A stretch of 64,000 nt of DNA, from the NCBI RefSeq assembly GCF_965363235.1, contig NC_134839.1:61657560-61721559 (forward strand), read 5' to 3'. Below the pieces are notes generated by a model that ran no database searches, was not told the DNA's origin, and was given only the letters and a program-made list of their open reading frames with translations. Source of the DNA: Mytilus galloprovincialis. Taxonomy: Eukaryota > Mollusca > Bivalvia > Mytilida > Mytilidae. Positions 1 to 64,000 of this stretch are shown one piece after another; the first letter of the stretch is position 1, and each line of letters opens with the position of its first letter. Made by a program: the position numbers and the translations under genes.

Positions 1-1472
1 TGTAAAAAAAATATTATCCTATTTCGTGCACATATACCGTATAATCAGCTATAAACATTCTGTGACTGAAACATGTACAAATACATAAGAACACCAAAGA
101 GGTCTTTCTCTCCTTAAAAATAGCTAAGTACGATTTAAATTATCATTCAATTACGAGTTCTGATAAAACTTACCACTAGTATGGCATTTGGGGTGTTTTT
201 CTCTTTTCTATATAAAATTTAATGATACAGAAACAGTGGCCTTTAATTTTGCCAAAATATATCTTAAGTTATTTACATGCGATTGTACTACATGTAAACG
301 TATTTGGTCGCCTAATATTATAACGCCCAACGCCAACTATGTCAAGCGTATTCAGCATGTTAACTTGGTCAATAACTTGTCTTCAAAGCAAGTCATGTGA
401 CACCATGCAGGAAAAGTTCATCCGACAACGAGTTTATACGGAACGGCTACCTACTGAGTCTCTTCTGATATCATCAAAGGTACCTTTTTCTTACGATATC
501 AATAAATCAGATCATAACCTTACAACCTAAAATAGTTAACTAAATAGCTGTCTGGTATTGATAGAAAAGTTATTAAATCAGACTTGCGTGAGAACAATTT
601 GATACACAATTAGGACATCAATATTCTTTTGTATAAGTTTGTTTTGCCTTGAAAAAAATGAAAACTTACATTGAGCAGGTCTCTTAATAAATCAGTGTCA
701 GTAAAGTTTCCTGTAAATTTTTCGTCTTTGTTTACTTTTTGTTTAAAACATTGGTCCTTGAGATCAAAGTTAGATAAGATCTATATCAAGAAACAAACTC
801 TATGACATAATTTGTTATGTTGTTGTCTAGTTAAAAATCGTTTCGTCCATTGATGAGTTTATATTAATCCCTACAGAGAAACAACTGGATTATCACACAC
901 GTTATCGTATCAGCAACGATGCTAAAATTAGACGTACAACGTTTGCCTCATAAGTTACTGACATGTATAGGTCTTTTAGAGAGATCATAGCATGAGGTGT
1001 ACTTACAATATCGTACATACTTTACTTATTTTACAAGCTTATGCTGATGTAATGAATGAAATTTAAAATTCATTAACGATGTGCTGACCATTGCCAAAAA
1101 GATAGAATTTTAAGTGTTTAATAATACATGTAGATTTAATTAATCTATTTTCTTTTCAATCTCGGACAAGGATAGAATTATTCGGGACAATTGGTGCATT
1201 GGAGCATTTAGTATTATTATTTAGTATGTGTATTTAAACAACTACTAAAGGTTAAGTAGAGTAGTAAAGTAATAGATATTTAATACATTCGTATATCGCT
1301 TTACCCAGCTGATTGTATACACAGTTATGAGGCTCATTGGATTTAACTTTTGGAAATGAGGTACACACAACATGATCGTGGCAGCACACCAAAAATGAGA
1401 GAATAAATGTGTTAATGCGAACCACAAGTGCCTCCTTGCTATATGGTGATTCTTAATGGAACGTAATTTGCT
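1..1472. other. 5' flank of QVR-like gene 1, no gene recognised
   Basis: AT-rich sequence upstream of the first coding exon. Short open frames here (for example 188-400) show no family motif, no signal peptide and no splice context, and look like chance. The promoter and 5' UTR of gene 1 must lie in the last part of this stretch, but I cannot point to a convincing TATA box or initiator. Confidence 0.4.
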
Positions 1473-1548
1473 ATGCAACAAAAGTGCTTTATTTCTTTCT
1501 TTGTATTACTATTTTTCATGGAAGTAGTTGCTCAAGATGATTTTTCCG
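1473..1548 (+). CDS. QVR-like gene 1, exon 1 (signal peptide)
   Basis: Starts at an ATG giving MQQKCFISFF and continues as a hydrophobic signal peptide ending near VVAQ. It closes with a strong donor (G|GTAAGT) after the first base of a codon. The next exon is 9.8 kb away, so the link rests on matching phase, signal-peptide content and the parallel arrangement in gene 2. Confidence 0.8.
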
Positions 1549-4500
1549 GTAAGTTATTTCTTCTACCAACCATGTTTGTTTGATTTTTTACCATTCTTTT
1601 ATTTGCGTGCTCATGAATCAAAATGGAATCTTTGAAATACAATATAAGATATCTCCTCTATCATGTATCATGTCTATGTACAAGGATTGGGAACACCTGA
1701 AGGTATGTTTGTTTCAAATATTTCCTATTTTCTCAGACAGGTCTAGGATTCTGTTAAGTGAGGATGGTTAAAATCTGTTTTAATCTGACATGGTCACAAC
1801 GACACCCTTTTCCAATTACCCTACTTGTCCCTCCAAAGGTAAAACAACTAGTTGTAAAAGTGTTAACGATGCAATGACGTCAATAACAGATACTAGTCCT
1901 GGTTGGCTTCATATATTCGTTAATTCAATTGTAAACATCCCCCCAATGTCTAATACTATTTTGAATTCCAATGATTTTATAGTCATGCATTATGTAGCAA
2001 TGTCTGATATGCACAAACCTGTTCTTCGTTGTTTCTCCCTAGAGGGGACAGGCGGTCACTGACAGGTCACGATGTATTTGTTTTTTCGTCCAATTTCACC
2101 TCTGATTTGACCATTGATATATTGACACTGTATATGGTCACCCTAGAGGGCTTCTTAACAAAATAATTGAAAATTTAAGTAAAGTGAAGAATTTTAAGAT
2201 TTGAAGTAAACTGACCTCAAACTAAGATGGAGTAAACAGAAGGTTGTATCTTTTTGCTTTAGTTTCTTATTGAAATTTTCAAATTGTATTGTTCAACGAT
2301 ATACGTAAAGTTATCAGTTTCATTTATTGAGAAGTTGAAAGAAAAACGTACAACTGAGAATTGTCTACCATTAAAAATATATCAATGAAGAACAAACTCC
2401 AGAAATGTTATATTATATATACATTTATATATAGCAAAGAGTGGTTAAAATATAATATAAATAGATTTAATCTACGTCATTTGGAATCTGGTGGATAAAT
2501 TGACTCATTGGCAGCCATATCACACCTACTTATTTAATTTCGACATAAATATACCTTTTCTAAAATTCCTAGAGCATATGTATACATGGTATACAATGGT
2601 ATAGGGGATAAGGAATAAGTATTCAAGAAATAATAGTGGTCCTGCATCATGTTTATACACTTGTCCCAATTCAGGCACCTCGTTAGTCCTTGTTTTTAGT
2701 TACAATGTTTAATCTTTGTTCACATCTTCAATACATGCAATAATACTTATAGAGTTTAACATATGATAATATGGTTTAAACACACTAATCCCCTTTATAA
2801 ATGTATGTTTATGGGCCGTTCGGTTATTGTTTTATTAACGTATCCCTAAATATCATTACATTCATTTTGCTTCAATCCTCATGTTGAAAAATCTCATATT
2901 TACCATCTTAATCAGAGACCTCGAAATAGAGAATACAGAAAACAAATTTGCAATATAGAATGCTTGTTTGATCCCCATGCAGACTTCAAGGATTTTTCTC
3001 ATTGAGGACGCTTGAAATAAAAACAATATAAAGATATACATGATATATCTTGGTCCAACCCCATGTTTGCATACATTTTTTCACAATTTGACACAATTAA
3101 CAAGTGATCTTACATTTCAAACGGTACAACCGAACAAAACTAACTTTAATTAGTTGGAACATAGAAGTACTATATATATGATATTACACTTTTAAATTGT
3201 CGTCTCTAGCTAAAATTTTCCAAACAATAATCTTTTGATTTAAACGAATGCTTCCACTAATCCGATCACGGGTTTTTATTTCTATATGTCGGTGATATTT
3301 TCAACATATTTATCTTAACAATGAACAATAATTACTTATTCCGTGCCTACATTATTTCTTTGTTATTACGTTTTATATGTACTTCTAAAAAAATAATTTA
3401 TATTCAAATTTGGAAAAAGTCCCGAACTCAATTTTCAAAAATGATTTTGTACAGTAACTGTTTTTACCTTTTACATCTTATATCATGTATATTCGTGTTA
3501 GGCGATTTTTATTAAATTGTTAAACTTGATTCAAACTTTATCTTCATTTGATAACCAGCATAATGATTTGACCTGGTTAATTGGAAATATGCCTTGAACC
3601 AAAATTCTATAACCGGATTCGAAACGGACTAACAAAATACAGACTACCAAGCTTGCAATTGGCATCGTCTGAAACACCCGGATCGATCCCGGCAGTAATA
3701 CAAAGTTGTAAGACACCAAGCTATAGTTTTATATTCCATATACGCCTATAAAAATTAGTTTTGACGATTCTTGAAAAAAGAAATTGGCAATACACAAGTA
3801 TCAAACTTTGTTTAAAAGCAATAAGTCAAACTACATCAAAAGCACAAATAGTACACAAAAACCAGTCAATTGTTCAAATACTACACCAACATCAGCCAAT
3901 AGATAAACGAGTACACCAACTCAGCCAAGAAAAGCTATCTTTGAAAATAAGATGATCGGTAAGGTATGAGGTACTAGTATATGATTACCAATGAGACAAC
4001 TCACCACGAGAGAATAAGTGACACAGAAATTAACACCTATAGGTCACCCTAGGGCCTATAATATAACAATGAACAGAGCACCATACCGCATTATCAGCAG
4101 TGTAACAATACAACATAAGCATGATAAGAACAAATTATAAAAATCAGTTGAAAAAAGATTAACTCATCAGATGCATACAACTATAAATAAATCTAACAAA
4201 AACACAAAACGGACGCGGACGAGTACTTATGCATCCACACAACAGAAAGACACTTAGTACAGACCTGAGAGTACTCGCATTTATTGACAGCTAGTTCGAA
4301 GCCAATATCCAGCATAACAGCTAATGAACAAAATCATGCATCTAAGGCTAAAATATTAATCAGTACAAGTCAAACTTGCATCGGTTTTAGTGTACAGACG
4401 TCATAAACAGTCAGAGAAAAACATGATCTAGTATTTTTAAGAATGCTAACTTTTTTTGTTTATTGAGATTGTAATTTTAAGACATTCATACTCATCTATG

Positions 4501-7500
4501 CATACTCATCGTATAGACATGCTGGTAAATATGTAATGTAATTGAGAAGCTGTTCCGCTGAGGTCGATCATTAATTAGCCCTTTTCTAATTAGTTGAAAG
4601 AGAAGTGTAAACATATTTTGGCAGTTATATATCTCATAGGATACACTAATAATAATATCTATATTTTTCGCTATTCAATGGCAAAACTTTACACCAACTC
4701 TGTCTTCTCTTGGGCTTTGCATACTTTATCAGAAAACAATGATATTGAATTAGATCAGTATGGCATCAATTATGCAGAAATCCAATTAGGTGCAACTTGA
4801 ACAATATGAGGGCTTAGCATGCATTGTCGATATATATTTCTGTTTGTTTTGTAAACAGTAAATGTATTTCTATGTCTTTGCATAAAGGACAAGGTCAAAA
4901 TTAAGGATGTGTCTTTTTGAGTGTTCTAATTTTCCAAGTAATTAGGTGGTAAAAATCCTAATAAATAATTTATCCGAAATCCTGATTTTACTGAATTTCT
5001 TTCTTTACTTTTTGGGTAAAACTACAACATGCTTTATAACAAATACGTGCTGTTTCAAAAAAGGCAATCTGATATGTTGTAATTTGGAATGAAGATAGGT
5101 GGGGATAAAGGGACAACGCGAAAGTGTCCACCTACTGCCAAATATAAAGAATGCCAAAAATTTAGGAGCCGTACGGGTAAAAAATCTGTGAAAATTAGGT
5201 CATCTGCAAATAAAAGAAAACTTGATCTATAAATCACCCATAAAACACTAAAAATCAACTAAATAGATCTATAAATCACCCATAAAACACTAAAAATCAA
5301 CTAAATATCTACATACATGTACATACGCTATTTGATATCGAATGGCTGGAATAGTGGGTAAGCGTAACACTGAAATGCTTAAGGCCACTGCGTTGCATGG
5401 GGACCATGTGTTTAGAATAACTGTTGTTTGCTTGCTGTCTCATTGACATTTACCCGAGGTTTTATTTATATATTCCAACTCGCTTTTAATGAATGTAATT
5501 AATCTTTACTTGAAGAGAAGCCAGATTTTCGTTATAGGAATTTATCTGTAGACCACGTGCAGTCAATTTAAGAATTTTTGAACTTCAGTTAATCTCAATA
5601 CTAGTACATGTATATATGATTTTAAGTATGAATTCCCCCGACTACAAAATATATTCCAATGACTTAAAATCGACAATTATTGATATTGGCTAGCCAATTA
5701 AGAACCTAATATATATACCAAGTGGTTCTCATATCAATTTTACTTAGTATCAACCCCATTGATTTAACATAGAATACATTCTAATACATGCAGTTGTAAT
5801 GATGCACCGCCGTCTGTCCAAACTCATCTTCAAAGGAGACATAGACTAGTATCGCGGCGAGTAAAAATAATCATGGTGGCGGAGTCATGTCATGTCCAGT
5901 CTAATGAATACGTCACATTTGATTCCCTAAATATGTATCCACCTGATTGCCTTTGTTTTAATTTGATCTTGTCCTGACTAGTATTGACATATTTGCCGCT
6001 GGACATTAAACAAACATTCAGCAAACAATCGCTCATCAACTTTTTTGTTGAGGTTATTTAATCTTACTAACCAATGTGACAACTATCCACCGAATTTCAG
6101 ATTGATGTAGATTAAGGCAACTATATATCTCAATTTCAGAGCATTTCATTCGTAACGTTCAGAGTAAAAAGGTTTAGACAGATAAAGAGGGATAAACACA
6201 TTGTGAAATTTTTCGAAGTGTTAAAACACTTATTGATAAAATGATTTAGGGATACAAAACGCCATATAATTAACTATTTAGATGACCTCTGAAGACTGAC
6301 GATGTTCGTTGTTATCCTTTAGGTACAATGTATATATAGACAAGACAAGCACGTGCAATCGTGTATCTGTTAAATTGCATGTCATCGATTAAATTTGATA
6401 TTTTATTTTTATGGGTCGATTCTGTAAAAAAAATGCTTTCAGTGGTTGCCTTTCTTCGTATCATTTTTCATTTTTGACGTTCTTTTCTCGTTTTAATAAC
6501 CGAACACATACATCACCAGTAAATGGCCGATTAAAGTTTGCATACGTACGGATTGAAATGCGGCTGAATTATTGACTTGCAAGCAAATATTATACTAGCG
6601 ATGTTTTTTAATTAAATCCAAGTGACTGCCAATAGCGAAATTGTATTTTGATATTCTACTTTTGTAAATGCTTGAATCAACCCCACCAATTATATTTTAA
6701 TTCTTTGTCTTAATCGTATCTAATGGCCCCATTAAACTCATAATGTAATTCAGTTATTTTTAGTACTCATTGTTGTGACAATGTAATTTTAATTAGAATA
6801 TTTCGTTTCGTTTTCTTTCGCTTAGATTCGATTCCGTTCCATTTCTAATATTACATATCCGTAAATGTTCCTCGAGGCATACAACTGTTTAGGTTTAACA
6901 AGTCCGCAATTTCTTATAGTTCAACATCAACCCAAATATTCGCTTGAAAGATTTCGAATTTAGGGTCATTTAAAAGCAATCCAATACGAAACGGATTTAA
7001 TTTGTTTTATCTGTTTTGTGTTTTCATGGTTTCCAGTTAGGTAAACAATGCCGTACATTAATAAATATACGAATGAGGTTCGTTTCCAAATGCTTGGGGA
7101 CTACTGAAGACACGTTGACTTACTTTAAGAGTGCGGGAAGCCAAAAATGGCAAATTGTGAATACAATGTTTAAGAAGTTCTAAAGTTTAGATAAATATCA
7201 TTTTACACATATATATGTTAATGTCAAATATAAGACACACATACGTAGATAGATTGTCATATGAGTAACTGATCGATAAACATTATAATCCGGACTTGTT
7301 TCCGGGGCTTTTGACAATGTACATCCTCTACCACTCGAAACTCACAACATGTGAAATACTTGTAAACATCCAAAAGCAACAACTAGTAATCCTTAGATTT
7401 ATAAAATCAACAAATAAATATCCAATTTGATTCAAGTTCATATCAGATTCATGAAAAAGGTATTATTTTATCTAAAAACAATATTCAACATGACACATAC

Positions 7501-10500
7501 AATTCCAAATATCATAAACAGTTGGCTCAAAATTCAAATACACTCATATTTGAGGAGAGGATCATAAACATATTATAACAGTAATAAGAAATCAAAATTT
7601 AATTTAATGCCTAATTGATTCTTGGTAGACCAACATCCAATGCATGACAAATATTATTTTCTCAGTAATAATACTTCTATGCATTTATTTTTTGCGCAAC
7701 CACACATCTAGAACCAGTACCACTGTTCTCTACTTCACGATACTAATATATAGTTCTGTACCCCTGAAACTTGAATTTACGTCCCTATCCAGACTGGAGA
7801 TAATTAATTCAACTGCATGTATGTACTATTATTAATAATCAGACAATTTCAGAACTGTAAAAAAAAGAAAAGAGAATATCTGTTAAAATAGATGTTGGCA
7901 TGCAGGTGTCAAAATATCGAAGATACAATATTCTTTATTATCAAAATATTGTCCATGGCATGTTTTTTATGAAAAATATAAGTAACGAAATAGTTCACGA
8001 CCGGCTGTGTATGCCTGCATGCTGATCGACTGAATGCTACATATGGTCTGGGAATAAAAAGTTATTGCAATATGTTTGTACTAAATTTTTATTAGTCGTT
8101 TTATACTCTAACAAATAAAATATTGTAATGTCCAGTTTTATCCAAGTATTTCACATGCAAAACTTTTATCACTAGGTCAATAGTTAGATAACCATAAAGA
8201 CTTCGGGTTTTTTTGGTCAATACTTGTACTTAAAAGGCTTAGTATATGACCTTCTCACTCTTGCAAAAAAAAAATATTGACTCATATTGACCGAAAACGA
8301 CTGTTTCATCACGTAAATCATTTGAAAAACAACGGGAATTTCATGCATAATATGTATTTGAAAATAAAGATATATCGCGGGTTACATGTCGATAAGTCGA
8401 TATCTGATCTTATCGTAATATATACTACGAAGCGCAAATTATACAAAGCATATTGTAGTATATGTGTTTACTTTAACAACGAAGTTGCTCCAGTAACAAA
8501 ACGGAAGCTCAAATTGACTTCATTTAGAAATTCATGTTGAAGAAGACAATTATTCAGGTGGAAGAAAACCTTTATTTTTTTTAAAAGAAGGGCACTCATA
8601 CCACATCTTCTTTTATCTACGGTGACTACCAATCCTAAAAGTTGACTTGAGTATATAGTGACTGTCATGTTAACTTATTTTGTCTGGCAGTAAGACCCAA
8701 ACCGATGGGCGACTGTCTGATCATGTGAGAGGTATAAGTACGAACCCACGTCAGATTAGAAAGGGGACGATAAATCTTATTCATCTTACTGAGCGATGAC
8801 ATATTTGGGGTTCTAATACAAAATGGCTGTCCTTACCCAATATAATCTCTTATTTTTATGCAATGGCAGTAATAAATCCCTTTTTATTTCAGACGACCTT
8901 TTTTAAAAGCTACATAATAATTGGACTATTGTTCATGTTGTTTATTTATTTTCAATCTGTTATCATATAAATGAAATATTTGCCACTGAACGTTTATATA
9001 CCTAAGTGGAGACTATAGTTGAACGAGGTCAACATACTGCGAACTTGTTGCATATTAAAGTGCAATGCCGCTGACTATTTGATGCTTGAGTTACTTCTAT
9101 GAGAGCACACCTTTGTTGTTGAGTCAAACTTAATGTATTACCATAACATTTTAATAATTAACCTACGATTTTCCCTCAAGTCCAAACAGTTAGGTGAAAC
9201 AATATTTTATTGAAAATTAGATTAACTATGGATTAAATGTTATGAGGTTTAGATACTATAGGTAATTTTCTGACATTTAATCATACAATAAGCGTATAGG
9301 TTTATGTACAAAAGTATTACAAAACACCTATTTCAAAGTTAGTTCAAAGAGGTCGATGTCCATAAAACTGACAAAAAAATCAAACGTGAGACTTCAACAA
9401 CCAACAGACCGAATTGAAAACAACTGCCATATTGGTACAGACATTTTAGAAGAAACTGTTGCCGGATTAATAAATATAAGAAGATGAGGTATGCCTGCCA
9501 AAAAGATTACTCTCATTCCAAGTCACAATTTATAAAAGTGAACCAGTATAATGATTATAGGTCAAGTACGGTCTTCAACACGGAGCCGTTAATAAATGGG
9601 CCACACCGATCAGCAAGCTATAAATTTTACCTTACTAAACATGTGGGTTTCTGAGTGTATCTAACGAGAATAAGATTGTTTTCACACAACTTGTTTGTTA
9701 AAATAGGTCGATATCGCGGTGTAAATAGACCAGAAGAAAATACACTCTCTGTACTTTAAATAAAATAGAAGACGACTATACTGAATATCAGATTCCTGAC
9801 TTAGGACAGGTGCAAACAGTTGCAGCGGATTTAAACGTATTAATAGGTACCAACCTTCACCCTTATCTGAAATGATAGTGTTACATCACATCATAGAAAG
9901 AGACATAAACCTGATTATATAATACAATGTAGCTACCTAAACCTCCCATTTGTATAAAAGCTTTTTATTGCTCTATAACAGTTCATATATGCAAGAGTTA
10001 TGCACACAAAGTCCAGTATCATGCACAACTCTAAATCATAATACCCTTTAAGACGTCGAAGGAGTCTACCATAATATTGCTTTACCCCAATTACATGACA
10101 TATATACATGTATGTACTAAAAAGTAAATGTATTTTAAGTCCAAAAATCTCTCTGATCAATTAATTTTACAATCAAATTGTAAACTATGATTTTCAATAT
10201 TGATCTTAGCATTTCAACTATAAGCAAATATTTAAATAATGACCTCTTTTGAAATCGATAAATGTAAAATATACCTTACTTACTTTTAAAAACAACCTAC
10301 TTCAGTACTAGTAGTTCCAGGTTTATTGTTTGCGGATTCCATATAACAATATCTCTTTTGATTGTTGATAAGTTTTACAATTTAGAAACACAAAGTGTTA
10401 AAGATAAGAAGTACGTAAACGGACGAGATTTTCGATTTATTTTCAAATTCTACATAAAGGATTGAGTTTTCAGAAACAGCTAAACCATGCTATGTGTTTA

Positions 10501-13500
10501 TATGCATGCACTTCTGTTTCAATTAGGAACTTACTCCATGGTCGTCGTTACGCATATTTCTCAGTGTTGGGCTTTTTGAAATCTTGATTGTCTTGAAGGT
10601 TTTTGGCATTTTTATGGTTAAATGTATATTTACAACTCATTGATATTAGAAGATGTGGTATGAGTGCCAAGAGACAACTCTCCATTCAAGTCACAATTTT
10701 TAAAAGTAAACCATTACAGGTCAAAGTACGGTTTTCGATGTCTATATGCTTGGGCAAATGGGGATTGGAATACGAAAACTCTGTATGAGGGTGTCTGTTT
10801 TTTTTTAAATTTTTCTATTGGATTACGATTTATTTAATGACAATTTGAATGGATATCTAAAAACTTAGGGCTATATAAAGAACATGAAATAAAGTTTACA
10901 GACAATAGACATGATAGAAAAGGCATTTTATAAAAGCAAAATTCATGCGTTTCTATCCTCGTTTTATCACAGACTGAGCAATTGAGTTACGAAAAAACGG
11001 TGTGGTAGGATTGCCAGTTAGACAACTATTATATATAGGTCCGAATGACGGGAATATTAACAATTCCACTTCAAACTACATTTGTATTTGGGTTTTGAGA
11101 ATACCACATTTAGACTGCTGTTATCACTATATATAGATGCAAGTATGTCTATGTGGATATTACACTTATAACATGTTTTACTTTAACGATGCTTTTTGCT
11201 GGTTTAATGTAAGATGAATAAATGTCATAAAGCAACTATGTTTTATATACAGTTATCTTCTGAACATCTGACCTTACGATATATATCTCATCACTGAGTT
11301 CACAGTTTACATGCTGTGAATTCCTATAACTTCTAGACGAATTTGTTGATTTAACTGAAACGTGAATAATTTTCTTCTTATTTTTTACAGTCCCAATCAA
11401 GTGCTATTCCTGTTTCGGCAAGGCAGAAAACAGTTCATGTGCTGACCCTATTGATTCTATGCATAACAACCTCCCTCAAAGCGAGTGTTTGAATGGAGTA
11501 TGTATGAAAATGACCAGATATGTAAATCGTAAGTTTTATATGATTATTTTTAAAAGGTTACTTTGAACAATTAGTATTACACCAATCCGTTTCATTTTTT
11601 GGGAGATAAATAAAGCCATTCGAACTGCACATCATTCACAGCATAGAATTAACGCTTTAGTTCACACTGTTCGTCATCTATCAATCAATCAATCAATCAA
11701 TCAATCCCATGGTGTTCAGCAAACATCTATTAATCAATCAATCAATCCCATGGTGTTAAGCAAACATCTATTAATCATCCAATCAATCAATCAATCAATC
11801 AATATAAGTAGTTATGTGTAGACTACATATTTTCATGTTTATTTTGTAATTTTTAATTTTGATATAAAATAATAAAAACGTAAATATAAAATTAAAATTT
11901 CTTTGAAAAATAAATTTCACCGGAAAGAAATTTATCTTGTACATCTTGTAACGGAAACTTTAAGTATTGATTTTAGATATGAAGTACAGTAGATGTTAAA
12001 GGAGATATAAGTAAGCGTCAATTGTAGCTACAGTTCAATCTAACAAAAAAAACACAACAAATATTTAAATGTTTCCAATATGTATAAGGGTGTCAAGGGT
12101 TTCCAAACCAGGATAGAGGAGAGTTCCAGCCATATGACTCAGGGGCGGATCCAGTCATTTTGAAAAGGGGGTCCCAATTCAGGATAGAGGGGTTCCAATC
12201 ATATGTCCTCATTCAAATGCATTGATCGTCCAAACAAAGGGGTTCCGCGGTTAAGGGGGATTCCAACCGCGGAACCCCATTGTATGTCCTAATTTAAAAG
12301 CATAGATCGTAAAAAAAAGAAGGGTTTCAACCCCTAGACCCTCTTCCCCAAGATCCGCTACTGATGTGGTCAATGTGTTTTCAATGCAGATATATAAATT
12401 TACAGAACGCATTCTGAACGCAAGAAATATTGTTTACAGAGATAACAAAGACAATAAATTTTCGATTAGTGTAATAGACATTTAATTAGTTTTTATTCAA
12501 TTGCACATAATTGTCTGATCGAGATAACCCACTATTACAGCACATAATTATCCGATAGGGATAAGACTGTATTACAGCATTTGTTATTCTTTATGCAATG
12601 AAGATTGGATTGAAGCCAATATCAATAACATACCACAGTAATCACAACATTAACGGGTGTAATACAATAAATAATTACATTTGATCTACGGCCCTCTTCA
12701 ATTTGGAAAACAATTAGTTACGTTACTCTAGTGAGTATTGATGCCCACATAGTTGACTACCATAGGATAGCCGGGGAACAGAAATACATTTAACTACTGC
12801 TTTTCAGTTATTTATTATACTAAAATATCCTGTCCAGATGTATACATAGAATAACATTGAGAATGGAAATGGGGAATGTGTCAAAGAGACAACAACTCGA
12901 CCATAGAAAAAACAACAGCAGAAGGTCACCAACAGGTCTTCAATGTAACAGAAATTCCCGTACCCGGAGGTGTCCTTCAGCTGGCCCCTAAACAAATACA
13001 TACTAGTTCAGTGATAATGAACGCCATACTAATTTACAAATGATACACAGGAAACTAAAATTAAAATAATACAAGACTAACAAAGACCAGAGGCTCCTGA
13101 CTTGAGACAGGCGCAAAAAATGCGGAGGGGTTAAACATGTTTATGAGATCTCAACCCTCCCCTATACCTCTAGCCAATGAAGAAACGTAAACGCATAACA
13201 ATAGAACACTTCTTAGTATCTATATAATTGAATTATTCATTAAATATGATCAAATATTGCAGATCTATTACGTGTATATGTATTTGTTCGGATAACATTT
13301 TGTTTTTAAATCAATTTTGACAATGGATAGCCTGTATTAAAATATTAAAATATAAAGTAGTCTCTTGTCCAAAACTTTTGTCAGAAATATTTATCTATAT
13401 TTTGCTAGAGTACGATTTTCTCTTCATGAATATTTGATATACAACAATCAATTTTAACCAGAGTGTTTGTTAAAAAACATTTGATAAAATTCTCCAAAAC

Positions 13501-13916
13501 AATTTTAATCAGGAAGTTTTTAGGATTTTATCTTTTCCTCTTGATCAAATATAGTATATGAAAAGAGGATGTTATTTAAGTACCTCATGAGTAATAACGT
13601 CACAGTGAAAGTACATGTATTATGTGATTATAGGTTATATCAGCTATGTTTGCATATTTAAAAAAAAATCTCTGCTAAGTTTTTTTTTGTTTGTATTTCA
13701 GATGTGCTTATGATGGAACGGACATGTTCTGCCAAACTCAATATTCACATAATGCTTGTCGATGGAGTTTGTCGCAGGGAAAGTTTTGGAAATGGATATT
13801 TATGTATGTGTGGGAAACATCTATGCAACGAAGGAAATAGTCTTAATCTTGCCAATACATATGTGTTTTATCTATTTTTCTTAATATCAGCAAACTGGTT
13901 GCTATGGTTGCGATGA
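1473..13916 (+). CDS. QVR/Sleepless-like Ly-6 protein gene 1 (three exons)
   Basis: Coding exons 1473-1548, 11391-11528 and 13702-13916 join in frame to 142 residues plus stop; both introns are phase 1 with GT-AG ends. Residues 1-20 form a signal peptide (hydrophobic core about 6-20). The mature part has ten cysteines at 30, 33, 42, 58, 63, 80, 95, 106, 108 and 113, starting KCYSC and ending CMCGKHLCN, with the C-x-DP step (CADP) usual in Quiver/Sleepless proteins. Residues 122-141 are a hydrophobic tail typical of a GPI-attachment signal; N39-S-S is a possible glycosylation site. Family knowledge: such three-finger proteins sit on the outer membrane face and modulate ion channels or receptors; the fly member acts on Shaker K+ channels and nicotinic receptors. 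The partner in this animal is unknown. A paralogue with the same structure lies at 27539-33575. The fold class is secure; the exact orthology is not. Confidence 0.88.
3951..4355 (+). repeat. Interspersed repeat, family II, near full copy
   Basis: Begins around 'ccaatgagacaactcaccac', runs through 'taggtcaccctagggcc', and ends with 'tgagagtactcgcatttattgacagctagttcg' split over its last 100 bases, then 'catgcatctaa'. The same order of landmarks recurs at about 57230-57870 and in parts at 20630-20725, 24880-25200 and 59945-60130. No coding capacity. Family identity is from internal comparison only. Confidence 0.65.
5224..5307. repeat. 42-bp tandem duplication, two copies
   Basis: The unit starting GATCTATAAATCACCCATAA is repeated exactly at 5224 and 5266, ending at 5307. 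Identity is complete over the unit, so the duplication is recent or a slippage product. Confidence 0.9.
9470..9640 (+). repeat. Interspersed repeat, family I, diverged copy
   Basis: Shares the landmarks 'agaagatg-ggtatg', 'ttataggtcaagtacgg', 'cttcaacacggagcc' and 'cagcaagctata' with the better-preserved copy at 45856-46072. That copy shows the family is carried by a small DNA transposon. No coding capacity. Confidence 0.7.
10640..10780 (+). repeat. Interspersed repeat, family I, partial copy
   Basis: Begins 'agaagatgtggtatgagtgc', with 'agacaactctccat' and 'aaaccattacaggtcaaagt' following. The 3' half is diverged or replaced. Confidence 0.7.
11391..11528 (+). CDS. QVR-like gene 1, exon 2
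   Basis: Enters in phase 1 after ATTTTTTACAG and leaves in phase 1 at C|GTAAGT. It encodes residues 26-71, from VPIKCYSCFG to MTRYVN, carrying the first five cysteines including the KCYSC start of the three-finger domain and CADP. This is the conserved 5' half of the Quiver/Sleepless domain. Confidence 0.88.
11677..11805. repeat. (ATCA)n microsatellite with duplicated SINE-tail segment
   Basis: Runs of ATCA are interrupted twice by a segment reading about 'cccatggtgttcagcaaaca'. That segment resembles the end of the tRNA-derived SINE at 32280-32466 ('gtgttaaacaccaatcaat'). The likely origin is expansion of a SINE 3' tail, which is inference. Confidence 0.7.
12140..12363. mobile_element. Non-autonomous hAT-like element
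   Basis: Left end CAGGGGCGGATCCAG and right end GATCCGCTACTG form imperfect inverted ends around 224 bp of G/C-run rich filler. Same family as 51456-51614 and 54292-55569, which show 5-bp target duplications; no clear duplication is visible here. No reading frame. Confidence 0.65.
12845..13200 (+). repeat. Interspersed repeat, family III
   Basis: Starts 'gagaatggaaatggggaatg', continues 'tcaaagagacaacaactcga', 'agaaggtcaccaacaggtct', then 'ctcctgacttgagacaggcg' and 'gcggaggggttaaacatg'. Partial copies lie at 49709-49800 (+), 34385-34530 (-) and 61957-62030 (+). No coding capacity; mechanism unknown. Confidence 0.65.
13702..13916 (+). CDS. QVR-like gene 1, exon 3 with GPI-type tail
   Basis: Enters after TTGTATTTCAG in phase 1 and encodes residues 72-142 plus stop. 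It carries the last five cysteines (RTC, GVC, LCMC, LCN) and the hydrophobic carboxyl tail. The C-x-C then C-N ending is the hallmark of Ly-6/three-finger domains. Confidence 0.9.
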
Positions 13917-15510
13917 CGCCAAACAGAATTCTATAATAAATTTATCTATGCAAATTCCTGCAGGGCGCACATGTCGTTCTATTTCTATTCATCGTCTGCA
14001 TGTAATAGATTTTTCCATGTGGAATTCATTTACCTGTCGAAGTCATTAATTTATACGTCGTTTTCATTATATTTATCATGATTATTTATACGAATGTTTA
14101 TTTCGTCTAAGTTTTGAAGTTTCTTATTCAACTATTTTACAGTACGTTGTTTAAAACAGAAACGCGAATATGCACTTGTTATGTATGACTGTTTGCACTT
14201 GTAGATCAATATTACCAATTTTAAGTACATATATTATATACAAATGTGTATTGAACAAACTGTTCGTTGTAAATGGCATGCAGATGCAGTAATTGATGAT
14301 GTAAAAAATGTTTTTATCTTCAAGAAGGTCATCACAATCCATTTTTGCCAAAATTAAAAACACCCAAAATGAAAATGCAGTTAGTCAGCAACCTCAACTA
14401 CATTCGATATAAGACTCAAAACTATTCCGTTGAACATGTTTTTATTTCTGGAAAGGCAAAGTAGTTAGAAATCACGATAAAGAAATAGGTTCCTTTTTTT
14501 CTTAAATATTCTTTTAAATTATTATAAAAATTCCCATCTAAATGATTTAGTTAAATTAATATATATTAGTTGTAATTGTATATTAGGTTCTTAAAGTAGT
14601 ATTTTTTTCTGTTAAAGTCTTGTTGGAAACGACGAAACAAAACTTGAAAAGTGTTGTAAGTTTTGACAGACTTATTAAAAAAACCAGTTGCAATTCGGAA
14701 ATATTGCGACTACACGTTTTTTCTTTCGTTTGACTTTAAAGTCTGAAAAAAAAGTGTAACGAAAGACAAATTCATTTAGCATGGAATATCGGACATGATT
14801 ATACTAAAAATTGGGTCGAACTCTATCTATCTTAAGTCATACATTAACATGTATTATTATAATATTTATTTCATAAATGAATATTAATATTGTCAGAATC
14901 TCAAAAATACACACTTAACTATGACATTAGTAAAGATTTAGACTTCTGGGAATAAGAACCTAGCTGCTAAATAAACTTGCATAACTATCTTGTTGATGTT
15001 TTTAACTGAAAAAAAAAAAGAAATGTATGAAATATTTCCCAATTGCGGACATTTTTAAGTATACATTTATTTAGCATAGAGAAACGGTGATTTCTTTCTA
15101 CTTTGTCTTGTATTGGACCTCATACTATACTGTATATCTGTAATTTTGAATCTGAAATAATATACATGTAATATGTTTCCGTTTTTGTAAAAATCGTTTT
15201 ATTCAGCCATTTTGTTTGTGAATTACACGTTGCCTTGATTGTACAATCATATAATCCTGTGCTTCACTTTAGGCCAATACTCTTGACGAAGACAGTCGAG
15301 ATTCAATGACCGATTTGATAATTTTATATATGCACTGTACCCATTGTTTTGATAAGCCACTGATATATAAGAACACCTTTGTATGATGTTTGTTGATATA
15401 TACAATTTTATGTATATTCCTAGTTGTTTATTTTTATCCACATTGTACAGAACATTAATTGTATAAACTGTTTAATTTATTAAAATAAAATACACCTCAT
15501 TACAACATTA
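13917..15510 (+). other. 3' UTR and flank of QVR-like gene 1
   Basis: AATAAA hexamers occur just past the stop (13935-13940) and at 15484-15489; either could end the transcript. No other feature recognised. Confidence 0.4.
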
Positions 15511-16836
15511 TTGTGTTTTACTTGATCAGCAAAAGAAAGATAACTCTGTTTCTAAATTCGAAATTCGTTACCGTAATTGTTATTTCCCTTTTTGATATGC
15601 TATATTGTTCATGCGAATAAAGTTTGTTCATGTCATCAAATATAAAAATATTTCTGACTCTAAATGCAGATCTAAACTGGGCTAATGATATTATTGAACA
15701 GAAAAGAAACTGCTTATGTCTTCGAATATTTAAGGAAGGTTAAGGTTTAGATGTTGAATTGACTGTACATGTTATTTGGTAAGTTGAAAATTTGAATAAC
15801 AGTTCAGTAACCAGGTTTTTTCTTAGTCATATTCTGTATGTGCAAGCCTTAAGTGTAGGGGTTGGCACATTTTGGCATTTGTTTGCAATCACCATTGTTG
15901 TTTTTAGGTTAAATTATGCCATAAGTGTTTTCTTTTATATGTCTTATATTGCAACAAATGGAAGTTTTTAACGTCCTTGACTGGCTATACAACCCTTTCA
16001 CGGTCGGTATATCTGTCTTATATTATTTAACTTTTGGGACCCTTTAAAACTTACAATACGGTATGGTTTTTGTTCATTATCGAAGGTCGTTAGATTTCTC
16101 GATATTTCTTCTTAATAATGTTGTATAGAAATCGCATGTTAAAAGCTTTAGTAACGTGATATGTGTAGGGGTTAGAATGTAGACGACATCACTAAAATAC
16201 ATTAAAAGAATAGCAGAAATCACATATAATACTGGACAGCATCTCTGGTTCGTCAAATGACACGCAATCTATCCCCCAAGCATTACAACTGAAAATAATC
16301 ATCCTGGTATTCTATCTGAGAAACAGAAACACAATTGTTATGACGTTGATCGCAAGTATACTCAATTGTTCTGGACTTGTCTGTACGAACAATTTAAGCC
16401 ATATTATATTTTGTGATACATAGGGTTTTGACAGTCTTTCTATAATATCAATCTATTCAGCTACTGTAACAAACTTTTATCATGAGTGAAAAACGATAAC
16501 ATAGCATTCATGTCACATAATGACGAACTAATCAAAAGATGATAGCCAAAAGTGGTCACATCATATTTTGACGATAACGCACTTCGGAATACAGTTCTAG
16601 AGAAAGGAGTAGGTCCGATAAGGGCCGATTTAGGCCTTAAATATCAGGTTTATCTGACGAAAGATTTTTGATACTTTTTAAACACTTAAGTGTGTATTTC
16701 AGTTGATTCAATTAGTGTATGCGGAAGATTTTAACTGATTTCGTCATTAAAAACGCTACGATTCAAGCTTAAATATGAAAAATCTATCAAATATGCCCTA
16801 AAATGTCACTTTTCAGATGGCTTTTGTCAAAAAATA
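15511..16836. other. Intergenic, nothing firm recognised
   Basis: AT-rich sequence without a plausible exon, RNA gene or clear repeat boundary. A few stretches (15840-16050) have the texture of interspersed repeat but I cannot assign them. Confidence 0.3.
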
Positions 16837-17110
16837 AAAGTGGCCGCATCCATGTTCATCCTCAACCTTAATCTATGTTACGGTATAATCTTTAAATACA
16901 ACTTACATTTTAATATTAAGAATGAACACAAATGCGGCCACTTTCATTTACAACGGAAACCGTCTCAAATTTAACTAAAATGCTAAAATTGTGACGAACA
17001 ATTTTAGCAATTTTGTTAAATTTGAGACGGTTTCCATGTTATGCTAATTTACTGAAATCGTCACAATTTTAGCATTTTTATAGTTAAATTTGAAACGGTT
17101 TTCGTTGTAA
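16837..17110. repeat. Fold-back cluster of inverted repeats
   Basis: AAAGTGGCCGCAT at 16837 is matched in inverse by ATGCGGCCACTTT at 16932. Next to it, GGAAACCGTCTCAAATTTAA (about 16954) pairs with TTAAATTTGAGACGGTTTCC (ends about 17035), with inner arms TGCTAAAATTGT/ACAATTTTAGCA. A third, diverged copy of the inner arm and the AAACGG end follows at 17050-17105. This looks like stacked fold-back elements of one family. No reading frame. Confidence 0.75.
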
Positions 17111-17120
17111 AACGATGCAC

Positions 17121-18236
17121 AGGGCCGTAACTACCTATGAGGCAGGGGAGGCAACTGCCTCCCCTGCATTTTCTACACCAATTTTTTTTTAAGTAATAAA
17201 ATGAAATACTGACAATATGTACATGAAGAACTTGAATTTATATTATAAACAACACAAGTTTACAGTTTTAACAGTATTATCATAATACGTGACATATCTG
17301 TTATTTTCCGGATTTTTGATCGAAAGTGAACCATTTCAGTATTTTTTTTTTTAAATTTCATGTGGCCGCCCGTCTGTTATGCAGTATTCGTTCGAGAACA
17401 CATATGAAACTTTGCAGCAATGCTTTCGACAATTTTGAATAAAACTTAACTATTCACATTTATTTAGGGGCTCAATTAAGCAGAGGAAGTTCCCTTTGTA
17501 TTGTGAATCTTTTATGATATCGGAAATTCGTTACCGGCTGAATCTGCTGTTGGGTCATCTCTTAACGTCTCCCAATCGTACGAAAACATTATGGTCAATG
17601 CCTTAGTAGTTAAACACTCCCATTCGTTGTAGCAGGGACTTTCTAACTAAGTATATACTAGTATAGAAAGTCCCTGGTTGTAGTTGCATACATGTCTGAT
17701 CAGCTTTCAACAATATTGAAATTCAAGGTCCTCGATCAAAAAAAAATCTTGCGTTCTATGATCTTGCTGTATATGTTTTTTTTTAAACTTACCAGTTTGA
17801 TTTCTAACAATATCTTTAAATACAGATAATAATTGTTTGCATACAAATTGCTTCCAGGATCCAGCAATACTGATGTTTCTTAAAGTAAGGAAATCGAAGG
17901 AAAACGGGTGATTTTTAGCAATATTGTGAAAAAAATCCGCGGTCACAATGTATTTAATGTTAATAATTATAGGTCAAACAACGGCCTTCAAGACGGAGCC
18001 TTGGCTCACCCCGAACAGCAATCTCAGCTTGTTTGCATAAAAAATGTTTCCAGGTTCAAGCAATACTGATGTTTCTTAAAGTAAGGAAATGGAAGGAAAA
18101 CGGGTCATTTTTAGCCATTTTACTGAGAGAAAAAATTGGCGGGGGGCTGCGCTCCCCAACCCCTCTTTCTTGGGGGCCTCAGTCGGCGGCCCCCAAACCC
18201 CTGCCTCCCCTGAATTCAAACCCTAGTTACGGCCCT
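17121..18236. mobile_element. Non-autonomous TIR element, 1.1 kb
   Basis: Ends AGGGCCGTAACTA and TAGTTACGGCCCT are exact 13-bp inverted repeats, with a second matching block CAGGGGAGGC about 10 bp further in on each side. The direct repeat GATGCAC flanks it at 17114-17120 and 18237-18243 (5-bp ATGCA if the ends are read as CAGGG/CCCTG). Inside are two diverged direct copies of a segment with 'caatactgatgtttcttaaa' (about 17830-17935 and 18020-18115), separated by a piece of family I repeat, plus a 44-bp mini-element at 17633. No transposase. Confidence 0.82.
17633..17676. mobile_element. 44-bp minimal MITE (two ends only)
   Basis: CAGGGACTTTCTA faces TAGAAAGTCCCTG with only about 18 bp between. 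The direct repeat GTTGTAG flanks it at 17626-17632 and 17677-17683. Ends and 7-bp duplication match the larger element at 45856-46072, so this is an internally deleted relative. Confidence 0.85.
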
Positions 18237-19973
18237 GATGCACTCGATATATATGTATTGTTTTGTCAAAAACAGTCCATTTTATGTAGCAGAAGCATTC
18301 TACTTTCCAATAAATAACTAAAAGTTTACATTTTAACAATTTTGTAAAACTGCTGTATTTTGGGGCCGAAAAGGGGTCTTACTTACCTTCTCCTTTGCTT
18401 GGGTATTCGTATAAAATATCTATGACTGAAACCATTTTGAATTTCAACCTGAAGTACAATTTCAACCTGAAGTACAACGCATTTCAAGTTCAAATTGGAC
18501 TTGTAACTTAAATTTTGAAGTTAATCTTAAATCTCTTCCATTAATTTGTCAATATTATATTGGTTTTGTTTTGTAATTTGGAGAATTAAGTGCAATAATA
18601 GTTACTGTATTATAGTTTGGATTCAACTTTTATAGACTGGGGACGATCTAAAGGCTGGGCATTGTTTAGACACCCGACCATTGCAAAAGAGCATTTTGCC
18701 CTCTAGATGTCATTTGGTTACTTGTGTCGATGTCTTTTTTCAGTGACAACTATTTTCATGTTTCGTGTTTTTGTTAATTGGGGCAACTATATGCTAAAAT
18801 AGAACGTTGTTAAAATTACTTATTAATTATAATTGACATCCATTCGATAGATATATAATGTTTAGGAGGAGTATAGGTAAAAAAAAGTGCATTTCTTTCA
18901 CCTATCAGTTTTGACAAAAAAATACATTCCCTCAAGTGACGTATTTTTGAAAAATTCTCCTCCTAAATATTATTATTATATACAGACTGAATCTGTTGTA
19001 TAATCAATGACCATGAACATATAAATGACGCTCTAATATTCTTTAACAACTAAACCGCTGGGTATTCCGTTTGAATTGTCTCACATTTTGTTATGTCGAG
19101 TCCTTTCATAGCTGACTACAAGTTATGGATTTTGATCATTGTTGAAGTCCATATACAGACTTAAAATTGTATAAATGTACGTCATTTGGACTCTTGTGGA
19201 TAGTTGTTTCATTCATAGTATCATACTACATAACCATATTTAATAATAACGGCTCGTTTGTTAGCGAAAGCGAAGCAAACCTACCACCAACGCTGTATGA
19301 TGTTTGAATAGACGATATGTACTCTTGATATATTGTTATTTTTGATTGGCCTACATTTTAATAGTTAACAAATGAAACTGTCAGAGAATATATCAAATGA
19401 TGAAGATAGACTGGTTCTCTGTCCTTTATCTGTTTGGCTCCAACAGATATGATACCCGTATGTTGTAGGGGAGAGGACCAGCCTAAGGATGGGGAATCAT
19501 CTTGATTATTTAACAAAACGGGTCAATATAACAGATATAACATTGAAGCGTTAACCATTTATAGATTTTGCTGACCTTGTTTATCAATAATGGCGATCAT
19601 CAACAAAGTACGGTGTATATGGCTGTAAATGGTACCATTTGGGACTTATAATGGCGTTTTTGCGTCCTTGTATGAATTCCAACCTATTAATTCAATAAAT
19701 ATTTTATCTTTGCTTCAGTAAGACATAACTTTAGTAGAACCTGTATTGATGTTTGTATGCTAGGGGAACACATTCATGATAAATGCTTTGAGAAATGAGC
19801 AATTTGTTTACATCCTGTTTAGATATCTGACATCGATGGAATTAGAAGATGGCACTTTGATTCAGTGAAATGTGTTAAGAAGTTGGTCAAGGTTTCTTAT
19901 GATTTAAAACTTTATAATCAGCTATGGAAACGAATTAATTTTCGTTAATGAGCAATATGGAGAGTGAGCTATC
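18237..19973. other. Intergenic with one short fold-back
   Basis: Apart from the inverted repeat at 18857-18975, I see no gene or named repeat. Confidence 0.3.
18857..18975. mobile_element. Short fold-back MITE
   Basis: TTTAGGAGGAG near the left end is mirrored by CTCCTCCTAAA on the right, about 120 bp overall, embedded in AT-rich flanks (TATAAT/TATTAT). Target duplication cannot be decided in the AT-rich flank. Confidence 0.6.
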
Positions 19974-20022
19974 ATGGTTTATACAATGGAAATTACGAAA
20001 CTTTTATGCCAGCTTCTCATAT
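19974..20022 (+). CDS. Possible orphan signal-peptide exon
   Basis: ATG in good context followed by MVYTMEITKLLCQLLI and a strong donor T|GTGAGT in phase 1, the same phase as the first exons of both QVR-like genes that flank it. No partner exon with the ten-cysteine pattern was found before 27.5 kb. It could be an alternative first exon for gene 2, a remnant of a lost third copy, or chance. The hydrophobic stretch is short. Confidence 0.22.
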
Positions 20023-20629
20023 GTGAGTATCTTTTTTTTTTTTGTATACTTTTAAAGATTTCGTCTCATCAAATTAAAGACGAAGAAGTCTAAAAACACA
20101 CGAGAACACGAGAACTACGTACGTGTAAAACATCAGATAAAAAGATATTTGAAGACAAACACTAACCTAGCAACACATTCAAACCGAAGAAAAACAAATG
20201 ATCTTTTGCGACTGGTCTTTCTGTGTGTTTAAATTTTATACGTAAACGTCATTTTTCTTCTTACTCTTCGTAAAAAGCAACGTCATCGGGGTCTCCCCAA
20301 GTTCGTGCTTCCATGAGAACACCAATGAATAGCAAGGAATTTAACGTCGACTCATTTTTGAATTTAGACCTATACATTATAGTAACGAGCGAATTCCAAG
20401 TTAATATTTAAAAAAACTTATCATAGTAAACTTTAAGCAGGTGTCATTTTGCGTCATTCAAACAACAGCTATCAATCAATCAATTACACAAATATCAATA
20501 CACTTAATCAAATATATACTTTAAAAAACTGAATTCGATAGTTAAATATAGTGTTTTCATATTTTGAAAGAAAATCAAACATTTATAGAATTATAGTTTG
20601 CAATATAAACATATTATATTACACAAGGA

Positions 20630-20725
20630 GATGTGATATGTTTGCCAATGAGGCAACACTGAATTAGAGTCAAACTGAAGTCGATTTAAGGAGATATCGG
20701 TCACCGAACGACCTTCAACAGTCTT
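20630..20725 (+). repeat. Family II fragment
   Basis: Landmarks 'gatatgtttgccaatgaggc' and 'ggtcaccgaacgaccttcaa' match the family II copies at 3951 and 57230. Confidence 0.5.
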
Positions 20726-21689
20726 TAATATTTCTTCACGTCAGAAATTTTGTAAAATTCAATCTTATCGGTATCAATGTTGGGATGTAGGTAACTTAAA
20801 TTGCAGACAGCCGCTTTCCACAGAGTTATCGGTAATACGTGTAATTGATTGATTGTTTGTTGGTTGCGTCCAGTGGCAAGTATTTCAGGCATGTTCAGGA
20901 CGATACTTGTAATTGATATCAACTAAGAAAATGTAATTGTCTTCGCGAAACTGTACAAGATTGATATTATTAAAACTGAAATATTGATAGCAAAACAAAT
21001 ATGGTTTTTTTTTTGTCAAAACAAACTTCGTGGGAGGAACTTTAACATACACGTTTATAGATTTGTTTCCCAAAAGTTTGTTTGATTGCATCTCTGGAAA
21101 TAGAAATGCTAGATACATCATTTTTAATACTGGAAATAATGGAAATTATCACTCGCACATGAAATTCTACCATAGACATATTTACAAGAACAACAGTTCA
21201 TACACTAAACATTTTAAATCAATTTGTGTCTCTTAAAAGTACATAGTTCAGAAAGAATCATTGTATTATATTAAATTTCATGTATACAGAATACTAGTAA
21301 CATATCGGAAAGCAATTAATTATATACAAGTATGAGCTTTTCAAAAAGCTCCACTGACATCAGCAAATACATATTATTGTTATTTGTATATATTATTACT
21401 TATAATATGCGTGCATGTTATGAATGTGGACTAATGTTATATAGTATGTTCCCTTGGTTAAACTCGAGCGCATTAGTTTCAAACGATTCAAATGTTAAAT
21501 ATTAAATCATCCACTTCCGTATTCTAAATGAAAAATTGAAAACCCGTCTAAAAGGAACAATTCAAAATTATTTCCTCCATTAACATAAGACCTCACGCGA
21601 AAAATTATTTTTTTAGGAATATGATGTGGCATATGTTGTTAAACATTAGCCCGAAAATAACACACCTTATACATTCTACCTTAGAACAA

Positions 21690-21815
21690 GTGATCAATAT
21701 GCTCGAGTTTCTCATTGGCAACATATCTGCTGAATTTGGTAGTACAATTTCCAGCAGGTTGTCGGCATTTCTATTGGAACCAAATGTTCACCACTACTTG
21801 CCAATCTCATACGAT
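21690..21815 (+). pseudogene. Reverse transcriptase fragment (LINE/Penelope-like relic)
   Basis: One frame reads INMLEFLIGNISAEFG; after a shift of frame at about 21740 the sequence reads FQQVVGIS then IGTKCSPLLANL. This matches the reverse transcriptase block usually seen as FQQ-x-VGIPMGTNCAPLLAD in bivalve retroelements without long terminal repeats. The frame shift and the short length make it a dead fragment. Whether it is Penelope-like or a LINE is from memory, not from a search. Confidence 0.7.
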
Positions 21816-23039
21816 TTTCGGACTTTGTAAACGTATCTTTTGACTTACTTTACAGTTTTCCCTTTTATTATGCACCTTTATGTCGTATGACTCTTGGCTT
21901 GGTTTGGTATTTTTGACTTTGGACGTTACTGGTATGGATGAGTCATGTAAAAAATCGGCAGATCCCAATATCCAAGTGTCTGCTTTGACCATGTCGGCAT
22001 TCCACTCTCGATATCCTTAATCGGAAAAATGAATGCAATCTATTTTATCTGAAATCTCTAACAATTGAAATGCAAAGAAATAACTTGAACAATATCTATA
22101 ATATAAATATGAAATATATAGAATTGTCTATAAAAGTCCAAGGCTTAAATGTTACTTTTATATCAGCATGATCATACTCAGCCTTCATTACTCTTGTATT
22201 AATTACATGAATTCTGAGAATTAAGTTAATGATGGCGGCAATGTTTTTGCTTATCGTAACCTAGCTGTCGTTATTTTAAATGAATGTCTTCTTGATCTAT
22301 GATTACAAACATCGCGCATTACTCTCTTTGAAACATAAAAAAATACATTTATTCTCTTATATAAAGGATTTATCTACAATAACATCCGTGTATGGAATTT
22401 AACTGCTTCAACACCTAAAACGTCAACAACTAAAATAAAAATATATCAATGTAGAGTCGTAAAACTTGACAATTGCAATATATATTACATTATTTTAAAT
22501 ACAGTTGTTGATAATTGAATTATATCTTGTACATGTAATATGGAGAGAGCGCTTTTATATGATGTGCCTGTTGCGCAATCCTTTTCCTATCTTAATAAAT
22601 AAAATATGTTAATATCAAAGTCACTTTCAGTATTAAACCATTTTTCATACATAAGATTCGTGTGGACTTTTTTGAGCCAGTTTCCATAACACAACAGATT
22701 ACCTGGGGTAACCTTTATTAAACCGGTCTTGTGTATTGTTAGTCTAAATAGAAAGTAGAATAATGTATTTTTAGTTTATTCTATTTTTAGATCATGTTAT
22801 TACTACGCATACGGGCACTATTACCACGATTACCTGAGGGCATCGATTACCTCAGGGCATACAGCAGCGGACCTATCTTCCACCTGCGCAATAATTGAAA
22901 CTGCAGTATTTGCTAGTAATTTTTTGCTGTTTGTGTTTTCATTGTATCGGTTGCCATGTTTGCTTCAAAATTGCAAGCCTATTTTGGACGAATGATGAGA
23001 GATGAATGTTTCGTGTAGACATTGAAGTTATTGAATTTC

Positions 23040-23235
23040 GTTCAATCCACTATTTTCTACATTTAAGAATGTCTGTACCAATTCATGAACATGACAGTTG
23101 TTGTCCATTCGTTTAATGTGTTTTTTTCATTTGATTTTGCCATTTGATTAGCCTCAGGTACTTTCCGTTTTGAATTTTCCTCGGAGTTCAGTATTTTTGT
23201 TATATTGCTTTTTCGTACATTTTGTTTGAAGTATA
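23040..23235 (+). repeat. Retroelement 3'-end-like repeat, copy 1
   Basis: Landmarks 'tctgtaccaattcatgaaca', 'gacagttgttgtccattcgt', 'gattttgccatttgattag' and 'gaattttcctcggagttcag' recur at 29320-29440, 37228-37420 and 45421-45640. I recall this as the tail of an abundant mussel retroelement; linkage to the reverse transcriptase fragment upstream is inference. Confidence 0.6.
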
Positions 23236-24879
23236 AGAATGATACTCAGGCCGAACTTTCTTTACTCTCTTACCTTATGATAGTAAAAAATACTTCCCGA
23301 ATTGATACCGTTTGTCCCAAAGGAATAGTTTGCAGACAAACAAATTTAATGATGTAAATTTTCTCGTTGATGCTTTGTTTATTAGGTATCATAATCAATA
23401 TTTTCAGTTATCATGGGAAATATTCCAACATCAGTTATACCTCTTGTGGCATTATGATTTGCCTTGTTATATACGGAATATTGGTTATTTGTAACTTTTC
23501 TTAATGATAAAGATCATAGCACAGAACCGATAACGTCTTCAGGGTTTATAAAAACCAAATGAATGGTTCTGACCTATCCTCATCTTATTTCTCGAAAATT
23601 AAAGATTCACCAGTAGATGTTGTCAGTTGATTTAATGTTCCGAATCATTCAAGGACGTACTAAGGTCAGGTTAAGGAGTGTGTGTCAGCTTTTCGGACAC
23701 CTTTGGTTTTTTTTCTCTACGAGACATAGTGAGTGTAAAATATTTTGCTCCACAACACTCATTTTTCTTTTCATATAACAATTGAATAGCCTATAAAAAG
23801 TCATTTACCAAAATTTAAGCAGATTCTAGATTTCTTTTTATTCGATCAAGTTAAGACCTAATTTATTTCAATGCAGATATAATGAAAAAGCCCAAGTTAA
23901 CCTTTTCCCCGCCATTAAAAAAAATCCAAAAATCTTGAATAACCTATCACAATTTTTACATTAGTTTGTTCCTTAACTAAATGGTCTTCTGACTCAAAGT
24001 ATCAATTCTTAATTCTAGATTTTTTTAATTTCACCTATGTAAAACCGTACGACCTTATTATTTATCAAATTTCAAAATATGTTTCACTTGTCAAGTCTAG
24101 TAATCTAGTTTAAAAAAAGATTGTTTTTACAGTGACCTATTATAATTGTTACAGTTGTTTTTGTAGATTCAGATTCAATAAGTATTGTTAAACATTTATA
24201 ACAAACTAAAGCCACAGTGTTTTATATTTTTTTATACAGAAAACAAAACAGTCGATTGATCTAATACCCCCTTAACACATGATTTATAACTTCTTTTTAT
24301 ACAAAAAATAAATCGCTTAATAGTGACAGCATATTAATTATACATGTAACTAATAGAGTTTGATAACAAAGTCCCAATTAGCCCTGAAACAGTTTACAAG
24401 AAAAATAGGCATTGAATAAGACTGAATCAGTGAATGGAATAATTAGGTACAACGAAGACAAGACAAGACAAGATAAATAATGTATAAAAGTCTAACAATG
24501 TAGGTGTAAAACTTAAAAATCAATTGAATAAAAGTATGGGTTTAAAAAGTATGATATTATAGTTAAATGAAGGAACAGGAGGAATCATTATTTTAAAGCT
24601 ATAGCAACACAGACATATTCATTGAACCAATTTGAGAGGTGACCTAATCTACAAATCGGATTTCAAAGAATTACACAATTTTCCAGCTAATGATATAGAT
24701 TTTGTTTGATAAAAATACATTTATAAGTTTATAACATATTGCCAGGAACAATAATATTTTGCTAAAAAAAATCAACACACTATGTTCAGATGATACATAT
24801 CTTCAACACTTTGCATATTAAAGCAATTGGCTTATACATTTTTTGTATAATTTTATACCCAAAGATCAACATTTACCTT

Positions 24880-25200
24880 CATGGTACCATGAGACTGTTA
24901 ACCAAAGTTCAAATAAAGGTAATGTGAGCAATTATAGCCAACAATATGGCCGTCAACAATTAGCAAAAACCCATACCGTTTATTTGGCAAAAAGGTCCCA
25001 TCATGAAAAGTATGAAACAACTGAGAAAACTAACGGCTCAATTTATAACAAAATAATTTACGATTAACAAATATGACAGACATGAACCGAACCAACGACA
25101 ACCACGGGGCTACAGGCTCCAAGCTTGAAACAGACACACAAATAATGTGGCGGGGTTAAACATGGTTGAAGGCACAAACCCTGTCCTAACCAAGGACACA
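24880..25200 (+). repeat. Family II repeat, internal part
   Basis: Shares 'agcaaaaacccataccgt', 'gaaaactaacggctcaattt', 'ggctccaagcttgaaacaga' and 'tggcggggttaaacatgg' with other family II/III copies. Short open frame inside it is incidental. Confidence 0.6.
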
Positions 25201-27538
25201 TGCTCATTCATGGAACAATTATAAAGAATTTTCATTATTTATAGTTAAATTCTTTTCTGGCTTATTCCTTGATATATTCTTTACAGAATCGCAAAGAGTT
25301 GACTCAGACATATTTGATCATCCTTGTTTTTTGTTACTTCCGTTCTTGCAGTAAAACCAAAGATAAATTTGGGCGTCTGTGGCTGTGAATGGGACATTAC
25401 ATCTGATGCCTCTGTAAAGGGTATACAACGCTCTTTGTACGATATATTATACTATATACGAGTATTTCAAGCATATATATGGAGTCCGTTGGTGGCCTAT
25501 TCCAAGGCACATGTTTTGTCCCTATCAAGCATACCGCCTTTTTAAGGTGATATTTCAAATTTCCACACCTTCATCCCTGTTCACCTGTACATTGTAGGAC
25601 CTATCGATTTGTATCAAAACTAATTTGGACATGTCTTGAATATGCATGACACATTTACCACTGGACATAATGCAAACAACTATCCATATTCTTTAGTTTT
25701 GCTCAGCAGTTTTGTCATATGTCATATATTTGTAATATATCGATTTTAAATCAGTGTGTGTTCCTTCCCTTGGTAATTGATTACTCTTGTAACTGACAAT
25801 TGTAAAAGGGTTAAAGTTGACATCCATTAAATCGAAATTTCACCATAATCTAAAACTAAGTCATTATCGGAAATAGATGTCTATTCACAAAAACTTTATA
25901 CAGATGAATTCATACTATGTACCATATCGATAATCTTTACGTAAAATCAATGTTTACTCCACAAAACACACTCAAATAAAGTTCTATAAAAACACACTGA
26001 TTATAATTATAGTAAAAAGACAAATCGAAAATATTATAGTAACGGGTTATTGACACTCTCTTTGACAATGGTTAACAGAACAAAACAATTTAAATCATTT
26101 ATTTCAACGCCAATATAAATTGAATTTAGACTGTCGGTCGTATGTTTACTGCCGTGAGTATTCTCGTTAGAGTCAATTAGTTACAGACCACATATCGTTT
26201 TTCCTTGTCTTTTTAATGACACGACTAAGCTCTCAGAGAATTCTATACCAAATCAATTCCATCTAAGAAAGCAGACGACCGCGTGCAAGATTGGAGAAAT
26301 ATAATATTACTCATAGTGCAAAATACATTTGGATTATTCCGTCCTCTGTGAAAACCGGTTATTTGGTTTTTCATATTGTTAAATTTGATCAGTGTTTTTG
26401 AATTCTGGACTTACAGACAACGTGCTTAAAATCTGAAGAAATAATTTTATATTACTGTACTAAAGTGCTTTGACACGTAGGATTATTAAACATGTGACTG
26501 GAAAGAAAAAGAAACACATACGTGTATATTGCAATATGTCAGCTGACTTAAGTAGATAGTTGGAAAATAATTTTGAACACCACAACGCCTTCTTATTCTT
26601 ATATAATTGTGATGTCTTTATCAGATATATCCGTTTATACATGCGAGATATTAAAGTATCACAAAGACTAGACAATATAACGTTCTTTTCTAGCAAAGAC
26701 ACCAATTCAAAGCACACGTGATATAGTGTGACTTGTGCTGTTTCGTTAAATAGACTCATATACATGTAGCTGCTGATGCAATCTACATTAACAGTATGAA
26801 GCGAAGCATTATCAGATATTAATCAAAATAACACATATTCAGATGAACAATTAAATTATTACTATCCGTACGATATCAAATCAATACTGGGAGACATTCG
26901 GTTTGATTAATTTATAATATTAATTCGCAAAGCAAATTCTCGATGCAAAAATAATTTATAATACATTGTTATATCATATAGGGAAAATAGTTTTTTTTAA
27001 TTGAACAGCTGTCAGCTTCTTACAACTACATGCTGTCTATATAGGTCTATTGACCGAAACGAAATATATGCTATTGTGATGTGAATATTGCTATTTGTAT
27101 AATATACAATTGGACCCATAAATATGCATCTAGATAACAGAACTGACTAACCTCGGACCATCTGTTAATCGTCCTCAATCTTATATGAATGTGATTCGTT
27201 GTTTAATTAAAAAAAGACTTGTGTTTATGCGATTATTTCTGGATTAAATACATATAAGATTTGAACATTTGTAATTCCGGAAACATGTACGAAAGTCCTT
27301 GGATACCGAACGTTAAGGTGGATAATTTTAGTAGACATTAATTCAAGCATGAATGATTTATGAATAACACTTAAATTTAAAGTGTTTACAAATTATTGCA
27401 GAATTATGGAATGCATTCAAAATATAGACACCGTATTATTTCTGTAAATTTATAAAAAGTGGGAATATTTAGCTCAAAATTGTACATAAGACTATTTAAG
27501 AAGTAGCTGTGTTCAGTGTGTTGTTTATACAGTTTTCT

Positions 27539-27605
27539 ATGTCAATTTCAGTGTTTTTAATGGTTTGCTTCGTTTTAACCAGCGATGGAATTGAAACAAT
27601 TGATG
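27539..27605 (+). CDS. QVR-like gene 2, exon 1 (signal peptide)
   Basis: ATG opens MSISVFLMVCFVLTSDG, then IETID and the donor G|GTAAGT in phase 1. A 141-bp hairpin begins 25 bp past the donor. Confidence 0.82.
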
Positions 27606-30600
27606 GTAAGTGACTTAAATCATTATGTATACAAATATAGCCTTTGTATGAGGTCGATACAAGGATATATTGACCTGAAAGAAGTATATTGACTGAGGAC
27701 GAAGTCCGAGGTCGATATACTTCTTTGGGTCGATATATCCTGTATTGACCTCATACAAAGGCTATATTTGTTATATTATTAATTTCCGACCATGTTTGTA
27801 TCAAAATCGTCATTTAGGTTCGTTGGAACTTTATAGATATTACATTTTCTCCTTGACAATAACAACATATTAGTTGTTATTTCATTTACTTTTTTTTTGA
27901 CATCTTATGTATTTGAAGATTTTTTTCGTCAAATAATCGATCACAGATATCATTTGTTTCAAAACGCTAAACAATATCCTGAAATTCATTTCATGACGTC
28001 ACAAAGTATATCGGTTTTTAGATATTCTAAAAATAACCGTGCAATATGCTTTTTGCCGGTCAATATGCTTTTTGCTATCCGCCGTTTTCTCTCTACCTTC
28101 GAAAATATAGTTTAACATGTGACTATCCCTAAACGAATCAAATTTGTTAAAATATACGAATTAATAATATTTAAAAATACTTATTAGTAATTGAAATTTA
28201 TTCCTTTGGTATCAAATGCACTTATAGCTTCAAACGCATTAAATTTCAGGAAAAAACATTATTTATATGCTTTCTGTCATTGGCATAATTTGTACTCACA
28301 CGGTATTCTAGATCGATTATCTTTATCGTAGAGTAAACATGTTTTTTTTTTCAATCTCCTGATTTTTGAGTAAAGCCTTTTCTTACCTGATTTATTAATG
28401 TAAGAAGCTGGTGCCTTTAAACTCATACCATTTACTACACACTAAGTAAAAATATTAGCACATGGATTTACTGGCTGCCTTTCGTGAACATACACAATCT
28501 GTGTATCTCACTCGCAAATGAGAAAAATTGTCCATACTTACCCCCTAAATGTACTTTACTGAAAAACCAGTTCGGCTTTATGACATTCATGAATTAAAAC
28601 AGAGGTGGGGGATACCAAACATGAGTATCAAAACTAATAAGTCAAATGAGACAGCCAAAAATATTACAATAAAAAACACTACTTGAAAATTCAGCAACCA
28701 TAACCCCTCCCCATCCCCCTAAAATAAGGGAAAAAGTTGGAACGGTATCAGGTGGCCCAAGAGTTTCAGCATATTCTTGTCCACATGCGGCGACGTGTAA
28801 GTAAAACTACTGTGTTGTCTCATCCAAAAAAAAAAATAACAATCGAGGGACAGATCATGGGAGAGTATACCACTTTCGTCGAGTTCGTTGCATTTCCGGC
28901 AACAGCTTTGATTTAGTGAACACCATTCGTGCGTTAAGGGACAGAATGACTTACATGTATTTCCCATGTTGAGCAATCGGCTGAAAAAACATGATGCTAT
29001 ATTGCACGAATTATTCTGCAAATTAAACTTGTAATTAATAATTAGCAGTGATGTCATTAGGGAATTGTAGTTATCAGTACAAAAATGAAAAAAAATCCAC
29101 ATTTCTACTGTATCAAGCATAATGACGTTCACGAAGACGCTTGGTGAACTTAAATAGTGCAAGGATACAGGCGGTCCCCTCTATCTGGTAAATAACATCA
29201 TAACGGCACTATAACTTGTCCGGTGAATAGAAGGACATAACTCGAAAGTGGTCTATTACATTGATAGGCATCATGGGTTACGTTTAAATCTAGACCATAG
29301 AACACGTTGTTCTACCAAGTCAGAAATATGACAGTTGTCCATTTGATTTTGCCATTTAATTAGGTACTTCCTGTTTTGAGTTTTCCTCGGACGGTTTAGT
29401 ATTTTTTGGGATTTTACTTTTTTCTGAATTTTTGAAAATTCCAAGTTTCCCAATTAACGGCTTTATTTGAAAATGCATGAACTGATTGTGTGTCATAAAT
29501 GGATACCCGATATCTTTTGATTTCTATTATACATGACCTTATGATACAATATGTATTCAAAATATTATCAAAACCGCAAAAAAAGATTTTCCTGTTTTTT
29601 TTAAACTATTGCAATACAATTATCTAATTTAAACTTGAATTCATTCAGTAAATGTTTAAGTACAGAAATAGCCTATAATCTATATAAAGCACAATAGTTA
29701 ACTCAAATTTTGAGTTTCCACACTTATTTATACTGTTAATATATCTATAACTTGTTCTTTGGACCCGATTCATCAAACTTGCAATTTCGCCAATTACATT
29801 ATATATATCTCTCAGAATACCGAATCTACATCAAATACAAATAAAATGTCAATACCGTTCTCAAATTAGTATCGGAAAGATTTCTTAACCGTGTATCTTC
29901 ATTGTGAAGTGTATTGATTATTGATGTTGAACTATACAGGAAGGAGACTTAAATATAAATTTCCAATACAGGCTTTTCTTATACATATGTACTGTTATAA
30001 CGATTCTACATCTTAAGTGTTTGAATACTTAGTTTGTAATGTGTTGGAACATCACACATTTGAAAATAATACTAGTAATTTTATTTCGGTCAAAATTAAA
30101 ATTGTTGTTGATGTAAATAAACCAGATTCCTTCTGATTTTTTATATTGGAGTGTAGAAAAACATTGTCTTTCGGCAAATAAGGGGGTGTAACTTACTATA
30201 AGCCTTAGGGTGATCTTTATTGAAACACACAAAAAACAATCAATGGTTGACTTAGACCAAAGAAACGTAAAATCTCAAATTTGTTTGGTGTTAACTCAAC
30301 ATGCGATGATCACCGAAGGGTTTGCAACAATCAGAAAAAGACATAATTAAAAAAATGTATATACAGTTATGTAAAATATGTTATATATTGAGGATGAAAA
30401 AAAAAACATATGTCGAAGAAGGTCTCCGCGAAACACAAAGCAACACATAGAATACGGATAAAGTTCAAAGTAAGATGTGTAAAGGACTCTTGATAGAGCA
30501 CGATCTGAACACAGGCACTTGTTTCAGGGGGACAAATCCGATATTAAGGTATAGAGGAAAAAAATCCTGAGACAAGTGCCTTTGGATGTGAAGCTATCCA

Positions 30601-33575
30601 AAAGAATCAACTTTTGAATGAAATTAAGATAAAAAAAAACCAAACAAACCAGCAGATCGAAGTCTACATTCAATTTGGGAGAGTATAACGTTTGTGGTGG
30701 TGTCAAGCAAATGTTTGTATCATATACGCCGTAGATGCATGTATAATCCTGTAAGTTATATAATTTATTGTATATTTACGCATAAAATTACAAGCAGAAC
30801 TGATCTTTTTCTTTGATTTTTTAGTAGGGCGATATGCCGACCCTGTCAAATGTTATGACTGCCTATCTTACTCGCATTCCAGTAATAATTATTGTGGAGA
30901 TCCTTTCAACGGAAGCCATCCTAGCGTCAACCATACTCTCTGTCGTGGACAATGTGTCAAATGGGTTCGATCGCCTGTCCCTGGTAAGTATATTTACACA
31001 AGACTCAATATTCCTTTATACTGGTAATTCTTAAAGTTTCTCAATATATATGTATTGATGTTCTGATGTGAACATTCTAATAAATTTCAAAATAATATAA
31101 ACCATAATATATATTGGATATTGCTTGAATTATTCAACCTGGGATGAACGAGGTACTATACATATAACATAGAACTCTCCCAATCATACGTGTATAACAC
31201 CCCCCCCCCCCCCCATTTTTGTTTTGTTAAATCATCCTCGATAACTTTGAAAGGATATGAAAACACTCTGTCGTACTTTCTGTTTTAATGTCTTTCGGGA
31301 TCCTCTGGTTTTGACATAATGATATATACATTCAAAAATATGTACTAGGCAGTAATTTAATTGGCTGATTTGATAAACATCAAAACAGATTGAAGAATGT
31401 TGTCAGATCATTGTCAGCAAAACTGGGACACATAATCTGTGTATTTTTATCAGATTGTAAAGAGAACTAAGTTAATCGAAAATGGTCTCCTTCCTAACAA
31501 AACAGAGAGCGTTAGATGCGAGTGGAGTAAAGATTATATATATAAAAAAAAATGCGTTTAGTGTGCTTGGAAACATGGAGAACAGTGGTAGCAATTGTCT
31601 TATTACAATAGATTTGTCTGGCTCCCACCATCTTACTGCACAAGACTTTTCTGAAACCAACTGGTTAATTACCCCCAACACCCAATAATCATTTGGTTCC
31701 TGACATATAGAAGCACTACATATAGCTTAAATCACATGCAACGTTTAACTTAGCAGAGATTTATAGCTGATTAATATCGATATATTAGATTAGAAAGTTC
31801 TATTTGCGTGTAATCACAATTGTAATAATGAAATGCTGTATAATTCTATCGAAGGTCACCGTCTGTGTGTGATTTCGTGATGTAATATCGTTTCTACTGC
31901 CTGTCAAGACATTTTCCCAAGAGCCTTTTTGTTCTCCCTGTGAAACCTATTGGACGTGTTATTGAAAACGTCAACACTAACTAAACGTCATAAGTAATTC
32001 AATCGAGGTTCATGCAAGGAGTATAAATGGAGAGCCGACTCTACAGAAACGTTTAGATGTTATAATTTGTCATATTAAAGATCAATAATAAGTTGCTGAC
32101 AGAAAGTTGTAATGACATTTTCATGCATACAATATAGTTAATTGATTTCCAATTGCTTCAGGAAGCATCAGTGCATAACAGCTATATCGTGAATAAGACT
32201 TTATTTATTGACAAGACATTCATATAATGACGTCACAATTTCAGATAGAACTTCTGTCAATACTCATGTTGTCAGTTAAAATTCCGCACGTGGTAGGTGC
32301 GCTCGACTCCAATCTTAATTTACCAGGATTGTTAGTTTTAAGATTGACGGTCGGTGCTTCTCTCCGTGCAAAACGGCTTTCTCCACCCAAAAAACTGGCT
32401 GCAATTAAATACCACAATAACTCTGAAAGTTGTGTTAAACACCAATCAATAAATTAATCAATCCAATGAGGTGAACAAGTCCACTATTTTAAAGAAGTAA
32501 AAAGGTCAAAATTTCAGTTCGCAGCAGCAGTTGGTATACTAATTTGGGGCAAAACGTTTATTTCAGTAATTTATATTCTGAACCGTAACTTCAATATAAG
32601 CAATCATCATTGAGGTGAAGAATGTTGTTATTGATTTTTTAAAGTCATTAAGTGAAAGATCAAGAAATCTGTTCATCAACTGAAATTTTGAGAAAATTCG
32701 GTTTCAATCAACATTTTTTTAGTCTTTTATCAGATCTTTACCAATCATTGCTGGATGTGTCTCCGTTGAGTACTTTGTAGATATCTTTTGAACCATTTAT
32801 CAAATCTTAACATACACGAGCCTTATTGGTTTTTGAGGTCATCAGGCCAAATGATAAACAGTAACTGTTATAGATTGGAATCGTGAGGTTTATGATTTTC
32901 AGATATTGTAACGATATGTCCAAATTGTTAATTTACTCCATCTTGGTACATATATCTGTTAAAATTCAACTAAAGTTTAAAAAAACAGTAGTACACATTT
33001 CTTGTAGCCATTTCTTGTGATCTATGTGAATGGTGTTTTAAGTTAGAGTGTTAAAAAGCTCATTTTAACCTTTCGTCCAAAGAAGGAAACATTGAATGTT
33101 TTCGTTAAGATTATGAAGAGTACGCAACTAGGGTCAATTCGGGAGTTTTTTTTATATCTAGATCCATCTCTTTTATATCGTGATCAGTTCAATAACAAAT
33201 ACATGATCAATAAAACTCAGCATCACTCTATAAAGCCACAATAATAGACAATATGACTAAACGGTGAATTAGATGTGTATTTGAAAAATAGACAGTCTTG
33301 CAGAAATTGACTATCTAATTCAATGCAGTTTTATAATTATGTATATGTTTTATGTTCTTCCAGGCGTGTACAGATATCAACGTACTTGCTCAGATAACCT
33401 GCGAATTTTAATGACTATTCATTTAGTATGTATGGAAGAATCAAGACCTGGTACAGGACGAATTTGTTTTTGTGAGAAAAATGACTGTAACGCAGCGAAC
33501 AGTATTAGAAAAGGAAACGTGTTATTTATATCAACTTTTACATTGTTATGGATAATTGTATCATATGTTTTATAA
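27539..33575 (+). CDS. QVR/Sleepless-like Ly-6 protein gene 2 (three exons)
   Basis: Exons 27539-27605, 30825-30983 and 33364-33575 join in frame to 145 residues plus stop, both introns phase 1. A signal peptide covers about residues 1-16. Ten cysteines lie at 32, 35, 46, 62, 66, 84, 98, 110, 112 and 117: KCYDC at the start, CGDPF (the classic Quiver/Sleepless step), RTC, ICFC, and DCN at the end. A hydrophobic tail from about 127 to 145 fits a GPI signal. N51-G-S and N58-H-T are possible glycosylation sites. It differs widely from gene 1 outside the cysteine frame, so the tandem duplication is old. Expected site is the outer leaflet of the plasma membrane, as a modulator of a channel or receptor; the partner is unknown. 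The exon 2 acceptor is a TAGTAG tandem, which may give two isoforms. Confidence 0.9.
27631..27771. mobile_element. Palindromic fold-back MITE beside a splice donor
   Basis: ACAAATATAGCCTTTGTATG at the left is exactly mirrored by CATACAAAGGCTATATTTGT at the right; complementarity continues with few mismatches almost to the centre. The whole 141-bp unit could fold into one long hairpin in the pre-mRNA. Confidence 0.88.
27772..28165. repeat. AT-rich repeat with weak inverted ends
   Basis: Left 'tatattattaatttc' is loosely mirrored by right 'gaattaataatattt'. The interior has a tandem-like phrase 'caatatgctttttgc' occurring twice. Reads like a MITE abutting the fold-back; borders approximate. 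Confidence 0.4.
28719..28981 (-). CDS. Cysteine-rich exon-like open frame, unknown
   Basis: On the - strand a frame follows the acceptor-like TTTTTTCAG at about 28981. It reads NTCKSFCPLTHEWCSL then NQSCCRKCNELDESGI, six cysteines in about 22 residues, and ends in a less structured tail. A poly-T run inside the tail and lack of a clear donor argue against a simple exon. It lies antisense in intron 1 of the QVR-like gene 2. I do not recognise the family; it may be part of an unannotated repeat. Confidence 0.25.
29320..29440 (+). repeat. Retroelement 3'-end-like repeat, copy 2
   Basis: Shares 'aatatgacagttgtccattt', 'gattttgccatttaattag' and 'gagttttcctcgga' with copies at 23040, 37228 and 45421. 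Confidence 0.6.
30513..30581. mobile_element. 69-bp fold-back with AGGCACTTGT ends
   Basis: AGGCACTTGTTTCAGG pairs with its mirror CCTGAGACAAGTGCCT (one mismatch). The same end sequence bounds the 247-bp element at 56240-56486, so both belong to one MITE family. Confidence 0.75.
30825..30983 (+). CDS. QVR-like gene 2, exon 2
   Basis: Encodes residues 23-75 with five cysteines (KCYDC, YCGDP, LCRGQC). The acceptor region TTTTTTAGTAG offers two AGs three bases apart; using the second drops one residue but keeps frame. Ends at CCTG|GTAAGT in phase 1. Confidence 0.9.
31200..31214. repeat. Poly-C tract, 15 bases
   Basis: Uninterrupted C run in AT-rich surroundings. Length may be a sequencing or assembly approximation. 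Confidence 0.85.
32280..32466 (+). mobile_element. tRNA-derived SINE with (ATCA)n-like tail
   Basis: The 5' part 'tggtaggtgcgctcgactcc' resembles a decayed tRNA head. The middle 'cggtcggtgcttctctccg' and 'ggctttctccacccaaaaa' matches a central domain I recall from widespread mollusc and deuterostome SINEs. It ends 'gtgttaaacaccaatcaat' then an ATCA-rich tail. + orientation inside intron 2. Confidence 0.7.
33364..33575 (+). CDS. QVR-like gene 2, exon 3 with GPI-type tail
   Basis: Acceptor TTCTTCCAG, phase 1 entry; encodes residues 76-145 with RTC, LVC, ICFC and DCN and the hydrophobic tail ending SYVL and TAA. Confidence 0.92.
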
Positions 33576-34384
33576 TGCTCAATTGAAAATGTATACACGT
33601 TTTTATTATTGATATTATACACCCATTGTGTAATAGGGTATTCATCGAATATGCATTAAAAATATGTCACTAGACACTTAGCAAGTCACAAATCACATTT
33701 TTTTAAAACTGTTATTTCAAGCATAGTTGGTACTTGCAGACGTGTACTTTTTTTCTGGATAAATGTTAACCACTGTATAATTAATTGTCGAAACACGTCT
33801 TCCAATAGGTATCTAACGATTCAAGCCAAAACCTTAACAAGATTAACTCATCATTCCTTCATTGTTTTTCTTCTCTTTGTGGTGTTCTACGCACATTTTG
33901 TGGTAGAATGATAGGGTTACTCGTAATCTCTGTATCTGCTTTTTTACCGGATTGAAACGTGCAATTTTTTCTTCTTTTAAATAAATGGGCATTTAAAAAA
34001 TAGTAAAATCCTGTTTGTGTAGTAACTTACTTTGTGACATAACTTGATCTTTAATTATGGTCTCAAATCTTCTCAACACAGCGACTGCTTTAGTGAATCG
34101 TATTTGTGGTGCAAAGCTCCATTAAACTGATAATGGTTTTATTTTGTTAATGATAGCTAGTGACCTTTATACTTAAAATAATTCAAGCAAAAAGATAATT
34201 TTCATTTGTTGTCAAGAATCTTTTACTTTTTTTTGGAGCAAAGGTTTTATAATAAAGAATATAACACGGTCATATAAGAGGTTTGGATTGGATGGCGTAT
34301 ACAATAAACATTTAGTTTCTAGTGTATAATAGTTCGGAGTTTAGTATGACGTCCATTATCACTGAACTAGTATAGATATTTGTT

Positions 34385-34530
34385 TAGGGGCCAGCTGAAG
34401 GACGCATTCGGTTGCGGGAGTTTCTCCCTGCATTAAAGACCTGTTGGTGAACTTCTACTGTTTTCTGTTCTATGGTCAGGTTGTTGTCTATTTGACATAT
34501 TACCCATTTCCATTCTCAATTTTATAACTG
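34385..34530 (-). repeat. Family III repeat, reverse partial copy
   Basis: Reverse complement gives the order 'gagaatggaaatgggtaata', 'acaacctgaccatag', 'agttcaccaacaggtct' and 'tccttcagctggcccc', matching 12845-13000. Confidence 0.7.
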
Positions 34531-34639
34531 CAACTATTGGACATTGACAATCACATGTAACTGACAGTTTTCGTCGTTGTATATAATATTTATATACTGT
34601 ATCATGGTATATACTGTGAGAACTAAATAATGATCGTTG

Positions 34640-34740
34640 ATAATTTCAGGCATTTGACCTATAATGGTTTACTTTTTTAAATTATTATTTGGATGGAGGG
34701 TTGTCTCATTGGCACTCACACCACATCTTCCTATATCTAT
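34640..34740 (-). repeat. Family I repeat, reverse partial copy
   Basis: Reverse complement begins 'aggaagatgtggtgtgagtg', then 'ccaatgagacaaccctccat', 'aaaccattataggtcaaat', as in 45875-45965. Confidence 0.75.
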
Positions 34741-36002
34741 TTAACCGAAAAGAATCATGCTAGTAATATAAATGTTTGTTTTTTATCAGCATTAGTAAAC
34801 AAATAAATCATACGACTGCTAAGCGAGGTTTGATACATGTATGGGAGCTATAGAGAAACTAACAATAAAAACGCCGCCCTTAGACACTGATTATAGTTTG
34901 AATTATGAAATATTGTCCAACAGTGGCTTATTTTAAGATCTAATTGTATAATAAGTTTTTAATTTATAATCAGTTTAGTTCGTCTCATTGAATTTATCAA
35001 TTTATAAATTATGAATATTAATTAATGCATGTATTAAACGCCTGACAAAAATATCATGATGAGATGAGCTATAATAGATCTTTCATAGTTAAATTGTTAA
35101 TTGTGATATTCAAGGTGACACATTTAAGTCTCCTTTGAGCCTTTTGTTTATAATCTTCAAGTTGATAATACCAAAAATAACTGATACGTAAATATGTTTT
35201 TTATAAGTATTTATAAATATTAAATCAGTTTTCAGTTATCATTATTATCATATTGACATCAATAGTGTTTTTTGTGTGTTATTGAACAACTTGAATTAAT
35301 AGCACAGTGTACTGTCAAGTTATATTGGTACACACTATATATACTTAATAAATATATAGCAAAATATCCCAAACACATTTACAAGTGTCGATCATCCACA
35401 AGACCAGAGAATATACTTCGAAACGCAGAAACTTATTATTCCTTATTGGTATTAATAAATAAATTGGATCAAAGGTTTATTAATGTATTTTAAGTTCTAT
35501 GTTCAAATTGAAATTATCATGCCTAAATATTTGTAAAGCAACGCTATCGAAACAAGAAATAAAAAAGGTCAAACTAGCCTAGCTTCACTTCTTTTTTTAA
35601 TAACTCATTTCTGAAATTCTACAAATGTTTAATATCATTTGTGCTTTTGTACCTTTGCATGAAAATAAAGTTGAAGCGAATTTACCTTTTTTTTATTAAT
35701 GTTTTAGTTTGAACACTTATACTTAAATATATATATATTGCATTTTTATCAAAATTAAGTTAAACACATGGTTAAGGTTTCAATATCAGATAGTTTTTAC
35801 AATGCTGTTTGTATCATTTTTTTTTATGGCGATCACTTACACATGTACAATTGTATATTAAAGAACCTTATTTACGTTATTGGAACAATAAAATGTTAGA
35901 TTAATCGAAATAAGTATTTGCATATTTATAAGGCCCAATAATATACATACAGTTATAGTTTATACATATTTATTTATAATGGATTGGGTTACAAGCTATA
36001 GC

Positions 36003-36272
36003 ACCTTATGAAAATTCCTTTCCTATTTGTGGGTGCGAGTGCTGCCTTGCAGCGACATTAGTCTGCTCTTTTTCGAAATCTACAAGGGTGACTGTCTTTA
36101 ACGTGAAAGTGACATGGCTCTCTCTCAACACGGGTCGGTTATTTATCGTCTCCTTCCGACGGACTATCATCGTTTCTCAATACCATGCTGGCAATGATTT
36201 CGTGGGATAGCCGAACGGGGATCGAACATTTGTGTTAGTAGTCCGATGCGCTAACCACTACACCACACATAT
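36003..36272 (-). mobile_element. tRNA-derived SINE, reverse orientation
   Basis: Read on the - strand it opens TGGTGTAGTGGTTAGCGC (A-box like) and has TGTTCGATCCCCG (B-box like) about 40 bases on. These are the two internal polymerase III promoter boxes of a tRNA. The remaining 200 bases are a tRNA-unrelated body ending near 'aaggtgctatagc'. Not a functional tRNA: the acceptor and anticodon arms do not close. Confidence 0.78.
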
Positions 36273-37227
36273 ATACACTTGATATCAATCATGTAATATA
36301 AATAAACAATTTGTAAAAAAAAAAAAAAATAACAAGACATATTTCTCGAAAGTTTAAAGACTACCAGTATTACCTTGGTGGAGGTTGTTAATGATTTTTG
36401 GTACAATCCCTATAGATTGTTAAAGATATATATAGACCTTGAGCGTATGTTTCAAGCCAGGGGACAGCTCGTTTAAGTTGATGTTTTAAAACAACTACCA
36501 GCATGTTCAGTTAGAACTGGTTCAAGTTCTTAGACACTTTACGACTATCTGATTTACGCTGGTATTTAATTGAGTTATTTATATACGCCGACTGCTTGGG
36601 TTCGGTGTAAAGTTTATTTTTTTTTTGTTCGGCATTTGGTCTCTCACGATGGTAAACTGTCCTAATATTTTTGTTTGAACAAGCAACGTTGTCATTACAT
36701 GCAATGCAACATTTGAAATGGACTGATTATGCTATGTTGTGGTTCACGCGAATATACCTTATATGTAAATCTCGTAACAACACAATGTCTGATGTGTCCC
36801 CTTTGATTGTTTTATCGACGAGGAAAAGCAGGAGGTTTTCGGTTTGTAAGGGAACAATATATTTTATCCACAACACGCAATCAAGATTTTCCAAAAGATA
36901 AATATTAAACTTTACCAATATAGGACCCTCAGCTCAATACTTTTCTTATAACCATAAGCTCTTTTAAGGAAATCGTTAAAAGAAATACATGTCCTAGCAA
37001 ATCTTATCAAGTGGGATATACACCTATATGCTGTTTACACATTTAAACAAGTTCAAACATTCATAACCCGCCCCTCGCTGTCAATGTCAAAGTAAGCCAA
37101 GATACTGGACAAATCTAACTGCATATGTGGTATCGTTTGTTTGAAAACTCAATGACATAGAAGTTGTCAACTTAGTGATCTACTATATATAAATAAAGTT
37201 ACAAAAGGAATATAGCAACATAAAACA
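36273..37227. other. Intergenic, nothing recognised
   Basis: A 15-base A run follows near 36316. Short frames on both strands at 36671-36918 overlap and are not supported by any motif. Confidence 0.35.
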
Positions 37228-37420
37228 TAGAAATTGAGTGGAATTTTATGCGACTGTCAAACAAGTCAGAGGTTTTATTAGCTAGCTGTAAAACTAGCTT
37301 TAAACAATCCACCATTGTCTACTTAAGAAAAGGCCTGTACCAATTCAGGAATATGACAGTAGTATCCATTAAATTATGGACTTTCCGTTTTGAATTTTCA
37401 TCGGTGTTTGGGATTTTTTT
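37228..37420 (+). repeat. Retroelement 3'-end-like repeat, copy 3
   Basis: Carries 'ggcctgtaccaattcagga', 'atatgacagtagtatcc' and 'ggactttccgttttgaattt'. It is shared with unit B, so it predates the duplication. Confidence 0.6.
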
Positions 37421-38273
37421 TTTCTCCATTGTTTTCTCTCAGGGTAAAAATGACAAAGAAACAAATAAAATACGTCAACCATATTTATTTCTTTTATCTT
37501 TTTTTTAAATTTATCTAGGAATGCTCTGGGCTATGAATTATAAGAGCGGTATGTCTTCAAGCTTTATTACATAATACTATAAATGGACCTTAGTCTAAGA
37601 TTTTAAGAAAAAAACAAATACAATCAGTTTTTGTAAAAAGATTTTCAACATGTCATTACAAAACATAATGGTACATGTAAGGTACATAACACTGACATAT
37701 CATCCAGTTTTTGTACAGTAACAATGGAACCTGTACTTAATAATAATGACACAAACAATACATCATAGTTAACAGAATTAAGTTAACTGCAATCATTTAT
37801 TTATAAACACAAATAAGGCTATTTTTTAGTAATGAAATATTTACAATATTTTGAATTAATATATCACAAATAAATTGAAAACAAAACACCGAATATTTTA
37901 TATTACAACTGGGATTTCTTGTATAATAGATTGTCAAAATATTTGTCCCTCAGTGATATTCAAGTCAAAAGTAGCCTTTCGCAAACAATGTATATGTACA
38001 TGGAATTAGATCTAATCATAATATGAATCAACTCTCTATCTGGGTATCTGTGCATCCCATTAATATACAAATATATACCAGTACATCTAACAATACAATG
38101 ATGTAATCGAAAATAAGATTCCAGTTTACTTGCATGCATCCCTCTTTTTTCCAATTCCAACTAATTACACCAAAATCACAGTCAAGTTTCCCTACATTTC
38201 AAAAGAGTTTAAAATAACGATGGCTAATATGAAGGAGATTCTAAAAAATATCTACAGTGGCGGATGTTAATCC

Positions 38274-39383
38274 TTATTCACCCGAATCTATTTTTTGTTT
38301 ACTTGCACTGTGCAATGATTCCGACTTGAAGGTACATAAGACATGGACCACTTTCTTAACAGTATTTCTAAACGGCATAGACAGCCAGCTGAACATAAAT
38401 AATGTAACTGGAGTGTTGGAAATATTAAAAATATTAGTAATTATTGATAAATATTGAGTAAAATCATTGAGCGTTGATTCTTCGGAAATAGTTTGAAGCA
38501 AGGGAAATATAATAGTCGGTGCAGACGAGATCACATAGAAAGCTGTAACTGCTGTTGTAATTATTGATATCCTTTCCAAAGAAGAAACGATATTAGATTT
38601 AGTTATGTTATTATTCTTTCTAAATTTCATCTGTTGTCGTAATTTGCAAATCGTGAGGATGCTTAAAACAACAAAAAATAAAACAGGTAGGAAACCAGAA
38701 AACACAATTTCTGTAATATGAAGAAATTTATATCCGAATTCATTTCTCTTATTTTTGCTAGAAAAAGATGAAGCATCCCTGCATACAGCGATCACTTCTC
38801 CACTTTGTTTATCAAGATGAAAAACCTTTTCAAAATCTATTAAAAGAAAACGAAAGACGGCAAAACCAAAAGATAAAAAACACATTATAGTTACATAAGA
38901 TGCAACTTTGATGTTAGTAAAATAGCTTTTATAAGTGAACGGCTTTTCCAAAATTATGTATTTCTGGAATGATTGTAAAACTTTTAACCATTGGGAAAAT
39001 GAAAATAGAAATCCTGGCATTAAGGTAGCCCCCATCTCAAATACATAGCAGCATTCATACTGAACGTAATTCTCTTTTAGAGATAAAGCTGATATTAATG
39101 TTATGTCTTGTATTACAAAGCAAACAAGATCAAGGCTTGTATATATCGCCATAATACCACTCTTCTTTATAAAGTCGTTTGACTTTAGTGACCGAAGCAA
39201 AATTATTTGCCAAGTTATAAAAATGACGAGCAGAATTGGCAGGATATACAGGTAGTACTTCTTCGACAACTCATCAGTGGACCTTTTTGGAGAAAAATAC
39301 AGAACTTCCATAAATGCAGTTCCTTCTTTAGCAACCACGTGACTGAAGCCCTTCATAAAGTCCATAATGCTATTCGATGTCAT
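38274..39383 (-). CDS. GPCR-A: rhodopsin-like seven-helix receptor, intronless
   Basis: 369 residues from MTSNSIMDF to KIDSGE on one exon. Predicted helices: about 43-63, 75-100, 111-136, 159-182, 222-247, 271-296 and 309-332. Class A landmarks are present but altered. SLDL around residue 85 stands at the helix 2 aspartate. C111/C112 can pair with C201 in the second outer loop. QKY at 140-142, followed by LEKPFTY, replaces the usual DRY-PLxY. NTPVTLF near 323 replaces NPxxY. A serine/basic tail follows. As a plasma-membrane receptor it should couple to a G protein, but ligand and coupling cannot be read from sequence. The missing arginine of DRY could mean altered basal activity. It fits the lineage-specific, intronless peptide-receptor-like expansions known in molluscs. 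A near-identical paralogue (GPCR-B) lies downstream, broken by a transposon. Confidence 0.9.
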   Translation of the reverse strand: MTSNSIMDFMKGFSHVVAKEGTAFMEVLYFSPKRSTDELSKKYYLYILPILLVIFITWQIILLRSLKSNDFIKKSGIMAIYTSLDLVCFVIQDITLISALSLKENYVQYECCYVFEMGATLMPGFLFSFSQWLKVLQSFQKYIILEKPFTYKSYFTNIKVASYVTIMCFLSFGFAVFRFLLIDFEKVFHLDKQSGEVIAVCRDASSFSSKNKRNEFGYKFLHITEIVFSGFLPVLFFVVLSILTICKLRQQMKFRKNNNITKSNIVSSLERISIITTAVTAFYVISSAPTIIFPLLQTISEESTLNDFTQYLSIITNIFNISNTPVTLFMFSWLSMPFRNTVKKVVHVLCTFKSESLHSASKQKIDSGE

Positions 39384-39820
39384 CGTATCTTTCTGTTTAA
39401 AGCTGAAATAGATTTTAATTTTTAAACGAAGTCGTCATTTGAACCAATAATCGGCATATAATACAACTTTAAACAGAGTTCATGTGTAAGATAAAGTCAG
39501 CTGCTATTCGCATGAAAACTTTGTTTAAAATTGAGAATTAAAAACACATAAATACATCAGAATATTAAGGCTGTCATACACGGTGCATTACATTTACGCG
39601 GAAAAATAATTACTTTTGCGCACAGCTTTTGATTACATTCGCGCTCAAATATATACAGTTGAAATTGTACGTTCCGCGTTAAAAACTAATAACTATCGAA
39701 ATATTTATCATTCATAATCTTTATATTTACCTGTATTACCTGTAAGATGAATACGAGTAAAAAAAATGAAAAGCTGCACCTAAATGCGAGCAAATGTAAT
39801 GCGGCCGTAATACATATACA
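39384..39820 (-). promoter_or_regulatory. Upstream region of GPCR-A, with weak inverted repeat
   Basis: The 300 bases before the ATG are conserved in unit B (63226-63490), consistent with 5' UTR and promoter. Further out, 'gtgcattacattta' (about 39583) is mirrored by 'aaatgtaatgc' (about 39795), suggesting a MITE of about 240 bp; only its inner (left) half lies in the duplicated part. No TATA box stands out. Confidence 0.4.
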
Positions 39821-42800
39821 GCATGTCGCATACTCATAGTCAGTAGAAAACTGAGTGGTGTTGAATAATAATAACCCATATAAATTAAACTCTTTGCATG
39901 GTTTCTAAGGAGGGCTTTTTTTTTTTTTTATTAATTAATGTTTGATACATGGTAAAAATAAAAATCATTTTTGATTCTAAAAGGTGTTTATATTGATGTA
40001 ATCGTTTCTCCAAATAAGGCAAACAAACAATAAATTCCGTGCGTCCGCAAAGCTTTTCTAGGTTTACCTTCACCAGGAATGCTTAAAGCTGATTATTTGA
40101 AAGCCTATGATGTATAGGAACCATAACAGTTAAAAATGAATTAACTAAACAGGACCTAAAAAATAGCCTTATTCATCTAAAGTCAACTTTGCATGAGAAA
40201 GTTTATTCAAAATGTAGAAACGGATAACTTTAGGAAGGTTTGTCAAAAATAATATCAGTACAACAGAACTGACTACTGAGCTGATGATACCATCGGGGAC
40301 TGATAGTCCACCAGCAGAGGTATAAACTCAGAGCTGTAAGATGAGAACATTACTTTATAGACTTCATGCGACTGAAGAGCTTATCAGAGTGTACCTTCAT
40401 CAGGAACGCTTAGACCAGAATAATCGAAAGGCAAGGATGTATAATAACCCAAAACAGTTGAACAGCTATTTATCTATAAAAGGATCTAAAAATAACCAAA
40501 TTCATCCAAGGCATTCATCCATCAGTTTTATGCAAACAGTTCCCTGATTATGATTAATCATAATATAACAAACCACTAAAAAAATGTAGGCTTGTGCAAT
40601 GTTTAATTTGAAAACTAATGGGAACAGTTTAGTTAATAAAAGTAAGTGTATATTTATTATGCCTTTACAAGTACACAAATGTATGTAAATAACAAATATA
40701 GGTCAAGCACCAGGTTGTTCAAAATTGTCAGATGAAGTTAAATTTTATATATTTTGTACAAAAATTTGTATAAAAAGAAAGATAACTCAGTGACATAATA
40801 AAAACATGTGTATCATGCTATTTGATTGAAATTCTTAATCAAGGGCACGGTAATAACGTTGACCGCTTAATAAATATATCTTTCATACTACTTGATAATT
40901 TGCTTCTACTCCTCTAGAATTATACAAAGTGTACAGGACTAATGAATGAGTGACTATTTTACAAGTCAAATATGTTTGTGTGTCCATCATATTTGATTGA
41001 ATATATGGCAGGATTTATTCAAAATACTAGATTTTATATATAAAGATGAACTAACAAATCTAACCCTTAACCATTGACATTTTTGGGATACATTCATTAT
41101 GAAAACGTGGTACTAAGTCTTTCAATGTCTAAGTATTATATGTAATAGAAAGAAAGCCACGAAAACAGAACATAATTTTCATAGAATATAAAATATAGAA
41201 GTCCTAGTCACGAGACAGCAGAATGTTTCCCTTTGTTGTTCTTAATTTAGTAGCTTTACTATATGTTGGAATAGGTTAAATGTATAATTCCCTAACCGTT
41301 GGCCGAATATGCATAGAGGAGTTTTCAACTTTCAAATATGTAACAGAGGACGAACACAATAAAACAATATCATTAAAAATGCTAAAATAATGACGCAGAA
41401 CTTACCTTACTGGCTAATCGCTCTTTACTGTATATGCATATACAACGAGAAACAAACACACTGTGTTCATACATTTTGCGGTCACTCCGTTTTCTTTTAT
41501 ATCTGTTTGTAATTTGACTAGCAAGATTAAAACAAATTCTATCAAAACGATCGTTTTTCATACCATCACCTGATGGAGGTGATAAAGCTTATAGAGGTGT
41601 GAATCCATAGTATTATCTTACGTGTTACACTTTCATATTTCAGGCATCGAATCCAGGTCGTATATTTTGTTTTATACAATACGTTTTCTTTAAATAATGC
41701 TATTCCAATATACTCAGTGATTTATATTATCTTGCATCCAGTTCATGTTTAGTTATGGGCATATAAAACTCAACAGGAGAGAACCGAATACGAGATAATA
41801 TCTATACGTTTCAGAAACCAAAATGTGGATTAATGGTATGCACACGAGTTCACTAGATATAGTGCGGAGTTGTTTCCTAAAAAAGGCTATATAACCGGTT
41901 TAGGGATCAAAAATGAAACATTATAATCATATATTCTTAATATATTGTCATCTGAGATCCATAATCTTATTTTTACCATTGTAATGAAATTACAAACACA
42001 AACAAACGAATCCACTTGCTCTAATTGACTTTTCCCTTGAAAATTGCTAAAGCAAAGGCGTGTTCCGTCAACATGATCCCATGGTAATTCTTGTGTTTTT
42101 CTAATGTTGTCTCGTGCGCTCATCAACCCAAAATGCATACATGTAATATATATATACCAATATCAAAATATGAATATAAAAACATATCCACATTTTGGTA
42201 CTAATGGATGGGAGAGGCGGAACTTATCAAGAACCTCATCAACCTAAACAGTCAATTTGTATTGCCTGACCAAATATAGCCCTTAAAACAACCACCACTT
42301 GGATATTGAAAGAATGAGGATGTATCACATGTTCTTCCGTCAAAGATATCAACTAATGAGGTTATACCCATATCCTCAGTGAATGATATAATATTGTATC
42401 CAGTTCATATTAAATTATGAGCATAGAAAACTCTATAGTCCATACAGCATATTTGTATGCCAATCTCAAATTACACCCCTAACAAGACTTTCCTTATGAA
42501 TAGTATTCCCAAAACTCAAAACAAAAATATCTCAAACACTTTAATTAAATATAATTCCTTAATAACTTTACAACGCTACAAAATTTTTCAAGATACGTGC
42601 ACACTGTTCTTTATTAATAATTTCATAATTCAATAAATTCTCATGAATTTGACCACATACAAACTCTTAAAAGTCGCGTTAAGGCAATGAACTCATATCA
42701 AAATGAACATTGTTTTATTTTAATAACATCTTCAGCATGTGGAAAGTTTGTTGTAAGCAAAGGGACTTCACCTTCAAGTGTCAACTATGCTGGCTTGTCT

Positions 42801-43950
42801 CTACTTTACTGTTGTTTAATCAAACACACTCATTGTTTCTACCTGATTCTTCACAACTCTGCTGAAAATATATAAACCAATAACAACTTTATTTGTATTT
42901 GAAAAGGAAAAATCCCTTCGCCTACAATCCACGTGGAAAACCACGTCCCTTGAACTGTAGACACAGAAATTTAAATTAAAAAAATTTAACCATGCATGAA
43001 ATCTTAGTATACATTATATTATTAATTAAAACAAAACAAAACTATTGCAACAATTATTTAATCTCCCAAGAAAAACAGATTTTTGTGACATATTTAAACA
43101 CATCAATGAAATTATATACACATCCAATAGTAAACATTATAAAATTACGGACACATTATTAGAATAACTTTTAAAAAGGTTCATTTGAACATAAAACTGT
43201 TTCCATCAAAGATTTTTTTTTTAAATTTATAGTGTCGTGCCATATTGGCATCTTCTGCCTTTCTCAATACAGACAAACATAATTTAGTGACTTGCAATTT
43301 GTTTTCACCAGATTCAGATCAGAAAAATCATTTCCTTTTAGGTTGATCGAACTCATTGACATACATTTATCGTGCAACGTCATATTGCTTCTCCTTTATT
43401 CATTAGCTTGTCAAAACTTTAGGTTGCACCATCTGAAAACAAAAACTTTCTATTCAATTATATGTACAATCAAACTGACTGCTAAACGCGGACCTCGATG
43501 AAGACACCTAATAATTCAATACACATCACTCTGGCAAACAAGACTAGTAATATCAAGTGACATGTATTTCACAGTAAATTATTTAACTTTCTCAATATTT
43601 CTATTTTTTCTAACAAAGTCTTTAAAGGGAATTTTCTATCAGTATGAACGATGTAATAATAAATAAAAATTCCACAACACTCAAAAGTTACAAAGGAAAT
43701 TATTTAACCTATAAACAATTTATTATTCTCCTTTCAAATCCAGGTTTCAAATACAGGTCTCCAAAAGGGCCAGAGCCCCCACTTCTACATAAAATAATTT
43801 TGCGCGATAGCACTTTGCCTGCGTTTAACCGGAGCACGGCATAACCAATATCTAACCACCTTGGTTGATAATAACTACCCAAGGTCTAACTTCTCAAAAC
43901 ATTTTGCCACCGAGGTAAAAAAAAACCCACCTAGTTCTATCAAGACATCC
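39821..43950. other. Intergenic between GPCR copies, local duplications
   Basis: Two related segments with 'ttaccttcaccaggaatgct' (40063) and 'gtaccttcatcaggaacgct' (40391), each followed by 'aatcgaaaggcaaggatgta'-type sequence, form an imperfect direct repeat (about 40035-40200 and 40380-40530). A phrase around 'atccagttcatgtttagtta' (41738) recurs at 42398. A phrase 'gaggatgtatcacatgttct' (42316) recurs at 44567. No gene recognised; the short frames at 41887-42138 (-) and 43292-43501 (+) lack support. Confidence 0.4.
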
Positions 43951-44495
43951 TAATGCGAATATAAATGACCACCAAGGCGAATATAAATGACCACCAGGGC
44001 ATATATAAATGATCACCTAGGTCTATTGTCACCAAGGCATATAAAAATGACCACATAGGTCTATTGTCACCAAGGCATATATAAATGACCACCTAGGTCT
44101 ATTGCCACCAAGGCATATATAAATGACCATCTAGGTCTATTGCCACCAAGGTATATACAAATGACCACCTAGGTCTCTTGCCACCAAGGTATATATAAAT
44201 GACCACCTAGGTCTATTGCCACCAAGGTATATATAAATGACCACCTAGGTCTATTGCCGACAAGACATAAATAAATAACCACCTAGGTCTATTGCCACCA
44301 AGGTATATATAAATTACCTCCTAGGTCTATTGCCACCAAGGTATATATAAATGACCACCTAGGTCTATTGCCACCAAGGTATATATAAATGACCACCTAG
44401 GTCTATTGCCACCAAGGCATATATAAATGACCACCTAGGTTTATTGCCACCAAGGTATATATAAATGACCACCAAGGTCTTAAAGTCACCAAGCG
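43951..44495. repeat. 38-bp minisatellite, about a dozen copies
   Basis: Unit reads 'ccaccaaggtatatataaat' then 'gaccacctaggtctattg'. Copies vary by single bases (ggcatat/ggtatat) and the left edge is more diverged, so the array grew from the middle or right. Open frames across it are by-products of the repeat. Confidence 0.9.
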
Positions 44496-44970
44496 AAAGT
44501 AAGTAAAAGTAATAGAATATAACATGTGGAGCACGACCATCCGGCTTTGATATTGAAAGATTGAGGATTTATCACATGTACTTCCGCCATAAATATCAAC
44601 CAATGAAGTTATGAATCTGCCTATTTGAGACTACATTTAATTTTGACTAAACGTGTTCTTTCATACTGAAATCTGTTAAAACACATGCTGAACTTTTCTG
44701 TGAAACGTTTTTTAAAAAAGTTATCTGCACGAAACATAATTTTATGTTCAACCTAGTCTTTATCACATTGGGTGCTCCTTTATTACAGTATAAACATACA
44801 TTGTACCAAACTTGTTAACATCTCTCAGACGGTTAAAGTTCTGAATATGTTCAGGCTTGTATTGTTGAAGTTAGACAATCAGTCCCATATATTCACACAT
44901 TCACATCTTCTCGACAGTAAATTAAAGTGGAAAAAGTAACCTCGCCAGTCGTAATTATTTTAGTGATATA

Positions 44971-45171
44971 TCAGTAGTTTATGATTATTTTTATTGAAGG
45001 GAGATCTTTTATTGAGACGTCTTTAAATACATAATAGATGTGTCTCAATCGTTTCACCTCGGTCGATTCCGTACCCTCATGTAACCTCGTCCGTAGGTTT
45101 CCATTTCTGATCTCCTGTAAAGGAAGGGAATAAAGTATCAAAAATATCGAAATAAGCAGTAAACCGTTCAT
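44971..45171 (-). CDS. Possible small secreted peptide precursor or first exon
   Basis: 66 residues beginning MNGLLLISIFLILYSLPLQ, a clean signal peptide. A short polar stretch, a dibasic KR preceded by TEV, then LRHIYYVFKDVSIKD and a lysine/isoleucine-rich end follow. The organisation (signal, linker, KR, peptide) resembles a neuropeptide or secreted peptide precursor, but no known family is recognised. The frame could instead be a first exon. The - strand leader (45172-45300) is less AT-rich than its surroundings. It may equally be chance. Confidence 0.3.
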   Translation of the reverse strand: MNGLLLISIFLILYSLPLQEIRNGNLRTRLHEGTESTEVKRLRHIYYVFKDVSIKDLPSIKIIINY

Positions 45172-45855
45172 CTTCCGGCGAAGAAATGTAAGGCGTAGAC
45201 ACAGATCACATACCGTATTAGAGCCGAGGGATAGAAGGAGAGTAACGGATTCTACCGAGAATTACCGAATGACATGTGTCTATAATTAATTCAGGCTGAA
45301 TATTGATCTCTAAATACCGTTCGTGGCTTTTCATGTTGTTGGATCATTGACATGTATATACCATCACTTGAATGATATAGAAATTATAAGATTTGAAAAC
45401 TTTCAAAAAAATTAATAGAAACTGAGTTGAATTTTATGAAACTGTCATACAAGTGAGAGGTTTAGCTAGCTGTAAAACTAGCTTTAATCCACCATTTTCT
45501 ACATAAGAAAATGCGTGTACCAAGTCAGGAATATGACAGTAGTATCCATTCGTTTGATTTGTTTTGAGTTTTTGATTTTGCCATTAAATTAGGGACTTTC
45601 GGTTTTGAATTTTCCTCGAAGTTTGGTATTCTATCAGTGTAAAAAATGATAGAGACAGATAAAATACGTCAACCATATTTCTTTTTTTTTTATCTAGGAA
45701 TGCTCTGTGCTATAAATTAAAAAGAGCGATATATCTTCAAGTTTTATTTCATACAAAGTACATACTATAAAGTGACCTAAGTTGCATAACATTGAGATAT
45801 CAACCGATACAGTTTTTGTACAGTAACAATGGAACCTGTTCTAAATAATTATGAC

Positions 45856-46072
45856 CAGGGACATTCTTTACTTTATAGATATAGGAAGATGTGGTATGAG
45901 TGCCAATGAGACAACTCTCCATCCAAAAAACACTTTATAAAAGGAAACCATTATAGGTCAAGGTACGGCCTTCAACACGGAGCCTTGATTCACAACGAAC
46001 AGCAAGCTATTAGTGGCCCCCAAAATTACTAGTGTAAAACCATTCAAACGGGAAAAGTATAGAAAGTCCTTG
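45856..46072. mobile_element. 217-bp MITE carrying the family I repeat
   Basis: Ends CAGGGACATTCTTTACTTT and the mirror of CAAGGACTTTCTATACTTT. The direct repeat TTATGAC flanks it at 45849-45855 and 46073-46079. Unit A has one uninterrupted 'aataatgacacaaac' at the matching place (about 37745), an empty site. The body is the widespread family I sequence ('aggaagatgtggtatgag', 'ggtcaaggtacggccttcaa', 'cattcaaacgggaaaagta'). No reading frame. Confidence 0.88.
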
Positions 46073-46430
46073 TTATGACACTCAAAATACAACGTAGTTA
46101 ACAAAAATAAAGTTAACTGCAATCATTCATTTAAACATAAATAAGACTACTATTTAATAATAAAATATTGACAATATGTTGAATTAATATATCACAAATA
46201 AATTAAAAACAAAACTCAAATATTTATAATATTACAACTGGTATTTCTTGTACGATAGATTGTTCAGATATGTGTCCCTCAGTGCTATTCAGGTCAACAG
46301 TAGCCTTTCGCAAACATTGTATATGTACATGGAATTATAGCTAATCATAATACGAATGAACTCTCTATCTTGGTATCTGTGCATCCCATATACATATTAC
46401 ATATGATTTGATAGTTAATAATATATATAT

Positions 46431-47060
46431 AAACAAGTCTTAATTGAAAACTACATTTAAATCTATGATTGCGTTGGATAAAAACCGCAATTTTTATACA
46501 TTTGCATGTAAAACAAATTTCGTTATAGAAGGGTCTAAATACAGCACAAACAGCATTTTCAAAAAGACCAAAAGAGTGAAAAAGTATATTTAAACAAAAG
46601 ACATTTGACTAACAGATTGAACAACAACAATTGCCAAAAAAAATTGATCACGAGATGTAACAAAATGGATCTTAATATGAATTTAATACTAAACAGAAAA
46701 CAATAAACTTGTGGCCCAGATATTATGCCAGTAACATAAGGTGTCAATATTTTTTTGTACACCAGATCTAGATTTTGACAATATATGTCTCTTCAGTGAT
46801 GTTAGGGATCGAAATTGTATTTGGAAGGCCATATAATTCACCCCCAATTTAAGATAGACTCTTAAATTTTAAGAGTCAATATAGGATGAATGGATCATAT
46901 AAACCGTAGGGAAAATATGATACAAGCCCAAACGAATAAATATAAACAAGTCTAAATTGAAAACTACGTTCAAACCTTTGATTGCGTTGGATAAAAACCG
47001 CAATTTTTATACGTGTGCATGTAAAACAAATTTCGTTGTCAAATATCGTTATAAATATAT
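46431..47060. repeat. Two direct copies of a 100-bp repeat in the unit B insertion
   Basis: 'aacaagtctta/aaattgaaaac' through 'aaaacaaatttcgtt' occurs at about 46431-46527 and 46944-47038. It lies inside the stretch that unit A lacks. Confidence 0.75.
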
Positions 47061-47333
47061 ATAATATATATCCTAACGTTAATACTGAGTAGAAGACAAA
47101 AAAGAATGAAATAAAATCAACAAAATTGTTTTCATCTAACAATACAATCTTGTTATCGAAAATAAAATGTAAGATTCCAGTTTTCCTGCATACATCCCTT
47201 TTTTTCCAATGCCAACGACTTGCACCAAAATCACAGTCTAGTTTCTCTACATTTCAAAATAGTATACAATACCGATGGCTAATATGCTGGAGATTCTAAA
47301 ATAACAAAACTCTACAGTAGCGGTTGTATATCA

Positions 47334-47740
47334 TTATTCACCCGAATCTATTTTTTGTTTACTTTTGCAATGAATCCGACTAGAAAACAAGACATGAACC
47401 ACTTTCTTAACAGTATTTCTAAACGGCATAGACAGCCAGCTGAACATAAATAATGTAACTGGAGTGTTGGAAATATTAAAAATATTAGTAATTATTGATA
47501 AATATTGAGTAAAATCATTGAGCGTTGATTCTTCAGAAATAGTTTGAAGCAAGGGAAATATAATAGTCGGTGCAGACGAGATCACATAGAAAGCTGTAAC
47601 TGCTGTTGTAATTATTGATATCCTTTCCAAAGAAGAAACGATATTAGATTTAGTTATGTTATTATTCTGCCTAAATTTCATCTGTTGTCGTAATTTGCGA
47701 ATTGTGAGGATGCTTAAAACAACAAAAAATAAAACAGGTA
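47334..47740 (-). pseudogene. GPCR-B, carboxyl part (split by transposon)
   Basis: Open frame homologous to residues 232-369 of GPCR-A: end of helix 5, helices 6 and 7 and the tail. It is nearly identical up to the last 20 residues, where HVLCTFKSES is replaced by HVLFSSRIHC before the shared SKQKIDSGE. Within helix 5, cysteine 246 is arginine. No stop or frameshift is present up to the insertion point at 47740, so the gene was intact when the element arrived. As it stands, this part lacks a start and helices 1-4. Confidence 0.88.
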
Positions 47741-48170
47741 CACTACCAATAATTTACCTATACTTTTTTGGTACATTTCTACCCTCGTGCATATCAGTAC
47801 TGTTAGGAAAGACTGAAAACTTATAATGTTATACTTTCAATGAAATCAGTACTGATTTTGTCAGTACTGTTTCAGTACTGATTTTGACAGTACTGTTTTA
47901 GTACTGATTTTGACAGTACTGTTTCAGTACTGATTTTGACAGTACTGTTTCAGTACTGATTTTATCAGTACTGTTTCAGTACTGATTTTGACAGTACTGT
48001 TTCAGTACTGATTTTGTCAGTACTGTTTCAGTACTGATTTTGACAGTACTGTTTCAGTACTGATTTTGTCAGTACTGTTTCAGCACTGATTTTGTCAGTA
48101 CTGTTTCAGTACTGATGTTGACAGTACTATTTCGGTATTGTTATTTTCAGTACTGTTTCAGTAGATTTTG
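47741..48170 (+). repeat. Left terminal inverted repeat with 26-bp subterminal array
   Basis: The first 110 bp are unique terminal sequence; from about 47846 a 26-bp unit (CAGTACTGATTTTGACAGTA then CTGTTT) repeats about 11-12 times with small variants. Each unit holds two AGTACTG words, and AGTACT is itself palindromic. Such arrays serve as transposase binding sites in CACTA elements (family knowledge). Confidence 0.9.
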
Positions 48171-48578
48171 TGTTGTTAATCTTTTTAACTTGAATGTGTA
48201 TTGTTTCAAAAAATATTTGGAACTGAAAACTTTTAAACTCGGTAAGTATAGTATGCTATATAATAATGTGTGGCATATTTTGTATCTTTTGTAGATATCT
48301 CTGATTAAGTGTTCATCATTAGAGAAGTTTTTACAATGTGCATCTCAGTACAATTGGTATCCAAATATAGGTTTGATAATTCTGTGACAATATTATTATT
48401 ATCCTTTTTTAGCTGGTTACGTTTTTCTCTATATCACCCTGCTGCGCAGATTTTTTTAGCGACGTGAACATGACCAAGGAAAATTATCAAGCTTACTTTC
48501 GTCTATCGAAATACTATTGAAGCGAAGGAGAAAACAACAGAATTGAAGCAAGATAAGCAGTTTATCGGATTTTACCCA

Positions 48579-48902
48579 TTAGGAGCACCTGAATTCACTC
48601 CCGGTTTTTAATGGAGTTCGTGTTGTCTTTTATGTATTTTTCAAAGTGTTGTTGTAAATGCCCTTTCGTTTTGTGATTCTTTGCTTACTTCTTGATTTTG
48701 GTTGTGACTGTCTTTCAGTGTTTATAAAAAAAATACGCATTAGGAGCACCTAAATTCACTCCCGGTTTTTAATGGAGTTCGTGTTGTTTTTATATATGTA
48801 ATTTTCAATGTGTTGTTGTAAATGCCCTTTCGTTTTGTGATTCTTTGCTTACTTATTGATTTTGATTGTGACTGTCTTTCCGTGTTTATAAAAAAAATAC
48901 GC
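48579..48902. repeat. 161-bp tandem duplication, two copies
   Basis: 'aggagcacctgaattcactc' at 48581 returns at 48742 as 'aggagcacctaaattcactc'. Both run through 'ctttcgttttgtgattcttt' to 'ataaaaaaaatacgca'. Few differences, so fairly recent. Confidence 0.88.
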
Positions 48903-49708
48903 ACTCGACATCAGGAAGATTCACACTGTGACTCGAGGCTGATATTTTACAGTATCAATTGTATAATAGCGCATAATTTATAAATATATCAAACAAGATT
49001 AGAATCTTCAATACTGTTCATTTTTTGGTATTTTGCTATTGCTTAAAATATGTTGTAATTAATGCAGTTATATGTTACTATGTTAGGCAATGCATTATAA
49101 TCAACACAAAACAATCTCTCGATTACCTTATTTTTAATCATAACTGGAATTTCTTTTATTTATCATAACCATTTTTTAATATATAAAAAACATTCAATGT
49201 CATACCAACATGTGAAGTTTGTGGCAAAAATCTCTGTGATTTTTACGCCCCTTGGTTATTTTATGACCCTTTAAAGCTCATAAATAAAATAATCAAAGTA
49301 ACAATTAATTTTGCATGTATCATGTTTCATTGCTCTCCCCCTATGCCATCTTTTCTTTGGAATGCTTTGTTGAATGTCAGTTTCCTGGCTCTTTTCCTCA
49401 ATTCAGTCCCGGATATGATGCGTCTTTTTACATGTACAGTGGTAATTCAAGAGGACACTTTAGTTCTAATATGAGCTCATTATAAGCATCCACCTTTAAT
49501 GTTTTGGTACTTGTACGAAACTCAGGATTCAATGGTTCATGATCAAATGATGGGTTTTTTTTTCCTGATGAGTGCCATATTGTCTAGATACATCATATTG
49601 TTTATAGGTCTTCAATTTTCACATCGAACATTCCCATGTCTGCTTCTGTCTCCATTGCTGTTAATCATTCTGAGGAAAGAAAATGTTATGAATTTATAAA
49701 TAATAAAA

Positions 49709-49800
49709 TTGAGAATGGATATGGGGAATGTGTCAAAGAGACAACAACCCGACCAAATAAAAAACAACAGCAGAAGGTCACCAACAGGTCTAGGCTACAA
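49709..49800 (+). repeat. Family III repeat, truncated
   Basis: 'gagaatggatatggggaatg' to 'aaggtcaccaacaggtct', matching the start of the copy at 12845. Confidence 0.75.
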
Positions 49801-50299
49801 TAAATTATCTTATGTTAAAACTTTCCTCATTTCTGTGTTATGTAAAAATAAAAAGAATGCACAATTATGGATGGGAATGGTATGAAAATCAAAATTTACT
49901 TATTACTTTATATACTACCATAAGTCCCGTTATCACTAATGGACTGGACTTCTGATACTACATGTATATATAATATTTTAATCAATCAAAGTTGAAATTT
50001 GTTTCTGAATAAAAAAAAAAGAGGAAAATATGATAATTTAATTCATCATCATCAAAGTATTGGTGTTTGCCAGTGGCAAGTATTTCATACACGTGTATCT
50101 TTAACCATCGGTCTATTTATGTGCTCTTTATAATAAGATCCGTGAAACAACGACGAAAGACATTAAAATATATACTAACTACTTTATACAAAAGTACATG
50201 TAATGTTTAATAGATTGAAGTGGAAATTTAATTTAATTGAAAATTTATCGTACATAGTCATATATGTAGCACCTAGCCAGAGATGTAATACATCTATCT

Positions 50300-51150
50300 A
50301 TGGTAGCACACAGAAACGTGTCCGATTCCTCAAAAACGTGTCAATGATTTGATAAACATGTCAAATTGCACTGGCGAAACCACTTCTGCGGGACGCCGGT
50401 CGAGCAGTACCCTCATAGACATACATTTTGTAAAAAGACATTTATAGGCATCACCGGATAATATTAAAACAATAGAATTTACCCACTATTTATAAACGAT
50501 GATTTAAACTTTACAAAACTTATTAAATGCAATGTTAATGGGTTTTTTCTAAATACGCATGACATATTTGCCACTGGACATTAAGTAATCAATAGTTAAT
50601 TATGTGTTGTAAACTTAGCCTGCAGTTATGCTTGTTATGAATTACATTTGCTGAACAAACTAATGTTTATCAATGACATACAGTAAACGTGGTCAAGCAC
50701 CGGGAATAAAATACAATATAAAATGTACATGATGTATTAGTTTTCTAAATTGTGAAGTACCTCTGTCTGAACTTTATAATAATAATAATCATATTGATAA
50801 AGAAAATCATAAATTAAAGCGCTTCAAATAAAAATAACTTTTTATTGTGCATTTTACTCTGTGTCTGCAAGCAGAAGAAAGCGTGCACAGTGTAGCATAC
50901 CTTGGACATTTGTCTGTACGGATTACTAAACCTTTCCTCTAGATTTTTTTTGGGCACCTGCTTCGACTTTTTTTTTCTAATCATTTACAATCCAACCGAA
51001 CAATACGGGTTCTATCGTATCCCACACCATTAATATTGAATTGCGTTTTTACTTTACAGAGTATCATTTGGGGTATATGAGTTGAAATATTCTGGCGTTT
51101 TTAACCGGACACATTCTTAAATTATCGGACACGTTTTTGAGATTGTAACA
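50300..51150. repeat. Inverted-repeat-bounded segment
   Basis: 'aaacgtgtccgattcctcaa' and 'aaaaacgtgtc' near 50316-50342 face 'atcggacacgtttttgag' near 51124-51141. These may be ends of a roughly 850-bp element; the interior is AT-rich and uncoding. Borders are not clean. Confidence 0.4.
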
Positions 51151-51204
51151 ATACAAAAGAGGTTATTGTCTTAAGTCAGGAGTTTGGTATTCTGTAGTTG
51201 GTTT

Positions 51205-51395
51205 TCAAGTTTGAATGGTTTTACACTAGTCACTTTTGGAGCCCTTTACACCTTGCTGTTCGGTGAGAGCTCATGCCGGCACGGTGTTGAAGACCGTACT
51301 TTGACCTATAATGGTTTACTTCTACAAATTACGACTTATATGAACAGGAGACTTTTCTCATTGGCCATTATACCACATCTTCTTATATATTAATA
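51205..51395 (-). repeat. Family I repeat, reverse copy
   Basis: Reverse complement shows 'aagaagatgtggtataatgg', 'ttataggtcaaagtacgg', 'tcaacaccgtgcc', 'gaacagcaaggtgtaaaggg' and 'actagtgtaaaaccattcaa', in the family I order. Confidence 0.75.
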
Positions 51396-51455
51396 CCACT
51401 CTGAGCCACCCAACCCATCCACCCCAATTACTCGTTTGTGAGGGCTGCCTAGAGT

Positions 51456-51614
51456 CAGAGGTGGATTTAGGGGGGGCTGGAGACCCGCCCCCCCCCTTTT
51501 TGGAAAAAAAATTGGTTGCTTATATAGGGGAATCATTGAAGCGTAACTGGAGCCGGCCCCCTCTTAGGTCAGTCACTGGCCCCCAACTCATGTAAATTTC
51601 TGGATCCGCCACTG
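51456..51614. mobile_element. 159-bp hAT-like MITE
   Basis: Left CAGAGGTGGATTTAG, right CTGGATCCGCCACTG; AGAGT duplicated on both sides (51451-51455, 51615-51619). Interior has C and G runs. Same family as 12140-12363 and 54292-55569. Confidence 0.8.
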
Positions 51615-51882
51615 AGAGTGGTTACACCGGGCCAAAAATGCATCGGACTGAAACAACATACTGGTTGTGTACACTGACAATCAAATTAAAATTAAAATAA
51701 TGTATAAAATATTGTAAAAAATAATTTTTCATTTGAGTGCATTTACGTAACAATAACACAATGTAACCGTAGACATAAATATCATTGTTACACTCGTAAG
51801 TATTCTATGTAGTTCCTTAGTCAACCCTAGGTCTGCATTCCGGCGATATAGCCTAAACTTCATTGTAACAATAACTTTTTAT

Positions 51883-54165
51883 ACGACCGCAAAATTTGAA
51901 AAATTTTTCGTCGTATATTGATTGCTATCACCTTGGCGTTGTCGTCGTCGTCGTTGTCGGCGGCGTCGTCGTCCGGCGTCCGAATACTTTTAGTTTTCGC
52001 ACTCTAACTTTAGTAAAAGTGAATGGAAATCTATGAAATTTTAACACAAGGTTTATGACCACAAAAGGAAGGTTGGTATTGATTTTGGGAGTTTTGGTCC
52101 CAACATTTTAGGAATTAGGGGCCAAAAAGGGCCCAAATAAGCATTTTCTTGGTTTTCGCACTATAACTTTAGTTTAAGTTAATAGAAATCTATGAAATTT
52201 TGACACAAGGTTTATGACCACAAAAGAACGGTTGGGATTGATTTTGGGAGTTTAGGTTTCAACAGTTTAGGAATTAGGGGCCAAAAAAGGGCCCAAATAA
52301 GCATTATTCTTGGTTTTCGCACAATAACTTTAGTTTAAGTAAATAGAAATCAATGAAATTTAAACACAATGTTAATGACTACAAAAGGAAGGTTGGTATT
52401 GATTTTGGGAGTTTAGGTCCCAACAGTTTAGGAATTAGGGGCCAAAAAGGGACCCAAATAAGCATTTTTCTTGGTTTTCGCACCATAACGTTAGTATAAG
52501 TAAATAGAAATCTATGAAATTTAAACACAAGGTTTATGACCATAAAAGGAAGGTTGGTATTGATTTTGGGAGTTTTGGTCCCAACAGAATAAGGGGCCCA
52601 AAGGGTCCAAAATTAAACTTTGTTTGATTTCATCAAAATTGAATAATTGGGGTTCTTTGATATGCCGAATCTAACTGTCATGACTGTGCATGTAGATTCT
52701 TAACTTTTGGTCCCGTTTTCAAATTGGTCTACATTAAAGTCCAAAGGGTCCAAAATTAAACTTAGTTTGATTTTGACAAAAAATGAATCAGTTAGGTTCT
52801 TTGATATGCTGAATCTAAAAATGTACTTAGATTCTTGATTATTGGCCCAGTTTTCAAGTTGGTCCAAATCGGGGTCCAAAATTAAACTTTGTTTGATTTC
52901 ATCAAAAATTGAATAAATGGGGTTCTTTGATATACCAAATCTAACTGTGTATGTAGATTCTTCATTTTTGGTCCTGTTTTCAAATTGGTCTACACTAAAG
53001 TCCAAAGGGTCCAAAATTAAACTTAGTCTGATTTCAACAAAAATTGAAATCTTGGGGTTCTTTGATATGCTGAATCCAAAAATGTACTTAATTTTTTTTA
53101 TTATGGGCCCAGTTTTCAAGTTGGTCCAAATCAGGATCTAAAATTATTATATTAAGTATTGTGCAATAGCAAGTCTTTTCAATTGCACAGTATTGCGCAA
53201 TGGCAAGAAATATCTAATTGCACAATATTGTGAAATAGCTAATTTTTTTTTTAATTAGAGTTATCTTTCTTTGTCCAGAATAGTAAGCAAGAAATATCTA
53301 ATTGCAAAATATTGTGCAATAGCAAGATTTTTTTTTAATTGGAGTTATCTTTCTTTGTCCAGAATCAACTTAAATCTTTGTTATATACAATATACAATGT
53401 ATATTCACTTTTTACTACCAACTGATAAATTATAATAAATAACATTCAGTGATAACAAGCAGTTTTTTTTACATCTTAACATTTTATGATGTATTTAAAT
53501 GAGTAGTTATTGTTGCAAACTCCATTAGAAATTTTAATTGAGATTAGTTTTGGAATAAGGGAAAGGGGGATGTGATTGAAAAAATTGGGTTCAATTTTTC
53601 TCATTTGAAATTTCATAAATAAAAAAGAAAATTTCTTCAAACATTTTTATGCCCCACCTACGATAGTAGAGGGGCATTATGTTTTCTGGTCTGTGCGTCC
53701 GTCCGTCCGTCTGTCCGTTCGTTCGTCCGTCCGTCTGTCCCGCTTCAGGTTAAAGTTTTTGGTCAAGGTAGTTTTTGATGAAGTTTAAGTCCAATCGACT
53801 TCAAACTTAGTACACATGTCCCCTATGATATGATCTTTCTAATTTTAATGCCAAATTAGAGTTTTTACCCCAATTTCACGGTCCACTGAACATGGAAAAT
53901 GATAGTGCGAGTGGGGCATTCGTGTACTGAGGACACATTCTTGTTTTGAGAGGATTAATATTCAACAGCATAGTGAATTGCTCTAAGAGAAAACAAAAAT
54001 TTTAAGTTCATTAGAACACATTCATTCTGTGTCAGAAACCTATGCTGTGTCAACTATTTAATCACAATCCAAATTTAGAGCTGAATCCAGCTTGAATGTT
54101 GTGTCCATACTTGCCCCAACCGTTCAGGGTTCAACCTGCGGTCGTATAAAGCTACGCCCTGCGGA
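51883..54165 (+). repeat. Long internally repeated mussel-type element
   Basis: Opens TATACGACCGCAAAATTTG and closes near GCGGTCGTATAAAGC and 'gagcatctggttt'; TATACGACCGCA and its mirror are near the ends. Inside are four units of about 160 bp starting 'ttttcgcactataactttag' (51994, 52151, 52311, 52473), then four blocks with 'gtccaaaattaaactt' (about 52605-53030), then two copies of 'ttatctttctttgtccagaat'. A second element is nested at 53648-53948. The long - strand frame at 52700-53119 is a repeat artefact. I recall this element as very abundant in mussels; its class is not clear. Confidence 0.75.
53648..53948 (+). mobile_element. Nested short element with CCGT-rich block
   Basis: Opens 'tatgccccacctacgatagt', has a run of CCGTCCGT/CTGTCCGT words, and ends 'gagtggggcattcgtgtact' then 'gaggacacattcttgttt'. 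GCCCCAC near the left is mirrored by GTGGGGC near the right. It interrupts the element at 51883-54165. Confidence 0.65.
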
Positions 54166-54291
54166 GCATCTGGTTTACGACTGTTACATTTCAATGTAAC
54201 CATAGCCAGTACCAAAATAAAATAGAAATTCAAATATTTCACAGACATCTTTATTTACAATATAAAAATAGGAAGACTGTTGAATGATTTT

Positions 54292-55569
54292 CAGTGGCGG
54301 ATTCAGAGGGGGGCATTTTTTGTAAAATGATTAATCAGACTAGACTTCGTGAACTTTGCCATTTCCCGAGTATTTAATTTTTATACGACAATTCTTTACT
54401 TTTTTCGCTGGCCGGTATTTACTGATTGTCAAAGTCATGTGATTTGCTATGGTGGAGTTGACCAGTGCGTTGAAAAAACGGCACTCGGTCATTTTGAAAT
54501 TCAAATTACAGTAATACACATTGCTTAGGCTGAGGTTGTCATGACAATCAGGAAACCTTCAAAGCGACACAGGATTGAACAAGAACGTATTGACTTCTAT
54601 TTCATTATTCCACTAAACAGAAAGTAATGGTAAATACTCTATAGACTATTACACTCTCATGAAAAAAAAGTTCCACAACATTATTTACCTACGAAAACAT
54701 GTTTAACAAATTGAATAATGATCCCCAGTCAGTATAAGCTCTAGAAAGATTTCAAGTCTCAGGTACGAACCATTTGATTTGAGGAGGCAGTCTGAGATAT
54801 TTGAGAGAGAAAAAAAATGACTGATTCTTGCCTGAAACAAAAATTTTGGCCGTATCTGGATTGAAAACAATAGTCTTGTCCACTTTTTTGCTATTAAAAG
54901 CTAAAATTTCCAACAAAAATATTTAGCATGAAATGAACATGATGAATAAAAACGGGTGTATTTTTTTGTGGCCGGGGTTTGCATGTCTGACTGGAATGTC
55001 TGTTTTGCCGGACTTATATATATTGAATACTTTTTTCAAGACCAGACTGCATGCAACCTGCCTACTAGGTGTGACTTTTATGTCTCCATTTGTTGACCGT
55101 CATTCATAACTTCGTTGTCATTTCAGACACGTTCGTAGTCTTTGTTGGATTTGGAACCCCTCACTTCGGTTCCCTAAGTTATGTTGGGTGAAACATTTTG
55201 ATAAAAACTGCTTGTTTGTCTTTTTTAACTCGTGTCGGTCGTATTGTAAATTTCATCTAATTTCCATGTCTATTTTTTACTGACAAGTCCTACATCAAAT
55301 ATATCAGTACATAGCTTTGGATCAATACTATCATTTTATGATAGACAATTAATAGGGAGAATACAGCATAAAAAATGTCCAACCCTTACACTTTACAGCA
55401 ACTATAAAATATGCATGCCCCCAAGCCAGAAACCGTTTAAATAGTGCATATAACACTTATTTTATGTTTTTTTTAGCCCAAAAAAGGTCCCAAAACATTT
55501 CCGACTCGCTCCGCTCGGCAAAATTTAATATCTTCGCCCCCCCTTTCAAAAATCCGGGATCCGCCCCTG
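54292..55569. mobile_element. 1.28-kb hAT-like element, non-autonomous
   Basis: CAGTGGCGGATTCAG at the left and GGATCCGCCCCTG at the right; ATTTT duplicated at 54287-54291 and 55570-55574. No transposase frame in 1.28 kb. The 5-bp duplication matches what repeat libraries call hAT5; the superfamily name is an inference from the CAG-GGCGGAT ends. Confidence 0.8.
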
Positions 55570-55869
55570 ATTTTTACCACATCAAATGCACAATGAGCAA
55601 ACCCATATATCGCATTGCCCAGATCGCATAGTATGCTAAAAAAATATTAAAAAAAAACAGAAGTAACGGAAATGTTGTTGTTAAATCATTTCAAACGAGA
55701 TCACTCCCCTATATATAAAAATATACATATATGCAGCAACAACTGAACAGCAACAAACACAGCAGTCAATGTGGCGAGATGAAATAATTTTCTAGGCACC
55801 TAGGATTTATATATATTAAAATGTTTCCCAAATTAAATGAAGCATTGGGCCCTATAAAAAAAATCCTGT

Positions 55870-56000
55870 CAAAATAGGAAACACATTTTTAAAAGGGGGT
55901 TCCAAATCTGGAGATAGGGTTTCCAAGTAGATTTCCCTTTTCAAATTTATGCATTTATCGTAAAAAAGGGGTCCAACCTTCGGACCCCCTTCTTACGCCG
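55870..56000. repeat. Truncated hAT-like fragment
   Basis: 'aaaagggggttccaaatctg', 'gatagggtttccaag' and 'aaaaggggtccaaccttcgg' resemble the interior of the copy at 12140-12363; ends missing. Confidence 0.5.
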
Positions 56001-56195
56001 AGGGGTGTACCGCACCTCCCTTTATCCAATCATATGTTTAGAAAGTCAGGCTGATCATTTCACAAATATCAATTTGACAAATATTAATACTATAATCTAT
56101 TTAATAAGGTTTGGCAAAGAAGTAATAATAATATGCATATCCAAAACAACCCGCGATTTTATACCTATTTTGACATTTACAGAAAGTTCTGTAAC

Positions 56196-56600
56196 CAGAG
56201 GCGGATCCACCCATTGTTTTAAAAGAGGGTTCCAAACACAGGCACTTGTTTCTATCCATACGAAGGTCGACTATCCATAGTCGACCTTCGTATGGATAGA
56301 AACTAGTCCTATAACATATGACTTCGCATTCTTATTCAATTTTTAACGTTTTTATACTGATATTTCCAAATATTTTTTTTGGCACATTGATAGTAAAAAG
56401 AAAATATCAGAACAGCAAATAGAAATAGTAAATAATGCCCCCGAGGTCATATGTTATAGGACTATATAGGATAGAAACAAGTGCCTGTGGTTCCAAACAC
56501 TCTGGATAAAAGGAAAAAGGGGGTTCCAACTCAGTCCCCTAAAGATTTCATAATTATAGCGAAAAAATGGGGGAAATAAAATATTTTAAGTAGTATTATA
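56196..56600. mobile_element. hAT-like element interrupted by a palindromic MITE
   Basis: Left end CAGAGGCGGATCCAC, then 'aaagagggttccaaacac'. The text breaks at 56240 for a 247-bp insertion and resumes 'gttccaaacactctggataa'. The right end cannot be placed. Confidence 0.6.
56240..56486. mobile_element. 247-bp MITE with nested 56-bp palindrome
   Basis: Ends AGGCACTTGTTTCTATCC and GGATAGAAACAAGTGCCT are exact 18-bp mirrors. GTTCCAAACAC occurs at 56229-56239 and 56490-56500, an 11-bp direct repeat with three extra bases on the right side. Inside, 56248-56303 is a palindrome with 27-bp arms around CC, and 'tcctataacatatgac' is mirrored by 'gtcatatgttatagga'. Confidence 0.8.
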
Positions 56601-56789
56601 TAGAATAATGCATTGAACGTCCAAAATAATTTGGTGTTCCCACCCCAGGAACCCCAGGGGTCCCACTGTGTAACGCGTATTCTGCTTTTTTAACTAACGT
56701 AATATGTTTTGAATTAGCTATATGCTACACTTTTCTCAGTTTTAAAATATTCAATGTACTACTATACCTTAATCTACCTCCCATTGTGG

Positions 56790-57167
56790 TATTCAATCCA
56801 GAAGAAGTTTGAACTGTTGAACTGTTGAAATGTCAGTGCGAGTGCAAAAATAACGTTTGTAAACAATGAATGACGTCATGTGTAAATCCAATCACATAAA
56901 CGTTTTACAATAGGCAATTGTATGTTCCATATTGACGCGCTTTTGTGATGACGATAATAACATCAACGGCAAAATTTGAGACAACAGTAGATCAGCCAGG
57001 AAGGATAGGATACAGAAATACAGCAGAGAAAATATCGGTTTACCAGCCACTTGCAGAAATTCTTAAAGTTACAGAAAGAGACGATTGTTACAACAAGTCA
57101 GAGATGGCGGATCCTTTTCGAATCATCTACGGATTGCTATTGTTCATGTATGTTTTACAAGTCAAAT
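56790..57167 (+). CDS. Possible captured promoter and first exon inside the transposon
   Basis: A less AT-rich stretch with a perfect cAMP-response-like TGACGTCA at 56871-56878, then an open frame from the ATG at 56948. An internal ATG at 57104 in good context gives MADPFRIIYGLLLFMYVLQV, a fair signal peptide. A GT (T|GTAGGC) at 57168 would end the exon in phase 1. No downstream exon found before the family II repeat begins at about 57230. Could be a host first exon carried by the element, part of its own gene, or chance; I cannot name a family. Confidence 0.3.
56871..56878. promoter_or_regulatory. TGACGTCA (CRE-type octamer)
   Basis: A perfect palindromic CRE octamer about 70 bp before an ATG. 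In bilaterians this binds CREB/ATF factors; an octamer can occur by chance, so function is unproven. Confidence 0.4.
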
Positions 57168-57229
57168 GTAGGCTATGTCTTCTTCCATCACAAGTTCATT
57201 CGATTTACATATATACATATATATATTTG

Positions 57230-57870
57230 TTTATAAAAAAAGGTGCCGTATTATTGCCAACGACACAACAACAACAGCAACAACATATATTTTATTTGCC
57301 AATCATGGCACCCAAAATGAGTGGAATAATCACAACTCTCCACAACAGATCAGATGACCAGAAATTAACAAATATAGGTCACCATACGGCCATCAATAAT
57401 GAGCAAAGCCATATCGCATAGTCAGCTAAAAAAAGACAACAAAATGACAAATGTCAACGAATTCAAACAAGAAAACTAACGTTCTTATTCATGTACAAAA
57501 ATGAACGAATAATGAATATATATGTAACACACCAACAAACAACAACCACTGAATTACATGCTCCTGACTTCGGACAGGAACATATATATACAGAATGTGG
57601 TGAGGTTAAACATGCTAGGGTCTTCCCCCTAAACCTGGAACAGAGTTGTAACAGTACTACATAACAAAAAACTATAAAATTCAGTTGAAAAAGGCTTATT
57701 TAACTTTAAATAACAGCTGAATGCAAATAGAAATACATCTCAGTAACAAAAACATAATGGACGTTACCGTTACTCAACAAAAAAAGTCACTAAATACAGA
57801 TCTGAGAGTACTTGCAGTTACTGACAGCTAGTTCAAAGCCACTAACAACTAATAACAAAAATCATGCATC
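57230..57870 (+). repeat. Interspersed repeat, family II, long copy
   Basis: 'ttattgccaacgacacaaca', 'aaatataggtcaccatacgg', 'ctcctgacttcggacaggaa', 'gtggtgaggttaaacatgct', 'tgagagtacttgcagttact' and 'gacagctagttcaaagcc' follow in order. The longest copy in the window. Confidence 0.75.
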
Positions 57871-57874
57871 TAAC

Positions 57875-59940
57875 TTCAAAGACTTAGTTCATAGTTTTTT
57901 TTATACTTCTGTTGATTATATTTAATCTTAGTTTTTTCCTTCTGTTAAAAAGAGATTAAATAACAGACGCAATGTTCAACAAATTTGTTTAAAGATGGCA
58001 AATTTGTGTTACATTCGTTTAATTTATAATAATACACACAAACTAAAGAGACAGAAAGACAAAGTTTGTCTCCAACGACAAGCAAGAATAAACCAAGAAA
58101 CAGAAAACAGACAATTTTTCAATGTCCTATTTGGTTGGCTTTCATATTATTCCCATTGTTGTTATAAAGTGGACAGAAGCAATGAAGAATCGATAATAGT
58201 GTGGTGCTTGAATATGAAGAAAAGAGAATAACAGGCAAAATTAATGATAAAAAGTGAAAAATGATATAGAATATTACAGAATACAGAAATGAAGAAACCA
58301 CTTCCAGACCAGACCCTTTTATAAGTTGCACATTTTTTTTAATTTTTTTTTTTGCCTTTTAAATCTTTCTTTGGACACCATATTGGTCCGACACCCCAAT
58401 AGCATGACGCCCTATTAGTCCGACGACCCATTGGACCGACACACGAATACTAGTAATCCGACACATAATTATTGAGCAATACTTTGTATGAATAATATTT
58501 ATATTTTAAGAGGATAATCCCCATAGTTTAAAATGATCCTACTGAGATTCCTCAAAATAATAACATATTAGAGTACATGTATTAAAAATTTGCTTTATGT
58601 CCAGTGGCAAATATTACATGTTCAAATCAATTGTTAAATAAGTTCAATAGGTAAGTCCTGTAAAAGATGTCATCTGGGGTGAAAGAAGGTCAATGAAACT
58701 TGGACTGCCACTGGACAACGAAAGCATATTGAAGGTGGACAGGAATTTGCCCTGCTGCATATTCAGACAAAAGGCCACCGACGGCCTCTCAAAGAGTTGT
58801 TGCAATAGTTATTAACCTGCAGAGATCATGACACTCTCTTTCTATACATGCTATATGAGGCATCCGATTAAAGGTGACCAATCTTACATTTGTTGAAAAT
58901 TAAACATCCCGCACAATTTTACTACCAATGGTTTTACTGTTTTTACTGTATCACATAAACATTATCCGTTGTGATGACTGACTTGCACTTCTGGTGACAT
59001 TTTCTTAGTGAGAATGTGTTCACATATGGAACATATCTTGTCCTTATGTCCCACGTAAGTGTCATCAATAACTCCTGAACCACTTTACAGAATTTTGTAA
59101 ATCATCGATACAAACTTTATCTCATGATGTATTTTTTCAAAGGACAATTTACAAAGTGTTACGTCCATAATTAATACCATAACATGCATGTTGGGAAAAA
59201 CAACTTTTTATAAATGCATGCACAGTATTTGATGCAGTATGATCTATTGTTATAGGTATCTAAAAATGGATCCCACCAGAACACAAAGACTAAGTCTATG
59301 AGGAAAATAAAGTTTTAGATCAACGACTAAAAATTGTCATGAACAGATAAAATATGAGATAGAGATAGAACTGGTATGAAAGGTGACAGTAGAACATTGA
59401 AATAATTTGAAAGGTAGGTATATATATAGTTTTACACTCAATTATGATTTTTTTAAAGTGAGTATATGCAGTTATTCCTATTATTTTATTTCAATATCAT
59501 GAAATGTTGTAGTGTGTTCATATGACAACAAACCAACAACGAGCAAGTTCAAAAAAATAAAGAGTAGAAATACAATTCTTCAACAATTGAAATATATCAT
59601 TAAAGTTAACAAAGAAGTCTACGGGAAGTACATATCCGTACACACAACTTCTCATTTAACTGTTTCACAGATTGCATTGATATTGTGCTCGAATAATCAG
59701 ATTATATTAATACATATGTGTTTTGTTGCCGATCCAAAGATGTCAGAGTGTTACAGCAGGACATAGTTGAACTTAGGAACCTAAAGGAAATATAAACAAA
59801 GATCTCCTTCTCTGTAACCGAATAACAGATTTAAAAGATAGTAATTTATTATAATGAGAATTTCCACTGGTACTTATAATGAAAAAATTCACAAAAAGAA
59901 TACTTTTGTTTAATTTTTAAACTATTGCATATGTATAAAA
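57875..59940. other. CACTA-like element interior, right-middle
   Basis: Holds short 'ttggtccgacacc'-type words (58378-58455) and a segment 58590-58810 with 'tccagtggcaaatatt' and its mirror 'actgccactggacaacg'. The latter reads like a mussel repeat. Frames at 57995-58231 and 59512-59766 have no family motif. Confidence 0.4.
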
Positions 59941-59944
59941 TGAT

Positions 59945-60130
59945 AAAAAGTTGTAGGATTGTCACTAAGACAACTATCCACCAAATTTGAGACGATGTGA
60001 ATGTGAACAATAATATACAACTCTGCAGACTTCAACAATGAGAAAACCCATACCGTATTGTCGGCTACAAAAGACCATGACATAAACAATATATGAAACA
60101 ATTTAATTCAGAAAAATTAACGACCTAATT
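59945..60130 (+). repeat. Family II fragment
   Basis: 'ttgtaggattgtcactaaga', 'caactatccaccaaatttga' and 'gagaaaacccataccgtatt' match family II order. Confidence 0.55.
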
Positions 60131-62060
60131 TATAACAAAACAAATTAAAAATGTTTAAAAGTGCAGCCCGTATTGAAAACATGGATATTTGCCATGAACC
60201 CAGACTTGGGACGCTAAAATTCTTCTCCAAATCGTATAAGATCAGGCCCTGAAGTCATACAAAATTTTCTCAGTGCCCGGAGAAAAAAAATCGTGGTCAA
60301 AAATTGAAATCCAGCATTTTGATTGGTTGATTTGTTGATTTTGGAGTTTGCGTAAACAACTGACTCGAAAGTTTAATGACTTCAAGGCCAGTTTTCAAGT
60401 AGGTAAATCAAACATTGTTCCATTTTTTTTCTTTCATTTTTCTCCCTGTATAATATAAACCTTGTATAATTAACGTTATACCACCTTTAGCAATGCATGT
60501 ACACTGATTCACATAATGTCATGGTTGACCTATGTTTAATCTTATTATTGGACTAAAACAAAATGATAAATGTTATAATCCACTTTTTCCTTTCCAGAAA
60601 CAAGTTGGCAAAGATATATATCACATGCATAGGAAGAGCAATGGAAAATAACATTGAAGCAGAATTATGAAACAGTTATTAAAAAAAAACATTAATTGAG
60701 AGAAAGAAAAACACATTTTTTTACTTTTTAATGCTGTTCATTCTTAAGATTACTGTTTATTGTATTTCGATGGAAGTTATTGCAGTTGATAAGAAGATAG
60801 AACAAAAATTTGAGTTCTTCAACTTGTTTTATTCAGTCAATAAAAATTAATTTTGAAAAGCAAACCATATATGTTCAAAAATCAAAAAGGTTAATTATGT
60901 ACCAAATGACCTCCGTCAGACATTAATCAGTCTGTTGGAAATCTTTCTTTAAATTTTTATGCTTATTTTACAAAATGTACCTTTGTTTGTATGTCTGTAA
61001 GATTCAAATCAATCAGAGATTTCTGAGGAACTACAAACCAAGAGTTTCTGAAAGTCATCAGTCCTCATGTGAACATGCTATACTGAGTAATGTAGTTCTC
61101 ACCCTTTCAACTCCCCGTTAAAACGGGATGCCTAAATATTGTAGCACTAAATTTCATATATTCTTTTCGTAAAATACGCTCTGCAGTTTTATAGGAAAGA
61201 GTACAAGAGTTATGCATACATGTATTTAAGTTACTATTCACAATACACTCATTACAAGTGAATGAAATTGCAGCATGATTAATGTATACAAAAAAAAAAG
61301 AAATCTGTCAATAAATGTATTTAACCATTAAAAATCTTACATTGAGCATATGATTGGAAATTTATTTATGAGAAGTTAGACTAAAAAAAGTGGTCGTATT
61401 CTGAATATTCGCTCAGCTCACAGTAAAAGGAGAAAAACATACACTGTTCAGTCTGAAGGTACCTGTTCATGTAGGGGGACATGTCTTATAGCAGATTCTC
61501 TCCTTGTGGTGAACTAGCATGTTAAAAAGGAGCTCAGTGCATTATTGGTCTAGTTCTGTACAAAATATGTTAATTACATTGTATTTATATCTGAGTATCA
61601 TGTCCTCTTCCTGCACTTAACTTGCCACTGGATCACATAACATCAATCCATCCACCCATCTTCTCAAAAGTAATATATCGAGTTCCAATGTTCAATATGT
61701 TCTGATATGACTCAAGCAAGATATAAATACATGTAATATGGTATTGTCAAATAGAAGTATTAATAAGTATTAAAAACATAAACCTTGTAGACCACACAAG
61801 ATGCAATTCTGACAATAAATATGACATAAAGCCAGAATATTTAAAAAAAAAGCTAAAGTAACTGTCGAAGAGCTGGATCTAAAGCTGAACCACTTCAGGA
61901 CAACAAAAATCAGAGAAATAAAAAAAAACATAACGAAAACATTAACATGTCACGATAAAGAAAATGAATGGAAATGGGGTAAGTGTCAAAGAGAACAATT
62001 AACCCACCCCAAATATACAAAACAACTAGGCATCACTATAAAGATACAGTCTGATTTAAA
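60131..62060. other. CACTA-like element interior, right
   Basis: AT-rich, no gene recognised. A family III start lies at about 61957-62030 ('aatggaaatggggtaagtgt'). Confidence 0.4.
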
Positions 62061-62063
62061 AAG

Positions 62064-62532
62064 TGTTATAATGAAACAGTACTGAAGAAATTAGTAACGA
62101 AACACTACTTACGAAATCAGTACTGAATCATTACTGACGAAATCAGTACTGTCAAAATCAGTACTGAAACAGTACTGTCAACATCAGTACTGAAACAGTA
62201 CTGACAAAATCAGTACTGAAACAGTACTGTCAAAATCAGTACTAAAACAGTACTGTCAAAATCAGTACTGAAACAGTACAGTCAAATTCAGTACTGAAAC
62301 AGTACTGACAAAATCAGTACTAAAACAGTACTGTCAAAATCAGTACTAAAACAGTACTGTCAAAATCAGTACTAAAACAGTACTGTCAAAATCAGTACTG
62401 AAACAGTACTGACAAAATCAGTACTGATTTCATTGAAAGTATAACATTATAAGTTTTCAGTCTTTCCTTACAGTACTGATATGCACGAGGGTAGAAATGT
62501 ACCAAAAAAGTATAGGTAAATTATTGGTAGTG
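62064..62532 (-). repeat. Right terminal inverted repeat with 26-bp subterminal array
   Basis: Mirror image of the left end: about 12 copies of the AGTACTG-based unit (62090-62430), then the 100-bp unique tip ending AATTATTGGTAGTG. One base differs in the tip compared with the left end (GTTAGG/GTAAGG). Confidence 0.9.
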
Positions 62533-63225
62533 TAGGAAACCAGAAAACACAATTTCTGTAATATGAAAAACTTTATATCCGAATTCATTTCTCTTATTTT
62601 TGCTTGAAAAAGATGAAGCATCCCTGCATACAGCGATCACTTCTCCACTTTGTTTATCAAGATGAAAAACCTTTTCAAAATCTATTAAAAGAAAACGAAA
62701 GACGGCAAAACCAAAAGATAAAAAACACATTATAGTTACATAAGATGCAACTTTGATGTTAGTAAAATAGCTTTTATAAGTGAACGGCTTTTCCAAAATT
62801 ATGTATTTCTGGAATGATTGTAAAACTTTTAACCATTGGGAAAATGAAAATAGAAATCCTGGCATTAAGGTAGCCCCGATCTCAAATACATAGCAGCATT
62901 CATACTGAACGTAATTCTCTTTTAGAGATAAAGCTGTTATTAAAGCTATGTCTTGTATTACAAAGCAAACAAGATCAAGGCTTGTATATATCGCCATAAT
63001 ACCACTCTTCTTTATGAGGTCGTTAGATTTTAGTGATCGAAGCAAAATTATTTGCCAAGTTATAAAAATGACGAGCAGAATTGGCAGGATATAAAGGTAG
63101 TACTTCTTTGACAACTCATCAGTGGACCTTTTTGGAGAAAAATACAGCACTTCCATAAATGCAGTTCCTTCATGAGCAACCAGACTGAAGTCCTTCAGAA
63201 AATCCATTATGCTTTTCGATGTCAT
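62533..63225 (-). pseudogene. GPCR-B, amino part (split by transposon)
   Basis: Open frame matching residues 1-231 of GPCR-A (helices 1-4 and the start of helix 5), with small differences near the start (MTSKSIMDFLKDFSLVAHEG). The reading continues into the transposon tip and stops after HYQ, because CACTACCAATAA supplies an in-frame TAA, giving 234 residues. No inactivating change in the host part itself, so the break is due to the insertion alone. If transcribed, it would make a truncated receptor that cannot signal alone. Confidence 0.88.
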
Positions 63226-63700
63226 CGTATCTTTCTGTTTAAAGCTGAAATAGATGCTAGTTTTTAAACGAAGTCGTTATTTGAACCATTAATCGGCACA
63301 TAATAAAACTTTAAACAGAGTTCACGTGTAAGATAAAATCAGCTGCTATTCGAATGAAAACTTTTTTAAAATTGAGAATTTAAAAACACATACATTCACC
63401 AGAATATTAAGGCTGTCTTACACGGTGCATTACATTTACACGGGAAAATCATTACTTTTGCGCACAAATTTTGTTTACATTCGGGCTCAATTATTTTACA
63501 GGCAAACTCAGGTATATATAAAGGTAGCTTATATGTATTTAAAAAGTAGTGATTGAGAGTACCCCTTCCCTTAACATAGGTGCCCCTGCTCGCCAACGAG
63601 AAGGAAAAGGAGGGGGCCTGTAACATGTTTTAATTTACTTTGTTTTATTATGCACAAATACCAAGTTTCTGGAACTATATACAGTTGAAATTGTAAACTA
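63226..63700. repeat. Segmental duplication, unit B, right arm upstream part
   Basis: Shares 'gtatctttctgtttaaagct', 'taagataaaatcagctgcta' and 'ggtgcattacatttaca' with 39384-39690 of unit A. About 170 bp (63492-63662, starting 'attttacaggcaaactcagg') are extra here. Homology fades after 'atacagttgaaattgta'. Confidence 0.75.
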
Positions 63701-64000
63701 TCCGAATATACCTGTAGGTACATGCTGCATATTTGAAGACAACTGGTTTAAGAAAATAAATTCATTCAAATACTCGGAATTCCTCCATCATATACTTTTT
63801 TTCATGTCTACGTACAACTGCTGGTGTTACGTCTTAGCCCTCTTAGTTTGGTGGTTTTGAAATTTCAAAAAATAATGTCTCAAAACACAAAAATACATCG
63901 ATATAACTAAATAGATATTTCTTTCGATTTTAATATGAAATACATATAATTTGAGAACTAATAATGTGTTAAAAACTAATCGGCTAATTTTTCAAAGTCC
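63701..64000. other. Window end, nothing recognised
   Basis: AT-rich sequence beyond the duplication, no feature seen. Confidence 0.3.

Follow-up and report, generated by a model that had tools for sequence, protein, structure and literature searches.

Non-autonomous DNA elements are usually tiny, and cut-and-paste transposition is usually held to become less efficient as the mobile unit lengthens. MITEs, which are non-coding elements with terminal inverted repeats (TIRs) and TA targets, usually measure under about 800 bp. Maverick/Polinton elements make a 6-bp target duplication and carry viral-type genes.

Among plant CACTA (En/Spm) elements, soybean Tgmt* is 20.5 kb long with 24 repeats in one border, carries a transposase and makes a 3-bp (ATA) duplication (PMC2613891), and the plant CACTA tip reads CACTACAAGAAAA (PMC7210773). 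SmTRC1, an animal CACTA-related (TRC) element, is 4.5 kb long with CCC tips, inverted repeats, a Transposase_21 gene and truncated derivatives; a 2-bp repeat flanks seven of its 14 copies (PMC1636069). KolobokP is a bivalve-rich DNA transposon group with solo and short forms, long terminal direct repeats and two proteins (PMC9587614), while ISL2EU (PHIS) elements duplicate AT, as A/AT/T (PMC4482050). In large retrotransposon derivatives (LARDs, named in PMC6431247), a long and not necessarily coding interior lies between mobile ends and is moved in trans.

Here we describe a 14,792-bp TIR element from Mytilus galloprovincialis at positions 47741-62532 of the window, by which we mean the whole 64,000-nucleotide stretch of DNA analyzed. 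It probably belongs to a family of giant, non-autonomous DNA transposons that move by cut-and-paste. With plant CACTA elements such as Tgmt* it shares the CACTA tip, subterminal inverted or palindromic arrays, large size and insertion into a gene, but the copies read show no coding signal and the duplication is of 2 bp, TA. The family resembles SmTRC1 in its 2-bp duplication, inverted repeats and truncated derivatives; it differs in tip, in length and in Transposase_21 content, and its TA is invariant. LARDs have a similarly long interior, but they are retroelements with LTRs, whereas these are TIR DNA elements with a TA duplication. The short forms of KolobokP are a further likeness; here, however, the terminal repeats have inverted orientation and searches detected no protein family. 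The TA duplication also departs from the AT of ISL2EU and, together with the absence of any Pfam family in copy A13, from Maverick/Polinton elements.

A giant TIR element interrupts a receptor gene

The junctions of the element read ...ACAGGTA/CACTACC...GGTAGTG/TAGGAAAC, and the TA target-site duplication, placed by the junction sequence and an empty site, lies at 47739-47740 on the left and 62533-62534 on the right (features given without a sign are unstranded). The left TIR (47741-48128, + strand) consists of a 105-bp tip plus array, and the right TIR (62145-62532, - strand) is defined by arm pairing with the left end. With the TA counted in, the inverted arms (47739-48128 and 62145-62534) are 390 nt long and 97% complementary, and their outermost 110 bp contain one mismatch. 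The left subterminal array (47846-48171, + strand) holds 12.6 copies of a 26-bp unit based on CAGTACTG palindromes, and the right array (62072-62427, - strand) holds the identical unit in inverted orientation. Counted over the terminal 700 bp, the palindrome is present 21 times at one end and 20 times at the other, and it is absent from the sequence between. An earlier note on this DNA had described the CACTACC/GGTAGTG ends, their coordinates, the TIRs, the TA and the inverted subterminal arrays; its description holds, and it gives the ends, coordinates and TA exactly.

The element lies within a single-exon 7TM receptor ORF on the - strand, whose 5′ half is at 62535-63225 and whose 3′ half (Srw / 7tm_1) is at 47334-47740, both placed by the ORF list, a profile match and the joined flanks. 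Joined without the element, the flanks form a single 382-aa frame. An intact tandem paralogue at 38274-39383 (- strand; 369 aa from its ATG) serves as an empty site, to which the joined 300-nt receptor site is 98% identical over 300/300 positions. The insertion disrupted one of two tandem receptor genes; the earlier note had likewise described a split receptor gene. The GPCR-B identity that it gave the receptor is not supported, the profile scores being rhodopsin-like (Srw / 7tm_1); against the PDB, the receptor gave no match at E 0.1. A second empty site is provided by the 58-bp satellite flanking copy E3, which comes into register solely with one TA removed (identity 0.86, versus 0.59 and 0.56 otherwise).

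A family of TA-flanked elements

This genome contains a family of giant TIR elements, flanked by TA, in which no transposase is visible. The earlier note had allowed that the tips might be found only at this locus; instead, 51 exact TA-flanked tips match TACACTACCAATAATTTACC genome-wide. The reversed pattern gave 0 matches, which excludes a chance inverted repeat. When the TA was not required, 52 exact CACTACCAATAATTTACC tips were found, 50 of them preceded by TA and two, of T type, lacking it; these sets of 52 and 50 were compared by hand. Tips with a base other than A at position 8 gave 9 matches versus 9 in controls, and three of the nine are family-like. The base before the TA is T in 0 of 49 distinct tips, versus 32% of TAs across the window.

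Eleven giant copies, read whole, span 11-19.5 kb and have TA at 22/22 ends, with 12-27 CAGTACTG palindromes per 700-bp end and 0-1 mid-element. Like MITEs, the family is non-coding with TIRs and TA, and it too has short members (532, 822 and 1,384 bp; the shorter copies read span 0.5-4.8 kb). However, the window element is too long for a MITE at 14.8 kb, 19 of the 24 paired elements measure at least 10.9 kb, and a core of about 10 kb is conserved in those read. Eight more pairs of 13.9-58.6 kb, at C1:61111789, C1:65053964, C1:66887480, C5:64747655, C6:81192517, C7:42333175, C9:43812094 and C9:92340285, lie outside the set read whole; three were read 1.5 kb inward at either end and one by a 1.5-kb middle slice, and a coding copy could be concealed among the eight. 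The middle slice, from a 14.9-kb C-tip element, contains no ORF longer than 121 aa, and five T tips with interiors unlike the giants (L040, L044, L047, L048 and L054) show none longer than 116 aa in 1.5 kb. We recognized no description of the family among the best title- and abstract-level matches in the open-access literature, and its tip was not found in PMC10045372.

A shared core without coding signal

The earlier note saw the interior as a mosaic of other repeats. Most of the element (10,192 of 14,792 bp) recurs in eight or more of the 10 other copies, and the interior is therefore chiefly a family core and not a mosaic. This level of sharing covers 48734-49700 and 49792-51883 in the left part of the core (48734-51883), and 55568-56239, 56489-57196 and 57209-62425 in the right part (55568-62425). 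Between the two parts lie a 2,428-bp insertion private to the window copy (51888-54315), which contains 161-bp and 126/261-bp tandem repeats and aligns with none of the 10 other copies, and a partly shared stretch (54316-55567) present in just 2-7 of the 10.

ORFs contained entirely within the window element reach at most 161 aa, measured stop to stop, and the earlier statement that there is no visible transposase therefore holds. A six-frame reading of one copy, A13 (12 translations), contains no Pfam family. A concealed multi-exon gene in the core is rejected, since 3-base periodicity is absent (best chi2 10.4 versus a shuffled mean of 10.7) and indels do not come in threes (81 of 462 divisible by 3). 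A structured RNA or tRNA is likewise rejected, on 0 Rfam matches at gathering scores in copy A13 and 0 ARAGORN tRNAs in the window.

A core probe (window 58900-59700) identified 36 places, after 46 pieces had been merged by hand, with 10 further pieces assigned to elements already in the count, among them C3:34294617, which sits 25 kb from its partner. Twenty-seven of the 36 places are on the inner side of a listed tip and no more than 30 kb from it, versus 0.2% of random places. The other nine lack a listed tip nearby, so that core DNA may be present beyond intact elements as well. At eight places belonging to the G-tip lineage, the core is shared at 85-90%. Captured host genes, which would have made these elements the ‘carriers’ of the earlier note, are rejected given the tip-bounded setting of 27/36 core places and the lack of Pfam families in copy A13; as judged from its sequence, the element contains no recognizable captured host gene.

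The core also travels with the ends. Copies D10 and E3, which lie on different contigs with unrelated 400-bp flanks, align in a single block of 14,211 bp with 0.24% divergence, and the whole 14.2-kb unit has therefore moved recently. Copies differ from one another by merely 0.24-3.39%, so the mobilizing enzyme acted recently.

Candidate mobilizing enzymes

Three profiles (Transposase_21, DDE_3 and DDE_1), whose matches are broken by introns, were searched for a mobilizing transposase. The hits scored include no transposase of CACTA, Tc1 or pogo type that has family tips (CACTACCAA ends). Because no autonomous partner was found, mobilization in trans is unproved.

One serious contender, if not quite a probable one, is that the family is a true but non-autonomous CACTA/CMC member, mobilized by Transposase_21 elements of this genome whose tips fell outside those listed. 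The tip starts CACTA and, with one gap, agrees with 10-11 of the 13 positions of its plant CACTA counterpart. Although just 57 of 200,000 random 18-mers reach 11 matches, 3.7% of random tips already starting CACTA reach 11 and 14.6% reach 10, and therefore the match beyond CACTA is weak. The subterminal palindrome arrays and the size recall Tgmt* (PMC2613891), a 2-bp TA falls within the 2-4 bp stated for CMC duplications (PMC4482050), and Transposase_21 is present in the genome, with 49 hits (58/58 candidates scored). However, the hit nearest any of the 127 listed tips, among which tips with more changes are not all included, is 128.8 kb away, and one hit is on a contig without listed tips. 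The palindromic TA is invariably 2 bp at 22/22 ends, versus 3 bp in plant CACTA, and animal CACTA-related elements start CCC (PMC1636069), as does Spongebob of Hydra (PMC4298943). Of the giant CACTA-like family proposed in the earlier note, the giant TA-flanked TIR family stands; its CACTA-like character is plausible but unproved, with the tip, arrays and size for it and the TA, CCC starts and Transposase_21 distance against.

It is possible, though doubtful, that the mobilizer comes from a group outside these three profiles, perhaps an undescribed one, that targets TA without a preceding T. Such an enzyme would fit the lack of a partner from three profile searches despite copies 0.24-3.39% apart, and the avoidance of TTA (0/49) is a target rule for which we recognized no described group. 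On the other hand, scoring covered 150 of 764 DDE_3 and 150 of 179 DDE_1 candidates, and introns or more changed tips could hide a partner.

A transposase of the Tc1/mariner/pogo (IS630) type is unlikely, even though the strict TA target at 22/22 ends would suit it and some Tc1-like ends begin TACACTACC. Among the 150 of 764 DDE_3 candidates scored, a single hit lies within 6 kb of a tip, the second nearest being 126 kb off; the near one (C3:48449383, 6.0 kb from the tip) is an independent Tc1 element bounded by different inverted repeats of its own. With 150 of 179 candidates scored, DDE_1 gave 143 hits, none inside any of the 24 paired elements, the nearest being 25.5 kb outside a tip and the second nearest lying inward of an unpaired tip, at 29.2 kb. 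Long arrays and lengths of 11-20 kb would also be unusual for this type, mariner elements measuring 1.3-2.4 kb (PMC1636069). Finally, a segmental duplication or assembly artifact in place of a transposon is highly improbable, given 11 copy sites without flank-to-flank matches, the precise TA duplications and the pair of empty sites.

Proposed mechanism and significance

We favor a cut-and-paste model in which the tip of about 105 bp would be the cleavage site and the roughly 20 CAGTACTG palindromes at each end would bind protein, as a docking site for the transposase or its helper. Either protein would be provided in trans by another element, and the enzyme may be of CACTA (CMC) or another TA-targeting type. 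The unit would be excised and then inserted at a TA without a preceding T. The long core would be apparently tolerated ballast that was already travelling with the ends before the T- and G-tip lineages diverged, and the shorter copies (0.5-4.8 kb) would be internal-deletion or MITE-like derivatives.

We tentatively suggest that the family could be a DNA counterpart of LARDs: an 11-20 kb non-coding propagating form that has persisted since two or more tip lineages diverged (cores 85-90% alike), still jumps intact and is moved by a TA-targeting, TTA-avoiding transposase with CACTA-like end recognition, of a kind undescribed in animals.

Cut-and-paste at more than 10 kb in 19 of 24 pairs, with the copies read non-coding and movement recent, raises the question of the role of the core. 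An alternative question is whether some 20 palindromes per end form a very tolerant synaptic complex. Because the two tandem genes are nearly identical and one carries the fresh 15-kb insertion, the locus provides a natural test of insertion polymorphism in this species.

Element ends and the interrupted receptor

The 14,792-bp element at window 47741-62532 starts with CACTACC, ends with GGTAGTG and has TA on either side, exactly as the earlier note had described. Compared with each other, its two arms (390 nt with the TA counted) are 97% complementary, with one mismatch in their outer 110 bp. Beyond the first 105 bp, both arms consist of tandem copies of a 26-bp unit whose basis is the palindrome CAGTACTG, which bears out the inverted subterminal arrays that had been claimed. 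Counted over 700 bp from each tip, the palindrome occurs 21 times at one end and 20 times at the other, and it is absent from the intervening 13.4 kb. We read whole 11 giant copies (this one plus ten others) and five short elements; in the 11 giants, the palindrome is found 12-27 times per end and 0 or 1 times in the middle.

When the flanks are joined via one TA, they give a single 382-aa frame that contains no further in-frame stop. The two halves match Pfam Srw, 7tm_1 and Serpentine_r_xa, the latter two under cut-off. A tandem paralogue is intact (window 38274-39383, 369 aa from ATG) and is over cut-off for both Srw (E 2e-10) and 7tm_1 (E 1e-8). Because the Pfam matches are to Srw and 7tm_1, the split receptor is, judged by its sequence, rhodopsin/Srw-like and not the GPCR-B gene that had been proposed. 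The joined 300-nt target site aligns with the intact paralogue at all 300 positions (98%), and this locus and the split one (window 47334-63225) are 91-95% alike across about 1.6 kb. A second empty site is provided by copy E3 (stretches L015/L016), inserted within a 58-bp satellite array whose register across the junction is kept only with exactly one TA removed (0.86 versus 0.59 and 0.56). The window also holds an array of a 38-bp unit at 43955-44480 (about 13 copies, 92% matches).

A family of giant elements

The TA-plus-tip 20-mer has 51 matches in the 1.385-Gb genome versus 0 for the reversed control pattern, which confirms a family with the same tips and flanking TA. Exact 18-base tips, with TA not required, number 52, of which 50 are also in the TA-plus-tip set when compared by hand. 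These belong to the T-tip lineage of the window copy; for the G-tip lineage, CACTACCAAGAATTTACY, the pattern with TA gives 47 tips, and the C- and A-tip pattern has 20 matches, with 0 for the controls of both. Among the 127 tips listed, there are 24 facing pairs at most 60 kb apart. Nineteen of the paired elements are at least 10.9 kb long and five are 0.5-4.8 kb, the longest pair spanning 58.6 kb, which may not be a single element. TA is present on both sides of all 11 giants (22/22 ends). We class these copies together as giant, non-autonomous TIR transposons of one family. No description of this family was recognised among the listed titles and abstract openings of open-access papers.

A collinear core runs through the giants: of every copy, 8.4-10.2 kb is also present in at least eight of the ten others. 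In the window copy 10,192 bp are shared in this way, so the interior, previously seen as a mosaic of other repeats, is mostly the family's own sequence. The private part is a 2,428-bp insert at window 51888-54315, starting near ATACGACC, which has the look of a different repeat family that came to lie within the element. The insert contains a CGTC-rich stretch and tandem repeats of 161 bp and 126/261 bp.

The core shows no coding trace: 81 of 462 distinct indels are multiples of three, substitutions have no three-base periodicity beyond shuffles, and twelve translations of copy A13 (stops as X) match no Pfam family at E 0.01. The longest ORFs among the 11 giants (469 and 732 aa) both belong to an insert private to copy K10, and one matches reverse transcriptase. 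An 800-bp core probe found 46 pieces, merged by hand into 36 places; 27 of these are on the inner side of a listed tip and no more than 30 kb from it, versus 0.2% of random places. Identity is 92-100% at the 19 T-tip places and 85-90% at the 8 G-tip places; nine further places have no listed tip nearby (eight at 86-90%, and one 191-bp piece at 95%), their tips being perhaps altered or absent. A 3.0-kb G-tip copy (L067) contains 2.9 kb from the left side of the core at 76-87%. On the simplest interpretation, the T and G lineages split when the core was already enclosed by such ends.

In their long interior these elements resemble the LARDs named in the accessible part of PMC6431247, but here the interior sits between the inverted repeats of a DNA element.

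Recent movement and target preference

Substitution divergence between giant copies is 0.24-3.39% over 8.9-14.2 kb (55 pairs). The closest pair, D10 and E3, are 0.24% apart over a single block of 14,211 bp; they come from different contigs (C10 and C3), and their 400-bp flanks are unrelated. An extra stretch with a 191-aa open frame (L014:2548-3120) is common to the two, so the whole 14.2-kb unit moved, and recently. This frame has no Pfam match, and a similar one occurs in K10. A short copy of 1,043 bp (L048:1503-2545), with a full left end and only about 16 bp of the right end followed by TA, resembles the internal deletions that faulty gap repair leaves behind.

At 49 distinct tips of the T, G and C types, counting the two ends of one element separately and with most tips fetched by TA-requiring patterns, the TA is preceded by C in 21 cases, by A in 14, by G in 14 and by T in none. 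In the window, 32% of TAs are preceded by T; zero T would have a probability of 5e-9, assuming that tips are independent. C before TA is three times commoner at tips than in the window. Since T never precedes the TA at tips, the preferred target is VTA on each side, or V-TA-B. Two T-type tips, C4:43804165 and C4:43805806, lie 1.6 kb apart in the same orientation, neither after TA.

Classification and the mobilising enzyme

We tentatively rank a CACTA-like affiliation first, at somewhat under even chances. In its anatomy the family functions as CACTA elements do: a CACTA tip, many subterminal palindromes and a size of 11-20 kb. In the portion of PMC2613891 available, soybean Tgmt* has CACTA tips and subterminal repeats termed cis-determinants of transposition, with a transposon-encoded protein proposed to bind the repeats. 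The plant CACTA tip agrees with the family tip at 10-11 of 13 positions with one gap, but 3.7-14.6% of random CACTA-starting tips match it equally well. Transposase_21, the CACTA profile, has 49 matches in the genome (58/58 candidates scored), the closest being 128.8 kb from any of the 127 listed tips. Membership is not established because no such partner was found, the TA duplication is strict and the animal CACTA relatives described in the accessible text of PMC1636069 and PMC4298943 have CCC tips. A curated bivalve library has two CMC consensus sequences, according to an excerpt of PMC10294476.

A mobiliser of another type, outside the tested profiles, comes second and is rather unlikely. 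The enzyme negatives cover listed tips, from which more-changed tips are partly absent, and a partner can escape notice through introns or a low score. ISL2EU differs in its target duplication, which is AT in the available part of PMC4482050, whereas that of the giant family is TA.

Less probable still is a Tc1/mariner type. For DDE_1 (pogo type), the 24 paired elements contain none of the 143 matches (150/179 candidates scored); the closest match sits on the outer side of a tip, at 25.5 kb, and the second closest on the inner side of an unpaired G tip, at 29.2 kb. Among the 150 of 764 DDE_3 candidates scored, one match is found 6.0 kb to the inside of a G tip, the next-nearest is 126 kb off, and the former was rejected as the family enzyme, being part of a separate Tc1 element (L068, about 426-1770) with an open 337-aa DDE_3/HTH_Tnp_Tc3_2 frame and its own inverted repeats. 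Seven bases of this Tc1 element's tip, CAGTACTC, also occur in the subterminal palindrome of the giant family, which may be a coincidence.
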